Assembly: GCA_025059945.1 (NCBI GenBank)
Contig: JANXDC010000003.1
Span: forward strand, 62,001 to 126,000
Length of the DNA: 64,000 nucleotides
Direction of reading: 5' to 3'
Source of the DNA: Bacteroidota bacterium
Lineage (GTDB): Bacteria; Bacteroidota; Rhodothermia; JANXDC01
Shown here: positions 1-64,000 of the stretch, piece after piece
Layout: each line of letters begins with the position of its first letter
Numbering within the stretch: position 1 is the first letter of the stretch
The notes under the pieces: generated by a model
Seen by the model: the letters and a program-made list of their open reading frames with translations, nothing else
Told to the model about the DNA's origin: nothing
The model's database searches: none
Made by a program: the position numbers and the translations under genes

Positions 1-26
1 CTATCTTTACTTGCCTCTCTATAGCA

Positions 27-100
27 GGGCCCGTAGCTCAATCGGTCAGAGCAGCGGACTCATAATCCGTTGGTTGCAGGTTCGAGTCCTGCCGGGCCCA
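27..100 (+). tRNA. tRNA with CAT anticodon (elongator Met or Ile2)
   Basis: A complete cloverleaf can be drawn: a 7-bp acceptor stem (27-33 with 93-99), D arm (36-52), anticodon stem (54-58 with 66-70) around a loop with CAT at 61-63, and a T arm with TTCGAGT (76-92). The discriminator base is A100 and no CCA is encoded. A fully paired first base pair and the absence of three G-C pairs in the anticodon stem argue against initiator tRNA. Sequence alone does not separate elongator Met from the lysidine-modified tRNA-Ile2. Confidence 0.93.
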
Positions 101-138
101 CTACGCTCTCCATAAACGGACGAAGGCCGATCCTTGCG

Positions 139-930
139 ATGACCCAGCACACGGACGCGCTAGGTCGCACGGTTTATGTGGCGGCTCCTCCGCAGCGCAT
201 CGTCAGCCTGGTGCCGAGCTTAACGGAGACGCTCTATGCTCTTGGGCTAGGGGAGCGCATCGTAGGGGTTACGCGCTTCTGCGTACACCCGCCGGAGGCG
301 CGTCGCGCAAAACCGATCGTGGGCGGCACCAAGGCGCTCCACCTGGAGCGCATTCGGGAGCTAAGACCCGACCTTATTGTGGCCAATCAAGAAGAGAACC
401 GACGCGAAGACATCGAAACCTTAGAGCGAGACTTTGCCGTCTACGTAACGGTCGTGCGTACGATCCCGGAGGCCATCGACATGATTCGAGCCCTGGGGAT
501 CGTCACGGGGGCCCAGGCGCGCGCCGAGGAGCTAGTGTGTGCCGTCGAAGCCGCTCAATCGGCCATCGGGCGACTGCCTCGCCTGGGGCGAGCCTTGTAC
601 TTGATTTGGCGCGAGCCCTACATGAGCGTGGGGCGCGATACGTTTATCCACGCCATGCTGGAGGCGGCCGGCCTGGAGAACGCCTGCGCGGACCAGAGCC
701 GCTATCCCGTTTTGGAGGCGGAGGCGATCCGGGAGCTACGCCCGGACTACGTACTACTGCCCTCCGAGCCGTATCGGTTCAAGCCGGAGCATGAGGCCGA
801 GTTGCGCACGCTGCTACCGGAAACGCCCATCGTGCGCGTCAACGGAGAGCTTTTCAGCTGGTACGGAGCCCGGATGCGTGAGGCCTTTCCCTACCTGCAA
901 GACCTCCACCGGCGGCTCGCTGCTCGGTAG
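139..930 (+). CDS. Signal-less BtuF/TroA-like metal or cobalamin-binding protein
   Basis: This 263-residue protein belongs by appearance to the periplasmic-binding-protein type 2 family (BtuF/FecB-like, helical-backbone metal receptor). Visible hallmarks are the N-terminal RIVSLVPSLTE segment, the GGT and RPDLI region near residues 70-90, and a C-terminal RPDYVLLPSEP segment. The start at 139 is chosen because the upstream in-frame start lies inside the tRNA. The protein begins MTQHTDALGR with no signal peptide or lipobox, so it is either cytosolic or exported by an unseen route. No permease or ATPase partner is adjacent. Cobalamin is the usual ligand guess, but the ligand cannot be read from this sequence. 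Confidence 0.8.
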   Translation: MTQHTDALGRTVYVAAPPQRIVSLVPSLTETLYALGLGERIVGVTRFCVHPPEARRAKPIVGGTKALHLERIRELRPDLIVANQEENRREDIETLERDFAVYVTVVRTIPEAIDMIRALGIVTGAQARAEELVCAVEAAQSAIGRLPRLGRALYLIWREPYMSVGRDTFIHAMLEAAGLENACADQSRYPVLEAEAIRELRPDYVLLPSEPYRFKPEHEAELRTLLPETPIVRVNGELFSWYGARMREAFPYLQDLHRRLAAR

Positions 931-944
931 GACGCACGCCCGCG

Positions 945-1649
945 CTACTGAAAGAGCCTCTTATCGACCGGAATGTTCAGCTCGATTTTCGTAAAGGTCA
1001 GCTTCTGCACGCTCTGCCCGTCTACGGTGATCTCTAACTCGTGAGGCAGCAGCACCGAACCTACTTTGCGGTAATGGCGCAGGTAGTTCCATACCACACC
1101 TTGGGGGGTTGTGCTCTCGGAGGCCACAAGCAGTTTGGAATGTACCTCAAAATACAACTTGGAGGTGCTGCCTTCATGTTCTACATGCACAATGTGCACG
1201 GGGGTCCCGTTGAGCTCCCCCCGCTCAAGCTTTACGAAGCGGTAGCTAGTATCCCGGAGCATCCAGAGCTCCGGGCGCGGGCCCCGGACCTGGTGAGCAA
1301 AGTTGATCACGGGCATCTCTTGGCGCCCGTGCGGGGTCTGCATCCAGGCCTTTTCGGGGGTCACGACTTGGCTAAGCTCCATAGGTCCCATTGGGGTGCC
1401 GAGCACGAGGTCGTTGCGCATGTATCCGGGGTAGAGCAGAACCATGGTCATTTTCCCCGAAATGGGCATCCCCTGGGTCATCATTTGGAGCTCCACCTCC
1501 TGACGTAACGAGGTGATCTGCTCCCAGGCGCTGCCGCCGGTGGCTTCCAAGAAAGCCTCCACCACCCCTCGGGGGGAGAGCGGGTTTTGGGCCTGAGCGG
1601 CGCCGATTCCTGCTAGTACGAACAAACACGCCTTCCATATGGGGCGCAT
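945..1649 (-). CDS. Secreted LolA-like (lipoprotein-sorting-type) protein
   Basis: The 234-residue product starts with a clear Sec signal peptide (MRPIWKACLFVLAGIGAAQA, cleavage near residue 20). The mature part reads like the LolA/LppX-type half-barrel: a helix with VEAFLEATGG, followed by repeated amphipathic strands and YFEVHSKLL. Such proteins bind lipids or lipoproteins in the periplasm. A good ribosome site (AAGGAG) lies 8 bases before the ATG. It is monocistronic and converges on the BtuF-like gene with 14 bases between stops. A second, more canonical LolA lies at 20338-20973, so this one probably has a different cargo. The exact role is unknown. Confidence 0.68.
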   Translation of the reverse strand: MRPIWKACLFVLAGIGAAQAQNPLSPRGVVEAFLEATGGSAWEQITSLRQEVELQMMTQGMPISGKMTMVLLYPGYMRNDLVLGTPMGPMELSQVVTPEKAWMQTPHGRQEMPVINFAHQVRGPRPELWMLRDTSYRFVKLERGELNGTPVHIVHVEHEGSTSKLYFEVHSKLLVASESTTPQGVVWNYLRHYRKVGSVLLPHELEITVDGQSVQKLTFTKIELNIPVDKRLFQ

Positions 1650-1782
1650 GGGCCTGACTCCTTGTGTTTTTGGGTTACCGCCCCCCCCTCGGGGATCTCA
1701 AGACGGGATTGCAGGCTTGTCCCAAACGCCGGGAGGACTCAACATCAAAGGTTGCGTGCGGATGCGGGCAAACGCAATAACG

Positions 1783-1804
1783 AAAAAGCCCGCTTAAGCG
1801 GGCT
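1783..1804 (-). terminator. Rho-independent terminator of sodA
   Basis: A perfect 7-bp stem (1787-1793 with 1798-1804) with a TTAA loop is followed on the minus strand by a run of five T. It sits 9 bases after the superoxide dismutase stop codon. Confidence 0.9.
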
Positions 1805-1812
1805 CTTCTAGA

Positions 1813-2430
1813 TCAGCGCCGCATGGCCTCCGCGAAGCGTCGTGCGACCTCTTCCCAATTGACCACGTGCCACCAGTTTTCAACGTATTCGGCGCGACGG
1901 TTCTGATACTTCAGGTAATAGGCGTGCTCCCAAACGTCTAGCCCCAAAATAGGCATATGGCCTTCCATGAGGGGGCTATCCTGATTGGCCGTGGAATAGA
2001 CTTGCAGCTGGCCGTTTGCATCCAGCACCAGCCAAGCCCAACCGCTTCCAAAGCGCCCCAGAGCGGTTTGGGTGAAGAGATCACGAAAGGCCGCAAACGA
2101 GCCGAAGCGGCTCGCGATCGCCTCCGCCAAAGCCCCCGTGGGTTCACCCCCACCGTTGGGCTTCATGATGGTCCAGAAGAGGCTGTGATTCGCATGCCCG
2201 CCGCCGTGGTTGCGCACAGCCGGGCGGATGTCCTCGGGCACCTCTCCGATGCGGCGCAGTAGATCCTCGATGGATTCGTATCGGAAGTCCGGATGCTTTT
2301 CCAGTGCCTTGTTCAGGTTGTCGATGTAGCCCTGATGATGTTTCGTGTGGTGGATCTCCATCGTGCGCGCATCAATGTAGGGCTCAAGGGCATCATACGG
2401 ATACGGCAACGGGGGCAGGGTAAAGGCCAT
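1813..2430 (-). CDS. sodA: Superoxide dismutase, Mn/Fe family
   Basis: This 205-residue enzyme converts superoxide to hydrogen peroxide and oxygen in the cytoplasm. The N-terminal LPPLPY segment, the metal-ligand helices (EIHHTKHH and [13 protein letters not shown]), and the C-terminal [15 protein letters not shown] block holding the Asp and His ligands are all present. The active-site glutamine in the ANQDSP segment and the GGG before HANH favour manganese use. There is no signal peptide. A strong AGGAGGT site precedes the ATG. The gene is flanked by its own terminator and stands alone. Confidence 0.96.
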
Positions 2431-2510
2431 GGTTGCACCTCCTAGCTAAGTACCGTTCTCTCCCCGCAGGATGGCATCCCCGGGCTCAAGCAGACCTACC
2501 CGTGAACGCT

Positions 2511-3902
2511 CTAGGCCCGCGCCAGGTTTCCCACCTCATCTAGGCCGTATCGCTTACGCTTCTCCCAAAGCGTCTTTTTGCTGATGCCCAGTAGCTCGGC
2601 CACTTCGGAGTAGTTGCCTCGGAAAGTCGCAAGGATATGCTTGATGTAGGCTTTTTCGAGCTCCTCTAGGGTGCCTCCAGAGGGAAAACAGAAGAGCTGC
2701 TCCGTATCCATGGGGGGCCGTAAGGCTTCGGGGCTGCTGATCATGAGATCCTCTGCATCCAGATACGCGCCTTGGGCGAAGATCATAGCCCGCTCGATTA
2801 CGTTGCGCAGCTCCCGCACGTTGCCGGGCCAGCTATGGGCCAGCAGGCGGTCTTCGGCCGCCTCCGTCATGCCGCGCACCTGTTTGCCCAACTCGCGGTT
2901 GTAGTGTGCAATAAAAGCCTGGGCGATGCTCAAGACGTCGCGGCCCATGCTTCGCAAGGGCGGCAGGGAGATCGAGATCACGTTGAGCCGATAATAGAGG
3001 TCCTTGCGGAAGGCCTTTTCGGAGACCCGCTGCTCCAGATCGGCGTTGGTGGCCGCGATCACGCGCGTATCGACTTCGATTTCCTCCAGCCCGCCCAGAC
3101 GTCGGAAGGTGCGCGTCTCCAAAAACGCCAAGAGCTTGGCCTGCAGGGCCGGGCTCATGGAATCGATCTCATCCAAAAAGACCGTGCCTCCGTCGGCCTG
3201 CTCCAAAAGACCGGGCTTGGCCTGCCGGGCGTCCGTGAAAGCCCCTTTTTCGTAGCCGAAAAGCTCGGCCTCCAGGAGGTTATCCGGAACGGCCGCGCAG
3301 TTGATCTCCAAAAACCGACCCTGACGACGCGGGCTGGTATAGTGGATGATCCGGGCCACGAGGTTTTTGCCCGTGCCCGTTTCGCCCCTCAGCAGAACCG
3401 TGGAGTTGGGCACATGACGCAGCTGCTCTAGAACAGCGCGGACTTGGCGAATCGGAGGGCTGGAGCCGATCAGCGCCTCAAACCCGTAGCGTACCTCCTG
3501 CTCCCGGCGTACCTCCACGAGCTCCTTGCGGAAGGCGTATACCTCCAGGGCCCGCCCCACGAGCGCGCGCATCTCCTCTAGATTTACCGGCTTAGGCAAG
3601 TAATGGAAGGCCCCAAGCCGCATGGCCTCTACGGCCGTCTGCACCGAACTGTGCGCCGTCATGATGATCACGGGCACGGACTCGTTGAGCTGGCGCATGC
3701 GCTGGATGAGCTCCAGCCCGTTCATGTCCGGCATCAACAGGTCGGCCAAGATGAGATCGGGCATCTGGCCGCGTTCGATGACCTCGAACATGTGTAGGGG
3801 GCTCAGAAAACTCTCCGCCCGATAGCCGTCGCGCCGCAATACGGCGGTGAACAGCTCGCCGATTTTGGGTTCGTCGTCAACGACGAAAATCGTGGCTTTC
3901 AT
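2511..3902 (-). CDS. Sigma-54-dependent response regulator, NtrC family
   Basis: The 463-residue protein has three domains: a receiver (1-120; DD at 9-10, phospho-acceptor D54, K104), an AAA+ sigma-54 activator domain (about 140-375; Walker A GETGTGKN at 173-180, Walker B at 241-246), and a C-terminal Fis-type helix-turn-helix (near 430-460, with the SEVAELLGISKKTLW segment). The sigma-54 contact loop reads GAFTDA (220-225) instead of the canonical GAFTGA, a variant seen in part of the family. No histidine kinase or obvious sigma-54 promoter is adjacent, so the signal and regulon are unknown. It starts at ATG 3902 within a roughly 200-base divergent gap shared with the FmdB gene. Confidence 0.93.
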   Translation of the reverse strand: MKATIFVVDDEPKIGELFTAVLRRDGYRAESFLSPLHMFEVIERGQMPDLILADLLMPDMNGLELIQRMRQLNESVPVIIMTAHSSVQTAVEAMRLGAFHYLPKPVNLEEMRALVGRALEVYAFRKELVEVRREQEVRYGFEALIGSSPPIRQVRAVLEQLRHVPNSTVLLRGETGTGKNLVARIIHYTSPRRQGRFLEINCAAVPDNLLEAELFGYEKGAFTDARQAKPGLLEQADGGTVFLDEIDSMSPALQAKLLAFLETRTFRRLGGLEEIEVDTRVIAATNADLEQRVSEKAFRKDLYYRLNVISISLPPLRSMGRDVLSIAQAFIAHYNRELGKQVRGMTEAAEDRLLAHSWPGNVRELRNVIERAMIFAQGAYLDAEDLMISSPEALRPPMDTEQLFCFPSGGTLEELEKAYIKHILATFRGNYSEVAELLGISKKTLWEKRKRYGLDEVGNLARA

Positions 3903-4043
3903 GCGTGCCTCCCGATCACCCTCACCACTGGGTTACAAAACGTAACGGACAGACGCGTCCGCATATCGGTTATCGGCCTACGCCGGCTTCGGCTTAAATC
4001 GTCCAGCTGGTTCTTGCCGGGTCGGTTTTCGTTTCGTAATGCG

Positions 4044-4076
4044 TTTGGCTTGCCTCGGAGCTGATGTGTATTTTTC
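4044..4076 (+). promoter_or_regulatory. Candidate Bacteroidota-type promoter of the FmdB gene
   Basis: TTTG at 4044-4047 and TATTTTTC at 4069-4076 (consensus TAnnTTTG, last base differs) are separated by 21 bases. A GGAGGAAG ribosome site and the ATG at 4107 follow. Confidence 0.45.
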
Positions 4077-4106
4077 CCCAGCGCCAACGCGGAGGAAGCA
4101 CCGCCA

Positions 4107-4508
4107 ATGCCCATCTACGAATACCGCTGCCAGGCCTGCCAACGGCGTTTTGCGATCTTCGTGCGCCGCATCACCGAAGAGGTGCACCCCGCCTGTCCGC
4201 AATGCGGCGCCCAAGACGTGCGACGGCTCATCTCGCGCGTGGCCATCGTACACAGCGAAGAGGCGCACCTGGATAAACTGGCCGATCCCGGCGCGCTCGG
4301 AGACGTGGACGAAAACGACCCCCGATCCGTCGCCCGCTGGATGCGGCGCATGGAGGGCATGCTGGGCGAGGACCTGGGAGAAGAGTTTCACGAGATGCTG
4401 GACCGGCTCGAGGCGGGCGAGGATCCCGAGACGATCGAGCGGGAGTTCTCGGAGCGTGAGGGCGGCTCCGAAAAGGAAAGCTCAAGCGGCGATTACGAGT
4501 ACTTCTAA
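4107..4508 (+). CDS. FmdB-type zinc-ribbon protein
   Basis: The first 45 residues form the FmdB/CxxC_CxxC regulatory zinc ribbon: MPIYEYRC opening, CQAC near residues 8-11 and CPQCG near 31-35. The remaining 85 residues are acidic and helical (DVDENDPRSVARWMRRMEGM), ending in a Ser/Glu-rich tail, so at 133 residues it is longer than most family members. The function of the family is poorly defined; a regulatory or metal-binding role is inferred. A GGAGGAAG site precedes the ATG. Its TAA stop interlocks with the stop of the convergent aldehyde dehydrogenase gene through a shared CTAA. Confidence 0.85.
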   Translation: MPIYEYRCQACQRRFAIFVRRITEEVHPACPQCGAQDVRRLISRVAIVHSEEAHLDKLADPGALGDVDENDPRSVARWMRRMEGMLGEDLGEEFHEMLDRLEAGEDPETIEREFSEREGGSEKESSSGDYEYF

Positions 4509-5929
4509 CGGAGAAGCCTCCGAAAAAGGGGCCTCTTGGCTGCCTCATACGGAGGATAGCGCAGCCTTACGTCCCCCGCAAAGGGGCGCAGGAGCACCGC
4601 CTGTTCGTAAGTGAAGCACTCCCAAGAGGCCTTGCCTCGGTAGCGGCCCAACCCGCTTTGGCCGATCCCGCCAAAAGGAAAACGCGGAGAGGCGAGCTGC
4701 AGCACCACATCGTTTACGCAGCCGCCCCCGAAGCGCACCGACTCTTGCAGGCGCTGCGCAAATCCGGGGTTTCGGCTAAAAACGTATAGGGCCAGCGGAT
4801 CGGGCCGGCTTCGCAGAAAACTTACGGCCTCTTCCGGGTTCTCATACGGCAACACGGGCAAAATGGGCCCGAAAATCTCCTCTTGCATCACGGGCGCCTC
4901 CGGAGGCACCTCCACGAGCACGGTGGGGGCTATGTAGCGCTCCGAAGCATCAAGCTGGCCGCCATAGTAGACCCGACCCTGCCTGAGATAGGCCACTAGA
5001 CGAGCGAAATGCTGCTCGTTTACGATCCTGCCGTAATCCGGATGCCGCTGAGGCGCATCCCCGTAGAGGGCTCGGATGGCCTTCACAAGGGCCTCCAGAA
5101 AGGCCTCGTATAGGCGGCGATCGACCAGCACATAATCCGGGGCCAAGCACACCTGGCCGGCGTTGAGAAACTTACCCCAGGCGATACGCCGAGCGGCGGT
5201 CTGAAGCTCAACCTGAGCATCTACCACACAAGGACTTTTGCCCCCCAATTCGAGCGTGCACGGGGTAAGATGCCGGGCTGCGGCCTCGTAGACGAACCGG
5301 CCCGTCGCAGGGCCTCCGGTGAAGAAAACATAATCCCAGCGCAGCTCAAGTAGTGCCCGCGCCAGCTCCGGCCCGCCCTCGAAAACGGCCACATAATCTG
5401 GCGAAAAAGCCGACTCCAACATCAGGCGCAGCACACCGGCGCTATTGGGGGCCAGCTCCGAGGGTTTAAGCGCCACCGCATTGCCCGCCGCCAGGGCGCC
5501 CGCAAGGGGAAGCAAGGAAAGCAGCACGGGAAAGTTCCACGGAGCGATTACGAGCACCACGCCATAGGGTGCGCGCCTAATCCGTATCCAGCCGGGCTGT
5601 TGCACCAAGGAACCCAGTCGCCAGCGGGGGCGCATCCAAAACGGCAGCCAATGCCGCAGGTAGCGGATCTCCTGGCGCACAAGTCCGATCTCCGTAAAGT
5701 AGGCCTCAACCGGGCTTTTGCCCAGATCCCGATGCAGCGCCTCCAGTAGAAGCGGCTCATGGCGCTTTAAGGCATCCAGCAGCGCCCCAAGGGCCCCTAG
5801 GCGCGCCTTAAGGGGGAGGCTCTGGCCGGATTCGAAAGTCCGCCGAAGGGCCGCTAGCCTGTCGGCCGGCGTTCCCCCCGGAAGTTGCTCTCGAGCCAAA
5901 GCAGCTGGGCTTTGCCCTGTAGCGCTCAT
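4505..5929 (-). CDS. Aldehyde dehydrogenase, class 3 (fatty aldehyde) type
   Basis: A 474-residue NAD(P)-dependent aldehyde dehydrogenase that oxidises aldehydes to acids. It shows the cofactor motif WNFPVLLSLLPL, the general base in LELGGKSP, and the catalytic cysteine in NAGQVCLAPDY, which matches the class 3 pattern. An internal ATG at 5929 was chosen because the longer frame runs into the divergent NfeD gene, and family members start close to this point (MSATGQSP). Long-chain aldehydes are the likely substrate by family. It overlaps the end of the FmdB gene by 4 bases and is probably monocistronic. Confidence 0.9.
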   Translation of the reverse strand: MSATGQSPAALAREQLPGGTPADRLAALRRTFESGQSLPLKARLGALGALLDALKRHEPLLLEALHRDLGKSPVEAYFTEIGLVRQEIRYLRHWLPFWMRPRWRLGSLVQQPGWIRIRRAPYGVVLVIAPWNFPVLLSLLPLAGALAAGNAVALKPSELAPNSAGVLRLMLESAFSPDYVAVFEGGPELARALLELRWDYVFFTGGPATGRFVYEAAARHLTPCTLELGGKSPCVVDAQVELQTAARRIAWGKFLNAGQVCLAPDYVLVDRRLYEAFLEALVKAIRALYGDAPQRHPDYGRIVNEQHFARLVAYLRQGRVYYGGQLDASERYIAPTVLVEVPPEAPVMQEEIFGPILPVLPYENPEEAVSFLRSRPDPLALYVFSRNPGFAQRLQESVRFGGGCVNDVVLQLASPRFPFGGIGQSGLGRYRGKASWECFTYEQAVLLRPFAGDVRLRYPPYEAAKRPLFRRLLR

Positions 5930-6038
5930 CTTCGCTCTGAGGATACGCAATTTGCCTTGTGGACGCAAACCCACTGCGAGCTTGCTTTTGGTGTGCAGAT
6001 GATTATTTTCACCCCAAACCCCCCTGAACAGGCCCGTT

Positions 6039-7334
6039 ATGAGCATGTTCTGGCCGCTCATCCTGGGGATCGCACTTGCAGCGGAGGCGCCGCGTCCGCA
6101 GCGCGTCTACTGGCTTGAGGTGCGGGGTGCGATCGGGCCCGCTGTGGTCGAGTACATAGAGCGTGGTCTGAAGGAGGCCGAAGCCGATTCCGCGCTGCTT
6201 GTGATCGCCCTCGACACGCCAGGGGGGCTGTTGGAGTCCACGCGGGCGATCGTGCAGCGGCTGCTTAATGCGCGCGCGCCCGTGGTCGTCTTCGTCCACC
6301 CCAGCGGGGCGCGGGCTGGATCGGCCGGCGTCTTCATCACGCTCGCCGCTCACGTGGCCGCCATGGCGCCCGGCACCAACATCGGCGCCGCGCATCCTGT
6401 CGGGTTGGGAGGAGCGGCGGACACGGCCTCGGTGATGATGGAGAAAGCCACAAACGACGCTGCGGCTTTCGCCCGGGCTGTGGCCGCGCGCCGGGGCCGC
6501 AACGTCGCCTGGGCTGAAGAGGCGGTGCGCCGCAGCCTATCGAGCTCGGAGACCGAGGCCCTTGAGGCGGGCGCCATAGATCTGGTGGCCTCATCGGCCA
6601 AAGAGCTGCTCGAGCAGTTGCACGGCCGCCTGGTGCAGCTCCCGCAGGGAGCCGTGCGCCTGCGCACGAGCGGGGCCGAGATCGAAAGCCGGCCCATGAA
6701 CCTTCGAGAACGCGTGCTGGCTGTGCTTAGCGACCCCAACGTGGCCTATTTGCTGCTGCTGGTGGGCTTTTACGGGATCTTATTTGAGCTTTACAACCCA
6801 GGGGCGCTCCTACCCGGGATCTTGGGCGCGATCGCGCTGATCGTAGCCGGATACGCCTTGCAGATGCTGCCCGTCAATTATGCGGGCCTAGCCCTTATCG
6901 CCTTAGCCATCGGACTGTTTATCGCGGAGATCAAGGTCGCCAGCTACGGGCTGCTTACCCTCGGCGGACTCGTCTCGCTGGCCCTAGGCTCGCTTATGCT
7001 GTTTCGCTCTAGCCCCGCAGGCGAGATCGCCATCTCCCTGCCCACCCTCTTAGTGGGGCTGGGGGCGACGGCCGGCTTTTTCCTGTTCGTGCTCGCCATG
7101 GGGCTGCGGGCGCAGCGGCGTCCGCCGCAGACGGGCTCCGAGGCTCTGCTCGGAGCAGAGGGGATCGTCATCAGCCCGATTCGCCCCCCGGATGTGGGGC
7201 AGGTGCGCGTGCACGGGGAGATCTGGGAGGCGGCCTCCGAAGCGCCGCTTGAGGCGGGCACATCGGTGCGTGTGCGTGCCATCCAGGATCTGACCCTGTG
7301 GGTAGAGGCGATACCGCCACGGGAAACGAATTAG
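6039..7334 (+). CDS. NfeD-like membrane-bound ClpP-class serine protease
   Basis: The 431-residue protein combines a short N-terminal signal or anchor, a ClpP-like protease domain (about 22-215), four or so transmembrane helices (about 230-345), and a C-terminal OB-fold NfeD domain (about 370-428). The catalytic Ser/Lys dyad is visible as S95 in ARAGSAGVF and K136 in MMEKATND, matching the archaeal 1510-N enzyme that cuts stomatin C-termini. The next gene encodes exactly such a stomatin/slipin, 8 bases downstream, which supports a working protease-substrate pair in membrane quality control. An alternative ATG lies two codons downstream. Confidence 0.93.
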
Positions 7335-7342
7335 CGGGGAGC

Positions 7343-8101
7343 ATGCCTATGGAATTGTCCTTGTCTTTGCTTGCGTTTTTAGCCGTCGCGCTTCTAGCCA
7401 GCGCCGTTCGGATCCTGCGCGAATACGAGCGCGCCGTGGTCTTTCGGCTGGGGCGCCTGATTGGTGCCAAGGGTCCGGGTTTGGTCCTGCTGATCCCCCT
7501 TATCGACCGCATGGTGCGCGTAAGCCTGCGCATCGTGACGCTCGATGTGCCCCCCCAGGATGTGATCACGCGCGATAACGTCTCCATCAAGGTCAGCGCC
7601 GTGGTGTATTTTCGCGTGATCGACCCGGCTCGGGCGGTCGTGGAGGTGGAAAACTACCTGTTCGCCACAAGCCAGATCGCGCAGACCACGCTCCGGAGCA
7701 TCCTGGGGCAGTCCGAACTGGACGAGCTGTTGGCGGAGCGCGAGAAAATCAACAAGGAGTTACAGAAGATCATCGACAGCCACACCGCCCCATGGGGGGT
7801 GAAGGTGACGGCTGTAGAGGTCAAGCAGGTCGATCTGCCCCTAGAGATGCAACGGGCCATGGCTAAGCAGGCCGAGGCGGAACGCGAGCGTCGCTCCAAA
7901 GTCATCCACGCCGAGGGCGAGTATCAGGCCGCGCAGCGGCTGGCGGAGGCGGCGCGCATCATCGAACAACATCCCACGGCCTTGCAGCTGCGCTTTCTGC
8001 AGACGCTCTCGGACGTGGCCTCGGAGAAGAACTCGACTACGATCTTCCCGGTGCCGATCGACCTCTTGGCCCCGTTCCTGGATAAGTATCGGAACCGCTA
8101 G
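7343..8101 (+). CDS. Slipin / stomatin-like SPFH protein
   Basis: A 252-residue SPFH-domain protein with an N-terminal hydrophobic segment (residues 3-20) followed by the typical [13 protein letters not shown] entry into the SPFH domain, then a coiled-coil region rich in Ala/Glu ([19 protein letters not shown]). Family members form membrane-associated oligomers. ATG 7343 was chosen because it follows a GGGGAG site and leaves an 8-base gap after the NfeD gene; the longer frame would overlap that gene. The C-terminal hydrophobic peptide ([11 protein letters not shown]) is the sort of sequence cut by the NfeD partner. The stop interlocks with the convergent gene in a shared CTAG. Confidence 0.92.
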
Positions 8102-9411
8102 CGCCCGGGGGGCCTCTGATCTAGCAGCAGAATCGTCTGCAACAGCACGTTCGCCCCGCGTGCCACGTCCTCGGGCCTGGAGTACTCTTGCGGGGCGTGG
8201 CTAATGCCCCCCACGCTGGGAATGAAGATCATCCCCATCGGGGCCAGCTGGGCCATATTTTGCGCATCATGACCGGCCCCGCTGGGCATAAAGCGGTAAG
8301 AAAGCCCCAGCCGCTCGGCCGCCTCGCGGATGCGCAGACGCAACTCCGGATGCGTGGGCACGGCAACCGATACCGTGGGCGCCGGGCGGAAAAAGAAGCG
8401 CGTACCCGTTCGCCGTGCGATCGCCTCAGCCTCGGCCTGCAGGACGACGAAGAGCGAGTCGATTTTGGCCATCTCCAGGTCCCGAATCTCCAGGCTCATG
8501 CGCACCCGAGCCGGGATCACGTTGCGCGCCCCCGGCTCTACCTCCAGCCTGCCAACCGTGCCCACCTGTCGGCCCGGAGTCTGGAGCATAAGCCGATGGA
8601 CGGCGAGCACGAACTCCGCGGCGGCCACCAGGGCATCTCGGCGCTCTCGCATGGGTGTGGTACCGGCGTGATTGGCGAAGCCCTCTACGAGGACGTCCCA
8701 CCAGCGAATCCCCACGATGCCCTCCACGATACCGATCGAGGCGCCTTCGCGCTCCAAAAGCCCCCCTTGTTCGATGTGCAGCTCCAGGTAGGCCGTGTAA
8801 TCGCCTGGACGGCGCCGGGCCTCCGGCAGCCGATCCGGATCCCCGCCGATAGCCCGAATGCCTTCGGAGACGAGCACGCCGCTTTGGCTGCGCTGGGCCA
8901 AGATCTCAGGCGTAAGGGCGCCCACCAGGGCCCGGCTGCCCACGAGCCCCCCTTCCTCGTTGGCAAAAACCAACACCTCCAAGGGGTGCGCAAGCCGTAT
9001 ACCCCGCTCCGCAAGCGTGCGCACCACCTCGATCGCCGCCAATACCCCCAGGCAGCCGTCGAAGGCCCCGCCCTCGGGAACGGAGTCGATGTGCGAGCCC
9101 ATCGCGATCGGCGGACGGTCGTCGTGGCGACCCGGATAGCGGCCGATTATGTTCCCGGCCGCATCTATGCGCACCGTCATGCCCGCCTGGCGCATGAGCT
9201 CCGCTACAAAGGCGCGGCCCTGGCGATCGGCCTCCGTGTAGGCCAAACGGCTCACCCCGCCAGCCGGGGTCCGTCCGATCTGCCCCAGGCGCATGAGGTG
9301 CTCCCACAGCCGGGCGCCGTTTACGCGCACCTCCTTCAGGTCCTGAGCCGCAAGAGGCTCCGTGACCAGGCATAGCAGCGCAAGCCCTGCTGCCCACTTG
9401 CGCATCCTCAT
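8098..9411 (-). CDS. Secreted M20-family amidohydrolase (hydantoinase/carbamoylase type)
   Basis: The 437-residue protein belongs to the Zn-dependent amidase/carbamoylase group of M20, which includes N-carbamoyl-L-amino acid hydrolase and allantoate amidohydrolase. Metal ligands visible are H107 in GSHIDS, D118 in AFDGCLG and E152/E153 in NEEGG. The GTTPM segment and the C-terminal [13 protein letters not shown] are also typical. Unlike most relatives it carries a clear signal peptide ([23 protein letters not shown]), so it should act in the periplasm on scavenged substrates. The exact substrate is not readable. No pathway partner is adjacent. Confidence 0.88.
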
Positions 9412-9538
9412 CTTCTGCCCCTCCCTCCTCGAAGGACGCGAACAAAGAAAGCGCGCCCTCTGGAAAACGCAAACCCGACTTGTCTAGTTTGACGCTAAGC
9501 CCGCATATTGATGCCGTGCAGAACGGAACAAGAGGGCC

Positions 9539-9670
9539 ATGGACTACATCCTAAAACCTCTTTGGCACACGCTTCTGTTCTTTTTCTTCGTCTTAGGCCT
9601 GCCTGTGCTGATCTCCACGGTCGTGCGCCGGATCTATGAACGCCTAAGCGGCGGTCCCGAGGAGGCATAG
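9539..9670 (+). CDS. 43-aa single-pass membrane protein upstream of gldC
   Basis: The frame encodes 43 residues beginning MDYILKPLWHTLLFFFFVLG, a single hydrophobic helix of about 20 residues followed by a basic stretch (VVRRIYERLSGG). An AGAGGG ribosome site precedes the ATG. Its TAG stop is directly abutted by the GTG start of the gldC-like gene, and the last codons (GAG GAG GCA) supply that gene's ribosome site, so the two are translationally coupled. I do not recognise the family. The tight coupling suggests a membrane partner or anchor for the GldC-like protein. Confidence 0.7.
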   Translation: MDYILKPLWHTLLFFFFVLGLPVLISTVVRRIYERLSGGPEEA

Positions 9671-10030
9671 GTGTCGGCCTCGGGTACAGCCCGGATAGTG
9701 CTCGAGGTGGAGCTCAACGCGCAGCGGATTCCTATGCGCCTCCGCTGGCAGGCCACAGAGGAGGCCGAGGAGTTCCAGTCGTGCACCGCCGTGTTGCTCT
9801 CGCTTTGGGATAAACGGCAACGGCAGTCACTGGGCCTGGATCTGTGGACGCCGGAGATGGAGGTGCCTGATATGCACGCGCTATATTATCAAACCTTCCT
9901 CCGGCTAGCTGATACCCTGGAACGGGCCGTACACGATGCCGAGCTGGCTGATCAGATCCGCGCCTTTGCGCGATCTTTTGCTCAGCAAGCGGCCGCGCGT
10001 TTGGCCCGTCCGTCAAGTGATCCTGGCTAG
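9671..10030 (+). CDS. gldC: GldC-like gliding motility protein
   Basis: The 119-residue product matches the small cytoplasmic GldC family: an N-terminal beta strand pair, the central LSLWDKRQRQSLGLDLWT segment, then PDMHALYYQTFLRLADTLERA. In gliding Bacteroidota GldC belongs to the motility accessory proteins, but homologues also occur in non-gliders. The GTG start is supported by AGGAGG five bases upstream and by direct abutment with the 43-aa gene. It overlaps the following DUF2459 gene by 14 bases. No other gld or spr gene is in the window, so a role in gliding here is uncertain. Confidence 0.82.
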   Translation: MSASGTARIVLEVELNAQRIPMRLRWQATEEAEEFQSCTAVLLSLWDKRQRQSLGLDLWTPEMEVPDMHALYYQTFLRLADTLERAVHDAELADQIRAFARSFAQQAAARLARPSSDPG

Positions 10031-10661
10031 CGTCCCGCTTGGGTGGGCGTTGTACAGCGGCTGTTGCTCTTCTCGTCCTGAAGAGCCTCCCCCGGATTCC
10101 CGCCTACAGGCGCTCTATGTGGTGCAGATCGCCTGGCACACCGGGATCTTGGTGCCGGTCGAAACCTTCAGGCGTTTTGCTCCGGACCTAGAGGCTTGGC
10201 TACCCTCCGGGGGGAGATGGCTGGACTGGGGCTGGGGGGATGCGGCGTATTATCCAGCTGAGCGCCCTACGCTCGGCATGGCCCTGCGCGCCGTGCTGTG
10301 GCCCACGCCGAGCGCACTGCGCATCGAGGCGCTCGCCGATCTCTCAATAGAACGCTACGATCGTTGGGCTAAGGTACAGGTGAGCGACTCAGGCCTTGCC
10401 CGACTTACGCGGTTTCTGCGCAGCGCGCTCGTTTTGGATGCAAACGGACGCCCCCAACTGCTGCTCGTCCCACAAGGGCGCGTACGCTTCTATAGCGCAC
10501 GCGGCCGCTATCATGGCCTGCGCACCTGCAACACTTGGGCGGCGGAAGCCTTGGCTCAGGCTGGGATTCCAATCTGTCCGGTTGGAATAGTGTGGGCGGA
10601 GCAGCTGTTTTGGGCTCTGGAGGAGGCTCAGGGGAAGCGGGCAAACCTAAACCGTCCCTAA
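10017..10661 (+). CDS. DUF2459-family protein
   Basis: The 214-residue product shows DUF2459 signatures: WHTGILVPVE near residue 37, DWGWGDAAYY near 72, and a CNTWAAEALAQAGIP segment near 180. The conserved His, Asp and Cys suggest a hydrolase or transferase fold, but no activity is established. GTG 10017 is the best start because it gives a short N-terminal hydrophobic segment ending in GCC, possibly a lipoprotein or anchor, although the lipobox is imperfect. It overlaps gldC by 14 bases. Its TAA interlocks with the stop of the convergent lipoprotein gene. Confidence 0.72.
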   Translation: MILASVPLGWALYSGCCSSRPEEPPPDSRLQALYVVQIAWHTGILVPVETFRRFAPDLEAWLPSGGRWLDWGWGDAAYYPAERPTLGMALRAVLWPTPSALRIEALADLSIERYDRWAKVQVSDSGLARLTRFLRSALVLDANGRPQLLLVPQGRVRFYSARGRYHGLRTCNTWAAEALAQAGIPICPVGIVWAEQLFWALEEAQGKRANLNRP

Positions 10662-11143
10662 TACTGGCTCATGTAACGTTCTAAGAGCCCCTTCACCTCG
10701 CGCTCAAAGGCCTTCAGCGCCTCCACTAACTGCGCCGGGGGAGGCACGGATACCCACTCACCCTGGGCGTTTTGCACCTGATATTCTAAGCGCAGGTCCG
10801 CCAAGTACATCGCTCGACCGCGTGGACGGATCGCGATCACCAGGCGATCCCGCAGCTGCCGGATCCCGTGTTGCGCTTCCGCTGGATCGGGAGCGTACAG
10901 ACGCCATTCGGTGGCGAGTTGGTTCAGATTGGGCCGCTCCGGATAGTACCCGTATCGGGGGAGGACCTCCAGGAGCACGTCCACAAGCAGACGGGGTTCT
11001 GGAGCGCGCCCCACGATGGCTCGATATATCTCTGCCCCCGCCCCAGCCTTGGCCGTGTTGGGGCTGCGCGATGAGGCACAGCCCACCAGAATCAGCACAC
11101 AGAGCAAACCCGCTCTTGTCGCAAGCCGAGAAAGCGTAGCCAT
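10658..11143 (-). CDS. Hypothetical lipoprotein
   Basis: A 161-residue protein with a clear lipoprotein signal peptide: MATLSRLATRAGLLCVLILVGC, with LVGC as lipobox. The mature part is mixed alpha/beta with EIYRAIVGRAPEPRLLVDVLLEVLPRYGY near the start and a predicted amphipathic C-terminal helix (EALKAFEREVKGLLERYMSQY). I do not recognise a family. The start at 11143 is set by the signal peptide; longer frames run into the upstream gene. It follows the other lipoprotein gene by 13 bases and probably shares its transcript. Confidence 0.7.
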   Translation of the reverse strand: MATLSRLATRAGLLCVLILVGCASSRSPNTAKAGAGAEIYRAIVGRAPEPRLLVDVLLEVLPRYGYYPERPNLNQLATEWRLYAPDPAEAQHGIRQLRDRLVIAIRPRGRAMYLADLRLEYQVQNAQGEWVSVPPPAQLVEALKAFEREVKGLLERYMSQY

Positions 11144-11156
11144 CTGGCTCGAACTC

Positions 11157-11612
11157 TTAGAACACGATCGGCCCCGTATCCTGACTGCTCCTATAGAAGT
11201 ACACAAACTGCAGCACCCGCTGACGGGCTGGCGGGGTGGCGTCATAATCGAGCCGATCGTCGATCCAGACCCGCATACGCAGGTTGTCCAGCTCGGGGTT
11301 CTGACGTTCAACACGGATGAAAATCTGCCGGGTCTGGCTAATATCGAACTGGCGCTCTAGGGGGATGGTGGGCCGGGTGGTGTCGGCCTCCAGAAGGAGC
11401 ACCAGGAGCGTGTCGCGTACGATCACCCCGCCAGGGCCGTATACGGGCTGGCGTTGAGCCAGAAACTTAAGCGAGGTCACCAGTTGCAGCCGCGCCGCGC
11501 CATCTCCTTCTAAACGTAGCCGAACCGTCTTGGGACCCTCATGTTCCAGCAGGCTGCATCCCCCAAGCCCCCAGCCCATCACAACGAGCACAAGCCCCAT
11601 CCACCTTCGCAT
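11157..11612 (-). CDS. Hypothetical lipoprotein
   Basis: A 151-residue protein starting MRRWMGLVLVVMGWGLGGC, a signal peptide with GLGGC as lipobox. The mature domain is beta-rich (VRLRLEGDGAARLQLVTSLKF) with a region resembling a small sandwich domain and no recognised catalytic motif. ATG 11612 is preceded by a GGGGAG stretch. It lies just after the susD terminator, so it is probably transcribed separately from, or by read-through of, the susCD operon, together with the next lipoprotein gene. A surface role linked to SusCD is possible but unproven. Confidence 0.68.
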   Translation of the reverse strand: MRRWMGLVLVVMGWGLGGCSLLEHEGPKTVRLRLEGDGAARLQLVTSLKFLAQRQPVYGPGGVIVRDTLLVLLLEADTTRPTIPLERQFDISQTRQIFIRVERQNPELDNLRMRVWIDDRLDYDATPPARQRVLQFVYFYRSSQDTGPIVF

Positions 11613-11637
11613 ACCTACATACTCCCCTTGGCGTTGC

Positions 11638-11679
11638 AAAAAGCCTCCGGGTGTCGCCAGGGAAGGCGACACCCGGAGG
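11638..11679 (-). terminator. Strong terminator after susD
   Basis: A perfect 15-bp stem (11644-11658 with 11665-11679) with a 6-base loop is followed on the minus strand by five T (11642-11638). It lies 26 bases after the susD stop. Confidence 0.9.
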
Positions 11680-11705
11680 GAAGCAAAACCTTAGCCTCGT
11701 TTCCC

Positions 11706-13007
11706 CTACTTCACCAGCGGGTTGGCCCGCCGCTCGGAGATCGTGATGGGGAAGAACTCCCCAGGCCTGAAATAGCCCGAGACCCACTCGCGCGGGTATT
11801 GGGCGAACCGATAGTGGTCGGCCAGACGACGGCCTTGTAGGAAGAGGTTCACCCGTCGGGCGTGAATGAGCATGTCGCGAGCTGGAATCTGACCCGTATA
11901 CGCCGAGAGCCGATCTAGCGTGCGGATGGCGTTGATCTGATTGCGAAACTCCGCCACATCGCCTCGGGCCAAGGCAGCTTCGGCCAAGATCAGGTGCATC
12001 TCGCGGCGAGATACCACGGTCATGGGCGCGTAACGCTCCGCTCGGGTGAATTCCTCGATCTCGCGGGCCAGCTTCGGGTCTACGACGTTGTCTATTGGAT
12101 CCCGCAGCCTCACCGAGGCCACCTTCTTATCGTCGGCCGTGGGCACGATGTAGTCGTCCCCGATACGCATCTCAAGACGGAAGTTGACCTGCAGGGCCAT
12201 GCTCATATCGCCCACGATGAGGTCGGGCGTGGCGGGTGAGGTCTCGAGCCGAAAGACGAAGTCGGCTGTTCCCATACGGGTTAGCGCCGCCTGCGCATCG
12301 GCATTGGCCCCCGCGTCGTTGACCAAGGGATTGGCCGTATCGACCTGTCCGGGCCGCAGCTTGGCCCTGAGGGCCTTGGAGTAGCGGGCGCGCGCGCGCA
12401 GCGCAAGCAAGCGCGTCTCCCAGAGCGCATTCCCGGCCGCTTGCGCTACGGCGATCCCCTTGGTGCAGTAGTCGACCGCTCTATCATAGAGCTCCGGGAT
12501 CCGATCGCGCCCGATGTTGGGACCGGGCTGGGTACGATCGGAGAAGGCGAAGTCATCGAACATATCGGCGATCGTGATATAGATGATCGCCGCGTAGGCG
12601 TAAACCCGAGCTAAATCCACCGGAGTGCGGAGCGCGCCCTGGCTGCGAAAGGCCTCTAGGCGCTCAATGGCCTTATCGGCCGTCCAGCGTGCTTCGGCCA
12701 CGTACGTGAAGGCGTTGTCGGTAAACTCGTTATAGATGTCGTTTACCTTGCCCCAATCCAGGTCGCGCCAGGAGTCGCGCGAGCCGACCCATTTGAGCTC
12801 ATCAGAGGCCGTCGAATAGGGAGCTAGGATCGCCCCCAAAGCTCTTGTCACGGTGGCCTCAGCTCCGTTGGCGATCGCCGTAGCCGCAGCTGGGCTGGCG
12901 AGATCTTCTTCTAGCACGTTGTTAGGATTGTTGGCCTTGAGGCTCAGCAGGTCGCATCCGGCCCCCAATAACCCCGCGGCCAATAGAATGTAGGTGCGCA
13001 TGCGCAA
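11706..13007 (-). CDS. SusD/RagB-like outer-membrane lipoprotein
   Basis: The 433-residue lipoprotein has signal peptide MRMRTYILLAAGLLGAGC (C18 lipidated) and the SusD-type opening with NPNNVLEEDLASPAAATAIANGA. TPR-like helices follow (WTADKAIERLEAFRS, ARYSKALRAKL), and the C-terminal LIHARRVNLFLQGRRLADHYRF is typical of the family. SusD proteins lie on the cell surface and form a lid over the SusC channel to capture ligand. It is somewhat short for the family and contains the linker that follows LSLKANNPN. It is encoded 93 bases after susC, with a GC-rich hairpin between them. The ligand is unknown; no glycosidase is nearby. Confidence 0.93.
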   Translation of the reverse strand: MRMRTYILLAAGLLGAGCDLLSLKANNPNNVLEEDLASPAAATAIANGAEATVTRALGAILAPYSTASDELKWVGSRDSWRDLDWGKVNDIYNEFTDNAFTYVAEARWTADKAIERLEAFRSQGALRTPVDLARVYAYAAIIYITIADMFDDFAFSDRTQPGPNIGRDRIPELYDRAVDYCTKGIAVAQAAGNALWETRLLALRARARYSKALRAKLRPGQVDTANPLVNDAGANADAQAALTRMGTADFVFRLETSPATPDLIVGDMSMALQVNFRLEMRIGDDYIVPTADDKKVASVRLRDPIDNVVDPKLAREIEEFTRAERYAPMTVVSRREMHLILAEAALARGDVAEFRNQINAIRTLDRLSAYTGQIPARDMLIHARRVNLFLQGRRLADHYRFAQYPREWVSGYFRPGEFFPITISERRANPLVK

Positions 13008-13048
13008 CCCTCCTTGTTGGCTCCTGCTACCCTCCGCTCCCGCCCCCC

Positions 13049-13080
13049 GGGCCCATCCCCCGCGATATGGGGGAGGGCCC
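13049..13080 (-). promoter_or_regulatory. Intercistronic hairpin between susC and susD
   Basis: GGGCCC (13049-13054) and GGGCCC (13075-13080) pair as the outer stem, with CCCCC/GGGGG inside around a GCGATAT loop. No T run follows on the minus strand, so it is more likely an RNA-stability or attenuation element setting the SusC:SusD ratio than a terminator. Confidence 0.5.
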
Positions 13081-13100
13081 GGAGAGGCGAGAGAGCATCC

Positions 13101-16100
13101 TTAGAACCCGAAACGCAAGCTAAACTGGATTCGGCGCGGAATCGGTAGGCCGAAAGCCTCCACGCTGTCGAGGAAGTTCTGGTATAGTGTGCCACCTGAA
13201 CCGCGCCCAACGGCATTCACCTCCGGGTCGATGCCCGAGAACTTCGTCCAAATCGCCAGGTTACGGCCCGAAATCGTAAGGGACATGTTTCGGAGTCCGT
13301 ACTGCCGGATGAACTGCGGCGATACCGTGTAGGTTAGGCTCAGCTCGCGCCAACGCAGGAAGTCACCGGGCTCATGGGAATTGGCGCCGGCCGCACCGCC
13401 TGGATAGAGGTCTACGAGCTTGAGGTATTGTTCAAAGGCTTTTAGCCGCACTTCGGGATCATTCTTGGGCTGGTTGTTCGCGTCCAAGCCGCCTGTGGCG
13501 AAGTCGCGCTCGGCCTGCGCCGCCTCAGGGGTGTTCATCCCGATGAGCGGATTGGCGCGCCGGAAGGCATCGGTTAGGTTCGTGACGGTGTAGTTGCCGA
13601 ACTTGTACTCGAAGAGCGCGTACAGCGAGAAGCTCCTGAGGAAGTTGATCGTGAACCCAAAGGAGCCCATCCAGTCCGGCTGCGGCTTGCCGAGGTAATT
13701 CTCCAGCACATTACCCTGCTCGTTAGCCTGCCACAGCAAGAAGCCGTTCAGGTCCGCCAAGGGGCTAGCCCCGAGCACGTTGGCGCGGCTTACGAGGGCG
13801 GTGGCGCTCAGGCCACGGAAGTAACTGAGCAGCTCATCCCGGGTATCAGGTCTGCCGTCTCGGTTGGTATCGATCGGATAACGACCGGGTTCGACTGCTC
13901 GGAGCTTGGGCCCAAAGGTGGCGCCCGGCGCATACCCTTCGCGGATAAAGTTCCGATAACGCGGATACGTGCCCGCAATAAAGATGGGCGGAGCGCCGCC
14001 GAGCGAGATCACCCGCTCCCACAGGTAGGAAGCGTTGGCAAAGAGGTTTATGGAGAGGTTTTGCTGATTGACCACGAAGGCGTTGAGCCCCAGCTCTACT
14101 CCTTTGCCCTTGAGCTTGCCGATGTTGTCGAGCTGCCGGGCCCGGAAGCCGCCGGTGAAGGGAAACTGGCGCGCTACGAGCGCATCCCGCACAGTCCGAT
14201 CCCAGTACGTGGCCTGTAGGGCGTAGCGGTCATTCAAAAGCCCTAGCTCCAGGCCCACCTCCCACTCGGTCGACACCTCGGGTTTGAGCTTAGGATTGCC
14301 CAGGTTGCCGGGGGCAAGACCGGGACCTGTAATCGAGGCCAGAGGTACATAGGTGGTGAGCGCATCAAAGGCGCCCGGCTGCAGACCCGACTGGCCTAAG
14401 GCTGCGCGCAGGCGCAGCGAGGAGACCGGGCCCAGAGGCCGCCAGAAGGCGGCATCCGAAGGCACAACCGAAAGCGAGATCTTCGGGTACAGAACGCCCT
14501 TGAACTCCGAGCCAAAGGCGCTGTTGGCGTCATAGCGGGCGCCCAAGGTCAAGAAGACGAAGTTCTGAAAGCCAATCTGTTCTTGGGCGAAGACACCCAA
14601 GTTTTTGTTCTCCAGGAAAAACTCGGAGACGTCTTTCTCCGAGGCGCCGCCGGCCACGTTGATGCCCGGGCCCGGGAAGCGCCGACCCAGAGCTCCGCGC
14701 TCAACAGAGCGAATGGCAAAGCCCTGTAGGCCGGCCAGGAAGGTGGACTCTAGATTCTCCCCGATCCGATTGATCAAGGTGGCCTTTAGATCTAGAGTCA
14801 GATGCAGCCGATTCAGATCCCCCGTACGACGCGCCCCCTCCACCTCTGCCGAGGTAAAATTGTTGATGTTCCATCCAAAGGGACGCTCCGAGATATCCTG
14901 TTGGTTCGTATAGTCCACCCCGAAGGTACCGTCGATCGTGAGGCTTCCTAGGGGGCGCCAGTTCATCCCGAAGGAACCGTTGAAATGCCGCGTATCTTGC
15001 GTGACGGTCTGCTGCAGCACCTCCGGCACGGAGGCAAAGGAGGGGCTTCCCGTCGGGTTGTTGAAGCGGATCAGATGGACCCGCGCAAACATCGTCAGGG
15101 ACTCAACCCCATAAATGTTGTTGTTGTTCTGGAAGGTCTCCAGATGGAAGTCCGTGTACCCGGTCGTGACGCGCAGCTGCAACTTATCCGACGGAAACAC
15201 GTTGACGTTAGCCGAAGTCTGGATGCGGCTCAGGATGTCGCGAGCGCGCACGCTATAGCCGGGGGGCATAGGGATCTTCTTGCCTCCAAAAGGCCCATCC
15301 TCGTACTGCCAGCGACCGTTGATGAAGTACGTTACCCCGGTGGCCCCACCGCTAATGGAGGCTGAGTAGGTCTGACCACGCCCGGTTTCATAGAGATCAT
15401 GCACGAAGTTGTAGCTGACCAGGTCGTACTGCCGATACCTACCCCCCAGGTACTTGCTGACCGTGTCGGCCTGCGCCTGAGTACGGAACCAGCTCGTCAT
15501 GGGTTTGAAGACCTTGGGGTAGTTGCTGAAGGCCTGCTGGACTTGAAAATCAAAGCGCGGAGCCCCAACAGCACCCTTTCGGGTGAAGATCTGGATCACG
15601 CCATTGGAGGCCTCAGTTCCGTAAAGTGTGGCGGCCGCGGCGCCCTTTAGGATCTCAACGCGCTCGATGGCATCCGGATTGATATCATCAAGCCGAGAGG
15701 GAGATCCACCGCCGCCAGTGCCCACAAAGCCGCTAAATCCCCCTCCTCGATCTACGCGCACGCCGTCTATGTAGACAATGGGCTCATTAAGCTGGGTTAG
15801 GCTCGCCGAGCCTCGGATGCGGATGCGCGCCCCTTCTCCCGTAATACCGCCAGAGGGCAGGCTCACCACACCCGGCTCACGGCCGGCCAGGATCTCCGAG
15901 ATATTCAGGGCCGGCACGGTCTCCAATTGCGCCGTGTTGATTGTGGCGATTGTGTTGCCGAGTTTACGCTTCTCCACTGGACCGCCGGCCCCCGTGACCA
16001 CGACCTCGTTGAGTTGGAGCGCGGTCTCTTCGAGCACAAAATCGGCCGTGGCGGTCTCACCAGCCCGCACGGTTACCTGGCGCGTGGCCAGGCGATAGCC

Positions 16101-16346
16101 TACGAACCGGGCCTCGAGCACATGCGTGCCCGCCGGCACGCGAGGGATCGTATAGCGCCCGTTCAAGTCCGTTGCGGCGCCCAGCTGCGTGCCGCGGATA
16201 ACCACGTTTGCGCCGGGGATAGGTTCGCCTGTGCGGGAGTCCGTTACGCGCCCTTGGATGGAACCGGTCTGCTGAGCCCATAGCGACAGGGGCAGCAACC
16301 AGAACCCCAAAAAGGCGCCCATGAAGCGACGTAGCGCGCGCGTCAT
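13101..16346 (-). CDS. SusC/RagA-family TonB-linked outer-membrane protein
   Basis: This 1081-residue TonB-dependent transporter starts with signal peptide MTRALRRFMGAFLGFWLLPL (cleaved near 25). A carboxypeptidase-regulatory-like beta domain (about 29-115, GRVTDSRTGEPIPGANV) is followed by the plug (about 125-255, with VYIDGVRVDR and the family signature EILKGAAAATLYGTEASNG), and a 22-strand barrel fills the rest, ending in an aromatic C-terminus (RRIQFSLRFGF). It imports large nutrients through the outer membrane together with the SusD-like lid encoded next. A consensus AGGAGG precedes the ATG. Ligand unknown. Confidence 0.96.
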   Translation of the reverse strand: MTRALRRFMGAFLGFWLLPLSLWAQQTGSIQGRVTDSRTGEPIPGANVVIRGTQLGAATDLNGRYTIPRVPAGTHVLEARFVGYRLATRQVTVRAGETATADFVLEETALQLNEVVVTGAGGPVEKRKLGNTIATINTAQLETVPALNISEILAGREPGVVSLPSGGITGEGARIRIRGSASLTQLNEPIVYIDGVRVDRGGGFSGFVGTGGGGSPSRLDDINPDAIERVEILKGAAAATLYGTEASNGVIQIFTRKGAVGAPRFDFQVQQAFSNYPKVFKPMTSWFRTQAQADTVSKYLGGRYRQYDLVSYNFVHDLYETGRGQTYSASISGGATGVTYFINGRWQYEDGPFGGKKIPMPPGYSVRARDILSRIQTSANVNVFPSDKLQLRVTTGYTDFHLETFQNNNNIYGVESLTMFARVHLIRFNNPTGSPSFASVPEVLQQTVTQDTRHFNGSFGMNWRPLGSLTIDGTFGVDYTNQQDISERPFGWNINNFTSAEVEGARRTGDLNRLHLTLDLKATLINRIGENLESTFLAGLQGFAIRSVERGALGRRFPGPGINVAGGASEKDVSEFFLENKNLGVFAQEQIGFQNFVFLTLGARYDANSAFGSEFKGVLYPKISLSVVPSDAAFWRPLGPVSSLRLRAALGQSGLQPGAFDALTTYVPLASITGPGLAPGNLGNPKLKPEVSTEWEVGLELGLLNDRYALQATYWDRTVRDALVARQFPFTGGFRARQLDNIGKLKGKGVELGLNAFVVNQQNLSINLFANASYLWERVISLGGAPPIFIAGTYPRYRNFIREGYAPGATFGPKLRAVEPGRYPIDTNRDGRPDTRDELLSYFRGLSATALVSRANVLGASPLADLNGFLLWQANEQGNVLENYLGKPQPDWMGSFGFTINFLRSFSLYALFEYKFGNYTVTNLTDAFRRANPLIGMNTPEAAQAERDFATGGLDANNQPKNDPEVRLKAFEQYLKLVDLYPGGAAGANSHEPGDFLRWRELSLTYTVSPQFIRQYGLRNMSLTISGRNLAIWTKFSGIDPEVNAVGRGSGGTLYQNFLDSVEAFGLPIPRRIQFSLRFGF

Positions 16347-16477
16347 ATAGTACCTCCTCTTGCTGATGAACCTGACCTACACCCCGCTACTGCGGTCTAG
16401 AAAAACGGCGGATAATTTGCAACCGGAAGGGCGCCACGGGCTGTGGCCCCCTCCCTCAACACAGATGACACGGGACT

Positions 16478-16489
16478 GTGGTTTACCAC
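16478..16489 (-). promoter_or_regulatory. Small inverted repeat at the start of the susC leader
   Basis: GTGG-TTTA-CCAC falls about 5-16 bases after the predicted transcription start. It could be an operator half-pair or a leader hairpin; too short to be sure. Confidence 0.3.
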
Positions 16490-16500
16490 GCCCAAGTGCG

Positions 16501-16529
16501 TTATTACGCAAAAATTCGCAGAAAGTCAA
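16501..16529 (-). promoter_or_regulatory. Sigma-70-like promoter of the susCD operon
   Basis: Read on the minus strand, TTGACT (16529-16524), a 17-base spacer and TAATAA (16506-16501) make a near-consensus promoter. The transcript would start near 16494 and carry a leader of about 147 bases before the susC ATG. I see no known riboswitch in that leader, only short hairpins. Confidence 0.7.
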
Positions 16530-16639
16530 GACCTAAGCTCCTGCAAAAAGGCACAGATCGGAAAGCACGTTCGCACGCCGACGACCCGTACTTTTTCATA
16601 CACATAGCGCCCGCTTATCGAGAAATGTGCGACCTACAC

Positions 16640-16891
16640 CTATAACGAAGCATCGTGAGGCGCCTTGGGGCGCGTCCGATAAACAATCTTTCGGATCGTA
16701 TCATACTCCAACTGCGGGTATTGCTGCTGCAGCCGATCAATGGCCTCGCTAGCGGAGATCTTCTGCGCCCGCATCTCCAAGAACTGGCGCCGGATCACGT
16801 AATTGCGCAGCTCTCGTTCATTGAGCAGGTTATGCTGCTGCAGATGCCAAAAGGCCTCATCCGAAATGAGGGGCCACAAGGGGTTCCGCAT
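16640..16891 (-). CDS. Small hypothetical helical protein
   Basis: The likely product is 83 residues from ATG 16891 (MRNPLWPLISDEAFWHLQQ), with an AGGAAGAG ribosome site upstream; the longer frame adds 28 residues of unlikely sequence. It is predicted largely helical, with RELRNYVIRRQFLEMRAQ and SASEAIDRLQQQYPQLEYDTIRKIVY, the latter resembling a helix-turn-helix half. I do not recognise the family. It lies downstream of uxs after a weak terminator-like hairpin. Confidence 0.6.
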   Translation of the reverse strand: MRNPLWPLISDEAFWHLQQHNLLNERELRNYVIRRQFLEMRAQKISASEAIDRLQQQYPQLEYDTIRKIVYRTRPKAPHDASL

Positions 16892-16973
16892 GGAGATCTC
16901 TTCCTGTCCCGTAACCGCGTGAAAAACTAGAAGGCTGCTTCGGCGGGGCGTCAAGACTTTTGGGCTCAACAGC

Positions 16974-17004
16974 AAAAAAACACATCCGAGCGGTCGTCTC
17001 CGGC
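16974..17004 (-). terminator. Weak terminator-like hairpin after uxs
   Basis: On the minus strand a short bulged stem (CCGGAG..CTCGG) is followed by seven T (16980-16974). The stem is weak, so termination may be partial. Confidence 0.4.
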
Positions 17005-17014
17005 AGTCGATCCG

Positions 17015-17974
17015 TCAAACCGGCAGGCCGAGTCGCTCTTTAAAGTACCGTAGGGTTCGTTCCAGCCCCTCGCGCCGGCTTACACGGGGCTCCCAGCCCA
17101 ACAGCCGACGGGCCTTTGCGATATCGGGCCGCCGTACTTTGGGATCATCAGCCGGAAGCGGCTTAAAGACGATGGGACTCGGGCTTTGGGTGAGGGACTT
17201 GATCTCGTAGGCCAATTCCAGCAAGGAAACCTCATCCGGGTTGCCCAAATTAACGGGCTCCACCTCCGTAGAGAGCAGCAACCGGTAGATGCCCTCCACC
17301 ATATCGTCGACGTAACAGAAAGAGCGGGTCTGCAGGCCGTCTCCGTAGACGGTAATAGGCTCTCCCGTAAGGGCCTGGCGCATGAAGTTGGGTAGGGCCC
17401 GTCCGTCATCGAGCCGCATGCGCGGTCCGTAGGTATTGAAGATGCGCGCAATGCGCGTATCCAGCCCATGATAGCGATGATAAGCCATCGTCATGGCCTC
17501 GGCGAAGCGCTTGGCTTCATCATAAACTCCGCGCAATCCGATGGGGTTGACGTTGCCCCAGTACGTTTCCGGCTGCGGGTGCACAAGCGGATCGCCGTAG
17601 ACTTCGCTTGTGGAGGCGAGTAGGAAACGGGCGCCTTTGGCTTTGGCGAGCCCCAAAGCCTTATGCGTGCCCAGCGCTCCGACTTTGAGGGTCTGGATGG
17701 GATAGCGCAGGTAGTCCGCGGGACTGGCCGGTGAGGCGAAGTGCAGGACGAAGTCCAGCGGACCCTCCACGTACATGAAGGTTGTGACGTCGTGCTGAAC
17801 GAAGAAAAATCGAGAATGGCCAAAAAGGTGAGCGATGTTGTCCGGAGTGCCTGTAATAAAGTTGTCCATGCAGATCACCTCATGCCCTTCGGCTAAGAGC
17901 CGATCGCAGAGGTGCGAACCCAAAAACCCCGCTCCGCCCGTAATCAGGGTGCGCGGCCTTGAGTACCGTCGCAT
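17015..17974 (-). CDS. uxs: UDP-glucuronate decarboxylase (UDP-xylose synthase)
   Basis: The 319-residue extended SDR enzyme has the NAD motif GGAGFLGS (13-20), the [10 protein letters not shown] segment (120-129) and catalytic Y151/K155 in YDEAK. The [14 protein letters not shown] and [11 protein letters not shown] segments are typical of UDP-xylose synthases, which decarboxylate UDP-glucuronate. The upstream gene encodes the dehydrogenase that makes UDP-glucuronate, 10 bases before, so the pair converts UDP-glucose to UDP-xylose for surface polysaccharide. Family members without the long N-terminal anchor, as here, are soluble. Confidence 0.93.
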
Positions 17975-17984
17975 GGCGCGTTTC

Positions 17985-19319
17985 TCAGGACTCCGAGACG
18001 GGCGTCTGTTGCAGCACAGTCGGGCGACCGATGCTAAAGTACGTAAAACCCAGCGCGCGCATCGCCTCCGGATCGTATACGTTTCGGCCGTCGAAAATAA
18101 CCGGTCGGCTCAAGAGGGCGCGAACTCGCTCTAGATCCGGGCGCCGAAATTCGTTCCACTCCGTTAGGATCAAGAGCGCCTCAGCCCCCTCGACGGCATC
18201 ATAAAGATGCCGCGCATAGTAGAGCCGATCCCCGTAGAGGGCGCGCACATTGCGCATAGCCTCTGGATCGTAGACGCGCAGGCTGGCCCCGGCTTCTAGG
18301 AGCCGGTCTAGAAAGTACAGGGCCGGGGCCTCTCGGATGTCGTCCGTATTGGGCTTAAACGCAAGCCCCCAAATGGCCAACGTGCGCCCCTTAAGATCGG
18401 CGCCCAGATAGTCCAGAATGCGCTGCAGGAAGTGCTCGCGTTGTCTGCGGTTGACCTCATCTACGGCTTTGAGGATGCGAAACTCATAGCCGTGCGCGCG
18501 CGCCATCTGGATGAGCGCCTTGACGTCCTTGGGGAAACAGCTGCCGCCGTAACCCACACCGGGGAATAGAAAACGCGGGCCGATGCGGCTATCGGTGCCG
18601 ATGCCGCGGCGAACCCAGTCGACGTTGGCCCCCACGCGTTCGCATATAAGAGCGATTTCGTTCATAAAGGAGATGCGCATGGCCAGAAAGGCGTTGGCCG
18701 CGTACTTGGTCAGCTCCGCCGAACGCTCGTCCATGACCAAAATGGGGTTTCCCTGGCGCACAAAGGGCTCATAGAGCTGACGCAGGATCTCGATGGCCCG
18801 CGGGCTTGAGGCGCCGACGATAACGCGCTCGGGCTTCAGGAAGTCCTCCACGGCCGCCCCCTCGCGCAAGAACTCGGGATTGGAGGCCACATCAAACTCC
18901 GCGCGGGCCTTTCGGCCGATGCGCTCGCGCACAAGCTCGGCTGTGCCCACCGGCACAGTGCTTTTGGTGACAATGAGTTTGTAGCGATCCACAAGGGGGC
19001 CAATCTGATCGGCCACCTCCAATACATAACGCAGATCCGCGGCTCCGTCTGCGTCCGGCGGGGTGGGCAAGGCCAAAAACACCACGTCGCTTCGGCTAAC
19101 GGCCTCGGCCAGGTCCGTGGTAAAGTGCAGGCGCCCCTCCCGACGGCTGCGCTCAAAGAGCACCTCTAGCCCCGGTTCGAAGATCGGAATCTGACCCGCC
19201 GTAAGGCGGCGGATTTTTTCGGCGTCCACGTCAACGCAGATCACCTCATGGCCGGAGTCCGCGAAACAGACGCCGGTCACAAGCCCTACATAGCCGGTCC
19301 CGACAATAGCAAGCTTCAT
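17985..19319 (-). CDS. ugd: UDP-glucose 6-dehydrogenase
   Basis: The 444-residue enzyme oxidises UDP-glucose to UDP-glucuronate with two NAD. It shows the N-terminal Rossmann motif [10 protein letters not shown] (7-16), the STVPVGT segment (120-126), SNPEFLREG (147-155), and the catalytic C261 in GGSCFPKD. Its start overlaps the stop of the flippase-like gene in an ATGA, and it feeds the next enzyme, UDP-xylose synthase. Confidence 0.96.
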
Positions 19320-20320
19320 GGGTTAGCCTCCCGCACGGCCAACGCGGCCGGAGATTTAGGCAAGATCGGCAGGCCCGTCCAGAGCAAAGCCGCCCACCCG
19401 ATGAGCACATAGGCGACAAGCTGCGCCCCGTGCGTAATGACGGCATACAAAGTGGCCGTGTTGCGATCCACGGAGAAGAGCAGCATGAGCGTCTGCTGGG
19501 CGAAAAAGTGGTACGTCCCCGTTCCCCCCGGAGAGGGCAGCACCACCCCAACGGAAGCCAGGGTCATAAGCACCCAGGCATCCAGTAGATCGAGGCGCCC
19601 CAATCCGAACATGTGAAAGGGCAGATAAGTCATCAGCGCATAGCAGGCCCACATCAGAGCCGTGCTTGCCCAGAAGGCAGCCGGATTCGACAAGGCGCGC
19701 ACGCTGCGCAGCCCTTCGCCGAAGGCTCCTAGAAAACGCCGAAGCGGTCCTACCCGAAGCCCGCTTCGGTACCAGCGCCAGACAAGAAGGACCCCCAGCG
19801 CAAAACCGCAGGCGATGGCGAGCAGTAGCGGCCAATGGGCCCTCAGCCAAACCGTGGGCTCCCGCCACAGCCCCCCCAGAAGAGGCCATCGGCCTACGTA
19901 AAGGCCTAGAACAGAACCCAGGGCCAAAAGGAGCACCAGCACGTCCAGCAGACGCTCCATCGCGACCGTGCCCAAGACGGCCGAAAAGGAGGCCCGCTCC
20001 AAACGCGCCAGGTGAGCGGCGCGGACCACCTCCCCGATGCGCGGAATAGCATAGCTGCACATGTAGCCGATCATAATGCTGGCAAAGGCGCGCCCTACGT
20101 GGGGACGCAAACCCAGAGGCTTCAGGAGCATTTGCCAACGCCAGGCCCGAAGCAGGTGGCTAAAGAGGGCCACCAGCACAAGCGGGGGCAGCCAGCGATA
20201 GTCGGCCCGCTTGATCCCCTCAAGCAGCGCCCCCCAATGGACCTCGCGCAGGGCCAGCCACAAAAACAGTCCCCCCACCAGGAACCCAAGCGCAAGATTG
20301 ATCGCGTATCGCCGCCGCAT
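19316..20320 (-). CDS. Flippase-like integral membrane protein (UPF0104 / LPG synthase TM type)
   Basis: The 334-residue protein has about eight transmembrane helices and the UPF0104/lysylphosphatidylglycerol-synthase-TM features: an early WRWQMLLKPLG segment, the Y-A-I-P-R-I-G-E-V-V-R signature (near 95-105), VAMERLLD (near 120), and a late PSPGGTGTYHFF. Related domains are proposed to flip or transport lipids. Its operon position just before ugd/uxs suggests a role in making or moving a glycolipid or surface glycan, which is inference. The start lies 17 bases after the lolA stop. Confidence 0.85.
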   Translation of the reverse strand: MRRRYAINLALGFLVGGLFLWLALREVHWGALLEGIKRADYRWLPPLVLVALFSHLLRAWRWQMLLKPLGLRPHVGRAFASIMIGYMCSYAIPRIGEVVRAAHLARLERASFSAVLGTVAMERLLDVLVLLLALGSVLGLYVGRWPLLGGLWREPTVWLRAHWPLLLAIACGFALGVLLVWRWYRSGLRVGPLRRFLGAFGEGLRSVRALSNPAAFWASTALMWACYALMTYLPFHMFGLGRLDLLDAWVLMTLASVGVVLPSPGGTGTYHFFAQQTLMLLFSVDRNTATLYAVITHGAQLVAYVLIGWAALLWTGLPILPKSPAALAVREANP

Positions 20321-20337
20321 TACCGGTCCTCAGGAGC

Positions 20338-20973
20338 TCATCGCCTGCGTCTGTCGAGCAATTCCGTTCCGGGCGGAGGGACGAAGCGAAACCGGTCCGG
20401 GCCCAGGGCGAGGTCAAGCTGCCAGGCCCACAGTCGGATTTGAACGGGCTCCCCGGCCGGGTCCCGCAGCTCAAGCCGCACCGGCAGGCCGCTTGCCCGC
20501 TCAACCCAAAGCCAAAGCTCTGCCGGTGAAGTCCCCGGCGTGCGGGCCTCCAGGCGGAACCGCAACGCGGGCTTCCCCTCGGGGGAGGATGCGACGGCGT
20601 ATTCGCGGACCCGAAACCGATCCCGCCAGCGACCCCGCAGCAGAGCCGGCACCGACCAGTCGAGGTCGGATCCGGAGCCGTAGTCGAGCACGAGCGCGCG
20701 CCGGGCGCGCCGGTCGTAGATCCAGATCGCCTGTCCGTCTCCCACAAAGAGCTGCTCGCCCGCCTCAATGCGGAAGCGCTCCCCTGATACGAAGAAGCGG
20801 CCTGAGATCCGGGTCCTCTCGGACACCCCGGGAGCGCGAAAGACCTGCTCGAAGCGGCCCGCCGCGGCAGGCAGTCCCTCCCAGCGACGAACGAACTCCT
20901 CAAGGCGCGCCTCGGGATCCGCGGGCGCCTGATGAAGCCACAGCGATAGCCAGAAACCCCAAACGAGACTCAC
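20338..20973 (-). CDS. lolA: Outer-membrane lipoprotein carrier protein LolA
   Basis: The 211-residue protein has a short signal-like hydrophobic start (MSLVWGFWLSLWLHQ), then RLEEFVRRWEGLPAAAGRFEQVF and RISGRFFVSGERFRIEAGEQLFVGDGQAIWIYD, which fit the LolA half-barrel. It carries lipoproteins from the inner to the outer membrane. Placement directly after ftsK with a 4-base ATGA overlap is a known Bacteroidota arrangement and supports the assignment. The Sec signal peptide is rather weak. Confidence 0.85.
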   Translation of the reverse strand: MSLVWGFWLSLWLHQAPADPEARLEEFVRRWEGLPAAAGRFEQVFRAPGVSERTRISGRFFVSGERFRIEAGEQLFVGDGQAIWIYDRRARRALVLDYGSGSDLDWSVPALLRGRWRDRFRVREYAVASSPEGKPALRFRLEARTPGTSPAELWLWVERASGLPVRLELRDPAGEPVQIRLWAWQLDLALGPDRFRFVPPPGTELLDRRRR

Positions 20974-23360
20974 TCGGTCGCCCCCTGGGCCCGTCGGGCC
21001 AACAGCGCCTCCAACTCCTCTTGTGTGCGCAAAAGCACCTCACGCGCCTTGCTGCCCTCAAAGGGCCCCACGATACCGGCTTCCTCCAGCTGATCGATGA
21101 GCCGACCGGCCCGGCTGTAGCCGATCTTTAGCCTGCGCTGCAACAACGATACCGAACCCTGCTGATACTGCACGACTAGGCGGGCGGCCTCTTCAAACAG
21201 GGGGTCGATCTCGCTTCCCTCCAACTCCTGCGAGTCGCTTCGAGAGGGCCCTTCAGCCGAGGGCAGCAGATACGGCTGCTTGTAGCCCTTCTGCCGGCCG
21301 ATAAAGGTGGTCACGCGCTCCACCTCCTCTACCGAGACGTACGCCCCCTGCAGGCGGACCAAGCGGCTGCCGTACATGAAGAGCATGTCGCCATAGCCCA
21401 TGAGCTGCTCGGCCCCGACCGTGTCGATGATCGTGCGCGAATCGATGCGCGAGGGCACCTGAAAGGCGATTCGGGCCGGAAAATTAGCCTTGATCAGCCC
21501 CGTGATCACGTCCACCGAGGGCCGCTGAGTGGCCAGCACGAGGTGAATGCCCACAGCGCGGGCCATCTGAGCCAGGCGCGCGATCGGAGCCTCGACCTCT
21601 CGACCCGCCACCATCATGAGATCGGCCAGCTCATCGATTATGACCACGATGTAGGGCAGCTTTCGGTGTCCTTTTTGGACGTCGAGCGCTCCCCGGGCCA
21701 GCTTTTGGTTGTAGTCCTTGATGTGTCGCACCATGGCATCGGCCAGCAGGTCGTAGCGCAGCTCCATCTCCACAAGAAGGCTCTTCAGGACCCGTACGGC
21801 GTCCTCAGGCTCGGTCACGATCGGATCCCGCGCCTCGGGCAAGGTGGCGATGAAGTGCCGGCCGATGTGCTGATAAAGCGACAGCTCGATCTTCTTGGGG
21901 TCGATCAGCACCAGCTTCAGATCCGCCGGATGGCAGCAATAAAGCAAGCTCGTCAGGATACTGTTGATGCCCACGGATTTGCCTGATCCCGTGGCGCCGG
22001 CCATGAGCAAATGCGGCATGCGGGCGAGGTCTTGAATGAAAACCTCGTTTTCGACAGTCTTGCCCAAGGCCAAAGGCAGCTCCATGCCGCTGTGGCGAAA
22101 CTGCGCGCTGGCGAGCAGGCTGCGGATGTGCACGATTTGCCGCCTCCGGTTGGGGATTTCGATCCCGATGGCGCTTTTTCCCGGTATGGGGGCGATGATC
22201 CGGATGCCGGGGGCGGCCATGGCCAGGGCCAGATCGTCGGCCAAGCTTGTAATGCGGCTGATCTTCACATCCGGAGCGGGAGTGAGCTCATAGAGCGTGA
22301 CCGTGGGCCCGCAGACGGCCTCGATGCGAACGATCTCGATACCGTAGGTGGCCAGCTTCTCCCGGATCGCCTGTTTGTTGAGCTCGATCTCTCGCTCATC
22401 GGGCCCGCTTTGGCCCTCCGGTGGTTTATCGAGCAGCTCTAGCGGGGGGAATCGATAGGCGATCTCCTCCGCGTGTACACCTTCGGCTTGTCGGGACGGC
22501 CTTGGATGCGGCTCTGGGGGGGAAGCCGGGCTCTCGGCTTCGAAAGAGGGGCGTTGCCACCCGCCTGATCCTTCCGGGGAAGGAGAGGGCTCCAGCGGGG
22601 TCGTTACGGGGAGGGGCGGAGGTTCTGGGATCTTCGGGGCGGGCTCTGCGGAAGGCGGTGCGGGCGCCGCTCGTCCACGCCTGAGCCCCTTCCGGGAGCG
22701 GCGCAGACGCAAGCGCATCCGTTGGCCCCACGCTTGTGCCTCATCCAGCAGACGATACCCCCATCCGCTTAGGCGATCTACCAGGCGCTGTACGTCCCGC
22801 TCAGCCAGCAGCAGCGCCCAGATCAGCAAACCCGTCAACAAGAATAGGAAGCTACCCAGAACCCCAAGTAGGCGGCGCACCCCCCCTGCTAGGGCCATGC
22901 CCAGGAGTCCATGCCAAGCCGTCCATGAAGCGCCCTGCTGCAGGGCAAGCCAGCCCAGGCTCGTGGCCGCCCATAGGGGCAGCAGGCCCCAGTAGAGCGT
23001 CCAGCCGCTCCAGATCCGCACAGGTCGACCGCGGAACAGACGCCAGCCCCAGATGAGCGCCACAAGCGGGTATATGCCGACGGGATACCCCAGCCCGCTA
23101 CGCACCGCATAATAGGCCCAAAACGCACCCAACAGGCCCAACGCGTTGCGGGCCCGCTGCGTGGGAGCGGCAGCCTGATCGAACGCCGTCCATAGGGAGC
23201 TACTTTGCACCAGGGCGTCGTCCTCAGCTTGGTAGCTCAGGACGCCTAGAAGCAGAAGCAGGGACACGGCCACGAGCAGCACCCCCAATACCTCTCGCTT
23301 TCGGGCCTCTGCGGGCCGCCTGCGAGGGGCGGCGCGCCGTTTTCCGTTCCCTTCAGCCAT
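20970..23360 (-). CDS. ftsK: DNA translocase FtsK
   Basis: The 796-residue protein has an N-terminal membrane domain (about 20-190, roughly four to five helices), a Pro/Ser/Glu-rich linker (about 230-310), the motor domain with Walker A GATGSGKS (455-462) and Walker B region YIVVIIDELADLMM, and a C-terminal gamma winged-helix domain (about 725-790, LLQRRLKIGYSRAGRLIDQLEEAG). It pumps DNA at the septum and helps resolve chromosome dimers. It overlaps comB by 8 bases and is followed by lolA. Confidence 0.97.
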   Translation of the reverse strand: MAEGNGKRRAAPRRRPAEARKREVLGVLLVAVSLLLLLGVLSYQAEDDALVQSSSLWTAFDQAAAPTQRARNALGLLGAFWAYYAVRSGLGYPVGIYPLVALIWGWRLFRGRPVRIWSGWTLYWGLLPLWAATSLGWLALQQGASWTAWHGLLGMALAGGVRRLLGVLGSFLFLLTGLLIWALLLAERDVQRLVDRLSGWGYRLLDEAQAWGQRMRLRLRRSRKGLRRGRAAPAPPSAEPAPKIPEPPPLPVTTPLEPSPSPEGSGGWQRPSFEAESPASPPEPHPRPSRQAEGVHAEEIAYRFPPLELLDKPPEGQSGPDEREIELNKQAIREKLATYGIEIVRIEAVCGPTVTLYELTPAPDVKISRITSLADDLALAMAAPGIRIIAPIPGKSAIGIEIPNRRRQIVHIRSLLASAQFRHSGMELPLALGKTVENEVFIQDLARMPHLLMAGATGSGKSVGINSILTSLLYCCHPADLKLVLIDPKKIELSLYQHIGRHFIATLPEARDPIVTEPEDAVRVLKSLLVEMELRYDLLADAMVRHIKDYNQKLARGALDVQKGHRKLPYIVVIIDELADLMMVAGREVEAPIARLAQMARAVGIHLVLATQRPSVDVITGLIKANFPARIAFQVPSRIDSRTIIDTVGAEQLMGYGDMLFMYGSRLVRLQGAYVSVEEVERVTTFIGRQKGYKQPYLLPSAEGPSRSDSQELEGSEIDPLFEEAARLVVQYQQGSVSLLQRRLKIGYSRAGRLIDQLEEAGIVGPFEGSKAREVLLRTQEELEALLARRAQGATE

Positions 23361-24081
23361 CCAGCTTTCGAATGACCCCCTCGTGATACCGGGCTAAAAT
23401 GGGGATATGATCCACTTGGGTGGCGAGGGCAAGATCGGCCTCGTAGCCCAAGCTGCGCAACCGGGTCGCATGCGCGCTTGAGGCCACAACCTCTCGAAGC
23501 CGGTCGGCGTAGATCCGATACAGCATATGCGCGATGCGCACTCCATCGGGCGCCTCCTCCGGTTGCTCCCCCACTGCTAGCCGATCCAGCAGCATGCCCG
23601 CGCAGAGCACATCTTCCAGGCTCACCCGGTTGCGCCACCCCGCACACAGCAACACCACCTCTTGCGGGGCCCGCTCGCGCAGGTATTGAGCTAGGCGCGA
23701 TAGGTTAACAAAAGCGCCGATGAGCACCTCTTCGGCTAAGCGAGCGCGTATGATCGCGCCGGTACCGTTGGTGGTGTTGAGGATGATGATCTTGCCCTGG
23801 ACCACCTCGGGACGGTACTCTAAAGGGGAGTTGCCGAGATGATAGCCCTCGATCGGGGAACCGTTGCGCTCCCCACCGAGCAGAATCGTCTCTGGATCAA
23901 GGCTGGAGGCCACTTTGCTCGCCGCGGCCATGTCGGCTACGGGTACGACCTCACGGGCCCCGTTGGCCAGGGCGGCCAGGATCGTCGTGCTGGCCCGCAG
24001 CACGTCGATCACCACCACGGTGCGGCCGTGCAACTCCTCCTCACCGACCGCAAGCGGACTCATGACAACATCAAGCCACAT
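23353..24081 (-). CDS. comB: Probable 2-phosphosulfolactate phosphatase (ComB family)
   Basis: The 242-residue product from ATG 24081 (MWLDVVMSPL) matches the ComB family: HGRTVVVIDVLRASTTI, LGGERNGSPIEGYHLGNSPLEY, IILNTTNGTGAI and VLLCAGWRNRVSLEDVLCAGML. In methanogens ComB removes phosphate from 2-phosphosulfolactate during coenzyme M synthesis. Many Bacteroidota have it without the rest of that pathway, so its product here may be sulfolactate. No ComA or ComC is adjacent. The longer in-frame start has no ribosome site and was rejected. Confidence 0.88.
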   Translation of the reverse strand: MWLDVVMSPLAVGEEELHGRTVVVIDVLRASTTILAALANGAREVVPVADMAAASKVASSLDPETILLGGERNGSPIEGYHLGNSPLEYRPEVVQGKIIILNTTNGTGAIIRARLAEEVLIGAFVNLSRLAQYLRERAPQEVVLLCAGWRNRVSLEDVLCAGMLLDRLAVGEQPEEAPDGVRIAHMLYRIYADRLREVVASSAHATRLRSLGYEADLALATQVDHIPILARYHEGVIRKLDG

Positions 24082-24115
24082 ACCCACAACGCGCTTGCTT
24101 TTGCCCACAAAGCCC

Positions 24116-24832
24116 TCATGGACCCCACGCGACCCCCACCAGGCTTTCGGCCAAGGAGACAAAAAGCCCCAGACCATCGGTGCGGCCCAGCTCAGGGTCG
24201 GCGGCCCGCTCCGGATGGGGCATCATGCCGAGAACGTTGCCACGCTCATTGAGCACGCCGGCGATGTTGCCCAAGGAGCCATTGGGATTGGCCTCAGGAT
24301 CGAGCCGGCCATCGGCTGTGACATAGCGAAATGCGATGCGGCCCTCTTCCTCAAGCCGGCGCAGCGTCTCAGGATCTACTGTGTAGTTGCCCTCCCCGTG
24401 CGCGATGGGCAGCTGCAGTATGGCCCCCGGAGCATAGGCGCGCGTGAAGGCCGTATCGGTGCGTTCAACACGCACGTAAACGTCCCGACACACAAAACGA
24501 AGCGAGCTGTTGCGCAAAAGCGCTCCCGGTAGCAGTCCGGCCTCGGTCAGAATCTGAAAGCCGTTGCAAATGCCGAGCACATAGCCTCCCCGTTGCGCAA
24601 AGCGCACTACCTCCCGCATAACAGGCGAGAAACGCGCAATGGCCCCGCTGCGCAGGTAGTCCCCGTAAGAAAAACCCCCGGGCAAGATGACCAGATCCAG
24701 GGGCCCCAGCTCCGTTTCTTTGTGCCAAATAAAGCGCGTCTGCCAACCCATGCGGTGTTTGCAGACGTAGTATGCGTCGTGATCGCAATTCGAGCCCGGA
24801 AAGATGATCACCCCAACCCGCATCGGCTGCAT
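24116..24832 (-). CDS. purQ: Phosphoribosylformylglycinamidine synthase, glutaminase subunit
   Basis: The 238-residue class I glutamine amidotransferase has FPGSNCDHD (11-19), [11 protein letters not shown] (51-61), the catalytic C89 in GICNGFQ, and the His/Glu of the triad in MMPHPERA near 210. It supplies ammonia to PurL for FGAM synthesis in purine biosynthesis. purS lies two genes upstream, and clpS lies between them. Its ATG overlaps the clpS stop by one base (TGATG). purL is not in the window. Confidence 0.96.
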
Positions 24833-25125
24833 CAGCCCTGGATCTCCGTGATAAGTCCGATCTCACCCAGTACGCCTTGCACGCGCAGGCAGTCCTCCAG
24901 ATCCCCCTCATAAGCTACGGCCTTGCCCTGCCGGTGAGCCGTCCAGGCTATCTGCTCTGCGCGTTGTAGCGAACAGCCCGTGGCCTTCTGGAGCTGTAAG
25001 ATGACCTCATCGAAGGTGTGGATATCGTCGTTATAGAGGATCACCTTCCAGGGGCTCTGCTCCAGCTCCTGTACGGCGACTTCGGCTTGTCGAGTGGGTT
25101 TTTCGCGTCTCACCGCAGCCATCAT
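24832..25125 (-). CDS. clpS: ATP-dependent Clp protease adaptor ClpS
   Basis: The 97-residue protein has the ClpS core: [21 protein letters not shown] (near 26-46) with the DD that contacts N-degrons, then [24 protein letters not shown]. ClpS delivers N-end-rule substrates to ClpAP/ClpCP. ATG 25125 is preferred because its ATGA overlaps the purS stop; a second ATG follows directly. The location between purS and purQ with overlapping codons implies co-translation with purine genes, which is unexpected for a protease adaptor. Confidence 0.93.
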
Positions 25126-25391
25126 GCGCACTCCGCCTGCAGCGCTTCTATGCCGACTATTGCGAAGTCCTCCATAACGGGGTTGGCCAAGAGCTTGCGA
25201 GCTGCTTCCAGGGCCAGACGCTCGGCCTCGGCCGCGCTGGGGGCCTCCAGGTGTAGTTCGATCCATTTGCCAATTCGGACGCCCCGGATCGCCTCGTAGC
25301 CCAGCTGCTGTAAGGCCTGGCACGTGGCCTTACCTTGGGGGTCTAGGATCGAGGGGCGTAACGATACGCGTAGATACACGTTATAGATCAT
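25122..25391 (-). CDS. purS: Phosphoribosylformylglycinamidine synthase subunit PurS
   Basis: The 89-residue protein matches PurS: MIYNVYLRVSLRPSILDPQG, then ALQQLGYEAIRGVRIGKWIEL and a C-terminal helix. PurS is the small structural subunit linking PurQ and PurL. ATG 25391 lies inside the end of pssA (11-base overlap). Length is typical. Confidence 0.93.
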   Translation of the reverse strand: MIYNVYLRVSLRPSILDPQGKATCQALQQLGYEAIRGVRIGKWIELHLEAPSAAEAERLALEAARKLLANPVMEDFAIVGIEALQAECA

Positions 25392-26217
25392 GCCGCTGAC
25401 GCTCCTTTGGGGGTTGCCTAGACCAAGAGCGCTCGGAGGGCTCCTCCAGCCAGGCGGTATGCAGGAGCCTCCACAGCGCGCGCCCAAACCCAAAGAGGAT
25501 ATAGGCACCCAGAACCATAAGCAGCCCTCGCGCGTGGAAGACGGCCACCCATGCAGCCCCGAGCATGAAAAGCGTAACCCGCACCGGATGCTGACGCAAC
25601 GCTTGCCGAGTAGGCCGAGGGAGGGCCTCATAGCGGATCGGGGAAATCATAAGCAGGGAGAGCAGAACCACCCCCGGAGCCAACATGGAGCCGGCCCCCA
25701 TGGGCAAGCTATCGAAGAGCGTCGAATCGTGAAACGTTACCACGAAGGCCGCCAAAAACAGGGCCTGCGCGGGGATCGGCAGGCCGCGGAAGTAGTCCTT
25801 CTCGTATCCAACCAATTGCACGTTGAAACGGGCCAGGCGTACGGCCCCGGTCACGGCGGGCAGAGAGGCCAACAACATACCCAGCTCGCGCATCTGATAC
25901 AGAGCGAACTCATAGACCAAAAACGCGGGTGCTACGCCGAAGGAGACCACATCGCAGAGGGAATCGAGCTGCACTCCGAAGTCGCTTGCGCTGCGCATCA
26001 GGCGGGCCATCATCCCGTCGAGCGCGTCGAACAATCCGGCCAGGGCGATCAACCAGGCGGCCGCCACGAGCTGGCCCTGATGCACCTGCAAGATAGCGAA
26101 GAACCCACTCAGCAGGTTTAACAGGGTAAAAAACGACGGCACGGCTGTGCGCGTGAGCCGACGGCGCGGCGCGCGCCGCCCTCGAATTCGTCGCACAGGA
26201 AGGGCATGCACCATCAC
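25381..26217 (-). CDS. pssA: CDP-diacylglycerol-serine O-phosphatidyltransferase
   Basis: The 278-residue membrane enzyme makes phosphatidylserine. The CDP-alcohol phosphotransferase motif is complete, with D64, D67, G68, A71, R72, G81, D85 and D89 at the expected spacing. Several transmembrane helices follow. The product is the substrate of the decarboxylase encoded just upstream, which overlaps it by 4 bases, so the pair makes phosphatidylethanolamine. The basic N-terminal tail (RRIRGRRAPRRR) is cytoplasmic by the positive-inside rule. Confidence 0.95.
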   Translation of the reverse strand: MMVHALPVRRIRGRRAPRRRLTRTAVPSFFTLLNLLSGFFAILQVHQGQLVAAAWLIALAGLFDALDGMMARLMRSASDFGVQLDSLCDVVSFGVAPAFLVYEFALYQMRELGMLLASLPAVTGAVRLARFNVQLVGYEKDYFRGLPIPAQALFLAAFVVTFHDSTLFDSLPMGAGSMLAPGVVLLSLLMISPIRYEALPRPTRQALRQHPVRVTLFMLGAAWVAVFHARGLLMVLGAYILFGFGRALWRLLHTAWLEEPSERSWSRQPPKERQRHDL

Positions 26218-26861
26218 GGCAGCACCCCTAGAATTGTCTCCCCGGCGCGTGTGCGATCTCCTACGCGCACGCGCAAGGCGACCTCTGGCGGCATGTACAC
26301 GTCGAGCCGCGAGCCGAACTTGATCATCCCATAGCGATCCCCGGCCCGGACGCTGTCGCCGGGGCGCACATGATAAACGATACGCCTGGCCAAAAAGCCG
26401 GCGATTTGCACGAAAAGCACGCGCACCGAACCGTTTTCAACGCCTATCAGGGCCCGCTCATTCCGCTCCGAGGCCTTATCCTCCCAAGCCACTAAGTAGG
26501 TGCCCGGCACATAGCGCACATAGGCGATGCGACCGGAGTAGGGAATGCGGTTTACGTGCACATCAAAGGGAGACATAAAAATGCTCACCCGCAGGGCTGT
26601 TCCGCCCAGAAACTCCGGCTCCTGAAACCGTTCAATCCGGATCACACGCCCATCGGCCGGAGCCAGGATCGCCTTGGGATCCTGGGGAGGATGTCGCGGA
26701 GGGTCGCGAAAAAAGTACAACGCAAACGAGACCCCCCCGAGCGCCATGGCGTATAGCGCATAGCGAGCCCATCCCCCCAGATAATGTCCCCACCCCAACA
26801 GCAGAAGCGCTATGAGGGCGGCGAGGGCGATGATGCGATACCCTTCCGGTGCGATATGCAC
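26214..26861 (-). CDS. psd: Phosphatidylserine decarboxylase
   Basis: The 215-residue proenzyme has an N-terminal membrane anchor (about 10-50), the LAPADGRV segment (67-74), H102 in SPFDVHVNR, and the self-cleavage site FGSR at 182-185, where S184 would become the pyruvoyl group. It belongs to the short, Bacteroidota/archaeal-type family. The start GTG 26861 is preferred over longer frames because relatives begin at the equivalent of HIAPEGYRI and an AAGG lies just upstream; there is no ATG in range. Confidence 0.9.
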   Translation of the reverse strand: MHIAPEGYRIIALAALIALLLLGWGHYLGGWARYALYAMALGGVSFALYFFRDPPRHPPQDPKAILAPADGRVIRIERFQEPEFLGGTALRVSIFMSPFDVHVNRIPYSGRIAYVRYVPGTYLVAWEDKASERNERALIGVENGSVRVLFVQIAGFLARRIVYHVRPGDSVRAGDRYGMIKFGSRLDVYMPPEVALRVRVGDRTRAGETILGVLP

Positions 26862-26998
26862 GTTGAACCTTAAGACTCCCAACGGCTCAGGTAAAAAGAT
26901 AAGACCCCCTGAGGACGTTTTGCCAGGGAATTGCACGTCGCAAACGCAAGCTCGCCCCAGAGACTTTATCGGCCTCGAAGAGGGGCCGGCCTCTGCTC

Positions 26999-27115
26999 TC
27001 AAGGGCGCTGGTGGCGGCTGGAGCGCAGGACTTTGGCCATCACCGAGACGGTCAACAGGCCGATGCCCACCCAGGCTAGCGCCCAAAAGATCACACCTGC
27101 TACCGTGAGCTGCAT
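26999..27115 (-). CDS. MetS-like small subunit of an NSS transporter
   Basis: The 38-residue product begins MQLTVAGVIFWALAWVGIGL and ends in a basic tail (VLRSSRHQRP). It has one membrane helix and resembles the MetS/MaAIMP small-subunit family, which partners NSS amino-acid importers. It lies 13 bases after the LeuT-like symporter gene, which fits that role. The gene is too short for routine calling. Confidence 0.72.
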   Translation of the reverse strand: MQLTVAGVIFWALAWVGIGLLTVSVMAKVLRSSRHQRP

Positions 27116-27128
27116 GCTACATGATCCT

Positions 27129-28712
27129 CTATCGAACGGGACTGCGCCTGTCAAAGGTCTCAAGCCCGTTTTGGCGGCGGCGGCGCCAGGCTAGCCCCAC
27201 CATCACGGCCACGGTGGCGAAAGTCAAAATCATAAGCAGCCGAGCCCCCCACCGATACGGCACATCCTCCGGGGCTACGTTAGCCAACTGCAGAGTGGGG
27301 ATGGCGTCTTGAATGGTCCAGACCGTGAAGATGGCGATCAAATACAGGGGCGTGATGTATTTCATGATGAACTTGAAGACGGCCGGGATCCGAATGTCGG
27401 CCCCGCGGTTGAGCTCCTCCCAGGCCTTGTCGATCCCGAAAACCCAGCAAAGCAGGATGGTCTCGATCAGAGCGAAGGCGGCCAATCCGAAAGTGCCGGC
27501 CCAGAAATCGAGTTCATCCAGAAATCCATGTCCCAGGAAGAAGACCACGCAATTGGTACCGATGAAAGCGAAAACCCCCAGCAAGGCCACGGCCTGAGCG
27601 CGGGTGAGCTTGAATTCGTCCTGGAGAAAGGCCACCACGGGCTGACCCATGGCCACGGAACTTGTGATGCCGGCGAAAAAGAGCAGGGCAAACCAGAGCG
27701 TGCCCAGCAGCTGCCCTAGCGGGATTTTGGTGAAAATGATGGGCATCGAGACGAAGCCCAAATTAAAAGCCCCGCCCTTGGCGATCTCCTGCGTTTCGCT
27801 CACTCCGAAGAAAGCCACCGCGATCGGGATCGCGATGCTGGCCCCGAGGATGACCTCCACGAATTCGTTCGTGGTGGCCGTGGCCAGGCCCGATAGCGCG
27901 ATGTCGTCGTTTTCGCGCAGGTAGCTGGCGTACGCATGCAGCGTACCCATGCCGACGCTCAAGGTGAAAAAGATCTGCCCGGCTGCCGCAAGCCACACCC
28001 TGGCGTCGGTCAGAGCCGAAAGGTCCGGGTTCCACAGAAAGGCAAACCCGCTCCAGACGCTCCTGTCTGGCTGCGTTGGATCAGGGGTGCCCAGAGTGAA
28101 AACGCGCACCACGAGCACAATGGCGAAGAGAAACAGAAGCGGCATCGCGATCTTAGCCAGCGCCTCGATGCCGCGCGAGATGCCTCGGTAGAGGATGTAC
28201 AGGTTGATCGCAAATGTAATGAGCAGAAACGCGTAGGCCGTCCCGATGCCTTGAAAATGCCCCTCGGGATGCAAGCCCTGATAGCTTTGCAAAAACAGGC
28301 GCATCCCCGCGAAGTCCTCGACATCGAAGTAATAGCCCAGGGCCGAAAAGAAGCTATAGGCCAGCGTCCAGGACTCGACGTACGTGTAGTACATCATCAC
28401 GGTCAGGGAAATGAACAGCCCCAGCGCCCCGAGGTACTTCGCCACAGGGTGCCGCCAGAGCACCTGAAACATGCCCGGAGCGCTGGAATGGCCGTACTTG
28501 CCCCCGTGTCGACCGATCGTCCATTCGATCCACATGAGGGGGATCCCCAATAGCAGGAAAGCGATAAAGTAGGGGATCATGAAGGCTCCGCCCCCGTTTT
28601 GGGCGGCCTGCACGGGAAAGCGCAGGAAATTTCCCAGCCCCACGGCGTTGCCGGCCGCGGCCAGGATAAGCCCGATGCGCGTTCCCCAGCGCTCCCGTTC
28701 CTGCAATGCCAT
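27129..28712 (-). CDS. LeuT-like sodium:amino-acid symporter (NSS family)
   Basis: The 527-residue protein has about twelve transmembrane helices with strong LeuT signatures: NAVGLGNFLRFPVQAAQNGG in helix 1, IPLMWIEWTIGRHGG, and the helix 6 region with SVGMGTLHAYASY. It would import neutral amino acids with sodium. ATG 28712 (MALQERERWGT) follows a GAGGAGG site and matches LeuT's start; the longer frame is rejected. A MetS-like 38-aa gene lies directly downstream. Resemblance to Aquifex LeuT is striking by eye. Confidence 0.94.
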   Translation of the reverse strand: MALQERERWGTRIGLILAAAGNAVGLGNFLRFPVQAAQNGGGAFMIPYFIAFLLLGIPLMWIEWTIGRHGGKYGHSSAPGMFQVLWRHPVAKYLGALGLFISLTVMMYYTYVESWTLAYSFFSALGYYFDVEDFAGMRLFLQSYQGLHPEGHFQGIGTAYAFLLITFAINLYILYRGISRGIEALAKIAMPLLFLFAIVLVVRVFTLGTPDPTQPDRSVWSGFAFLWNPDLSALTDARVWLAAAGQIFFTLSVGMGTLHAYASYLRENDDIALSGLATATTNEFVEVILGASIAIPIAVAFFGVSETQEIAKGGAFNLGFVSMPIIFTKIPLGQLLGTLWFALLFFAGITSSVAMGQPVVAFLQDEFKLTRAQAVALLGVFAFIGTNCVVFFLGHGFLDELDFWAGTFGLAAFALIETILLCWVFGIDKAWEELNRGADIRIPAVFKFIMKYITPLYLIAIFTVWTIQDAIPTLQLANVAPEDVPYRWGARLLMILTFATVAVMVGLAWRRRRQNGLETFDRRSPVR

Positions 28713-28902
28713 CGCGCACAGCCTCCTCGTCTTACGTTCGGACGCGCCCCGATGCGGCTTGACGGGGCTCAAAGGGGTCGGAATCCAGCCCAATGCGAGC
28801 GAGCTTCCGAACCGCGATGACCACCCGGGCCCACCTTCGACGAGCACGCCTTCGGTGACGGGCCCGCCCCTTGGACTTTCGGCAAAAGGCGCCGATATAT
28901 AA

Positions 28903-28940
28903 CAAAAAGCCCCTTGCACGAGCAAGACCCGCTCGAGGGC
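28903..28940 (-). terminator. Terminator after the fad operon / PorV-like gene
   Basis: On the minus strand GCCCTCGAGC pairs with GCTCG and AGGGGC across a short bulge, followed by five T (28907-28903). It ends the long transcript containing the PorV-like gene, 19 bases after its stop. Confidence 0.75.
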
Positions 28941-28958
28941 GAACAAGATCGTTGCGCC

Positions 28959-30050
28959 TCACCAAGGGGGCCATTGCAGCACTAAAGAGAGCCGGTGGCT
29001 CGGGCCCAGCTCCCGCAGCCCAGCAAAGTGACCTAGGGCGTAATCGAATCGAAAGGCCCGTATGCGCACGCCTAGGCCCACGGTCGGGGTGAGGACCCAG
29101 CTCCGAGGCCGTCGCGCAATCTGTTCAAGGCCTGCGCGCAGAATAAGAGCTTGCCGATAATTGTAAAACATCCCCAGCCGAGGCTCTAGGCCAATCGGCC
29201 CTAGGGAGGGGACGTAGGCGCGGGCCGCAGCCGCTTGCAGATCAAGCTCTACCGAAGCGCCTCCGATCCCGGAGCCCAGAGGGCGCTCATAGCGCAACCC
29301 CAGCCGGAGCGTGGGCAAGCTGAGCTCTGTTAGGCTCTGCGGCAGGCTGTCTCGGTAGGCGGAGCTCAGCCCCTCAAGCGCCTCGGCCCGCACATGCCAG
29401 ATCCGCGCCAGGGTGGTCAGATCCGCGATCACCACGGCGGCCCGCCAGGGCCCCCCGCTGTGCTGCACCCCCAGGTCCAAGCTCGCCCCCCAGGCAGAGG
29501 CGAAGGGCCCGATGCGCCCATAGAGGACCTTAAAAAGAAGACCCCCCGTCCACCTTGTTGAGCCCAAGCTGCGGCCGTAGGCGAAAAGCAGCGCATAGTC
29601 GACGACGCTAAACGTCGTAACACGCTCCGGAAGCGGAACCCCGCGCTCAGAGTCCCATGCCGCAAGGGTGTTCCGGATTTCATCCGCCCCTAGGCGCAGC
29701 AGGCTAAGGGCCATGGCGCTTCGGGCGTCAAGCCGCAAGGCGACCGCGGCGTAATCGTACTGAAGCAGTCCTCCGAACTGCTCCACGTGCATGTAGCCGA
29801 TTTGGGGTTCCTCTAGGCCCACTAGCCCCGCCGGATTCCAGTAACCGGCCGTGACGTCGGCCCGCAAGGTAAGCCCCGCCTGCCCCATGCCGGCTGCCTC
29901 GGCCCCCGCCCCCAGCCGCAGAAACTCGGCCCCGTAGCGAACTAGGCGCTGGGAGGCGGCCGGAGAAACATACGCGAGCAGCCCGAGCGCTATGCCCCAC
30001 CCAAGAAGGCGCACAGGCCGAATATCTTGCGGCCCCCGAACCTCGGGCAA
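28959..30050 (-). CDS. PorV/PorQ-family outer-membrane beta-barrel protein
   Basis: The 363-residue protein has a signal-like N-terminus (GWGIALGLLAYVSPAAS) and the family signature near residue 40: FLRLGAGAEAAGMGQAG, then LRADVTAGYWNPAGL. The rest alternates strands as in an outer-membrane barrel, ending LSLVLQWPPW with an aromatic terminus. PorV/PorQ members act in type IX secretion or lipid transport. The start is a TTG at 30050 next to a GAGGGGG; GTG 30014 is an alternative. It is the last gene after fadD, which suggests a possible fatty-acid import role resembling FadL, but this is inference. Confidence 0.78.
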   Translation of the reverse strand: MPEVRGPQDIRPVRLLGWGIALGLLAYVSPAASQRLVRYGAEFLRLGAGAEAAGMGQAGLTLRADVTAGYWNPAGLVGLEEPQIGYMHVEQFGGLLQYDYAAVALRLDARSAMALSLLRLGADEIRNTLAAWDSERGVPLPERVTTFSVVDYALLFAYGRSLGSTRWTGGLLFKVLYGRIGPFASAWGASLDLGVQHSGGPWRAAVVIADLTTLARIWHVRAEALEGLSSAYRDSLPQSLTELSLPTLRLGLRYERPLGSGIGGASVELDLQAAAARAYVPSLGPIGLEPRLGMFYNYRQALILRAGLEQIARRPRSWVLTPTVGLGVRIRAFRFDYALGHFAGLRELGPSHRLSLVLQWPPW

Positions 30051-30059
30051 GCGCCCCCT

Positions 30060-31748
30060 CTAAGAACCCGCCTGGCGGCGACGCTCCTCTTCCAGGAGCA
30101 TCCGGCGCAGGACCTTGCCCACCATGGATTTGGGCAGTTCTGAGCGAAACTCAACGCGCTTAGGGACCTTGTAGGGCGCCAGGCGCTCCTTGCAGAACTC
30201 GATAAGCTCCTGCTCCGATGCCCGCTCGCCCTCGCGCAACACGACGTAGGCCTTGACGATCTCGCCGTGATAGGGGTCGGGCACCCCGGCTACAACGGCC
30301 TCCTTGACCTTGGGGTGCTCGAAGAGCACCTCCTCGACCTCTCGGGGAAAGACGTTGAAGCCTCCTACGATAATCAGGTCCTTTTTGCGGTCGACGATGT
30401 AGAAGTAGCCCTCTTCGTCCATCTTCGCCATGTCGCCTGTGTAGAGCCAGCCATCCCGAAGCGCCTGGGCCGTCTCCTCGGGCCGGTTCCAATAGCCCTT
30501 CATGACGTTGGGGCCGTGCACGATCAGCTCGCCGATCTCCCCAGGGGGCAGAGGTCGACCCGATTCGTCTACGATCTGCGCATCCACATCCGGCAAAGGA
30601 AGCCCAATGGAGCCGAATTTGCGCTGGCCGAAGAGCGGATTCGTATGCGTAACGGGAGAGGCCTCTGAAAGCCCATAGCCTTCTACCAGCCGAGCCCCCG
30701 TAAGACGCTCGAAAGCCTGGGCCACCTCCACCGGAAGCGGGGCGGCCCCCGAGATGCAGAGCCGAATGCTATGCAGGTTATAGCGCTTCACGTGGGCCGA
30801 CGTATTGATGGCCACGTACATCGTGGGCACGCCCGGAAAGAGCGTGACCCCGTAACGGGCGGTGCTTCTGAGCACCTCCTCGAGCACAAAGCGCGGCTGC
30901 AACACGATCGTGGCCGCGATGGCCACGCCCAGATTCAATACGGTCGTAAGCCCGTAGCTGTGAAAGAAGGGCAGCACGCCCTGGATGACCTCTGTGGCCT
31001 CCTGCAGCGAGGGCATCCAAGATTTGACCTGCAGGCAGTTGGCCACCAAGTTAAAATGCGTCAGCATAGCCGCCTTGGGCAGGCCCGTGGTGCCGCCCGT
31101 GTAAAGCAAAAGCGCCACGTCCTCTTTGGGGTCTATGGACACGCGCGCGGGCTGCGGGCTGTACTTCTTGAGCAGCCGCCTGAACCAGTAAAGATTGGGA
31201 TCCGGCCTTAGCTCCACCCAGGTCCCCTCGCGCCGGGCCTTAAGGGGATAGAGCCAGCTTTTGGGCCAGGGCAAGTAGTCCTCGATGCCCGTTACGATTA
31301 CGCGGCGCACAGCCGTAGAGCCGGCCACCTCCCGGTAGCGCGGAAACAGGGATCTGAGCAAAATCAGCGTGCTGGAGCCCGAATCGTTGAGCATAAGCTC
31401 CAGTTCGCGGGCCGTATAAAGGGGGTTAAGCCCTACTACGACGGCGCCGATCCGCAACGCCCCATAAAAGGCGATCACAAACTGAGGACAGTTGGGCAGC
31501 ATGAGCGCCACCCGATCCCCTTTGCGCACCCCCAACTGCTCCAGGGCGTTGGCAAAGCGCAGCACGGCCTCCCACAGCTCCCCGTAGGAGAGGCGCCGAC
31601 CGAAGAACAGAAGCGCCGTGTGTGCAGGATATTTTCGGGCGCTCTCCTCAAGAAACTTCCATAGGGGAACCTCCGGATACGCGAGCGTGCGCGGCACCCC
31701 GGGCTCGTAAAACCGATACCAGGGCCGATCCAGAACCGGCGCTTCCAT
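30060..31748 (-). CDS. fadD: Long-chain-fatty-acid-CoA ligase
   Basis: The 562-residue adenylate-forming enzyme activates fatty acids to acyl-CoA. Visible motifs are the P-loop YTGGTTGLPKAAMLTH (near 215-230), GYGLSEASPVTH, GWLYTGDMAKMDEEGYF and the C-terminal IIVGGFNVFPREVEE. The C-terminal lysine region (SELPKSMVGKVLRR) is present. It lies in the fad operon after the acyl-CoA dehydrogenase. Confidence 0.95.
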   Translation of the reverse strand: MEAPVLDRPWYRFYEPGVPRTLAYPEVPLWKFLEESARKYPAHTALLFFGRRLSYGELWEAVLRFANALEQLGVRKGDRVALMLPNCPQFVIAFYGALRIGAVVVGLNPLYTARELELMLNDSGSSTLILLRSLFPRYREVAGSTAVRRVIVTGIEDYLPWPKSWLYPLKARREGTWVELRPDPNLYWFRRLLKKYSPQPARVSIDPKEDVALLLYTGGTTGLPKAAMLTHFNLVANCLQVKSWMPSLQEATEVIQGVLPFFHSYGLTTVLNLGVAIAATIVLQPRFVLEEVLRSTARYGVTLFPGVPTMYVAINTSAHVKRYNLHSIRLCISGAAPLPVEVAQAFERLTGARLVEGYGLSEASPVTHTNPLFGQRKFGSIGLPLPDVDAQIVDESGRPLPPGEIGELIVHGPNVMKGYWNRPEETAQALRDGWLYTGDMAKMDEEGYFYIVDRKKDLIIVGGFNVFPREVEEVLFEHPKVKEAVVAGVPDPYHGEIVKAYVVLREGERASEQELIEFCKERLAPYKVPKRVEFRSELPKSMVGKVLRRMLLEEERRRQAGS

Positions 31749-31771
31749 GGTTTGGCCCTCCCCCTTGCGAT

Positions 31772-33553
31772 TTAAGCACGAACCGGATACCCCCCGGCCT
31801 CCAGTACGGCCTGCGCGATCTGCCGACGCAGGGCGATCGCGTTTAAGGGATCGTGGCGCGTAAAGCGCCGCAGGGCGCTCATGTGCAGGCGCAGCTCATC
31901 GCCCTCCAGAAAGCGGGCAAGCGCCTCCTTCCCCCGAGCGGCCACGGTTTCGGCGGCCTCGTATACGTACAGGCGCGCCATGGCCTCCTGCACCTGCGCC
32001 TGTAGCCCGCTTGCCTGAAGCTTGCGGGTGCGCAGCAGGGCCGACTCGGCCGCATACGTGTGCATGAGCATATCGGCTATGCGGGCGACGATCTCCTGTT
32101 CCTCTTCGAGCGCCTCTCGATAATGCAGCGCGGCCGCGCCGGCCACGGCCAAAGTAGCCTTCTTGAGGTTCTCCACCACGTGCAGCGCGTACTCTAGCGG
32201 GGAGGTCAGCGGCGCCTCCTCAAACTGGGGCTCCAGCACCTCCTGCGCCACCCGTTCGGCCGCGGCCATAAGGGGCAAATGTCCCCGCAGTGCGCGCCGG
32301 AACAGCATGTCCACAATAAGCAGCCGGTTGATCTCGTTGGTGCCCTCGAAGATGCGGTTGATGCGGCTGTCCCGATAGGCCCGCTCGACGGCGAACTCCT
32401 GCGAATAGCCGTATCCGCCGTGGATCTGTACGGCCTCATCGACGACGTAGTCCAGCAGTTCGCTCCCCATGACCTTGATCACCGAGCATTCGATGGCGTA
32501 CTCCTCGATGCTTTTGAGCCGGTGCCGGGGGTCCTTGGAGGAGCCGATGGCCTGATCGATGAGGCCGGCTGTGCGGTAGACCATGGACTCGACGGCGTAG
32601 GTGCGCAGGGCCATTTCGGCCAGCTTCTCCTGTATGAGCCCAAACTGCGCGATGGGGCGGCCGAACTGCACGCGCTCCAGGGCGTAGCGGGCCGTAAGCC
32701 CCAGCACCTGTTTGGCCCCGCCCACGCAGCCGGCGCCGAGCTTAAAGCGACCCGTGTTGAGGATGTTGAAGGCGATCTTAGCCCCCTGACCGACCTCGCC
32801 CAGTAGGTTCTCCTCGGGCACGTGCACGTTTTCCAGGATGAGCTGACGCGTTGAGGAGGAGTGGATGCCCATTTTGCGCTCCTCGGCCCCCGTGGAGAGA
32901 CCGGCAAAGGAGCGCTCCACCAGGAAAGCGCTGAACTTTTCGCGCTCCCCGTCGACTTTGGCGAAGACCGTAAACAGATCGGCAAAGCCGGCGTTTGTGA
33001 TCCACATCTTGGTGCCGTTGAGCACCCAGTGTCGGCCATCGGCGCTGCGCACGGCGTGCGCCCGACCTCCTAGAGCGTCGGAGCCCGCGTTGGGCTCCGT
33101 AAGCGCATAGGCGCCGATCAGCTCCCCGGTCGCCAGCCGGGGCAAGTAGCGGCGCCTCTGCTCTTCATTGCCGAAGTACACGATGGGCAGCGTGCCGATG
33201 GACTGATGGGCCCCGTAGGTGACGCTGAAGCCGCCCGCCGGGGCGAGCTTTTCGGCCACTAACATGGCGGCCGTCTTGGGCAGGTCTGTGCCCCCATAGG
33301 CCTCGGGTATCTCGATGGCGAGCAGCCCCAGCTCCCCGGCTCTGCGCAATAACTTGACGTTTAGCCCCTCCTCAAGGCGCTCAAGCCGCTCCATGAGCGG
33401 CAACACCTCCTGCTGCACGAAATCCTCGGTCATCTGACCGATCATGCGGAGCTCTTCGGAGAAGTCCTCGGGCGAGAAAACCGCCTCCGGCTCGCTTTTG
33501 CGAATCAGAAACTCCCCGCCCTTAAGCTGTTGGATTGGGGTCTCGACGGACAT
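31772..33553 (-). CDS. fadE: Acyl-CoA dehydrogenase (FadE, very-long-chain type)
   Basis: The 593-residue flavoenzyme starts the beta-oxidation cycle. It shows GAYALTEPNAGSDA in the FAD/substrate domain, the FGRPIAQFGLIQEKLAEMA region, and the catalytic glutamate segment RIFEGTNEINRLL near 425. The extra C-terminal helical domain of about 170 residues matches very-long-chain and FadE/YusJ types. It lies 19 bases after the thiolase gene, in the Bacillus fadN-fadA-fadE order. Confidence 0.94.
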   Translation of the reverse strand: MSVETPIQQLKGGEFLIRKSEPEAVFSPEDFSEELRMIGQMTEDFVQQEVLPLMERLERLEEGLNVKLLRRAGELGLLAIEIPEAYGGTDLPKTAAMLVAEKLAPAGGFSVTYGAHQSIGTLPIVYFGNEEQRRRYLPRLATGELIGAYALTEPNAGSDALGGRAHAVRSADGRHWVLNGTKMWITNAGFADLFTVFAKVDGEREKFSAFLVERSFAGLSTGAEERKMGIHSSSTRQLILENVHVPEENLLGEVGQGAKIAFNILNTGRFKLGAGCVGGAKQVLGLTARYALERVQFGRPIAQFGLIQEKLAEMALRTYAVESMVYRTAGLIDQAIGSSKDPRHRLKSIEEYAIECSVIKVMGSELLDYVVDEAVQIHGGYGYSQEFAVERAYRDSRINRIFEGTNEINRLLIVDMLFRRALRGHLPLMAAAERVAQEVLEPQFEEAPLTSPLEYALHVVENLKKATLAVAGAAALHYREALEEEQEIVARIADMLMHTYAAESALLRTRKLQASGLQAQVQEAMARLYVYEAAETVAARGKEALARFLEGDELRLHMSALRRFTRHDPLNAIALRRQIAQAVLEAGGYPVRA

Positions 33554-33572
33554 AGCGGAGCGCTCCCTTGCC

Positions 33573-34742
33573 TTAGTCGCCGTAAACTTCGAAAAGTCCA
33601 GCGGCCCCCATGCCGCCTCCGACGCACATGGTCACAAGACCGATCCCTCCGCCCCGGCGGCGCAGTTCGTGCACAAGCTGCGCCGTAAGCTTAGCCCCCG
33701 AAGCCCCCAGGGGATGGCCCAGGGCGATGGCCCCACCGTTTACGTTCGTGCGCTCTTCGGGCAGCTCTAAAAGCCGCATTACGGCCAGCACCTGAGAGGC
33801 GAAGGCCTCGTTGAGCTCGATCAGCGCGACGTCCTCAAGCCGGATTCCGGCTCGTTGCAAGGCCTTGGGCACGGCCTTTACCGGTCCGATGCCCATGACC
33901 TCCGGCTCTACGCCGGCCACCGCGTACGTGATGAAGCGGGCCAAAGGCCGGATCCCGAGCTCGCGCGCCCTATCGGCGCTCATGAGCAACACAGCGGCCG
34001 CGCCATCGGAGTACGGGCTCGCGTTGCCGGCCGTTACGGTCCCCCCCTCCTTAAAGGCGGGCTTAAGCTGGGCCAGCTTCTCCAAGCTCGTATCGGGCCG
34101 AATCGTCTCGTCGCGCTCAACCAAACGTTCCTCGAGCTCTTTACGCGCTCCGCGCCACTTGTAGGTGCGCACGGGCACCGGAACGATCTGCCCCTCAAAC
34201 CGACAGGCGGCCCAGGCCTCGGCGGCTCGGCGGTGGCTGCGCAGGGCCCAGGCGTCCTGATCCTGGCGCGAGATTCCGTAGCGTTCGGCCACGCGCTCAG
34301 CCGTAAGCCCCATGCTGATGTAGGCCTCCGTGAGCTCCGGATGCAGGCGGGTGTGATAGCCCGACATGGGCACCTGGCTCATCATCTCCACCCCACCGGC
34401 CAGGACCACATCGGCCATGCCCGTCATAATGGCCTGCGCCCCACGGGCGATCACCTCCAGACCCGAAGAGCAGAAGCGGTTCACCGTGGCCCCGGGCACC
34501 TCCACGGGAAAACCGGCCTTGATCAAGGCCAACCGCGCGATGTTGAGCCCCTGAGCGGCCTCCGGCATGGCACAGCCCCAGAGCACGTCGTCAAGATGGG
34601 CCGGTTCAAGCCCTACGCGCTCTACGGCCGCGCGCATCACAAGGGCCGACAGCGTCACCGGATGCACCGCGACCAGCGCCCCATCGGGCTTGCCGCGCCC
34701 AACAGGGGTGCGCACGGCGCTCACGATAACGGCTTCTCGCAT
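33573..34742 (-). CDS. fadA: Acetyl-CoA C-acyltransferase (thiolase)
   Basis: The 389-residue thiolase carries the acyl-accepting C91 in NRFCSSG, the His in [14 protein letters not shown], and the second active Cys in [12 protein letters not shown]. It cleaves 3-ketoacyl-CoA. It starts 12 bases after the fadN stop. Confidence 0.96.
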
Positions 34743-34754
34743 GTCTTCATCCCC

Positions 34755-37064
34755 TTAATTGCGCAACGGCTTGCCTGTCTTAAGCGTATACGCGATCCGC
34801 TCCTGGGTTTTGCGCGTGCCCAAAAGCTTCAGGAATGCCTCGCGCTCCAGATCCAAGATGTCCTGTTCCGTGACCGTGCGCGGGGACCCGTCGCCGCCGC
34901 AGAGCACATAGGCGAGCGTGCGCGCAAGCAACAGCTCGTGTTCCGTGATGCGACCCGCCTGCCGCAGCTGCCAGGCGCCGTAGTACAGGTTGCCCAGGGC
35001 CTCCGCGCCCAGGGCGCGGATCGTTCGATTGGGCGCGGGGGGCATGTAATCCGGAGCCAACTCGAGCACGCGCGCTTTGGCGTCAGTTATAAGCCGGTAT
35101 CGGTTCATCGTGATCCGATCGCCGTCGCGCAAAAACCCCATCGCGCGCGCCTCTAGGGCGCTACCGGAGGTTTGCGCCAGGGCGATCAACTGAAACGCGC
35201 GTCGAACGGCCTCAAAGGGATCCGCCTCCGGATAGGCGGCTAGCTCCTCAGAGAACCGGAAAAGCAGCTCCTTTGTGCCGCCACCAGCCGGGATAAGCCC
35301 CACACCGGTCTCCACAAGCCCCATGTAGAGCTCCGCGTGGGCCTGTACGCGATCGGCGTGCAGCACAACTTCTGCTCCACCTCCGAGCGTAAGCCCAAAA
35401 GGCGCAGCCACCACGGGAAAGGGCGCGTAACGCAGACTCATGGAGGCGCGTTGAAACTGGCGCACGGCCAGCTCCAGCTCGTCCCAGTCTCCCTCCTGCG
35501 CCATCATGAGGATCAGGGCCAAATTCGCGCCCGCGGAGAAGTGCTCTCCCTGATTGCCGATCACAAGGCCCAGAAAGTGCTGCGGCACCACCTCCAAGGC
35601 AACCTGCACCATGCGCAGGGCGTCTTCGCCGATGGCGTTGGCCTTGGAGTGGAACTCCAAAAGCGCCACCCCATCGCCGATGTCCAGCAGACTGGCCCCG
35701 GCGGATTGGCGCACTATGGCCGCACCGTTGCGCTTAAGCGCACCAAGCAGGATCAGCTCCCGCGGCCTTGGCGAAGGGCCTGCGGGGGCATAGAAGGGCC
35801 GAGAGGCGCGCAGGTGCTCTTGCACGATCGGCGGAACCTCCCAGCCCAAGGCGGCGAAGACCTCCGCTACGGCATCAAGGCCCAGCAGATCGTATAGCTC
35901 AAAGGGTCCATACTCCCATCCGAAGCCCCATTTGAGGGCGTTGTCGATGTCCTCTATCGCGTCGGAGACCACCCCGTATTGCCGAGCCGCGTAATGCAGA
36001 AGCCCGTACGTGGTGCGGCGCATGAACTCCCCTAAAGGGCCTTCTAGGCGAAGCAGGGCCCGAATGCGCGCGGCGGTATCCGCAAGCTGCTGAATCGGCT
36101 CCAGCTCCGGAAGCCGAACCTTGCCGCGGTCCTCGTACTCCAGGGTCTGGAGGTTGAGCGTCAGGATGCGCCGCTTGCCAGACTCATCTTGCACGCGCTT
36201 GTAGAAGCCCTGAGTCGTCTTCTCTCCCAGCCAGCCGCGCTCCAGAAGCCTTTGCACCACCTCCGGCAGGGCAAAGCCTGGATCGCCCGTAGCCTGCTCA
36301 AGATCCCGGGCCACCCGGTAAAGCACATCCAGCCCCGTAAGATCCGCCGTGCGGAAGGTGGCGCTTTTCGGGCGCCCGATAAGAGGCCCCGTCAGGAAAT
36401 CCACCACATCCGGGCTTAAGCCCAGCTCCAACATCGCGCGCATAGCCTGCGCTAGGCCGTAGACCCCGATGCGGTTGGCGATGAAACCGGGTACGTCCTT
36501 GGCGATCACGACCCCTTTGCCCAGGATACGCTCCCCGAAAAGACGCATGCGTCGCAGCGCCTCCGGATCCGTATCCGGGGTTGGGATCAGCTCAAGCAGG
36601 TACAGGTACCGAGGCGGATTGAAGAAATGCGTGCCCAGAAAGCGCCTCCGAAACGCTTCGGAGCGCCCCTCCAGCTGCCGATGCATGGGGATACCGCTGG
36701 AGTTGCTGGAGACGATCGCTTGGGATCCCACAAAAGGCTCCAGGCGCGCCCACAACGCGCGCTTGGCCTCCAGATCCTCCACGATCGCCTCCACGATCCA
36801 GTCGGCCTCTCGGATGCGCTCAAGGTCATCCTCGGTGTTGCCGATCGCGACAAGACGCTGCCGATCCGCATGCATGAACGCGGCGGGCTTAAGCTGCAGA
36901 GCGCGTTGCAAGCCGGCCCGTGCGACGGCGTTGCGATCGGACCCCTCTGATGCCGGAAGATCGAGCAGCAGCGTGGGCACCCCGGCGTTGGCCAGATGCG
37001 CCGCGATCTGGGCCCCCATGGTGCCCGCCCCAATAACGGCTGCCTTGCGAATACGATGGGACAT
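34755..37064 (-). CDS. fadN: 3-hydroxyacyl-CoA dehydrogenase / enoyl-CoA hydratase fusion (FadN type)
   Basis: The 769-residue bifunctional enzyme has the NAD-binding dehydrogenase domain first (GAGTMGAQIAAHLANAG near residues 9-25), its C-terminal 3HCDH domains (FIANRIGVYGLAQAM), and the crotonase hydratase domain last (about 490-690, with GEHFSAGANLALI and LTLGGGAEVVL). This order is that of Bacillus FadN and the reverse of E. coli FadB. ATG 37064 is preceded by GGGGAG; the longer frame adds an unlikely Arg/His-rich leader. First gene of the operon. Confidence 0.94.
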   Translation of the reverse strand: MSHRIRKAAVIGAGTMGAQIAAHLANAGVPTLLLDLPASEGSDRNAVARAGLQRALQLKPAAFMHADRQRLVAIGNTEDDLERIREADWIVEAIVEDLEAKRALWARLEPFVGSQAIVSSNSSGIPMHRQLEGRSEAFRRRFLGTHFFNPPRYLYLLELIPTPDTDPEALRRMRLFGERILGKGVVIAKDVPGFIANRIGVYGLAQAMRAMLELGLSPDVVDFLTGPLIGRPKSATFRTADLTGLDVLYRVARDLEQATGDPGFALPEVVQRLLERGWLGEKTTQGFYKRVQDESGKRRILTLNLQTLEYEDRGKVRLPELEPIQQLADTAARIRALLRLEGPLGEFMRRTTYGLLHYAARQYGVVSDAIEDIDNALKWGFGWEYGPFELYDLLGLDAVAEVFAALGWEVPPIVQEHLRASRPFYAPAGPSPRPRELILLGALKRNGAAIVRQSAGASLLDIGDGVALLEFHSKANAIGEDALRMVQVALEVVPQHFLGLVIGNQGEHFSAGANLALILMMAQEGDWDELELAVRQFQRASMSLRYAPFPVVAAPFGLTLGGGAEVVLHADRVQAHAELYMGLVETGVGLIPAGGGTKELLFRFSEELAAYPEADPFEAVRRAFQLIALAQTSGSALEARAMGFLRDGDRITMNRYRLITDAKARVLELAPDYMPPAPNRTIRALGAEALGNLYYGAWQLRQAGRITEHELLLARTLAYVLCGGDGSPRTVTEQDILDLEREAFLKLLGTRKTQERIAYTLKTGKPLRN

Positions 37065-37171
37065 ACGCTTAAGTTCTCCCCCTTTCCGGCGCCGCGCGAG
37101 GTGAAAGCGATGCGGATGGTGGAAAGGAAAATACGCCCAACTCGAGGGCAAATCAAGTATACGGAAACAGC

Positions 37172-37525
37172 CTACCGCGGTTCGGACTTGCTTGAGGAGC
37201 CCCAGCGGGATAGGATCCCCCGTATGAGGGCGGAGGCCAGGGCCCCGGCGAAGCTGTTCAGAAACCCCCTACCCAGGGCGCGCCCCCAGCCCTCTGCTCT
37301 GGGTCCGGCGCGGCCGCCTAGACGGCGGGCTAGCCCGAAGCCCACCGCGCCCAAAAGCAACAGGCTGGCGATAGGCCAGCGACGGGCCCACCGGCGCCAA
37401 TCGAGGCTGTAGCGCAGCTCCTCGCTTAGCGCCTCCAGGGAGGCGGATACGTCCTCACGGGCGCGCGTTAGTTCTTGTTGCAGCGCCTGGCGGCGCAGCA
37501 TCAGCTGCGCTTCGATGGGGTCCAC
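37172..37525 (-). CDS. Small membrane protein downstream of YqjE-like gene
   Basis: The 117-residue product has an N-terminal helix with EAQLMLRRQALQQELTRAREDVSASLEAL, one or two membrane helices (ASLLLLGAVGFGLARRLG) and a C-terminal hydrophobic segment. I do not recognise a precise family, but location after YqjD- and YqjE-like genes suggests the third member of that small envelope cluster (YqjK-like position). A GTG start at 37525 follows AGGAGAGG and overlaps the previous gene by 71 bases; ATG 37501 is the alternative with less overlap. Confidence 0.62.
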   Translation of the reverse strand: MDPIEAQLMLRRQALQQELTRAREDVSASLEALSEELRYSLDWRRWARRWPIASLLLLGAVGFGLARRLGGRAGPRAEGWGRALGRGFLNSFAGALASALIRGILSRWGSSSKSEPR

Positions 37526-37910
37526 GAGAGTCCTCTCCTATCGTCTCCGCAAGCAGGGCGCGCAGGATGCCCCGGCGAACCGCCCGGCCGATCACGGAAA
37601 AGGCCAACCGACCCCCTAGCCCTCCTAGCAAAAGCAGCCCAGCTCCGACGAGCGCAAACCCCCAAGCGGCGTGCCCCAGTAGTCCCCCCAGCCACAAGGC
37701 CAAAGCCAAAAGCCCAAAGCTAAGCCCCAAGGCCAGGAGCCCAAGCAGCAGCAGCCAAGCCAATAGGCGTCCGATGAGCTCGGCCAGTTGCTCGGCCAGG
37801 TCCAACCGAAAGAGCTCAAGGCGGGCCTCCATCAGATCCACAAGATCGCGCACCAGCTCCTGCAGACGCAGCAGGACCCGCTCGAGCAGGGTCACCGGGG
37901 TTTCCATCAT
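37455..37910 (-). CDS. YqjE-like phage-holin-superfamily membrane protein
   Basis: The 151-residue product starts METPVTLLERVLLRLQELVRD, a helix rich in Leu/Glu, then has two strongly hydrophobic helices (LLAWLLLLGLLALGLSFGLLAL and FALVGAGLLLLGGLGG), and ends in a Pro/Ala-rich tail. This is the layout of the YqjE/holin-like (Actinobacterial holin) family. The start ATGATG overlaps the stop of the DUF883 gene by ATGA. Function unknown; such trios are common in envelope-stress contexts. Confidence 0.72.
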   Translation of the reverse strand: MMETPVTLLERVLLRLQELVRDLVDLMEARLELFRLDLAEQLAELIGRLLAWLLLLGLLALGLSFGLLALALWLGGLLGHAAWGFALVGAGLLLLGGLGGRLAFSVIGRAVRRGILRALLAETIGEDSRGPHRSAADAAPPGAATRTNARP

Positions 37911-38200
37911 CGACGTGGCCAAAGAAGTCCCACCAGAAAGCCCACCAACAGCGCCCCCAGCAGGGCGCGCTCGGGGTGCCGACGCACCCACATACGGCCC
38001 TGCTCGACCCATTGTTGAGCATGCCGATAGGCCTCCGAGGCCTCTAAATGCTTTACGGGTGCGTTCAGGGCCTCGCGCGCAGTCCGGAGGGCTTCCCGGC
38101 CTAGATCTGTAAGACGCTCCTTGAGCAGACGCAAGTCCTCCTCCAGAACGGCTAGTTCATCCGGAGCGTCTCGATCGGGGGCCTGTCTTGTGGGTTTCAT
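37907..38200 (-). CDS. DUF883 (YqjD/ElaB) ribosome- or membrane-associated protein
   Basis: The 97-residue protein has a long helix (ELAVLEEDLRLLKERLTDLGREALRTA) and ends with WVRRHPERALLGALLVGFLVGLLWPRR, the C-terminal membrane anchor with the RRHPE motif typical of YqjD/ElaB. In E. coli these proteins tether ribosomes to the inner membrane in stationary phase. An AAGGAGG site precedes the ATG. First gene of a three-gene unit. Confidence 0.85.
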   Translation of the reverse strand: MKPTRQAPDRDAPDELAVLEEDLRLLKERLTDLGREALRTAREALNAPVKHLEASEAYRHAQQWVEQGRMWVRRHPERALLGALLVGFLVGLLWPRR

Positions 38201-38301
38201 ACCTTGGGCCTCCTTGCCGATAAGCCAGCGTCAGGAACATACGGTTCCCCGCTCCTGAGGCGCAAGGCGTGCTGAGGCTTTTCCCCTGCGGCCAGATGAC
38301 G

Positions 38302-38309
38302 TACCTTTG
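38302..38309 (+). promoter_or_regulatory. Candidate Bacteroidota -7 element of the argE-like gene
   Basis: TACCTTTG is an exact TAnnTTTG element ending 8 bases before the ATG at 38318. The upstream -33 match is weak (TTTTC at 38279-38283, spacing near 19). No Shine-Dalgarno lies before the ATG, so the transcript would be almost leaderless. Confidence 0.45.
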
Positions 38310-38317
38310 CTCCTGCC

Positions 38318-39382
38318 ATGTACGATGTGTTGGCTGTGCATCAGGCCTTGGTACAGATCCCCTCTTTAAGCCATGAGGAGGGGCCGATAGCGGACTGGGT
38401 GGAGGATTTCTTGCGCCGACAGGGCTTGCCGACAGGGCGTATCGCCGACAACGTCTACGCCTGGCTTGGGGAGGATCCCTCAGACACGCTGCTCTTAAAC
38501 TCCCACCTGGACGTCGTGCCCCCCAGCGAGGGACATCCCTTTCCTCCTTTTGCAGCCGTTGTGCAAAATGGGGCCGTTTACGGCCGCGGCGCCGTGGACG
38601 CCAAGGCCAGCGTGGCGGCCATGATCGTCGCCTTGGCCGAATTGGCCTCAGAGGGCTATCGCCCGCCCGGACGCGTTATCGTGGCGCTGACGGCTTGCGA
38701 AGAACTGGGCGGCGGCTATAACGGCCTGGAGCAGATCCGTCCGGCGCTGGAACCTCTACACGCCGCCATAATCGGAGAGCCCACAAGCCTACAGCCGTGC
38801 GTGGCGCAAAAAGGCGTGCTGATTCTTACGCTTACGGCGCGGGGCCGAAGCGCGCACGCGGCGCGCGGGCATCTGGGCGAAAACGCCATCCTGAAGGCCG
38901 CGCAAGACATCCTGCGGCTGCAGGCGCTGCGCTTTGACCGAGAGGATCCTTTTTTGGGCTATCCGACCGTAGCGGTTACGACCATCTCGGGCGGCACGGC
39001 TCGCAACGTGATCCCCGAGCAATGCGTCTTTACGGTCGACATCCGCTCCACCCCCGCCTACGAGCACGAGGAGCTGGTGGCGCTGATTCAGGAGCAGGTC
39101 TCCTCGGAGGTCTCCGTATATAGCCAGCGCATCGTGCCCGTGCGCACTCCCCTTGAGGCGCGCATCGTGCGGGCCTGTCTGCGGGCGCTGCCCGGGGCGA
39201 AGCCCTTCGGGTCCCCTACGGCCTCGGATTGGGTTTTTCTGCGCGATCTGCCCGTGGTGAAGCTCGGCCCGGGTTCCAGCGAGCTTTCGCACACAGCCCA
39301 GGAGCATGTGCCGATCGCGGAGCTGCGGCGCGCCGTCGCCGTCTACAAGGCCATCATCCGAAGCTACTTTGAGCTGCCATGA
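38318..39382 (+). CDS. argE: M20 deacetylase, ArgE/DapE family
   Basis: The 354-residue metallopeptidase-family enzyme shows the metal ligands in LNSHLDVVPPS (His near 67) and GAVDAKASVAAM, the catalytic EELGG, and a dimerisation domain (ARGRSAHAARGHLGENAI). The overlap with argH (ATGA, 39379-39382) points to arginine synthesis, where ArgE removes the acetyl group from N-acetylornithine or, in some Bacteroidota, from acetyl-citrulline or succinyl analogues. Which acyl group is used here cannot be told. Confidence 0.85.
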   Translation: MYDVLAVHQALVQIPSLSHEEGPIADWVEDFLRRQGLPTGRIADNVYAWLGEDPSDTLLLNSHLDVVPPSEGHPFPPFAAVVQNGAVYGRGAVDAKASVAAMIVALAELASEGYRPPGRVIVALTACEELGGGYNGLEQIRPALEPLHAAIIGEPTSLQPCVAQKGVLILTLTARGRSAHAARGHLGENAILKAAQDILRLQALRFDREDPFLGYPTVAVTTISGGTARNVIPEQCVFTVDIRSTPAYEHEELVALIQEQVSSEVSVYSQRIVPVRTPLEARIVRACLRALPGAKPFGSPTASDWVFLRDLPVVKLGPGSSELSHTAQEHVPIAELRRAVAVYKAIIRSYFELP

Positions 39383-40698
39383 AGCTTCTCTGGGAAAAGG
39401 ACGTGCCGCCCGCCGAGTGGGTGCAGCGCTTTACGGTGGGCGAAGACCACCGGTGGGATACTTGGCTGTTGCCCTACGACATCGAGGGCACCCGGGCCCA
39501 CGCCTGGGCCCTTGAACAGATGGGGGTGCTCAGCGCCGAGGAGCGGGCCTCCATAGAGCGCGTGCTTGAGGAGCTGGCCCAACAGGCCATATCGGGGGCG
39601 CTGGTGGTGCGTCCTGAAGACGAGGATGCGCACACCGTCATCGAACGGGCTCTGGTAAAGGCCCTCGGGCCGGTGGGGGAGAAAATCCAGGCGGGCCGAT
39701 CCCGAAACGATCAGGTGCTGGTGGCGATTCGGCTCTTCGCGCGCGAACACCTAGTCCGGATCGGCCGGCTTCTGGTCTCGCTTATCGAACCGCTCCTCGA
39801 GTTAGGCGACAAGCACGCCGACTGGCTCATGCCCGGCTACACGCACCTGCAGCGGGCCATGCCCTCCACGTTAGGGCTGTGGGCGCTGGGGTATGCTGAG
39901 CTTTTGCTCGACGACCTAGAGGGGCTTCGGCAAGCCCACGACCGAATCAACAGCTCCCCGTGGGGCAGCGCAGCAGGTTATGGCGTGCCGTATCTGGCGA
40001 TGCCCCGAGACGCCGTGGCCGAGCGGCTGGGATTTCGGCGTGTGCCCGAGGCCGTCACCAGCGTTCAGCTGAGCCGGGGCAAGCTGGAGGCTTGGGTCGT
40101 GCACGCCTTGGTGCAGCTCGGGGCCACGCTCAATCGGCTCGCCTCGGACCTTGTGCTTTTCTCCAGCCAGGAGTTCGGTTTCGTGGAGCTGCCGGCCGCC
40201 TATACGACGGGCTCAAGCCTCATGCCGCAGAAACGCAACCCCGACGTCCTGGAACTGGTGCGCGCCTCCTATCATCGTCTTACGGCCGAGCTCAGCCTGC
40301 TGCTCAGCCTGCCCGCGAATCTGCCCTCCGGCTACCATCGGGACTTGCAGCTGACGAAAGAGGCGCTCCTGCGCGCCCTGCTTCTTGCGCCGGAGCTGCT
40401 GGAGGCCGTGCGCCGCACGCTCGAGGGGGCTCGTTTCCGTCGCGACCGGCTTGAGGCGGCCTGCACTCCGGAGCTCTTCGCCACAGCCGCCGCGTTGGAG
40501 CGGGTACGCGCTGGAGTGCCGTTCCGAACCGCCTACCGGGAAGTCGGCCGCGCTCTGGATACGCTGCGACGCCCCACAAAAGAGCAAGTCCTGGCCGCCT
40601 ATCAAGCGGCCGGCTATCCGGGACAGACCCGCTCAGATGGCCTGCGCAACCGGCTGATCGCACACCGCGATTGGCTAGGCTTTGGCCCTACAGCGTAG
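39379..40698 (+). CDS. argH: Argininosuccinate lyase
   Basis: The 439-residue enzyme splits argininosuccinate to arginine and fumarate, the last step of arginine synthesis. The signature GSSLMPQKRNPD (near 277) with the active serine loop is intact, as are AGRSRNDQVLVAIR (near 98) and the TGYTHLQRAMPST-like PGYTHLQRA segment. Its start overlaps the argE-like stop in ATGA. Confidence 0.96.
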   Translation: MKLLWEKDVPPAEWVQRFTVGEDHRWDTWLLPYDIEGTRAHAWALEQMGVLSAEERASIERVLEELAQQAISGALVVRPEDEDAHTVIERALVKALGPVGEKIQAGRSRNDQVLVAIRLFAREHLVRIGRLLVSLIEPLLELGDKHADWLMPGYTHLQRAMPSTLGLWALGYAELLLDDLEGLRQAHDRINSSPWGSAAGYGVPYLAMPRDAVAERLGFRRVPEAVTSVQLSRGKLEAWVVHALVQLGATLNRLASDLVLFSSQEFGFVELPAAYTTGSSLMPQKRNPDVLELVRASYHRLTAELSLLLSLPANLPSGYHRDLQLTKEALLRALLLAPELLEAVRRTLEGARFRRDRLEAACTPELFATAAALERVRAGVPFRTAYREVGRALDTLRRPTKEQVLAAYQAAGYPGQTRSDGLRNRLIAHRDWLGFGPTA

Positions 40699-40906
40699 AG
40701 GCCACGCCCAGTAAGAAAGAGGCGATCCCGAAGGCCAGCATAAGCAGGATCTGCTCCTTAAGCCCCAGGACCAGACCAGAAGCTCTCGGTCGATTTATCC
40801 GACCGCTTCTAGGCCAGTTGGCCCTCTGGGGGGGCAGCCCATCGGTCGTGCGTCTTGGCTGAGCCGGCTGCCCAGATAACATGTAAATCCGCACCATACC
40901 CTCCAC
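40688..40906 (-). CDS. Possible small membrane protein
   Basis: A 72-residue frame ends with one clear membrane helix (KEQILLMLAFGIASFLLGVASTL) after a basic Pro/Arg-rich linker. It overlaps the 3' end of argH by 11 bases, and no relative is recognised. The upstream 30 residues look random, so if real the start may be later. Weak call. Confidence 0.35.
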   Translation of the reverse strand: MEGMVRIYMLSGQPAQPRRTTDGLPPQRANWPRSGRINRPRASGLVLGLKEQILLMLAFGIASFLLGVASTL

Positions 40907-41001
40907 CGAACTTGGGAAGAGACTCCATCACCCCGGGACGTGTGCCCAACGTCCCAATTTCCGGCACCGCTCAAGCCCTGTTCCGATCCCGGAGTCGCCG
41001 C

Positions 41002-41034
41002 AAAAAACCCATCTGAGGCGTCCTCCGACGGGGT
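41002..41034 (-). terminator. Probable terminator after pfkA
   Basis: On the minus strand ACCCCGTC-GGAG-GACG, an imperfect outer ACCC/GGGT pair, is followed by six T (41007-41002). The stem is imperfect with a bulge. A separate perfect inverted repeat GTCTCA/TGAGAC at 41039-41053 sits between it and the stop. Confidence 0.5.
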
Positions 41035-41058
41035 CTTCGTCTCATATTGAGACCCATA

Positions 41059-42042
41059 TTAGGACAGCAGCTGCACCAGGCGGAGCAGGTCGTAGTCGAT
41101 CGTCTTCTTCTTAGACCAGGTGTTGCGCAAGGGCGTCAGATGGATCTCGTTGTTGACCACGCCCACCATGACGTTCGTATGGCCATCGAGGAGGGCCTCA
41201 ACAGCGGCTACGCCGAGCCGGGTGGCCAGTACTCGGTCTCGGGCCGTGGGACTGCCCCCGCGCTGGATGTGGCCCAAAACGGTCACGCGGAGCTCGTAAT
41301 GGGGAAAGACCGAGCGCAACTTCTCCGCCAGCTCCGGCGCGCCGCCCAACTCGTCACCCTCGGCCACAACCACGATGCTGCTGCGGCGTTGGTGCGCCAG
41401 GACCCGATGCAGGGACTCCTTGATCTCCTCCAGGTCCACGAAGGCCTCCGGCACCAGCACAAGCTCCGCCCCGCCCCCGATGGCGCAGGCCAAAGCGATG
41501 AAGCCCGAATCCCGACCCATAACCTCGATAAAAAAGAGCCGATCGTGCGCGTCGGCCGTGTCGCGGATCTTGTCGATGGCCTGTAGGGCCGTATTGACGG
41601 CCGTGTCGTAGCCGATCGTCTCGTCGGTGCCAAAAAGATCGTTGTCGATCGTGCCGGGACAGCCGACGATGGGGAATCCGTACTCCTCATGAAAGATCGA
41701 GGCCCCTCGGAAAGTGCCATCTCCGCCTATGGCGACCAAAGCATCGATCTGGGCGCGCCTGAGCTGTTCGGCCGCCCGAGCCCGACCTTCGGGGGTTTTG
41801 AATTCCTCGCTGCGAGCGGACTTCAGAATAGTGCCCCCAAGCTGGATAATGTTCGAGACACTTGTGCCGTCCATCTCCACAAAATCGCCCTCGATCATGC
41901 CGGCGTAGCCGCGCCGGATGCCGATGACCTCCAGGCCGTGTTGCAGCGCGGTTCGGACAACAGCCCGGATGCAGGCGTTCATGCCAGGGGCATCGCCTCC
42001 GCTGGTAAAAACCCCAATACAACGAATGGACTCCACCGCCAT
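41059..42042 (-). CDS. pfkA: ATP-dependent 6-phosphofructokinase
   Basis: The 327-residue enzyme phosphorylates fructose 6-phosphate in glycolysis. It shows FTSGGDAPGMNA (12-23), GGDGTFRGA (ATP-type rather than pyrophosphate-type because of the G after GGD), the catalytic PGTIDNDLFGTD, MGRDSGFIA and the late HIQRGGSPTARDR. It is monocistronic between a possible -7 element (TACCTTGG near 42103) and a hairpin terminator. Confidence 0.96.
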   Translation of the reverse strand: MAVESIRCIGVFTSGGDAPGMNACIRAVVRTALQHGLEVIGIRRGYAGMIEGDFVEMDGTSVSNIIQLGGTILKSARSEEFKTPEGRARAAEQLRRAQIDALVAIGGDGTFRGASIFHEEYGFPIVGCPGTIDNDLFGTDETIGYDTAVNTALQAIDKIRDTADAHDRLFFIEVMGRDSGFIALACAIGGGAELVLVPEAFVDLEEIKESLHRVLAHQRRSSIVVVAEGDELGGAPELAEKLRSVFPHYELRVTVLGHIQRGGSPTARDRVLATRLGVAAVEALLDGHTNVMVGVVNNEIHLTPLRNTWSKKKTIDYDLLRLVQLLS

Positions 42043-42129
42043 GGGTCGCTCAGCTAAAGGCCGATTTGATGCGGACCAACGCCCTCGCTAAGAACGAGCG
42101 GCGGCCCAAGGTACAACGGCCGACGGCCA

Positions 42130-44046
42130 TTATACCAGCTCCTCAGGGAACCGATGCCGAGGCCCTACGTGTCGGCGCAGGCAGGCCAGCAACTCCTCTT
42201 TGGAGATGGGCTTGATGAGCAGGGCGTTGAAGCCGCTCTGTAAAAACTTGATCTCTTCGGCCGCAGCCGCGTAGGCCGTTTGCGCGATGATGGGGATCTC
42301 CGCCCAGCCCGGCCGCTGCCGCAGCCGGCGCACCAACTCCACGCCATCCATTCCCTGCCCTAGGTAGATGTCCACCAGTAGCGCATCGACGTGGTGCTCT
42401 TCCAGCCAATCCAGAGCCTCCTCAGCCGAGCCGAGCACCTGCACGTCGAATTCCTCCCGCAGATAGTAGGCCAGGATCTGCCCGTTTTCCGGCGCATCTT
42501 CCACGACAAGCACCCGGGGCCGGCGCTCATGTCTTGCGGCTGCGGTGCGCTCTCGAAGGGGGATGAGGACCGTGAAGGTGGAGCCCTCCCCCTTTTTGCT
42601 CTGTACGGTGATCGTACCCCCCATCATGCGCACCAGCCGCATAGAGATGGCCAGCCCCAGCCCTGTGCCCTCGCGGGGCCGATTGGGGTCGGCGTGCTCC
42701 TGGAAAAACTCCCTAAAGAGCTTAGGCAGCGCCTGCTCCGAGATCCCGATTCCCGTATCCTGCACCTCGATAACAGCCTGCTGCTCAGCCCGATAGGAGC
42801 GCACCCGAACCCCCCCGCGCTCGGTAAAGCGGATGCCGTTGCCGATCAGGTTGACAAGCACCTGAGACAAGCGCACGGGGTCGGCCATGACGGTAAGAGC
42901 CGGATCGGCGTGTTCGCTGGTCAAGTAGAGGCTTTTTTCGTCGGCCAGCGCGCGCAATCCGGCGACAACCTCATCGATGAGCGCGGGCACTTCGACGGGC
43001 TCGTAGCGCAGCTCCATGCGCCCGGCCTCGATCTTGGAGAAATCCAGAATGTCGTTGAGCAAGTTGAGCAAGCGCCGGCCGTTGGAGCGGATGGCCTCCA
43101 AGAACTCAAGGAAATGCGCCGGCACCTCCGGCATGGCGCGCAGCTCGTCTCGCAGTAGCTCCGCAAAGCCCAAAATGGAGGCTAGAGGCGTGCGGATCTC
43201 ATGACTCATGTTCGCCAAAAAGGCGGACTTCATCCGGCTGGCCTCTTCGGCCTGTTCTCGGGCGCGTATGAGCACCTGCTCCGATAGCTTGCGCTCCGTT
43301 ATATCTACCACCATCCCATCGATCCGCAGTCCATCTTCAGAGGTGGCCACCCAACGGGCCTCATCCAGCACCCAACGAATCCCGCCGTCCGCATGCAAGA
43401 TCCGATGCTCCAGGCGCAATATCCGGCCCGGCTGAGGGTGATGCAAAAAGTCCTCCCAGGCCTTGCGCACGCTGGGCCGATCTTCTGGATGCGTGATCTC
43501 CAACCAAAGGGAGCTCCCGCGCTGAAAACGCTCTGGTTCGTAGCCGGTGATACGCGCGATGGCCGGAGAAAGCAGAAGGTAGCGCGCCCGAACATCGGGA
43601 TCCGGAAGGGCGCTATAGATGGCCGCGCTGAGGCTGGCAATGACCTCATAGAAGTGATGCGACGGGACCTCCGATTTAGGCCGAGCGCAGATAGCCACCC
43701 CTAGCCTTTGCCCGGAAAGCCCCCAGGGGAAGACGGTCACCGCCCAGCCTCGGCCGAGGCCTGCAAGCGTAAGCTCAACGCGCTCCCCCCGACGGGCCCG
43801 CACAAAGGCGCGCAGCAGACGCGTGCGCTCCAAAGGGGACATTCGGACCCAGATTTCGTCTGCGGAAAGCCCCCCAAGCAGGCTTCTCAGAGCGGGATTT
43901 TCGTAGGCTAGGTCCCCTTGAGGGCTCAGCACCAGCAGAGCATCCGGAAGCCCCTCTAGCACGAAGGGCGCCGCCTCCTCCCAGAGCAGTCCAGAGACCG
44001 GAGCGCGCCCCCCATGGCCTGCGCCGTTCGGCTGTATCTTCTCCAT
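42130..44046 (-). CDS. Hybrid sensor histidine kinase with receiver domain
   Basis: The 638-residue protein has two PAS-like sensing domains (about 28-120 and 130-255), a HisKA domain with H282 in NMSHEIRTPL, a HATPase domain (N box LVNLIGNGIRF near 400, DTGIGIS near 430, GTGLGLAIS near 460), and a C-terminal receiver (510-635; D559 in LLVDIYLGQ, K near 614). No transmembrane helix is seen, so it senses cytoplasmic signals. No partner regulator is adjacent. It is transcribed from a 368-base intergenic region holding a palindrome. Confidence 0.94.
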   Translation of the reverse strand: MEKIQPNGAGHGGRAPVSGLLWEEAAPFVLEGLPDALLVLSPQGDLAYENPALRSLLGGLSADEIWVRMSPLERTRLLRAFVRARRGERVELTLAGLGRGWAVTVFPWGLSGQRLGVAICARPKSEVPSHHFYEVIASLSAAIYSALPDPDVRARYLLLSPAIARITGYEPERFQRGSSLWLEITHPEDRPSVRKAWEDFLHHPQPGRILRLEHRILHADGGIRWVLDEARWVATSEDGLRIDGMVVDITERKLSEQVLIRAREQAEEASRMKSAFLANMSHEIRTPLASILGFAELLRDELRAMPEVPAHFLEFLEAIRSNGRRLLNLLNDILDFSKIEAGRMELRYEPVEVPALIDEVVAGLRALADEKSLYLTSEHADPALTVMADPVRLSQVLVNLIGNGIRFTERGGVRVRSYRAEQQAVIEVQDTGIGISEQALPKLFREFFQEHADPNRPREGTGLGLAISMRLVRMMGGTITVQSKKGEGSTFTVLIPLRERTAAARHERRPRVLVVEDAPENGQILAYYLREEFDVQVLGSAEEALDWLEEHHVDALLVDIYLGQGMDGVELVRRLRQRPGWAEIPIIAQTAYAAAAEEIKFLQSGFNALLIKPISKEELLACLRRHVGPRHRFPEELV

Positions 44047-44414
44047 AGCCGCCCTCTGCTCGGCTGTTGCCTAAGGCGGGCACGCAAAAAAATTGCCGAC
44101 GGATGCACAAGCGCGTTTTCGGGATATATCCCTTTCCTGCCAACACGATTTTACCTAGTCGGGCTACGAAAATGCCCTCTACGTGATCCAGAAACGTACC
44201 CTCCCTTTTCGAGCGAGGGCGCCTGCGGTGCGGCGCATCCCAGAGTTCAGCCGCAGGGGTCAGGCCCCGTGCCCCGGCTTTTTTGGCTATTTCGCAGGCA
44301 GGCTCCGCAAAGAGAGGGGCCGCTTTTCCCATAGGAATAGGCTCCCGAGGAGGCCCTTGGGGCTTTGCGTGCGCGGCCCTGAACGGTGCCGTCAAGATCA
44401 GATCGGGTGGGGTC
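44047..44414. other. Gene-free intergenic region before the hybrid kinase
   Basis: No convincing coding frame is seen between the SDR stop and the kinase start. It holds a perfect 12-base palindrome (GGGATATATCCC, 44121-44132), two T-rich runs near 44090 and 44278, and several GC-rich hairpins. I see no recognised RNA gene. Confidence 0.6.
44121..44132. promoter_or_regulatory. Perfect palindrome GGGATATATCCC, possible operator
   Basis: The palindrome lies about 75 bases upstream of the hybrid-kinase ATG, in an AT-richer stretch of the intergenic region. A TTGGCA lies 6 bases upstream on the minus strand, which would make the palindrome overlap a promoter spacer. Weak evidence. Confidence 0.35.
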
Positions 44415-45173
44415 TCAGCGCACGTAGGAGGCGCCGTTTACGTCGATCGTGGCCCCGGTGGCGTGCCGGGCCAGCCCAGAGGCCAGAAACGCCACCACGT
44501 AGCCGATGTCCTCGGGTTCGGCCATCTGCCCCAGGGGGATGTCGTGGGTGACGTAGTCCATGCCGTAGCGCTGGATGAAGGCCTCGGCCATGTCCGTGCG
44601 TACGAAGCCCGGGGCCACGACGAAGGCCGTGATGTTGTCGCGGCCGTACCCTCGGGCGATCGAGCGCGTAAGCGCGACCAAGCCGGCCTTGGAGGCGGCG
44701 TAGGCCAGATACTCTGGGGTGTCTCCTCGGAAAGCGGCCCGGCTGGCGATGTTGATGATCACGCCCCCGCCGCGGGTTCGAAAATGTGCGATCGCTTCCC
44801 GGCACAGATGGGCCGAGGCGAGCAGGTTTACGCGCAGCGTCTCCTCCCAGACGCGCCTCCAACGCTCCCAGTCCGCCTGCGGGCTGGCGGCCAGCGCCAC
44901 GCCGGCGTTGTTGACGAGCACGTCTATGCGCCCGCGCCAGCTTAAGGCCCGCCGCCATAGCCGAAGCGCGGCCTTTGGCTGAGCCAGGTCGGCCGAGACC
45001 AGGCGGACGCGCTCCGGGCCGATCTCGCGGGCCAGGGCTTGGGCCTGATCATGCGACCGTCCGTAATGCAGCACAAGTTCGGCTCCGGCGCGCGCCAGCA
45101 CGCGCGCAATGCCCGCTCCTATGCCGCGGGAGGCCCCTGTGACCAGCACAACCTTGCCGGACAGGTCGATCAT
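44415..45173 (-). CDS. SDR-family oxidoreductase, FabG-like
   Basis: The 252-residue classical SDR has the cofactor motif VTGASRGIGAGIA (12-24), NNAGVALAA, the Ser in IINIASRA, and Y-A-A-S-K as catalytic Tyr/Lys. It resembles 3-oxoacyl-ACP reductases, but the C-terminus ends GATIDVNGASYVR, as in many uncharacterised SDRs. The substrate is not known. It lies 14 bases after anmK and is the last gene in the ABC exporter/prfA operon. Confidence 0.85.
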   Translation of the reverse strand: MIDLSGKVVLVTGASRGIGAGIARVLARAGAELVLHYGRSHDQAQALAREIGPERVRLVSADLAQPKAALRLWRRALSWRGRIDVLVNNAGVALAASPQADWERWRRVWEETLRVNLLASAHLCREAIAHFRTRGGGVIINIASRAAFRGDTPEYLAYAASKAGLVALTRSIARGYGRDNITAFVVAPGFVRTDMAEAFIQRYGMDYVTHDIPLGQMAEPEDIGYVVAFLASGLARHATGATIDVNGASYVR

Positions 45174-45187
45174 ATCCCCTCCGCACT

Positions 45188-46375
45188 CTAAGGCAGCGCC
45201 AAGGCTCCCAACACGACTCGACGGCGCGCGCCGGTTACGCGAGGCAGGTTCGTGGGGGTGCGCTGGAAGAACTCGTGAGCCAGCAGGGCAAAGCAGAGGG
45301 CCTCGCGCGCATCGGGGTCAACGCCACAGATCCAGGTCGTCTCCACCGGAACGGGCGCAAAACGCCACTTGAGCCGCTGCATCAGGAAACGGTTGTGGGC
45401 CCCGCCGCCGCCCACAAGCACACGATGCGCCGGGCACTCGGAAGCGACAAAATCGCCATAAGCGCGCCATATGGCCTCGACCGTGAGGGCTGATACGGTG
45501 GCCATCATATCCTCCGGGCTGAGGCCTCGGCGGCGCATCGTCCGCAGCAGGCCCTCTAGGTAACGCGCCCCAAATTGCTCCCGCCCAAAAGAGCGCGGCG
45601 GGGGGCGGCGAAACCTCCTCTGGCCTAGCCAGCGCTTTAGGAGCTCCTCATCGACGCGACCGGCCAAAGCCCCCCTTCCGTCTGGATCGTAGTCGAGCCC
45701 GAAGAGCCGACGGGCGAGCGCATCGATGAGCATGTTGCCCGGGCCCGTGTCAAAGCCCCAGACCTCCTCAAGCGCCCCACCGGCGGGCAAGACGGTCACG
45801 TTGGCGATCCCGCCGATATTGAGCAACAGGCGGTTTTCGCGCTCATGGCGAAACATCACCCAGTCGAAATACGGCACAAGCGGGGCTCCCTGCCCGCCTG
45901 CGGCGATGTCGGCTGAGCGGAAGTCGTAAACAACCGGCCGGCCTAATAGCTGCGCCAGCACGGGACCGGAACCGATCTGGCAGGTGGCCGGAACTCGGTG
46001 CTTTAGGGCCGGGTCTGGAAAGCCGATGTGGTAGACCGTCTGGCCGTGACAGCCGACGGCGTCTAGCGATTCGACCGGGATGGCGGCCCGCTCGGCGCCT
46101 CGGCGCACGGCCTCGGCGTAGAAAACGGCCAACTCCATGTGCAGCTGCGCCAGTTCGCGCAGGCGGCCGCGTCTAGGATCTTGTACGACAAACAGGGCCC
46201 TGCGCAGGGACTCCGGATACGGCTCGCTGTGAAAAGCCAAAAGCCGCATGCGCAGGTTGGATCCGGATCCCGAGAAATCGGCTATGGCCACGTCCACGCC
46301 GTCTAAGGAGGTGCCGCTCATGAGCCCTGCAATGCGTCGGGCCCGATCCCCCCACAAGGCCGCCACGCTCACCAT
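45188..46375 (-). CDS. anmK: Anhydro-N-acetylmuramic acid kinase
   Basis: The 395-residue kinase phosphorylates and hydrolyses anhydro-MurNAc from recycled peptidoglycan. It shows GLMSGTSLDGVDVAI near the start, VGCHGQTVYH, the metal/ATP region NIGGIANVTVLP and GFDTGPGNMLIDAL, and a late LVGGGGAHNRFL. ATG 46375 overlaps the preceding gene by 7 bases; the longer frame is not supported. Confidence 0.94.
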   Translation of the reverse strand: MVSVAALWGDRARRIAGLMSGTSLDGVDVAIADFSGSGSNLRMRLLAFHSEPYPESLRRALFVVQDPRRGRLRELAQLHMELAVFYAEAVRRGAERAAIPVESLDAVGCHGQTVYHIGFPDPALKHRVPATCQIGSGPVLAQLLGRPVVYDFRSADIAAGGQGAPLVPYFDWVMFRHERENRLLLNIGGIANVTVLPAGGALEEVWGFDTGPGNMLIDALARRLFGLDYDPDGRGALAGRVDEELLKRWLGQRRFRRPPPRSFGREQFGARYLEGLLRTMRRRGLSPEDMMATVSALTVEAIWRAYGDFVASECPAHRVLVGGGGAHNRFLMQRLKWRFAPVPVETTWICGVDPDAREALCFALLAHEFFQRTPTNLPRVTGARRRVVLGALALP

Positions 46376-47031
46376 CGGAGCACGACCCCGCTGGCGTCGA
46401 TTCCGCTTTGCCAATTGGCCACGACGCGCAACGGGGCTCGGAAGCGCACAGGCCGCCAGTCGCGCAGGTATGCGAGCTCCCGCAAGTGGGCCCAATCGGG
46501 CTCCTGTTCCAGCTTGTGGGCAAGCACCTGATCGCAGAGCACAACCTCGGCCTCCGGATGCGCCTCCGCTATAGCCAGCGCGGCCTCAAGGGGGTGCTCC
46601 AGGTAGACCGCCTCCCCTTGCCAGGCCAGCGAGGAGAGGACCGGCCTGGCCCCCGAAGCGGCGATTTGCCAAAACCAGCTCGCGTCGCGGACCTGTAGCT
46701 CGCGCTCGCGCACAAGCAAGCGCCGGTCGGTTCCCTGAATACCCACGGCCGGAAGCCCGCTTTCCGTCATCAGGGCCACCAGGCGCCGATTCCATTCCCG
46801 CACGCTGCGCAGGACGGCCTCTTCGGCCTCCCTGGTCGCGGTTTGGTACAGGCTTCCTGTGCGCTGCGCCGCGATCTGCGTTTGCGCAAAAAGCACATCG
46901 GCCTGCTCGCTTGGCCCGTGCACGAACACCAGGGGCCCGGAGAACGCCCGTAGGCTCCGGGCCAGCGTGCTTATGAAGATCCGATCCCCGGCCTGATGCG
47001 GGCCCAACAGCAGCACCCAGGGGCGCCTCAT
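46369..47031 (-). CDS. Degenerate amino-acid-kinase-like protein
   Basis: The 220-residue product resembles the acetylglutamate-kinase/amino-acid-kinase fold in its middle: FVHGPSEQAD, then REAEEAVLRSVREWNRRLVALMTESGLPAVGIQGTDRRLL, and a late HPLEAALAIAEAHPEAEVVLCD. The N-terminal KxGG nucleotide motif is absent (it reads LLLGPHQAG) and the VHGGG loop reads VHGP, so it may be inactive or use another ligand. It overlaps prfA by 4 bases and anmK by 7. The fold call is inference; treat as hypothetical if not confirmed. Confidence 0.55.
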   Translation of the reverse strand: MRRPWVLLLGPHQAGDRIFISTLARSLRAFSGPLVFVHGPSEQADVLFAQTQIAAQRTGSLYQTATREAEEAVLRSVREWNRRLVALMTESGLPAVGIQGTDRRLLVRERELQVRDASWFWQIAASGARPVLSSLAWQGEAVYLEHPLEAALAIAEAHPEAEVVLCDQVLAHKLEQEPDWAHLRELAYLRDWRPVRFRAPLRVVANWQSGIDASGVVLRW

Positions 47032-48098
47032 AAGGAGCCAGTTTTGATTTTTTCGGCCACGTCTGCGATGCGCAGAGCTTCGATCAGGGGATCCAGCGCT
47101 CCGTCGAGCACCTCGGACAGTTGGTAAAGCGTAAGACCCACCCGGTGATCCGTAACCCGGCTTTGGGGAAAGTTGTAGGTGCGGACCTTTGCGCTCCGAT
47201 CACCTGTTGAGACCATTGAACGCCGCATCTGCGCCCGCTCCTGTTCTTGGCGCTGGCGCTCTATTTCATAGAGCTTAGCGCGCAGCAGGCGCATGGCCTT
47301 CTCTCGATTCTGGTGCTGAGAGCGCTCATCTTGGCAGCTCACCACAAGGCCCGTCGGCAGATGCGTGATGCGCACGGCCGTTTCGACCTTGTTTACGTTT
47401 TGTCCGCCCGGACCTCCCGCGCGAAAGACGTCGATACGCAGCTCTTCGGGCCGGATCTCGACATCCACCTCTTCGGCCTCCGGCAAGACCGCCACCGTGG
47501 CAGCCGAGGTATGAATGCGGCCGCTGGATTCCGTCTCGGGCACGCGCTGCACCCGATGTACGCCGGACTCATACTTCAGATGCCCATAGGCGTCTGGGCC
47601 GTTAACCAGGAGGACGACCTCTTTAAACCCCCCCAGATCCGAGGGATGGGCATCCAGGAGCTCCCAGGTCCAGCCCTTGCGCTCCGCATACCGGGTGTAC
47701 ATGCGGAACAGATCTCGAGCGAACAGGGCCGCCTCCTCGCCCCCGGTCCCGGCCCGGATCTCCACGATGGCGTTTCGTCGGTCTGCGGGGTCTTTAGGGA
47801 TAAGCAGCTGCCTAAGGCGCTCCTCGTGCGCCTCAAGCTCGGGCTCGAGGACTCGGATCTCGCTTTTGGCCCATTCGACGAGCTCGGCGTCGCCGCCTTC
47901 TCGAAGTAGCTTACGGTATTCCTCTAGATCGCCTCTGATGCGCTCATACTCGGTCAGAGCGCGCACGATGGGTTCTAGCTCGCGGTGCTCGCGCGCGATC
48001 CGAGCTAGCGCGGCCGGATTGGCCGCCGTGGCCGGATCGTAGAGCTGTTGGGTTAGGGTCTCGAAGCGTTCGCGAATCGCCTGTAGTCGCTCCCACAT
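47028..48098 (-). CDS. prfA: Peptide chain release factor 1
   Basis: The 356-residue factor reads UAA and UAG. Seen are HRVQRVPETESSGRIHTSAATVAVLP, with PET at the stop-recognition PxT motif that marks RF1, the GGQ peptide-release loop within RAGGPGGQNVNKVETAVRITHLP, and a C-terminus TYNFPQSRVTDHR typical of RF1. ATG 48098 (MWERLQAIRERFE) is chosen over the longer frame. It is 57 bases after the SGNH-like gene. Confidence 0.95.
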   Translation of the reverse strand: MWERLQAIRERFETLTQQLYDPATAANPAALARIAREHRELEPIVRALTEYERIRGDLEEYRKLLREGGDAELVEWAKSEIRVLEPELEAHEERLRQLLIPKDPADRRNAIVEIRAGTGGEEAALFARDLFRMYTRYAERKGWTWELLDAHPSDLGGFKEVVLLVNGPDAYGHLKYESGVHRVQRVPETESSGRIHTSAATVAVLPEAEEVDVEIRPEELRIDVFRAGGPGGQNVNKVETAVRITHLPTGLVVSCQDERSQHQNREKAMRLLRAKLYEIERQRQEQERAQMRRSMVSTGDRSAKVRTYNFPQSRVTDHRVGLTLYQLSEVLDGALDPLIEALRIADVAEKIKTGSL

Positions 48099-48155
48099 AG
48101 GCGCGGTCGATCCTTGCGGGTCAAGATAGGGGCGGCCGAGGGCGCAAGACAAGCT

Positions 48156-48689
48156 TTACAGGGCGCGCAGATGGGCCTCCAATAGCTCGCCCCACACCCG
48201 GTAGGCGGCCGGGCTTATGGGATCTCCCCTGTAAGCCTCCCGGAGGGCGCCCTTCGGATCGGCCCAAAGCTTGTGGAGATCCAAGAAAACGAGCCCGTAG
48301 GCCTCCGCAAGCCCTTGCAGGCGGCGGTTGAGCGCCCTTACGCGTTCCGGAGGACTCCAAGAGGCCGGAAGCGGGGGCACCGCGCAAAGCCAGGTTCGAA
48401 TCGGCCGGCTCGCGCCTAAGAGGCGCCCTATGATCGCCTCCAGATCCCCCGTGATGGCCTCTTCGGTTCTGCCCTTGCGCAAATCGTGGGCGCCGGCGCA
48501 AAGCACGACCAAATCCGGAAAAAGCCGCAGCGCGTCTTGAAACAAGCGGGCCGAAAGCGCGCCCAGATCCGCCCCGGGCAGACCTTTATTCAGCACGGGC
48601 CATGCGGGCAGATAGCGCACCACATCTAGCCCCGCAATCCATTCGTCGCCTACCAGCACGATGGGCCGACTAAACGCCTCCGGTCGCAT
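48156..48689 (-). CDS. SGNH-fold protein lacking catalytic residues
   Basis: The 177-residue product has the layout of SGNH/GDSL hydrolases: block I IVLVGDEWIAG (10-20), block II NKGLPG (34-39), block III LCAGAHDL (63-70) and block V DPISPAAYRVW (156-166). The nucleophile Ser of GDS is Glu (E16), the Asn of GxND is His (H68), and the His of DxxH is Ser (S159); Gly of block II and D156 remain. It therefore should not act as a classical esterase. ATG 48689 leaves only 2 bases after the ABC permease stop, so it probably serves the exporter or the envelope. There is no signal peptide. Confidence 0.75.
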   Translation of the reverse strand: MRPEAFSRPIVLVGDEWIAGLDVVRYLPAWPVLNKGLPGADLGALSARLFQDALRLFPDLVVLCAGAHDLRKGRTEEAITGDLEAIIGRLLGASRPIRTWLCAVPPLPASWSPPERVRALNRRLQGLAEAYGLVFLDLHKLWADPKGALREAYRGDPISPAAYRVWGELLEAHLRAL

Positions 48690-48691
48690 GG

Positions 48692-49969
48692 CTAGCCTTG
48701 CCGGGCCCAGCGTAAGATTTCCCTTAAGGTAGGCTTCTTTCCATAAATCAGGATGCCGACCCGGTAGATTCGAGCGGATATCCAAACCCCGGCCCAGAAA
48801 GCAAGCGCAAGCAGCAAGACCGAAAGCCCCACTTGCCAGAGGGGCACGGTCGTAGCGGCCAGACGCACGACCATCAGGATAGGAGCAAAGAAGGGCACCA
48901 AAGACAGCACCACGGCCAATACGCCATCCGGATCGGCTATGACATTGGTGATGAAAAAAATCGGGACGATAATGGGCAGCGTGATGGGCCATTGCAGATT
49001 TTGGGCGTCGGATTCCTGATCAACGGCCGAGCCGATAGCGGCAAAGAGGGTGGCGTACAGAAAATACCCGGCTAGAAAGTAGAACACAAACGCCATCAGC
49101 AGGCTGGCGGGGATGCCGGAGGGAGCAAGACCGACGGGCAGGGCGGTAGCCTCCTGACCAGTATTGGCGCCAAACACGGACATTAGGGCGGCCCAAAAGG
49201 GGCCCAGCCCGACGAGAATGCCCATCCCCAGTAGGATCCAAATCAGGATCTGCGTTAGCCCCACCGCCCCGATCCCCAGCACCTTGCCCATCATGATCTC
49301 GAAAGGCCGAGCCGAGGAGGCCAAGACTTCGATAATGCGATTCGTCTTCTCCTCGATCACCCCACGCATGACGAGCGCCCCGTAAATAAGCATCATCACG
49401 TAGATAAGAAATCCGAGCACGTAGCCGAGGCCCGCCAGGATGAGGCCTTGGTCGCGTTCCACGCCCGTTTCGGTAATGCGGTGTGTTTCCAGCGGTACGC
49501 GCTCACGCGCCAGCCGGATCACGCTCGTATCCAGCCCCGCCTGGCGCAACCGCTCCAAGCGCACGACCTCGCTTACGTCCGCCTCTAGCCTCTCCCGAAA
49601 CGCTAGCCCCCCACCGCCGCGGGTGTAGAGGTGCGCTCGTCCGCCTTGCAGTACATCGGGGGGCAAAAGCAGATATCCGTCCACGCGCCCCGATCGGACC
49701 GCTTCGCGCAGAGCGGATTCGGGCTCGTGGCTCACATAGTAACGGGCCGTATCTCGTGATACAAGCTCCGGGCCCAGTCTACCTGTAGCGTCCAGGACGG
49801 CGAGCCGACGTCGGCTGGTATCCTGCGTCCATAGGGTCACGAGCACGGGCACCACGAGGATAAGCAGCAGCCCCAGCGGCCCCAGCAAGGTGCCCACCAG
49901 AAAGCCACGAGAGCGCACCCGCACGGTATACTCGCGCAGCAGGATGATGCCGACTTTATTCCAGTTCAT
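48692..49969 (-). CDS. ABC-2 type exporter permease (NatB-like)
   Basis: The 425-residue membrane protein has one N-terminal helix (GFLVGTLLGPLGLLLILVVPVLV), a large extracytoplasmic loop (about 50-165), and five or six C-terminal helices with the family pattern IEEKTNRIIEVLASSARPFEIMMGKVLG. This layout fits NatB/ABC-2 permeases that export sodium, drugs or lipids. It overlaps the ATPase gene by 4 bases. Substrate unknown. Confidence 0.88.
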   Translation of the reverse strand: MNWNKVGIILLREYTVRVRSRGFLVGTLLGPLGLLLILVVPVLVTLWTQDTSRRRLAVLDATGRLGPELVSRDTARYYVSHEPESALREAVRSGRVDGYLLLPPDVLQGGRAHLYTRGGGGLAFRERLEADVSEVVRLERLRQAGLDTSVIRLARERVPLETHRITETGVERDQGLILAGLGYVLGFLIYVMMLIYGALVMRGVIEEKTNRIIEVLASSARPFEIMMGKVLGIGAVGLTQILIWILLGMGILVGLGPFWAALMSVFGANTGQEATALPVGLAPSGIPASLLMAFVFYFLAGYFLYATLFAAIGSAVDQESDAQNLQWPITLPIIVPIFFITNVIADPDGVLAVVLSLVPFFAPILMVVRLAATTVPLWQVGLSVLLLALAFWAGVWISARIYRVGILIYGKKPTLREILRWARQG

Positions 49970-50883
49970 GAGGCAGCCTCCGGCATAGAGCCCGTTACGA
50001 CCTCGATAAAGATCTGCTGCAGGCTGGGCTCGAACACCTCGAAACGCTCGATTTCCGCCTCCGCGGCTATGGCCATGAGCACATCCTGGGGGCGCAGACG
50101 CCCGTCAAGCAGGCGCAGCTGCGCCGCATGCTGGCTGCGGCTGAGGATCTGCACCCCGGGCAGGCGATCCAAAATTCCATCCGGACCGGAGAAGGCCACA
50201 CGGATAGTATCCTTGCGATAGCGTGCTTTTATCGCCCGCATCGATCCCTGAAGCACAACCCGTCCCTGATGGATCAACACGATGTCGTCGCAAAGGGCCT
50301 CGACCTGCTCCATGCGGTGCGTGGAGAACAGAATCGTGCGTCCCTGGCTTTTAAGTTCCAGAATAACCTGGGTCAGCAGCTCCGTGTTGACGGGATCTAG
50401 TCCCGTGTAGGGCTCATCCAGAATCAACAGCTCCGGCTCATGGAGCACGCTCGCGATAAACTGCACCTTTTGCTGCATGCCTTTGGAGAGCTCCTCGATG
50501 CGCTTCTGCTCCCAGCCCCGCGCTTGTAACCGCTCCAGCCAGCGGCGTGCGGCGCCCTCGGCCTCTTGTCGGCTGAGCCCCTTGAGGCGGCCGAAGTAAA
50601 TGAGCTGCTCCAGTACGCGCATCTTTTTGTATAGTCCGCGCTCTTCGGGCATATATCCGATGCGCCGCTGCTGTTCGGGGCCCACGGGTTGGCCCAGCAG
50701 GCTGATCCGACCCGAATCAGGAATCAGGATGTAGGTGATCATGCGAATTGTGGTCGTCTTGCCCGCCCCGTTGGGGCCCAAGAGGCCGAAGACGCGGCCG
50801 GGTTCAACAGCGAACGTCACCCGATCCACAGCCCGCGTGCGGCCAAAGCTTTTGCAGACCTCGACGAGCTCCAAAACAGGCAT
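49966..50883 (-). CDS. ABC transporter ATP-binding protein (NatA-like)
   Basis: The 305-residue ATPase shows Walker A GLLGPNGAGKTTTIRM (near 35-50), the signature ELSKGMQQKVQF (near 130), Walker B ELLILDEPYTGLDP and the H-loop STHRMEQVE. A C-terminal domain of about 80 residues follows, as in NatA/CcmA-type exporters. ATG 50883 (MPVLELVEVCKSFG) is chosen over an 8-codon longer start. First gene of the exporter operon. Confidence 0.93.
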   Translation of the reverse strand: MPVLELVEVCKSFGRTRAVDRVTFAVEPGRVFGLLGPNGAGKTTTIRMITYILIPDSGRISLLGQPVGPEQQRRIGYMPEERGLYKKMRVLEQLIYFGRLKGLSRQEAEGAARRWLERLQARGWEQKRIEELSKGMQQKVQFIASVLHEPELLILDEPYTGLDPVNTELLTQVILELKSQGRTILFSTHRMEQVEALCDDIVLIHQGRVVLQGSMRAIKARYRKDTIRVAFSGPDGILDRLPGVQILSRSQHAAQLRLLDGRLRPQDVLMAIAAEAEIERFEVFEPSLQQIFIEVVTGSMPEAAS

Positions 50884-50978
50884 CCGCAGAAGGCCTCCTG
50901 TGCGCACTGGGCGCTTTTACGTTCTGCACGGCGTTTCGGTTGCGAAGATAGCCATGGCGATTGTGCAAACTCACTCCG

Positions 50979-50986
50979 TAGCTTTG
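50979..50986 (+). promoter_or_regulatory. Candidate Bacteroidota -7 element of glyQS
   Basis: TAGCTTTG is an exact TAnnTTTG element 28 bases before the glyQS ATG. No good -33 TTTG is found at the usual distance, so the call is tentative. Confidence 0.4.
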
Positions 50987-51014
50987 CCCGTCTCAAAACG
51001 CACGTAAACGGCCT

Positions 51015-52451
51015 ATGGCAACCGACCTGTTCGAAAAGCTCGTCTCCCTCTGTAAGCGCCGGGGCTTCGTGTTCCAATCCAGCGAGATCTACGGTGGCGT
51101 AGGCGGGGTCTACGATTACGGCCCCCTGGGCGTGGAGCTTAAGCGTCACATCCGCGATGCTTGGTGGACGGCCATGACCCAGCTGCGGGACGATATCGAG
51201 GGCCTGGATGCGGCCATTCTCATGCACCCGCGCGTCTGGGAAGCCTCCGGGCACGTAGAGGGCTTTCACGACCCCCTTGTGGACTGCCGACAGTGCAAGG
51301 GCCGCTTTCGGGCCGATAAGCTTCTGGAGGAGTTCGCCGAGCGCTTGGAGCGCAAACACAAACGCCGGGAGGCCGAGGCCCTGCTACATGAGCTGCACCA
51401 GAAAGACGCCCCGTTGGGCGCGCTTATCGCCCGGTACGCCGTGCCCTGCCCCACCTGCGGGGCGCGCGATTGGACCGATGTGCGGCAGTTCAACCTCATG
51501 TTCAAGACCTTCTTGGGCCCCGTGGAGGATTCGGCCAGCCTGCTCTACCTGCGCCCCGAAACGGCCCAAGGGATCTACGTGAACTTCCACAACGTCAAGG
51601 ATACGACCCGCCAAAAGATCCCCTTCGGCATCGCGCAGATCGGAAAGGCCTTCCGCAACGAGATCGTGGCCCGGCAGTTCATCTTTCGCATGCGGGAATT
51701 CGAACAGATGGAGATGCAGTTCTTCGTGCGGCCGGGTACCGATGAGGCCTGGTTCCGCTACTGGATCGAAGAGCGCTACCGATGGCACCTCAGCCTGGGC
51801 ATCCGATCCGAACGGCTGCGCCTACACGAACACGGCCCCGATGAGCTGGCCCACTACGCCAAGGCAGCCGTGGACATTCAGTACCGATTCCCGATCGGCT
51901 GGCAAGAGGTAGAGGGTATTCACAACCGCACGGACTTCGATCTGTCCCGCCACCAGCAGTACTCGGGCAAGAACCTCAAATACTTCGACCCGGAGACGCA
52001 GACCTCTTATATTCCCTACGTAGTGGAAACCTCAGCCGGCCTGGATCGGACGCTCCTTATGGTGCTCGCCGACGCCTATGATGAGGAACCGGTGGAAGGC
52101 GAAACGCGCGTCGTGCTGCGCCTACATCCCAAGCTCGCCCCCATCAAGGTGGCGGTACTGCCGCTGGTCAACCGGGATGGGATGCCCGAACGGGCCGAAG
52201 CCATCTACCGAGCCCTCAGACGGCGCTTTCGGACCTTTTACGACGACAAGGGCGCCATCGGACGCCGCTACCGACGCATGGACGAAATAGGCACGCCCTT
52301 CGCCGTAACGATCGACTCCCAAACCCTGGAAGATGGCACGGTCACGGTTCGCGATCGGGATACGATGCGCCAGGAGCGCGTCTGCGAGCATCGGCTCACC
52401 GATTACCTTCAGGAGCGCCTAGAGCGCTGGGAGCGCGAACACGTAGGCTGA
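51015..52451 (+). CDS. glyQS: Glycyl-tRNA synthetase, single-chain (class IIa)
   Basis: The 478-residue enzyme charges tRNA-Gly. It has motif 1 region SSEIYGGVGGVYDYGPLGVELKRHI (about 20-44), a zinc-like CRQCKGRF...CPTCGARDW insertion, LRPETAQGIYVNF (motif 2 region near 178), FRNEIVARQFIFRMREFEQME, and motif 3 ETSAGLDRTLL near 339, followed by an anticodon-binding domain. It is the dimeric, eukaryote/Bacillus-minority type rather than the two-subunit GlyQ/GlyS form. Confidence 0.96.
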   Translation: MATDLFEKLVSLCKRRGFVFQSSEIYGGVGGVYDYGPLGVELKRHIRDAWWTAMTQLRDDIEGLDAAILMHPRVWEASGHVEGFHDPLVDCRQCKGRFRADKLLEEFAERLERKHKRREAEALLHELHQKDAPLGALIARYAVPCPTCGARDWTDVRQFNLMFKTFLGPVEDSASLLYLRPETAQGIYVNFHNVKDTTRQKIPFGIAQIGKAFRNEIVARQFIFRMREFEQMEMQFFVRPGTDEAWFRYWIEERYRWHLSLGIRSERLRLHEHGPDELAHYAKAAVDIQYRFPIGWQEVEGIHNRTDFDLSRHQQYSGKNLKYFDPETQTSYIPYVVETSAGLDRTLLMVLADAYDEEPVEGETRVVLRLHPKLAPIKVAVLPLVNRDGMPERAEAIYRALRRRFRTFYDDKGAIGRRYRRMDEIGTPFAVTIDSQTLEDGTVTVRDRDTMRQERVCEHRLTDYLQERLERWEREHVG

Positions 52452-52499
52452 AAAGCAGACCCCCCTAGGACCCTTGAGGGCCGCTAGCCTGCTTTTCCG
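52452..52499. terminator. Bidirectional terminator between glyQS and the crotonase gene
   Basis: GAAAAGCAG (52452-52460) pairs with CTGCTTTTC (52491-52499), with an inner CTAG/CTAG and CCC-TTGA-GGG hairpin. Flanking A and T runs serve both directions. It overlaps the end of the convergent crotonase reading frame. Confidence 0.75.
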
Positions 52500-53280
52500 C
52501 GCTCCAGGGCGGGGCTTGGCCGCGCAAGAAGGCATCGACCCCCGCCTGACAGTCCGGGGTACCGCGAGCGAAAGCGTTGACCAGGGCGGCGTATTCGAGC
52601 GCAGCCTCCAGCCCCTGTCCAGGCAAATCGGCCAGAAGCCGCTTCGTAAGGGCCATGGCCGAAGCGCTGTTGCGGTAGGCCAACTCATCGGCTAGCTCCC
52701 GCACGCGCTCATCGAGCCGCTCCGAGGGGGCCACCTCCGTGACCAGTCCGATTCGATAAGCCTCCTCGGCCGAAATAAGCCCGCCATGCAGAAGCAAGCG
52801 CCGGGCCTGCGCCTCGCCGATGCGGCGCAGAAGGAAAACGGCCACCAGGGCGGGCACAAAGCCGATGCGCACCTCAGTATAGCCGAAGCGCGCCTCAGGG
52901 GAGGCGAGCACGAAGTCGCAAACGGAAACCAGCCCGCAGCCGCCGGCCACGGCCGGACCGTGCACGCGCGCGATCACGGGTTTGGGAGAGCCATAGATCG
53001 TCTTAAGCAACCGCATAAGGGCCCGCGAGTCAGCCCAGTTCTCCATATTTGAGGCCCCCCGCAGCCGCTGCAGATGCTCCAAGTCCGCGCCGGCTGAGAA
53101 AGCCGGCCCTCGGGCCCCGAGCACGATCACGCGCACCTGCGGCTCGTCGATCGCGCGCTCAAAGGCCTCCTGTAGCGCCGCTATCAGAGCGCCGTTGAGC
53201 GCGTTGCGCTTTTCGGGCCTGTTCAGCAGGATCCCGCATACCGGACCAGCCTGCTCGACCCAAACCAGAGGCTCGGCCAT
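52465..53280 (-). CDS. Enoyl-CoA hydratase/isomerase family protein
   Basis: The 271-residue crotonase-fold protein has the oxyanion-hole segments PAFSAGADLEHL (near 63) and VAGGCGLVSVCDF (near 120). The position of the first catalytic Glu of crotonase is Gly (GGCGL), whereas the second Glu is kept in FGYTEVRIGFVP. This pattern is common in methylglutaconyl-CoA-hydratase-like members of leucine breakdown. The true substrate is unknown. ATG 53280 (MAEPLVWVEQ) is preferred over a 22-codon longer frame. Confidence 0.85.
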   Translation of the reverse strand: MAEPLVWVEQAGPVCGILLNRPEKRNALNGALIAALQEAFERAIDEPQVRVIVLGARGPAFSAGADLEHLQRLRGASNMENWADSRALMRLLKTIYGSPKPVIARVHGPAVAGGCGLVSVCDFVLASPEARFGYTEVRIGFVPALVAVFLLRRIGEAQARRLLLHGGLISAEEAYRIGLVTEVAPSERLDERVRELADELAYRNSASAMALTKRLLADLPGQGLEAALEYAALVNAFARGTPDCQAGVDAFLRGQAPPWSAEKQASGPQGS

Positions 53281-53440
53281 AAACGCCTCCTTCCGCTGCG
53301 CGCGATGATACGCCGTTTTTCTCCCGCGGTGCAAACGATCACGCATCTGCGGCCCTCTAGAGACCGACCCGCACCCGCTACGCTCTGAGCGGGCCCATGG
53401 GGCTTACGGCCTGGCTTTGGCCCGCAAGGCGTCGCCTCCG

Positions 53441-53472
53441 TTTGGATCCCCTCTAGAGGGCGGTTATTTTTG
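53441..53472 (+). promoter_or_regulatory. Bacteroidota-type promoter of dacB
   Basis: TTTG at 53441-53444 and TATTTTTG (exact TAnnTTTG) at 53465-53472 are separated by 20 bases. The ATG at 53488 lies 16 bases beyond, with no Shine-Dalgarno, so the mRNA leader would be about 8-10 bases. Confidence 0.6.
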
Positions 53473-53487
53473 CCGCGTCTACCGAGT

Positions 53488-54936
53488 ATGCTCGCGCGGA
53501 TCTATACGGCGCTGCTGGGGCTGCTTCTGGTCGGCCTCGGTGCCCAGGCTCAGTCCTTGCGCGCGCGCATCGAGCGCCTGCTGGATCAGCCGGCTTTCGC
53601 TAACGCCTTCTGGGGCGTGGAGATCCGCTCCCTTCAGAGCGGACGGATCTGGTATGCGCGCAATGCCCGGAAGAGCTTTGTGCCCGCCTCCAACCTGAAG
53701 CTCCTCACCACCGCCGCAGCGCTGGATCAGCTCGGAGCGGAGTGGCGCTTTGAGACGTCCCTCTACGCCGATGGGCCCATCGCAGACGGGCTGCTTCGGG
53801 GCGACCTGGTTGTGCGCGGAGGCGGAGACCCCACGATCGGGGCCCGGTTCTTCGGTGACAACCCCTTGGCGGTCTTCGAAGCCTGGGCTGACTCCCTGCT
53901 TAGAGGCGGCGTACGGGTCATCACCGGGGACATCATTGGCGACGACGACGCCTTCGACGACCTGCCCTTGGGCTATGGTTGGTCATGGGATGATGAAGTC
54001 TACGGCTACAGCGCACAGATTTCGGCCCTGTCCTTCAACGAGAACGTCATCGAGGTGCGGCTGCTGGCCGGGGCGGAGCCCGGATCTCCGGCTCGCCTGG
54101 TCGTGCGACCCGAGACGGACTATGTGCGGCTTTACAATCAGACCCTCACGCTTCCGGCTGACTCGGCTCTGCGGGAACGCTACGATCGGGAACGGGCGGG
54201 CAACACCTTTTACGTGCGCACCCGCCTGCCCGTAGGACAAGAGGTGCGCGCGCGGCTATCCGTGGACAACCCCACGCTGTACTTCACCACCGTGCTATAC
54301 GAAACCTTGCAGCGTCGGGGGATCCAAGTGCTCGGCCGGCCCCGAGACGTCGACGAGCTCTCGATTAAGCCCGATTACGGCCGCATGCGGCTTCTTTGGA
54401 CGCATCGTTCGCCGCCCCTTCGAGAGATCGTGCGCGTGATCAACAAGATCAGCCAAAACCTGTACGCGGAGCTGCTGCTCCGCGCCCTGGGCCGCGCGCG
54501 CTTTGGGGTGGGCAGCGCGGAGGCCGGCATACGGGCCGCACGCGAAAGCCTCGTCCGAGCCGGCTTGGACACCAGCCGCGTGGTCATGGTCGACGGAAGC
54601 GGGCTTTCGCGCCTGAATCTCATCACCCCTCAGGACCTCGTCAAGGTGCTCCTCTTCATGCGCGGCCATCCTCATGGGGACGCCTTCTTCGAATCCCTGC
54701 CCATTGCCGGTGTAGACGGCACGCTTGCTAACCGCATGCGCCGCGGTCCGGCGCGGGGGCGCGTGCGCGCCAAGACGGGCTTCGTGGGGCATGTGCGCAC
54801 GCTTTCGGGTTACCTCCAGACCCAACGAGGCGAATGGCTGGTCTTCAGCCTCATGGCCAACCACTACACGGTGCCCACCGCCGCGGTAAACGAAGCCCAA
54901 GACCGACTGCTGGAGCTGCTTGTGCAGGGCCGATGA
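53488..54936 (+). CDS. dacB: D-alanyl-D-alanine carboxypeptidase/endopeptidase, S13 (PBP4-like)
   Basis: The 482-residue penicillin-binding protein has signal peptide MLARIYTALLGLLLVGLGAQ, the S68xxK71 nucleophile motif in PASNLK, a large domain insertion, SQN (near 328) and KTG (near 437, AKTGFVG). It trims and cleaves peptidoglycan cross-links in the periplasm. ATG 53488 is used because the upstream TTG would lie inside the promoter -7 box. The stop overlaps the next gene by ATGA. Confidence 0.94.
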   Translation: MLARIYTALLGLLLVGLGAQAQSLRARIERLLDQPAFANAFWGVEIRSLQSGRIWYARNARKSFVPASNLKLLTTAAALDQLGAEWRFETSLYADGPIADGLLRGDLVVRGGGDPTIGARFFGDNPLAVFEAWADSLLRGGVRVITGDIIGDDDAFDDLPLGYGWSWDDEVYGYSAQISALSFNENVIEVRLLAGAEPGSPARLVVRPETDYVRLYNQTLTLPADSALRERYDRERAGNTFYVRTRLPVGQEVRARLSVDNPTLYFTTVLYETLQRRGIQVLGRPRDVDELSIKPDYGRMRLLWTHRSPPLREIVRVINKISQNLYAELLLRALGRARFGVGSAEAGIRAARESLVRAGLDTSRVVMVDGSGLSRLNLITPQDLVKVLLFMRGHPHGDAFFESLPIAGVDGTLANRMRRGPARGRVRAKTGFVGHVRTLSGYLQTQRGEWLVFSLMANHYTVPTAAVNEAQDRLLELLVQGR

Positions 54937-55262
54937 GGACGGAGCAAAATTATTTTGAACGCGTCTACGCCGTGGTGCGCCGCATCCCGGCAGGTCGGGT
55001 TACTACCTATGGACACATCGCCGCTTATCTAGGCCTGCGCAGCGGAGCTCGCATGGTGGGATGGGCCCTGTGCGCGCTTAAAAGCGAGGGGAACTGGCTC
55101 GATGTCCCCGCACACCGAGTGGTCAACCGCCGCGGAGAGCTCACGGGCCGGCTGCATTTCGGCGGCTACCACGTCATGGAGGACCTGCTGCGCGCCGAGG
55201 GGGTGCGGTTTTTGGAGGACGGCCGCGTCGACTTAGATCGGCATCTTTGGGTGCCCACCTGA
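54933..55262 (+). CDS. Alkyltransferase-like protein (MGMT family, Cys replaced by Ala)
   Basis: The 109-residue product is the C-terminal, DNA-binding half of O6-alkylguanine-DNA alkyltransferase: GRVTTYGHIAAYLGL (21-35, with Y26), SGARMVG with the helix-turn-helix arginine R40, and the active-site strand VPAHRVVNRRGELTG (58-72). The acceptor Cys of PCHRV is Ala (A60), so it cannot accept alkyl groups. Such ATL proteins bind alkylated guanine and recruit nucleotide-excision repair; a Thermus ATL likewise has Ala. Its start overlaps dacB by 4 bases. Confidence 0.87.
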   Translation: MRTEQNYFERVYAVVRRIPAGRVTTYGHIAAYLGLRSGARMVGWALCALKSEGNWLDVPAHRVVNRRGELTGRLHFGGYHVMEDLLRAEGVRFLEDGRVDLDRHLWVPT

Positions 55263-55273
55263 GCAGCGGGAGC

Positions 55274-55618
55274 TTACCGGGTTGGGGCGGGCCTATTGGC
55301 GGGCGTCCCACCCGGAGGCACAAGGGGGGCTGAGGCGGGAGCCTGCTCCGTGGCGCGCTGCTGGATGATGCTCTGCGTATACCTGCGATCGATGAGGAAG
55401 TTGGCCAGTAGACACAACAGCAGAAAGATCGTCGCCAGCACCGTGGTGGTCTTGCTTAGGATATCCGCCGTGCGGCGCACGCCCAGGATCTGCGCTCCGC
55501 TAAAACCCCCCGCTATACCGGCTAGACCCTCGCCTTTGCTGCTTTGCAGCAGCACAACGGGGATGAGAAGCACCGCGATGAGCGTGATCAGGCCGATAAC
55601 GATGTAGTAGGCCACCAT
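55274..55618 (-). CDS. secG: Preprotein translocase subunit SecG
   Basis: The 114-residue inner-membrane protein has two helices (IVIGLITLIAVLLIPVVLL and VLATIFLLLCLLANFLI) joined by the SecG loop QSSKGEGLAGIAGGF. It assists SecYE. The C-terminal tail is longer and Pro/Ala-rich, as in many Bacteroidota. It is divergent from the Spy-like gene, with about 150 bases between them. Confidence 0.9.
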   Translation of the reverse strand: MVAYYIVIGLITLIAVLLIPVVLLQSSKGEGLAGIAGGFSGAQILGVRRTADILSKTTTVLATIFLLLCLLANFLIDRRYTQSIIQQRATEQAPASAPLVPPGGTPANRPAPTR

Positions 55619-55767
55619 CGGTGAGCTCCGTTTCTCCTAACGTCTTTGAGTCGAAGATAGGACCCTCGAGCAACGAAAATCAATCCGAAGAAGACGCGTT
55701 AAACGGCTCCCCGTATGAGTCCGTCTAATCCGGCGAAAATGGGACCAACTCCGAGGAGGACGAAGCA

Positions 55768-56229
55768 ATGAGCATAGTCCTGATTGTGGCGAGCGCGCTG
55801 GTGCTGGCCATGCACGAGCCGACCTGGGCGCAGGGCACAGGCCAAACCCCGCCCCTGCTCACAGCCGAACAGCGGCAGCGGGTACAGGAGGCGCGCGATC
55901 GATTCCGGCGCGAGGCCATAGACCTGCACGCCGCACTCCAGCGAGAACGACTCGAATTAGAGCGCCTGCTGCGGGCCGAAAACCCCGACATGGCACGCGT
56001 GGAGGCGCAGCTTCGCCGGATATCCGAAGCCGAAACCCGTCTGCGCATGGCACGCATCCGCTTCGGGCAGGAACTGCGCCAGATTGTGGGACCGGAGCAA
56101 TACCAGCGGCTGCGCCAGGCCCTGGGAAGACGCGCGTGGGAGCGCTGGCCAGCGCTCCGCTTCCGTTTTCGACCTGGCCCCTTGCGGGAGGGCGGTCCGC
56201 GTCTCCGTCGAGGCTGGTGGGACCTATGA
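55768..56229 (+). CDS. Spy/CnrX-like periplasmic metal- or stress-sensing protein
   Basis: The 153-residue protein has signal peptide MSIVLIVASALVLAMHEPTWA and a long helical mature part with AEQRQRVQEARDRFRREAIDLHAALQRERLELERLL and a second Arg/Glu helix, as in the periplasmic heavy-metal-sensor/Spy-like family. The C-terminus is Arg/Pro-rich. An AGGAGG site lies 9 bases before ATG 55768. It sits near the Cu/Ag efflux cluster, though on the opposite strand, and may chaperone proteins or sense metal in the envelope. Confidence 0.75.
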   Translation: MSIVLIVASALVLAMHEPTWAQGTGQTPPLLTAEQRQRVQEARDRFRREAIDLHAALQRERLELERLLRAENPDMARVEAQLRRISEAETRLRMARIRFGQELRQIVGPEQYQRLRQALGRRAWERWPALRFRFRPGPLREGGPRLRRGWWDL

Positions 56230-56247
56230 GCCGAGCTTCGGCCTCGC

Positions 56248-57447
56248 TTAAGGCCGCTCCGAAGCACTCGGGGCGGCCTTTCTTATGGTGAGGGCCACTA
56301 GCAACAGAGCCAAAAGCTGAAAGCCTACCGACCAGGCCACCACGGCCCCGAGCAAAGCGCGATCGTATAACGCCCCCATAACGAGGCTGCCCCCGAACCA
56401 AGCGGCCCCGAAGCAGGCGTTGAAGATCCCGTAGGCGCGCCCGCGCTGCTGTGGGGCGATCAAACGGGCGATTTCGGCGCGCAGCACGGATTCCTGTGCC
56501 CCCATGCCGATGCCCCATAAGATCGCCCCCGCTACGACAGCCTCCGGATGCTCGGCAAAGGCGAAGGGGGCGGAGGCGGCGCTGAGCAAAAGGGCGCCCA
56601 TGAGAGCCCATAGACCTGAGCGGTCGAACCAACGGCCAAAGCATAGCGCCGAGGCCGCGTCCACGGCCATGGCCAGCGCATACAGAGCGGCCACCGACCG
56701 CGCGGACAATAGCCCGAGTCGTTCGGCGTGATAGCCGATTAGGGGGAAATCCGCATATCCAATCGCCAGCGCAGCCGCCGCGGCCAGATACCACCCAAAG
56801 GCAGCCGGATAGCGCCCCGCAGGCCGGCCGGTCGCCTGCTGCTCGGCGGACTCCAATAGCTCGGGCCTGGGGTACTGCAGGCGCGCATACCCCAGCACGG
56901 CCAATGCCAAAGTAGCCGGAACGGCCAATGCGGCGAAGGCCAAGGCGTAATTTTCCCGGGCTCCCAGTATAGCGGCCACGAGCAGGGGGCCCAAGACCGC
57001 CCCCATCTGATCCAGGGCCTCGTGAAGCCCGAAGGCCCAGCCGCGTCCCACAGGGGCGGAGGCGTAGGAAAGGATGAGGTCGCGTGCAGGCGTGCGCAGC
57101 CCCTTGCCGATGCGCTCCAGTAGGAGCAGCGCCGCGGCCCATTGCCAATGCCCAACCAGGGCTAGCAGGGGCACGGCACCTAAGTTGATCGCATAGCCAG
57201 TCCCCATGAGCAGCCAGTAACGCCGGCTGCGGTCCGCCCAGTACCCGGAAAGAAGCCGAAACAAGTACCCGAGTAGCTCCCCCGCGCCGGAGATGGCCCC
57301 TATGGCGGAGGCCGTGGCCCCAAGCGTGGCCAAAAAGGGCCCGGCCAGCGCGCGTGCGCCTTCGTAGGTGGCGTCGGCTAGCAGGCTGATCACCCCAAAT
57401 AGCACCACTAGCCGCAGCGCCCAACGCCGTTTGCGAACAGGCCGCAC
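56248..57447 (-). CDS. Major facilitator superfamily transporter
   Basis: The 399-residue membrane protein shows about twelve hydrophobic helices, with YWADRSRRYWLL as the loop 2-3 signature and DRSGLWALMGALLL as its half-repeat counterpart. This layout resembles drug/metal resistance MFS members of the YfkF/NreB-like kind. It is last in the metal-resistance series; it lies 15 bases after the PepSY gene, so it may export metal or a metal complex. The substrate is not known. Confidence 0.85.
   Translation of the reverse strand: MRPVRKRRWALRLVVLFGVISLLADATYEGARALAGPFLATLGATASAIGAISGAGELLGYLFRLLSGYWADRSRRYWLLMGTGYAINLGAVPLLALVGHWQWAAALLLLERIGKGLRTPARDLILSYASAPVGRGWAFGLHEALDQMGAVLGPLLVAAILGARENYALAFAALAVPATLALAVLGYARLQYPRPELLESAEQQATGRPAGRYPAAFGWYLAAAAALAIGYADFPLIGYHAERLGLLSARSVAALYALAMAVDAASALCFGRWFDRSGLWALMGALLLSAASAPFAFAEHPEAVVAGAILWGIGMGAQESVLRAEIARLIAPQQRGRAYGIFNACFGAAWFGGSLVMGALYDRALLGAVVAWSVGFQLLALLLVALTIRKAAPSASERP
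56251..56283 (+). terminator. Terminator after the Spy-like gene
   Basis: A near-perfect 12-bp stem (56251-56262 with 56268-56279) with an AGCAC loop is followed by TTCTT. It overlaps the last codons of the convergent MFS gene. Confidence 0.7.
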
Positions 57448-57462
57448 GCGTATCGTCCCGCT

Positions 57463-58227
57463 TTAGCGCCCCCTCGCAGACAGGGGCCGGAATCGGCCTA
57501 ATGGACGGCGCAGCCGGGGGCTTGTTGCAATCCAAAGCACAAAGCCCGAAAGCACGGTAAGCAGGCCCAGCACCGAGAAGACCCGCAGCAGCCAGTGGTT
57601 GAAGTCGCTTCGATTGCGATAGTCCATGGTGTGCAGCATCCAGAAGAAATCGAATACGCGCCAGGTGTCGTTGCGCCGGGCCGTGACGAGCCCACGTTCG
57701 GCCGACACGTAAAGGCGCGTGCCCGTCGGATGCTCGAACTCCACTTGCCAGGCCGGAAGCTCCTTGCCGCGATATTCGCTTCCCGGTGGCAAGCGCTCTA
57801 TCCAGCTTATCCGGCGCACGGAGGCCTGGGGGAGAAAGTCCCGCTGAGCGATCTGCAGCGCCTCCTCCCGTCTAATTGGAGGCCGCAGACGAGCCGTGTG
57901 GGCGTCGGCCAGCGCATAGCGCAGCTTCCCGCCACGATCCCGATACGCGATCTCGTAGACGGGCTTCCCCAAAAGGGGCCGAAGCGTAAGCACGAGCACC
58001 TGAGGCGTATCGGAGCGGGCCGCATAGAAGGCGGCTAGCACTTGATCAGGGCTTGCTAGGCCCCGCGGAGGGCCTGACCAGCTCTCCGGAGGGGCGGCTA
58101 GGTGCTCGCCCCGCACCCGTGCTATGGGATTCCAGGAGAAGTAAACCCCGCCAAGGGCCCAGGCCAAAAGCTGCAGGCCTCCTATGAGGCCCAGGTAGCG
58201 GTGGGCTTTGCGGATCCAGCGGGCCAT
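57463..58227 (-). CDS. PepSY-associated transmembrane protein
   Basis: The 254-residue protein has one N-terminal helix (KAHRYLGLIGGLQLLAWALGGVYFS), an extracytoplasmic PepSY-like domain (about 60-185, with VYEIAYRDRGGKLRYALADAHT), and a C-terminal helix (LLRVFSVLGLLTVLSGFVLWI). The FFWMLHTMDYRNR segment just before the last helix is typical of PepSY-TM proteins, often tied to metal or iron reduction. It lies between the metal-binding lipoprotein and the MFS transporter. Confidence 0.85.
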   Translation of the reverse strand: MARWIRKAHRYLGLIGGLQLLAWALGGVYFSWNPIARVRGEHLAAPPESWSGPPRGLASPDQVLAAFYAARSDTPQVLVLTLRPLLGKPVYEIAYRDRGGKLRYALADAHTARLRPPIRREEALQIAQRDFLPQASVRRISWIERLPPGSEYRGKELPAWQVEFEHPTGTRLYVSAERGLVTARRNDTWRVFDFFWMLHTMDYRNRSDFNHWLLRVFSVLGLLTVLSGFVLWIATSPRLRRPLGRFRPLSARGR

Positions 58228-58245
58228 CGAGCTACCTCCCGCCCC

Positions 58246-58569
58246 CTAGCGCACCGCGATGCCGACCGCGCTCAGCTTGCGGCGCCCCTCATCGATTGGG
58301 ATAGCCCGAAGCTGCATGCGGCATAGCGGACAGGTTCCCTCCTGATCGGCCCAGACCTTGTCCTCGATCATAGGGCAAAAGTAGAGCTTTCCGTCTCGGT
58401 TGAGGTCGATGGACGCAAGCTCGATGGGCTCGGTGCGGATCCAGCTGGAATCACTCCGAAACGCGACCTCCTCTTGATGCCCGGCATGTTCGCGCGTAGC
58501 GGCGGGCTGTTCCGGTGAAGCGCAGGCGGTCCCCAGGAGGGCACTCGCAAGCAACCAGGCGATGCGCAT
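58246..58569 (-). CDS. Heavy-metal-binding-domain lipoprotein
   Basis: The 107-residue lipoprotein has signal MRIAWLLASALLGTAC (C16 lipidated), a His-rich start (REHAGHQEE), and the metal motif YFCPMIEDKVWADQEGTCPLC, matching the HMBD domain seen in CusB-type adaptors. It probably binds copper in the periplasm. It is followed by PepSY and MFS genes in an operon with gaps under 20 bases. Confidence 0.82.
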   Translation of the reverse strand: MRIAWLLASALLGTACASPEQPAATREHAGHQEEVAFRSDSSWIRTEPIELASIDLNRDGKLYFCPMIEDKVWADQEGTCPLCRMQLRAIPIDEGRRKLSAVGIAVR

Positions 58570-58794
58570 AGCGGAGCTCCTTCGTATTGGGTTGATGGCG
58601 ACAAACCCAGTAGCCGGCTTCTGCAGCTTGGCGGATGCGCTTCCTGCGGCACCCGATCCAGATCACCGGATGACCTCGGCGGAGCCGATCTCCCCGGCCC
58701 GGGCTGAAAACCCCTCGATTTGCCGCAAAGCCTTTGTCAGAGCGCGCACGCAGCGGGCGCGATGCATGCCTTCAATCCCCAACGGTTTGGCTTC
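58570..58794. other. Gap between cusA and the metal-binding lipoprotein gene
   Basis: No gene is seen in this 225-base stretch. It contains a few short hairpins and no clear terminator for cusA. Confidence 0.5.
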
Positions 58795-61700
58795 TCATGA
58801 AGGGCCTCCGTGCTCTTCTTGTGCGCTCCCGGGAAGTCGGCGGCCGTGAACGAGCACGTAGAGGGCGGGAATCATGACAAGGGTATGAAGCGCGCTCGTA
58901 ATGAGCCCGCCTACCATGGGGGCGGCGATGCGCTTCATCACCTCGGAGCCGGGCTCGGAGCCGAACAAAATGGGCAACAGTCCGACAAGCGTCGTGAGCA
59001 CGGTCATCATCTTGGGCCGCAGTCGCTCTACGGCCCCCTCCTCGAGCGCCTGAACCAGGGCCCTGCGGTCCAAAAGACGCCCCTGGTCGCGGTAGCGGCG
59101 TATGGCCTCATCCAGGTATACGTGCATGACCACAGCTGTCTGGGCCGCTAGGCCCGCCACGGCGATCCATCCCACGGCCACGGCCACGCTCATGTTGTAT
59201 CCGGCCAGCCACATCCACCAAACCGACCCCACCACGGCAAACGGCAGCGGAATCATGAGTAACAGGGCCTCGGCGGCGCTGCGGAAGTTAAGCAATAGCA
59301 ACAGAAAAATGCTGGCCAAGGTCAGGGGAATGAGCAGCCGCAGCCTTCTGTGAGCCCGCTCTAGGTGCTCGAACTGACCGCTCCAGCGCAGCGTGTATCC
59401 GGCCGGAAGCGATACATGCTCCCTTAGAAGGCGCTGGGCGCGGCGCACAAAGGAGCCCACGTCCTGCCCCGGCTGCAAGTCCACGTACACCCAAAGGCTG
59501 GGTCGGGCGTTTTCGCTGCGAATCATAGACGGCCCGCTCACCCATCGGAGGCGGGCCACCTGCTGCAGGGGCACCGTGCCCCCTGAGGGAATCGGGATCG
59601 GCACGCGGGCCAACGCCTCCGGATTCTGGCGAAAATCCCGACTTAAGCGCACCACCAGGGGATAACGTTCCAGGCCCGAGACCCACTGCGAAACCTCTTG
59701 ACCAGCAACCAGGGTCATGAGCGCCTGCTGCACGTCGCCCGAGCTGAGCCCGTAGCGAAGGGCGGCTTCGCGGTCGAGCTCGACCTCCAGGTAAGAACCC
59801 TGAAGCATGCGCTCAGCGTACACGGAGCGCACTCCGGGAGCGACGCGCAGCACCGCCTCCAGCCGCCGAGCCAGCTCCTCTAGCATCTTTAGATCCGGCC
59901 CGTAGAGCTTAACCCCCACCGGCGTGCGCATGCCCGTAGAGAGCATGTCGATGCGCGCTCGAATGGGCATCGTCCAGGCGTTCGTCAGGCCCGGAAACCG
60001 CACGGCTTCATCTAAGGCCCGGATGAGGCTATCTGGATCCACGCCCGGACGCCACGCGGAACGGGGCTTGAGCCGCACGATCGTCTCGAACATCTCCATG
60101 GGTGCCGGATCGGTGGCCGTTTCGGCTCGACCGGCCTTGCCCAAGACGGCCTCCACCTCCGGAAAGCTCTTGATGATCCGATTCGTGAGCTGCAAAAGCC
60201 GACTGGCCTCTGTCACAGAAAGACCCGGAGGCGTGGTGGGCATGTAGAGCAGATCCCCCTCATACAGAGGGGGCATGAACTCCGAGCCGATTTGCGGAAA
60301 CGGCACCCAGAGGCGCCCAAACAAGAGCGTCTGCACGGGAAGCAAGCTCACCAGCAGCACCGCCGCGCCCAAGAACACCACTAAACGAGGCCTTCGAAGG
60401 GCGAACCGCAGCAGCGGACGATAGCCCCGCATGAGCAGCTGCGAAAGCGGGTGGCGCGATTCCGGCAGGATCCGGCCCCGTACAAAAGTCAGCATAAGCG
60501 GCGGAACAAGCACGACCGTGAGCACCGAGGCGGCCGCCATGGCGAAGGTCTTCGTCAGCGCCAAGGGCCGAAACAGGCGTCCCTCCATCTCGCTTAAGGC
60601 GAAAACGGGCAAAAAGGAAACGGTCACGATCAGGAGCGTGAAAAACAGGCTGGGCCCCACTTCCTGAGCCGCCTTCAGCACCGTTTTCGCCCGTTCCGCA
60701 GGTGGGATCTCCCCCGCACCCCAACGGGCTTGCAGCCGCTCCAGGTGCTTGTGGGCGTTTTCCACCATCACCGTGGCGGCGTCGACCATGACCCCGATTG
60801 CGATTGCGATCCCTCCTAGGCTCATGACGTTGGCGTCTATCCGCAGCAGCCACATCAGAAGCAGGGCCGCAAGCACGCCCGTCGGGATCGTGATCAGGGC
60901 CGGAAGGGCGCTGGGCAGATGGGCAAGAAACAGCATCGTGACCAAGGCCACGAGCAGCATCTCCAGCAGGAGTTTTTCCCGGAGCGTCGCGATGACCTCC
61001 CGAATCAGCCGGGATCGGTCGTAGTCGATTGCGATCTCCAACCCCTCCGGCAGGCTGGGGCGCAGCGCCTCTAGCTTGGCCTTGACGCGCTCGATCACGC
61101 GCAGGGCGTTTTCGCCGTGGCGCATGACGACGATGCCCGATACGACCTCGCCCTCCCCATTGCGCTCGGCGATCCCCCGCCGCGGCGCGGGCCCCAGCTG
61201 CACCACGGCCACCTCTGCTAAGCGCACAGTAGGGGATGCGTCCGCTCCGGCCTCCTGAGAAAAAGGCATCTGGAGCAAGGCGCCGCCCATCGCGGAGGAG
61301 GACCCCTGCATAGCCTGAGGCCGCACGGGCAGGTTGCGGATCTCCTCAAGCGTGCGTAGGTAGCCGCGGGCCCGGATGATCTGCTCGCGGCCCCCGAACT
61401 CAAGCATACCGCCGTCTACGTCTTGATTGGAGGCCCGCAGGGCCTCCACGACATCCTGGGGCGTTACCCCGTAGGCGGCCATCCGTTGAGGGTCGAGCAG
61501 GACCTGGTATTGGCGCACGAAGCCACCCACCGTAGCCACCTCGGCCACGCCAGCTATGGCCTGCAACTCGTAGCGCAGAAACCAGTCCTGAATTGCGCGC
61601 AGCTCGGCCAGGCTTCGACGAGCCGTTCGATCTATTAGGCTGTACTGAAAAATCCAGCCCACGCCTGTGGCATCGGGACCCAGTTGCGGCTCCAGACCGG

Positions 61701-62073
61701 CCGGCAGTTGAGAGCGGGCGTAGCCGAGGCGCTCCAGCAGGCGGCTTCGAGCCCAGTACAGATCTGTGCCGTCCTCAAAGATGACGTACACGAACGAAAC
61801 GCCCGGCATCGAATAGCCCCGCACATCGCGCACGCGCGGCAGGGCCAGCATTGCAGAGGCCAGGGGATAGGTGACCTGTTGATCGATCAGCTCCGGGCTT
61901 TGCCCGGGATACGGGGTCTCGATGATCACCTGCACATCGGAAAGATCCGGCAGGGCGTCCACGGTCGTATGCCAAGTAGCCCACGCTCCGAGGGCCACAA
62001 GCAGCAGCCCAAACGCATACACGAGCGGCCGGTTGTGGGCCGACCATGCGATAAGGTGCCTAAGCATGATCAC
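58795..62073 (-). CDS. cusA: CusA-type Cu(I)/Ag(I) efflux RND transporter
   Basis: The 1092-residue RND pump expels metal using the proton gradient. It has the CusA/CzcA opening with VDALPDLSDVQVI and DGTDLYWARSRLLERL (101-116), the proton-relay segment GVMVDAATVMVENAHKHLERL with D431, and the three Cu/Ag ligand methionines of CusA at M611 (EGDLLYMP), M661 (APMEMFE) and M710 (RIDMLST). The conserved methionines point to copper or silver rather than zinc or cobalt. It overlaps the adaptor gene by 14 bases. Confidence 0.95.
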   Translation of the reverse strand: MIMLRHLIAWSAHNRPLVYAFGLLLVALGAWATWHTTVDALPDLSDVQVIIETPYPGQSPELIDQQVTYPLASAMLALPRVRDVRGYSMPGVSFVYVIFEDGTDLYWARSRLLERLGYARSQLPAGLEPQLGPDATGVGWIFQYSLIDRTARRSLAELRAIQDWFLRYELQAIAGVAEVATVGGFVRQYQVLLDPQRMAAYGVTPQDVVEALRASNQDVDGGMLEFGGREQIIRARGYLRTLEEIRNLPVRPQAMQGSSSAMGGALLQMPFSQEAGADASPTVRLAEVAVVQLGPAPRRGIAERNGEGEVVSGIVVMRHGENALRVIERVKAKLEALRPSLPEGLEIAIDYDRSRLIREVIATLREKLLLEMLLVALVTMLFLAHLPSALPALITIPTGVLAALLLMWLLRIDANVMSLGGIAIAIGVMVDAATVMVENAHKHLERLQARWGAGEIPPAERAKTVLKAAQEVGPSLFFTLLIVTVSFLPVFALSEMEGRLFRPLALTKTFAMAAASVLTVVLVPPLMLTFVRGRILPESRHPLSQLLMRGYRPLLRFALRRPRLVVFLGAAVLLVSLLPVQTLLFGRLWVPFPQIGSEFMPPLYEGDLLYMPTTPPGLSVTEASRLLQLTNRIIKSFPEVEAVLGKAGRAETATDPAPMEMFETIVRLKPRSAWRPGVDPDSLIRALDEAVRFPGLTNAWTMPIRARIDMLSTGMRTPVGVKLYGPDLKMLEELARRLEAVLRVAPGVRSVYAERMLQGSYLEVELDREAALRYGLSSGDVQQALMTLVAGQEVSQWVSGLERYPLVVRLSRDFRQNPEALARVPIPIPSGGTVPLQQVARLRWVSGPSMIRSENARPSLWVYVDLQPGQDVGSFVRRAQRLLREHVSLPAGYTLRWSGQFEHLERAHRRLRLLIPLTLASIFLLLLLNFRSAAEALLLMIPLPFAVVGSVWWMWLAGYNMSVAVAVGWIAVAGLAAQTAVVMHVYLDEAIRRYRDQGRLLDRRALVQALEEGAVERLRPKMMTVLTTLVGLLPILFGSEPGSEVMKRIAAPMVGGLITSALHTLVMIPALYVLVHGRRLPGSAQEEHGGPS

Positions 62074-63658
62074 GGTCTCCCGGGATGGGCTGCTTTTGAT
62101 CCGCAGGTTCCTTGCAGCAGTCCGGAAGCCGCTCGTAGGCGGCCGGATCGCGCGCGGTGCGGTTGGCCGTGTACCCGGATCGGGCGATGACCCGCTCTAG
62201 GAGGCTTAGGCTCAGCCTTGTCACGTCGAGCTTCGCCAGGGCCTCTCGTCGGGCGAGATCGATCCGAAAGGCGAGTAGCCCGGGCAGCCCAGAGACGGCC
62301 TGCTGAATCGTCTCCACGCACATCTCGCATTGAATCGTGCTCAAGGCGATGCGGACCGTGCGCACGGTCTCTGCCCGAGAGGAAGGCTCCTTTGCGGAGA
62401 CCTCGGCTCGATGATCGTGACCGGAGAGGCGATCTAAGGCGGCGCGCAGCTGGGCTTCGCCGTCGATCAAAAACGTCGCCCCGCCGGCTAGCCGTTGACC
62501 GGGCTTAAGCCCCTCAAGCACCTCGTAGTAACCTTGGGCCCGACGGCCTAGGCGAACCTCCAAGGGGCGAAACCGGCCCTGCCCTATGGCCTCCAATACG
62601 AAGGCGCGCGCCCCGGACAGCAGCACCGCCTCCTCCGGAACGGCCACAACGGGCTCGCTTCGGAACACGATCTCGGCTGTTCCCCCCGCTCCGGGCAGAA
62701 GCATAAGCCCGGGGTTGGCCAGGGGCACACGCACACGCGCGGTCCGGCTGCTTGGGTCTACGTCCGGATAGCGATACTCCAGCACGCCCCGAAGCGTCCG
62801 GCCCGGCAACATGGGGAGCCGCACCTCCACCGGGGCTCCCGTGCGCACCCAGGGCAGATCGGATTCGTAGACCGCAAGCAGCAGCCAAAGCGGATCCAGA
62901 CGGCTGATCTCCAGCAAGGGCTCACCGGCCATCACGCGCTGGCCTGTCGTGACCATGCGACGCGTGACGATGCCGCTTCTCGGGGCCAGAATCTGCAGGG
63001 TGCGCTGCACCTGTCTTGTGCGCTCCAGTTGCTCTATGAAGGCCTCGGGGACATCCCAGAGGCGCAGCCGAGCTCGAGCGGCCTCCAGAAGCCGTTCAGC
63101 GCTCAGGCGGACCTCTTCGGAGGAGGCGCGCTCCCGAAGCTCCAGGGCCGAAAGCAGCTCCCGCTGCGCGCTCAGAAGCTCTGGACTGTAGAGCTCCATT
63201 ACGGGCTGGCCTTGACGTACGGGCTCCCCCTCGGCGCGCACCCAAAGGCGCTCCACGTAGGCCTCGAATTTGAGCACGAGCACCGTGCGCGCCCCATCTG
63301 GAACGACCAGCTCAGCCGGCACCCGAATCCGATGCTCCAGGGGCCGGCGTTCCACCTCCACAAGCCGCACCCCAAGGGCTTGCAATGCGACGGGATCAAC
63401 ACGCACCCCTCCTGTGGTGTCTCGGTTTGGGACAAGGGGTACGAGCGCCATCTGGCAAATCGGACATAGACCCGGCTCCTGCCGCACCACCTGCGGATGC
63501 ATGCCACAGGTCCATAGCGTCTTGGGGACCCGGGGGTTGCGAGAGCCGATCGGCGTAGACGATGCGCCCCCCTGCCGACTCCCCCACCAGTATCCCCCCG
63601 CGAAACCTAATCCGAGTAGCAGGACGATATACGCCAAGCGTCGACTCTGTGCGATCAT
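62060..63658 (-). CDS. cusB: CusB-like periplasmic adaptor with HMBD and fused HMA domains
   Basis: The 532-residue membrane-fusion protein has an N-terminal anchor (about 8-28), an HMBD metal domain (about 46-75; TCGMHPQV, GLCPICQM), the hairpin and barrel domains with VMELYSPELLSAQRELL and TLQILAPRSGIVTRR, then a C-terminal HMA-like domain (about 433-505; C444xxC447 in IQCEMCVET). The HMA addition is unusual for CusB and may act as a metal chaperone. A His/Cys-rich tail (LPDCCKEP) follows. It overlaps the TolC-like gene by 4 bases. Confidence 0.93.
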   Translation of the reverse strand: MIAQSRRLAYIVLLLGLGFAGGYWWGSRQGGASSTPIGSRNPRVPKTLWTCGMHPQVVRQEPGLCPICQMALVPLVPNRDTTGGVRVDPVALQALGVRLVEVERRPLEHRIRVPAELVVPDGARTVLVLKFEAYVERLWVRAEGEPVRQGQPVMELYSPELLSAQRELLSALELRERASSEEVRLSAERLLEAARARLRLWDVPEAFIEQLERTRQVQRTLQILAPRSGIVTRRMVTTGQRVMAGEPLLEISRLDPLWLLLAVYESDLPWVRTGAPVEVRLPMLPGRTLRGVLEYRYPDVDPSSRTARVRVPLANPGLMLLPGAGGTAEIVFRSEPVVAVPEEAVLLSGARAFVLEAIGQGRFRPLEVRLGRRAQGYYEVLEGLKPGQRLAGGATFLIDGEAQLRAALDRLSGHDHRAEVSAKEPSSRAETVRTVRIALSTIQCEMCVETIQQAVSGLPGLLAFRIDLARREALAKLDVTRLSLSLLERVIARSGYTANRTARDPAAYERLPDCCKEPADQKQPIPGDRDHA

Positions 63659-64000
63659 GATTGAGGCTCCTTTTCCACAAGCTCTAGCCAGCGAGCCCGC
63701 AACAGCGCACGCCGCCCGATCGCCGCGATGCGCTCTAGCTCCAGCTCCAGAAGCATGCGCCGAAGCTCAAGCAGCTCGACGTGACGGATCCGGCCGCCTT
63801 CATAGGCCGCAAGCGCAGCCTCCCAAGCCAAGCGGGCCCGCGGGATAAGCGCCTCCTCTAAAGTCCGCAAGAGGCCGCGAAGCTCGCGGTCCTGATCGCG
63901 TATGGCTTGCGCCTCCGCCACAAGACGCCGCCAGAGGGCCTGGGCCTCGTGGCTCTTCCGTTCAAGCTGCGCCCTGCGCTCGCGCTCTTGGGCCGCCAGG
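63655..64000 (-). CDS. TolC-family outer-membrane efflux protein, C-terminal part
   Basis: The gene runs off the window edge, so only its last 114 codons are seen. The stretch is a long helical hairpin ending AYEGGRIRHVELLELRRMLLELELERI, the typical C-terminal repeat of TolC/CusC. It should form the outer-membrane duct for the CusBA pump. The start and signal peptide lie beyond 64000. Confidence 0.88.
   Translation of the reverse strand, partial: LAAQERERRAQLERKSHEAQALWRRLVAEAQAIRDQDRELRGLLRTLEEALIPRARLAWEAALAAYEGGRIRHVELLELRRMLLELELERIAAIGRRALLRARWLELVEKEPQS

Follow-up and report, generated by a model that had tools for sequence, protein, structure and literature searches.

What is known of SGNH-fold proteins that act without catalysis or in the company of an ABC transporter? 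SGNH pseudoenzymes are already on record, as exemplified by the OSK domain of insect Oskar (PF17182), and so is a complex between an SGNH protein and an ABC transporter, in that instance with an active enzyme, the YbbAP-TesA complex of E. coli. According to PMC6191285 the OSK domain binds RNA and is related in structure to hydrolases, and PMC7250577 gives it a bacterial SGNH-like origin; it has in common with the protein analysed here an SGNH-like fold and the non-catalytic role that we propose below. TesA likewise combines the SGNH fold with an ABC transporter partner, and it is portrayed in PMC12646458 as periplasmic and active, requiring Ser36, Asp180 and His183, with a transporter of Type VII. 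A third comparison is offered by the small Bacteroidota SGNH/GDSL hydrolases (PF13472, about 170–200 amino acids; our loci L092–L103), which share fold, length and tree branch with our protein and align with it in all blocks, at 25–32% identity for the nine aligned. However, these hydrolases keep the motifs GDS, GTND or GIND, and DGLH, which our protein does not, and they do not adjoin an exporter, whereas its gene does. Our literature search found no report of a catalytically inactive SGNH protein encoded in an operon with an ABC transporter, no GDSL protein in which glutamate replaces the catalytic serine, and no paper that mentions KatS3mg041.

Gene, fold and catalytic positions

The gene lies in the window, by which we mean the whole 64,000-nucleotide stretch of Bacteroidota DNA that was analysed. 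The sole close relative found is encoded in AP024675.1 (MAG: Bacteroidetes bacterium KatS3mg041), a genome of the same genus, and its product is 63% identical. On the minus strand of the window the order is an ABC ATPase of 305 amino acids (49966..50883; PF00005, E 1.9e-28; PF13732, E 7.8e-15), an ABC-2 type permease of 425 amino acids (48692..49969; PF12698, E 2.7e-44), the SGNH-like gene immediately 3' of it (48156..48689; 177 amino acids), and an open reading frame (47028..48098) with an ortholog in the same place in the relative, which we take to be prfA from the original prediction and from features of PrfA; glyS lies on the opposite strand. The coordinates agree with the arrangement first described, in which the SGNH gene starts 2 bases after the permease and prfA comes next: 2 bases lie between the stop of the permease gene and the SGNH start (3 bases in the relative, with the same gene order), and the prfA start at 48098, the one matching its relative, stands 57 bases beyond the SGNH stop.

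Assignment to the SGNH fold is supported by profile, alignment and model. PF13472 (Lipase_GDSL_2) matches the window protein with an E value of 1.5e-16 and 61.8 bits, against a cut-off of 32.9, and the relative with 46.9 bits. The local match begins at residue 26 of the window protein and therefore leaves block I outside it; block I (GDE) was aligned with the GDS motif in three separate MAFFT alignments, and in the second of two AlphaFold models it stands where the first strand ends. The first model, made from the pair alone, has a pLDDT of 65 and a pTM of 0.66, and the second, made from the pair and two viral SGNH rows, has a pLDDT of 78 and a pTM of 0.79, residues 142–153 being poor. For both models the best structural match is the SGNH hydrolase 4rsh, over 160 aligned residues in each case (Z 16.2 and rmsd 3.1 for the first; Z 20.4 and rmsd 2.4 for the second), and 7pzg is tied with it for the second (Z 20.2, rmsd 2.7, 168 aligned). 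A sequence search of the PDB concurs (3p94, E 5.4e-7). The predicted model is thus a three-layer SGNH fold, matched at Z of about 20, as the original prediction had supposed.

The catalytic positions are another matter. Alignment columns 16, 68, 156 and 159 hold Ser, Asn, Asp and His in 65/65 other aligned SGNH relatives, which are the loci returned by our searches and not all SGNH genes in the genomes, counted once ORFs of at least 450 amino acids, identical sequences and second hits per locus had been left out. In these columns the window protein reads Glu, His, Asp, Ser, and its relative Glu, His, Glu, gap. Block I is GDE at residues 14–16 (48642..48650), with Glu for the nucleophile Ser in both species. 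Similarly, block III is GAHD at residues 66–69 (48483..48494), with His for the oxyanion Asn, again in both. In block II (NKGLPG, residues 34–39) the oxyanion Gly, G39, is retained in both species. Block V is DPIS at residues 156–159 of the window protein (48213..48224), with Ser for the catalytic His; Ser159 is not conserved, since the relative contains no D-x-x-H and the block V motif has gone altogether. The two proteins share Asp15, Glu16, His68 and Asp69, and the sole Ser invariant between them is S94, away from block I. Because Glu16 and His68 recur in a separate genome, the substitutions are not a sequencing error.

As far as the two translations go, the original observation is confirmed, slightly more strongly than stated for Glu16 and His68, which are common to both species, and more weakly for Ser159: the statement that four SGNH blocks are retained with His replaced by Ser holds for the window species and fails for the relative, as does conservation of the Glu, His and Ser triplet in its last member. 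From the mechanism set out in PMC9487903, a protein lacking Ser, Asn and His would not be expected to hydrolyse esters in the SGNH manner.

Origin and selection

The order to which the window genome belongs consists of two genomes, and the SGNH-like gene is present in both. A profile of the two rows matches 37 of the 244 genomes of the class at E ≤1e-5, with E values of 1.9e-11 or weaker outside the pair. Of 394 genomes drawn from the phylum, 52 match at E 1e-8; outside the pair the lowest E value is 1.5e-21, and the proteins matched there are small SGNH proteins with intact motifs. The pair has one origin: it forms a single branch in the tree (support 100/100), on a stem 3.0 changes per column long, and lies among 14 small SGNH rows (98/95), where all others keep the catalytic set. 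This placement, down to the identity of the sister row, is approximate, since the window protein has an unusual row composition.

Several other SGNH genes came to light. Relatives in phages and plasmids are distant, with E values of 5e-7 and 8e-7 at best, and are annotated as esterases of the canonical type; two viral contigs carry the same SGNH protein with GDS, GTND and DGLH (L137:2001-2504 and L138:658-1161). One class genome has two overlapping SGNH frames in tandem (L015:815-1546 and 1468-2286, minus strand). The window genome encodes a second SGNH-family protein (L113, G000:C4:3046-4119) of about 436 amino acids, with a PF00657 match at E 2.5e-15, and its counterpart in the relative has about 433 amino acids (E 4.4e-16).

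How strongly is the gene constrained? Between the two species, dN/dS was calculated by NG86 with bootstrap ranges; as dS exceeds 1 (about 1.2 for the SGNH-like gene), the values are rough. The whole gene gives 0.273 (0.165–0.434), residues 1–100 give 0.146 (0.066–0.281) and residues 101–177 give 0.55 (0.26–0.99), and the neighbours give 0.141 (ATPase), 0.138 (permease) and 0.084 (PrfA). Residues 1–100, which carry blocks I–III, are thus under strong purifying selection, with a dN/dS like that of the ABC genes, and the C-terminal part is looser. Identity in the pair follows the same division, at 76/100 for residues 1–100 and 32/77 for residues 101–177 (72 of these aligned). Judged from these sequences, the front of the protein is constrained and block V is not, a conclusion about conservation that rests on one comparison, given that two sequences of the Glu/His kind were found.

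Two finer readings of the conservation were rejected. Blocks I–III are identical at 30/37 positions, compared with 78/140 in the remainder of the protein (Fisher p 0.005), but set against the remainder of residues 1–100 (46/63) the difference is not significant (p 0.47), and conservation therefore does not single out a preserved pocket. Likewise, the N-over-C identity bias of the pair (0.32) is the highest of 213 pairs, the 212 others being SGNH pairs of 50–75% identity, but such a bias is mostly usual for SGNH proteins (next 0.29, median 0.149) and was dropped as a special signal.

We propose that the gene encodes a retained SGNH-fold pseudoenzyme with a non-catalytic role, soluble and cytosolic, and we regard this explanation as a whole as probable. 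The protein has no hydrophobic stretch of the signal-peptide kind (top 19-residue mean 1.26 in a simple hydropathy scan). Its ancestor would have been a small Bacteroidota SGNH esterase, from which the catalytic Ser, the oxyanion Asn and the catalytic His would have been lost before the split of the two known species, the gene then being kept for a non-catalytic role. That role may be binding: the former active-site face, whose pocket would now be lined by Glu16 and His68 along with the still conserved Asp15, Gly39 and Asp69, would most likely receive either a small ligand or another protein; the exporter encoded upstream is, by adjacency alone, one candidate partner. The original prediction already spoke of a pseudoenzyme, and three observations support the term: both species have lost Ser, Asn and His at the catalytic positions, S94 lies away from block I, and residues 1–100 are under purifying selection. 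Fold-based annotation labels SGNH proteins lipases or esterases, and it would be wrong for this pair, in which a bacterial lineage would have lost the entire catalytic set, cleanly and under selection. Kinship with Oskar was considered and rejected: PF17182 gives the pair 12.7 and 20.8 bits, short of its cut-off of 27, and canonical SGNH proteins match it equally well or better, reaching 39.4 bits.

The neighbouring exporter

The exporter is of the NatAB/DrrAB/GldA type, with PF00005, PF13732 (the DrrA1-3 C-terminal domain) and PF12698 all above their cut-offs; the ATPase falls below the DrrA and GldA equivalog cut-offs of NCBIfam (213.6 versus 312.45 bits for TIGR01188, and 198.2 versus 402.6 bits). 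The permease is widespread, 59 of 60 class genomes having one.

Could the SGNH-like protein be an accessory subunit of this exporter, a non-catalytic counterpart of TesA that, bound to the permease or ATPase, would present or sense hydrophobic or glycan cargo? The intergenic gaps of 2 and 3 bases and the like gene order in both genomes are consistent with this, as is the SGNH-ABC complex reported from E. coli (PMC12646458), whose TesA, chain T of PDB 9ge8, appears in the Foldseek list as a match to the first AlphaFold model (E 1.6e-4). We nevertheless consider it unlikely. The adjacency is uninformative, since AP024675.1 preserves the gene order of the window throughout, with 45 of the 48 non-overlapping window ORFs of at least 120 amino acids found there in the same order, and an exporter link drawn from conserved gene order was rejected on this ground. 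Within 1500 bases downstream of the permease, an SGNH gene is absent from all 27 testable loci of other families (30 listed matches were taken as loci, of which two are the genus pair and one, L065, ends 214 bases past the gene), and none of the 12 closest canonical SGNH loci, of 9–14 kb each, has an ATPase or permease like these. Furthermore, TesA as characterized in PMC12646458 is a periplasmic, catalytic partner of a Type VII transporter, whereas the window protein has neither the catalytic set nor a signal-peptide-like stretch, and its neighbouring permease is of the ABC-2 type.

The comparison of genomes suggests at best a weak link between SGNH gene and exporter, limited to one genus and indistinguishable from plain synteny. 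The original prediction had suggested that the protein may bind an acyl or glycan ligand for the exporter, and on this point we part from it: nothing beyond adjacency was found in favour, and among the loci compared the two genes are paired only in the genus pair. A more specific version seems to us improbable: the pseudoenzyme, arisen in one thermophile-like lineage, would serve the ABC-2 exporter as a dedicated subunit in the cytosol, for cargo binding or regulation, with a Glu16-His68 pocket replacing the Ser-Asn site, and would so be a non-catalytic counterpart of the TesA of YbbAP-TesA. If the SGNH-like protein does bind the exporter, the SGNH-ABC pairing of YbbAP-TesA would be extended to non-catalytic partners.

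Within the collinear stretch, three window ORFs are without a counterpart in the part of AP024675.1 compared: 948-1649 (minus strand), 36996-37409 (plus strand) and 37458-38012 (minus strand).

Decay, altered chemistry and the downstream genes

It is quite unlikely, in our view, that the gene is a decaying relic whose function has been lost and which is drifting towards a pseudogene. Block V is gone in one species and changed in the other, the bootstrap range for residues 101–177 reaches almost to 1, only 32/72 of their aligned residues are identical, and both genomes hold another SGNH gene, of the PF00657 family, all of which would suit decay. Yet both species have kept an open frame at a dS of about 1.2, dN/dS is low for the whole gene and lower for residues 1–100, and Glu16 and His68 are identical across the pair. 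We favour a retained pseudoenzyme over a decaying gene because of the strong purifying selection on residues 1–100. An enzyme of altered chemistry, with a new active site built from Glu16, His68, Asp69 or a migrated residue, is very doubtful: the invariance of these three residues and of Asp15 would fit it, and PMC9487903 describes SGNH families whose oxyanion hole is altered or which lack the acid of block V, but the exceptions described there retain the nucleophilic Ser, whereas here no invariant Ser lies near block I, and residues 16–20 are of low confidence in the first AlphaFold model.

Finally, we note that beyond prfA on the minus strand lies a 220-residue amino-acid-kinase-like protein (46372-47031; PF00696, 21.4 bits, below the cut-off of 24.9), followed by anmK, for anhydro-N-acetylmuramic acid kinase (45188-46375, minus strand; PF03702, E 1.7e-103). 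At a threshold of E 1e-3 the kinase-like protein has relatives in 36 of the 60 genomes of the class, and it evolves fast within the genus, with 53% identity and a dN/dS of 0.42.
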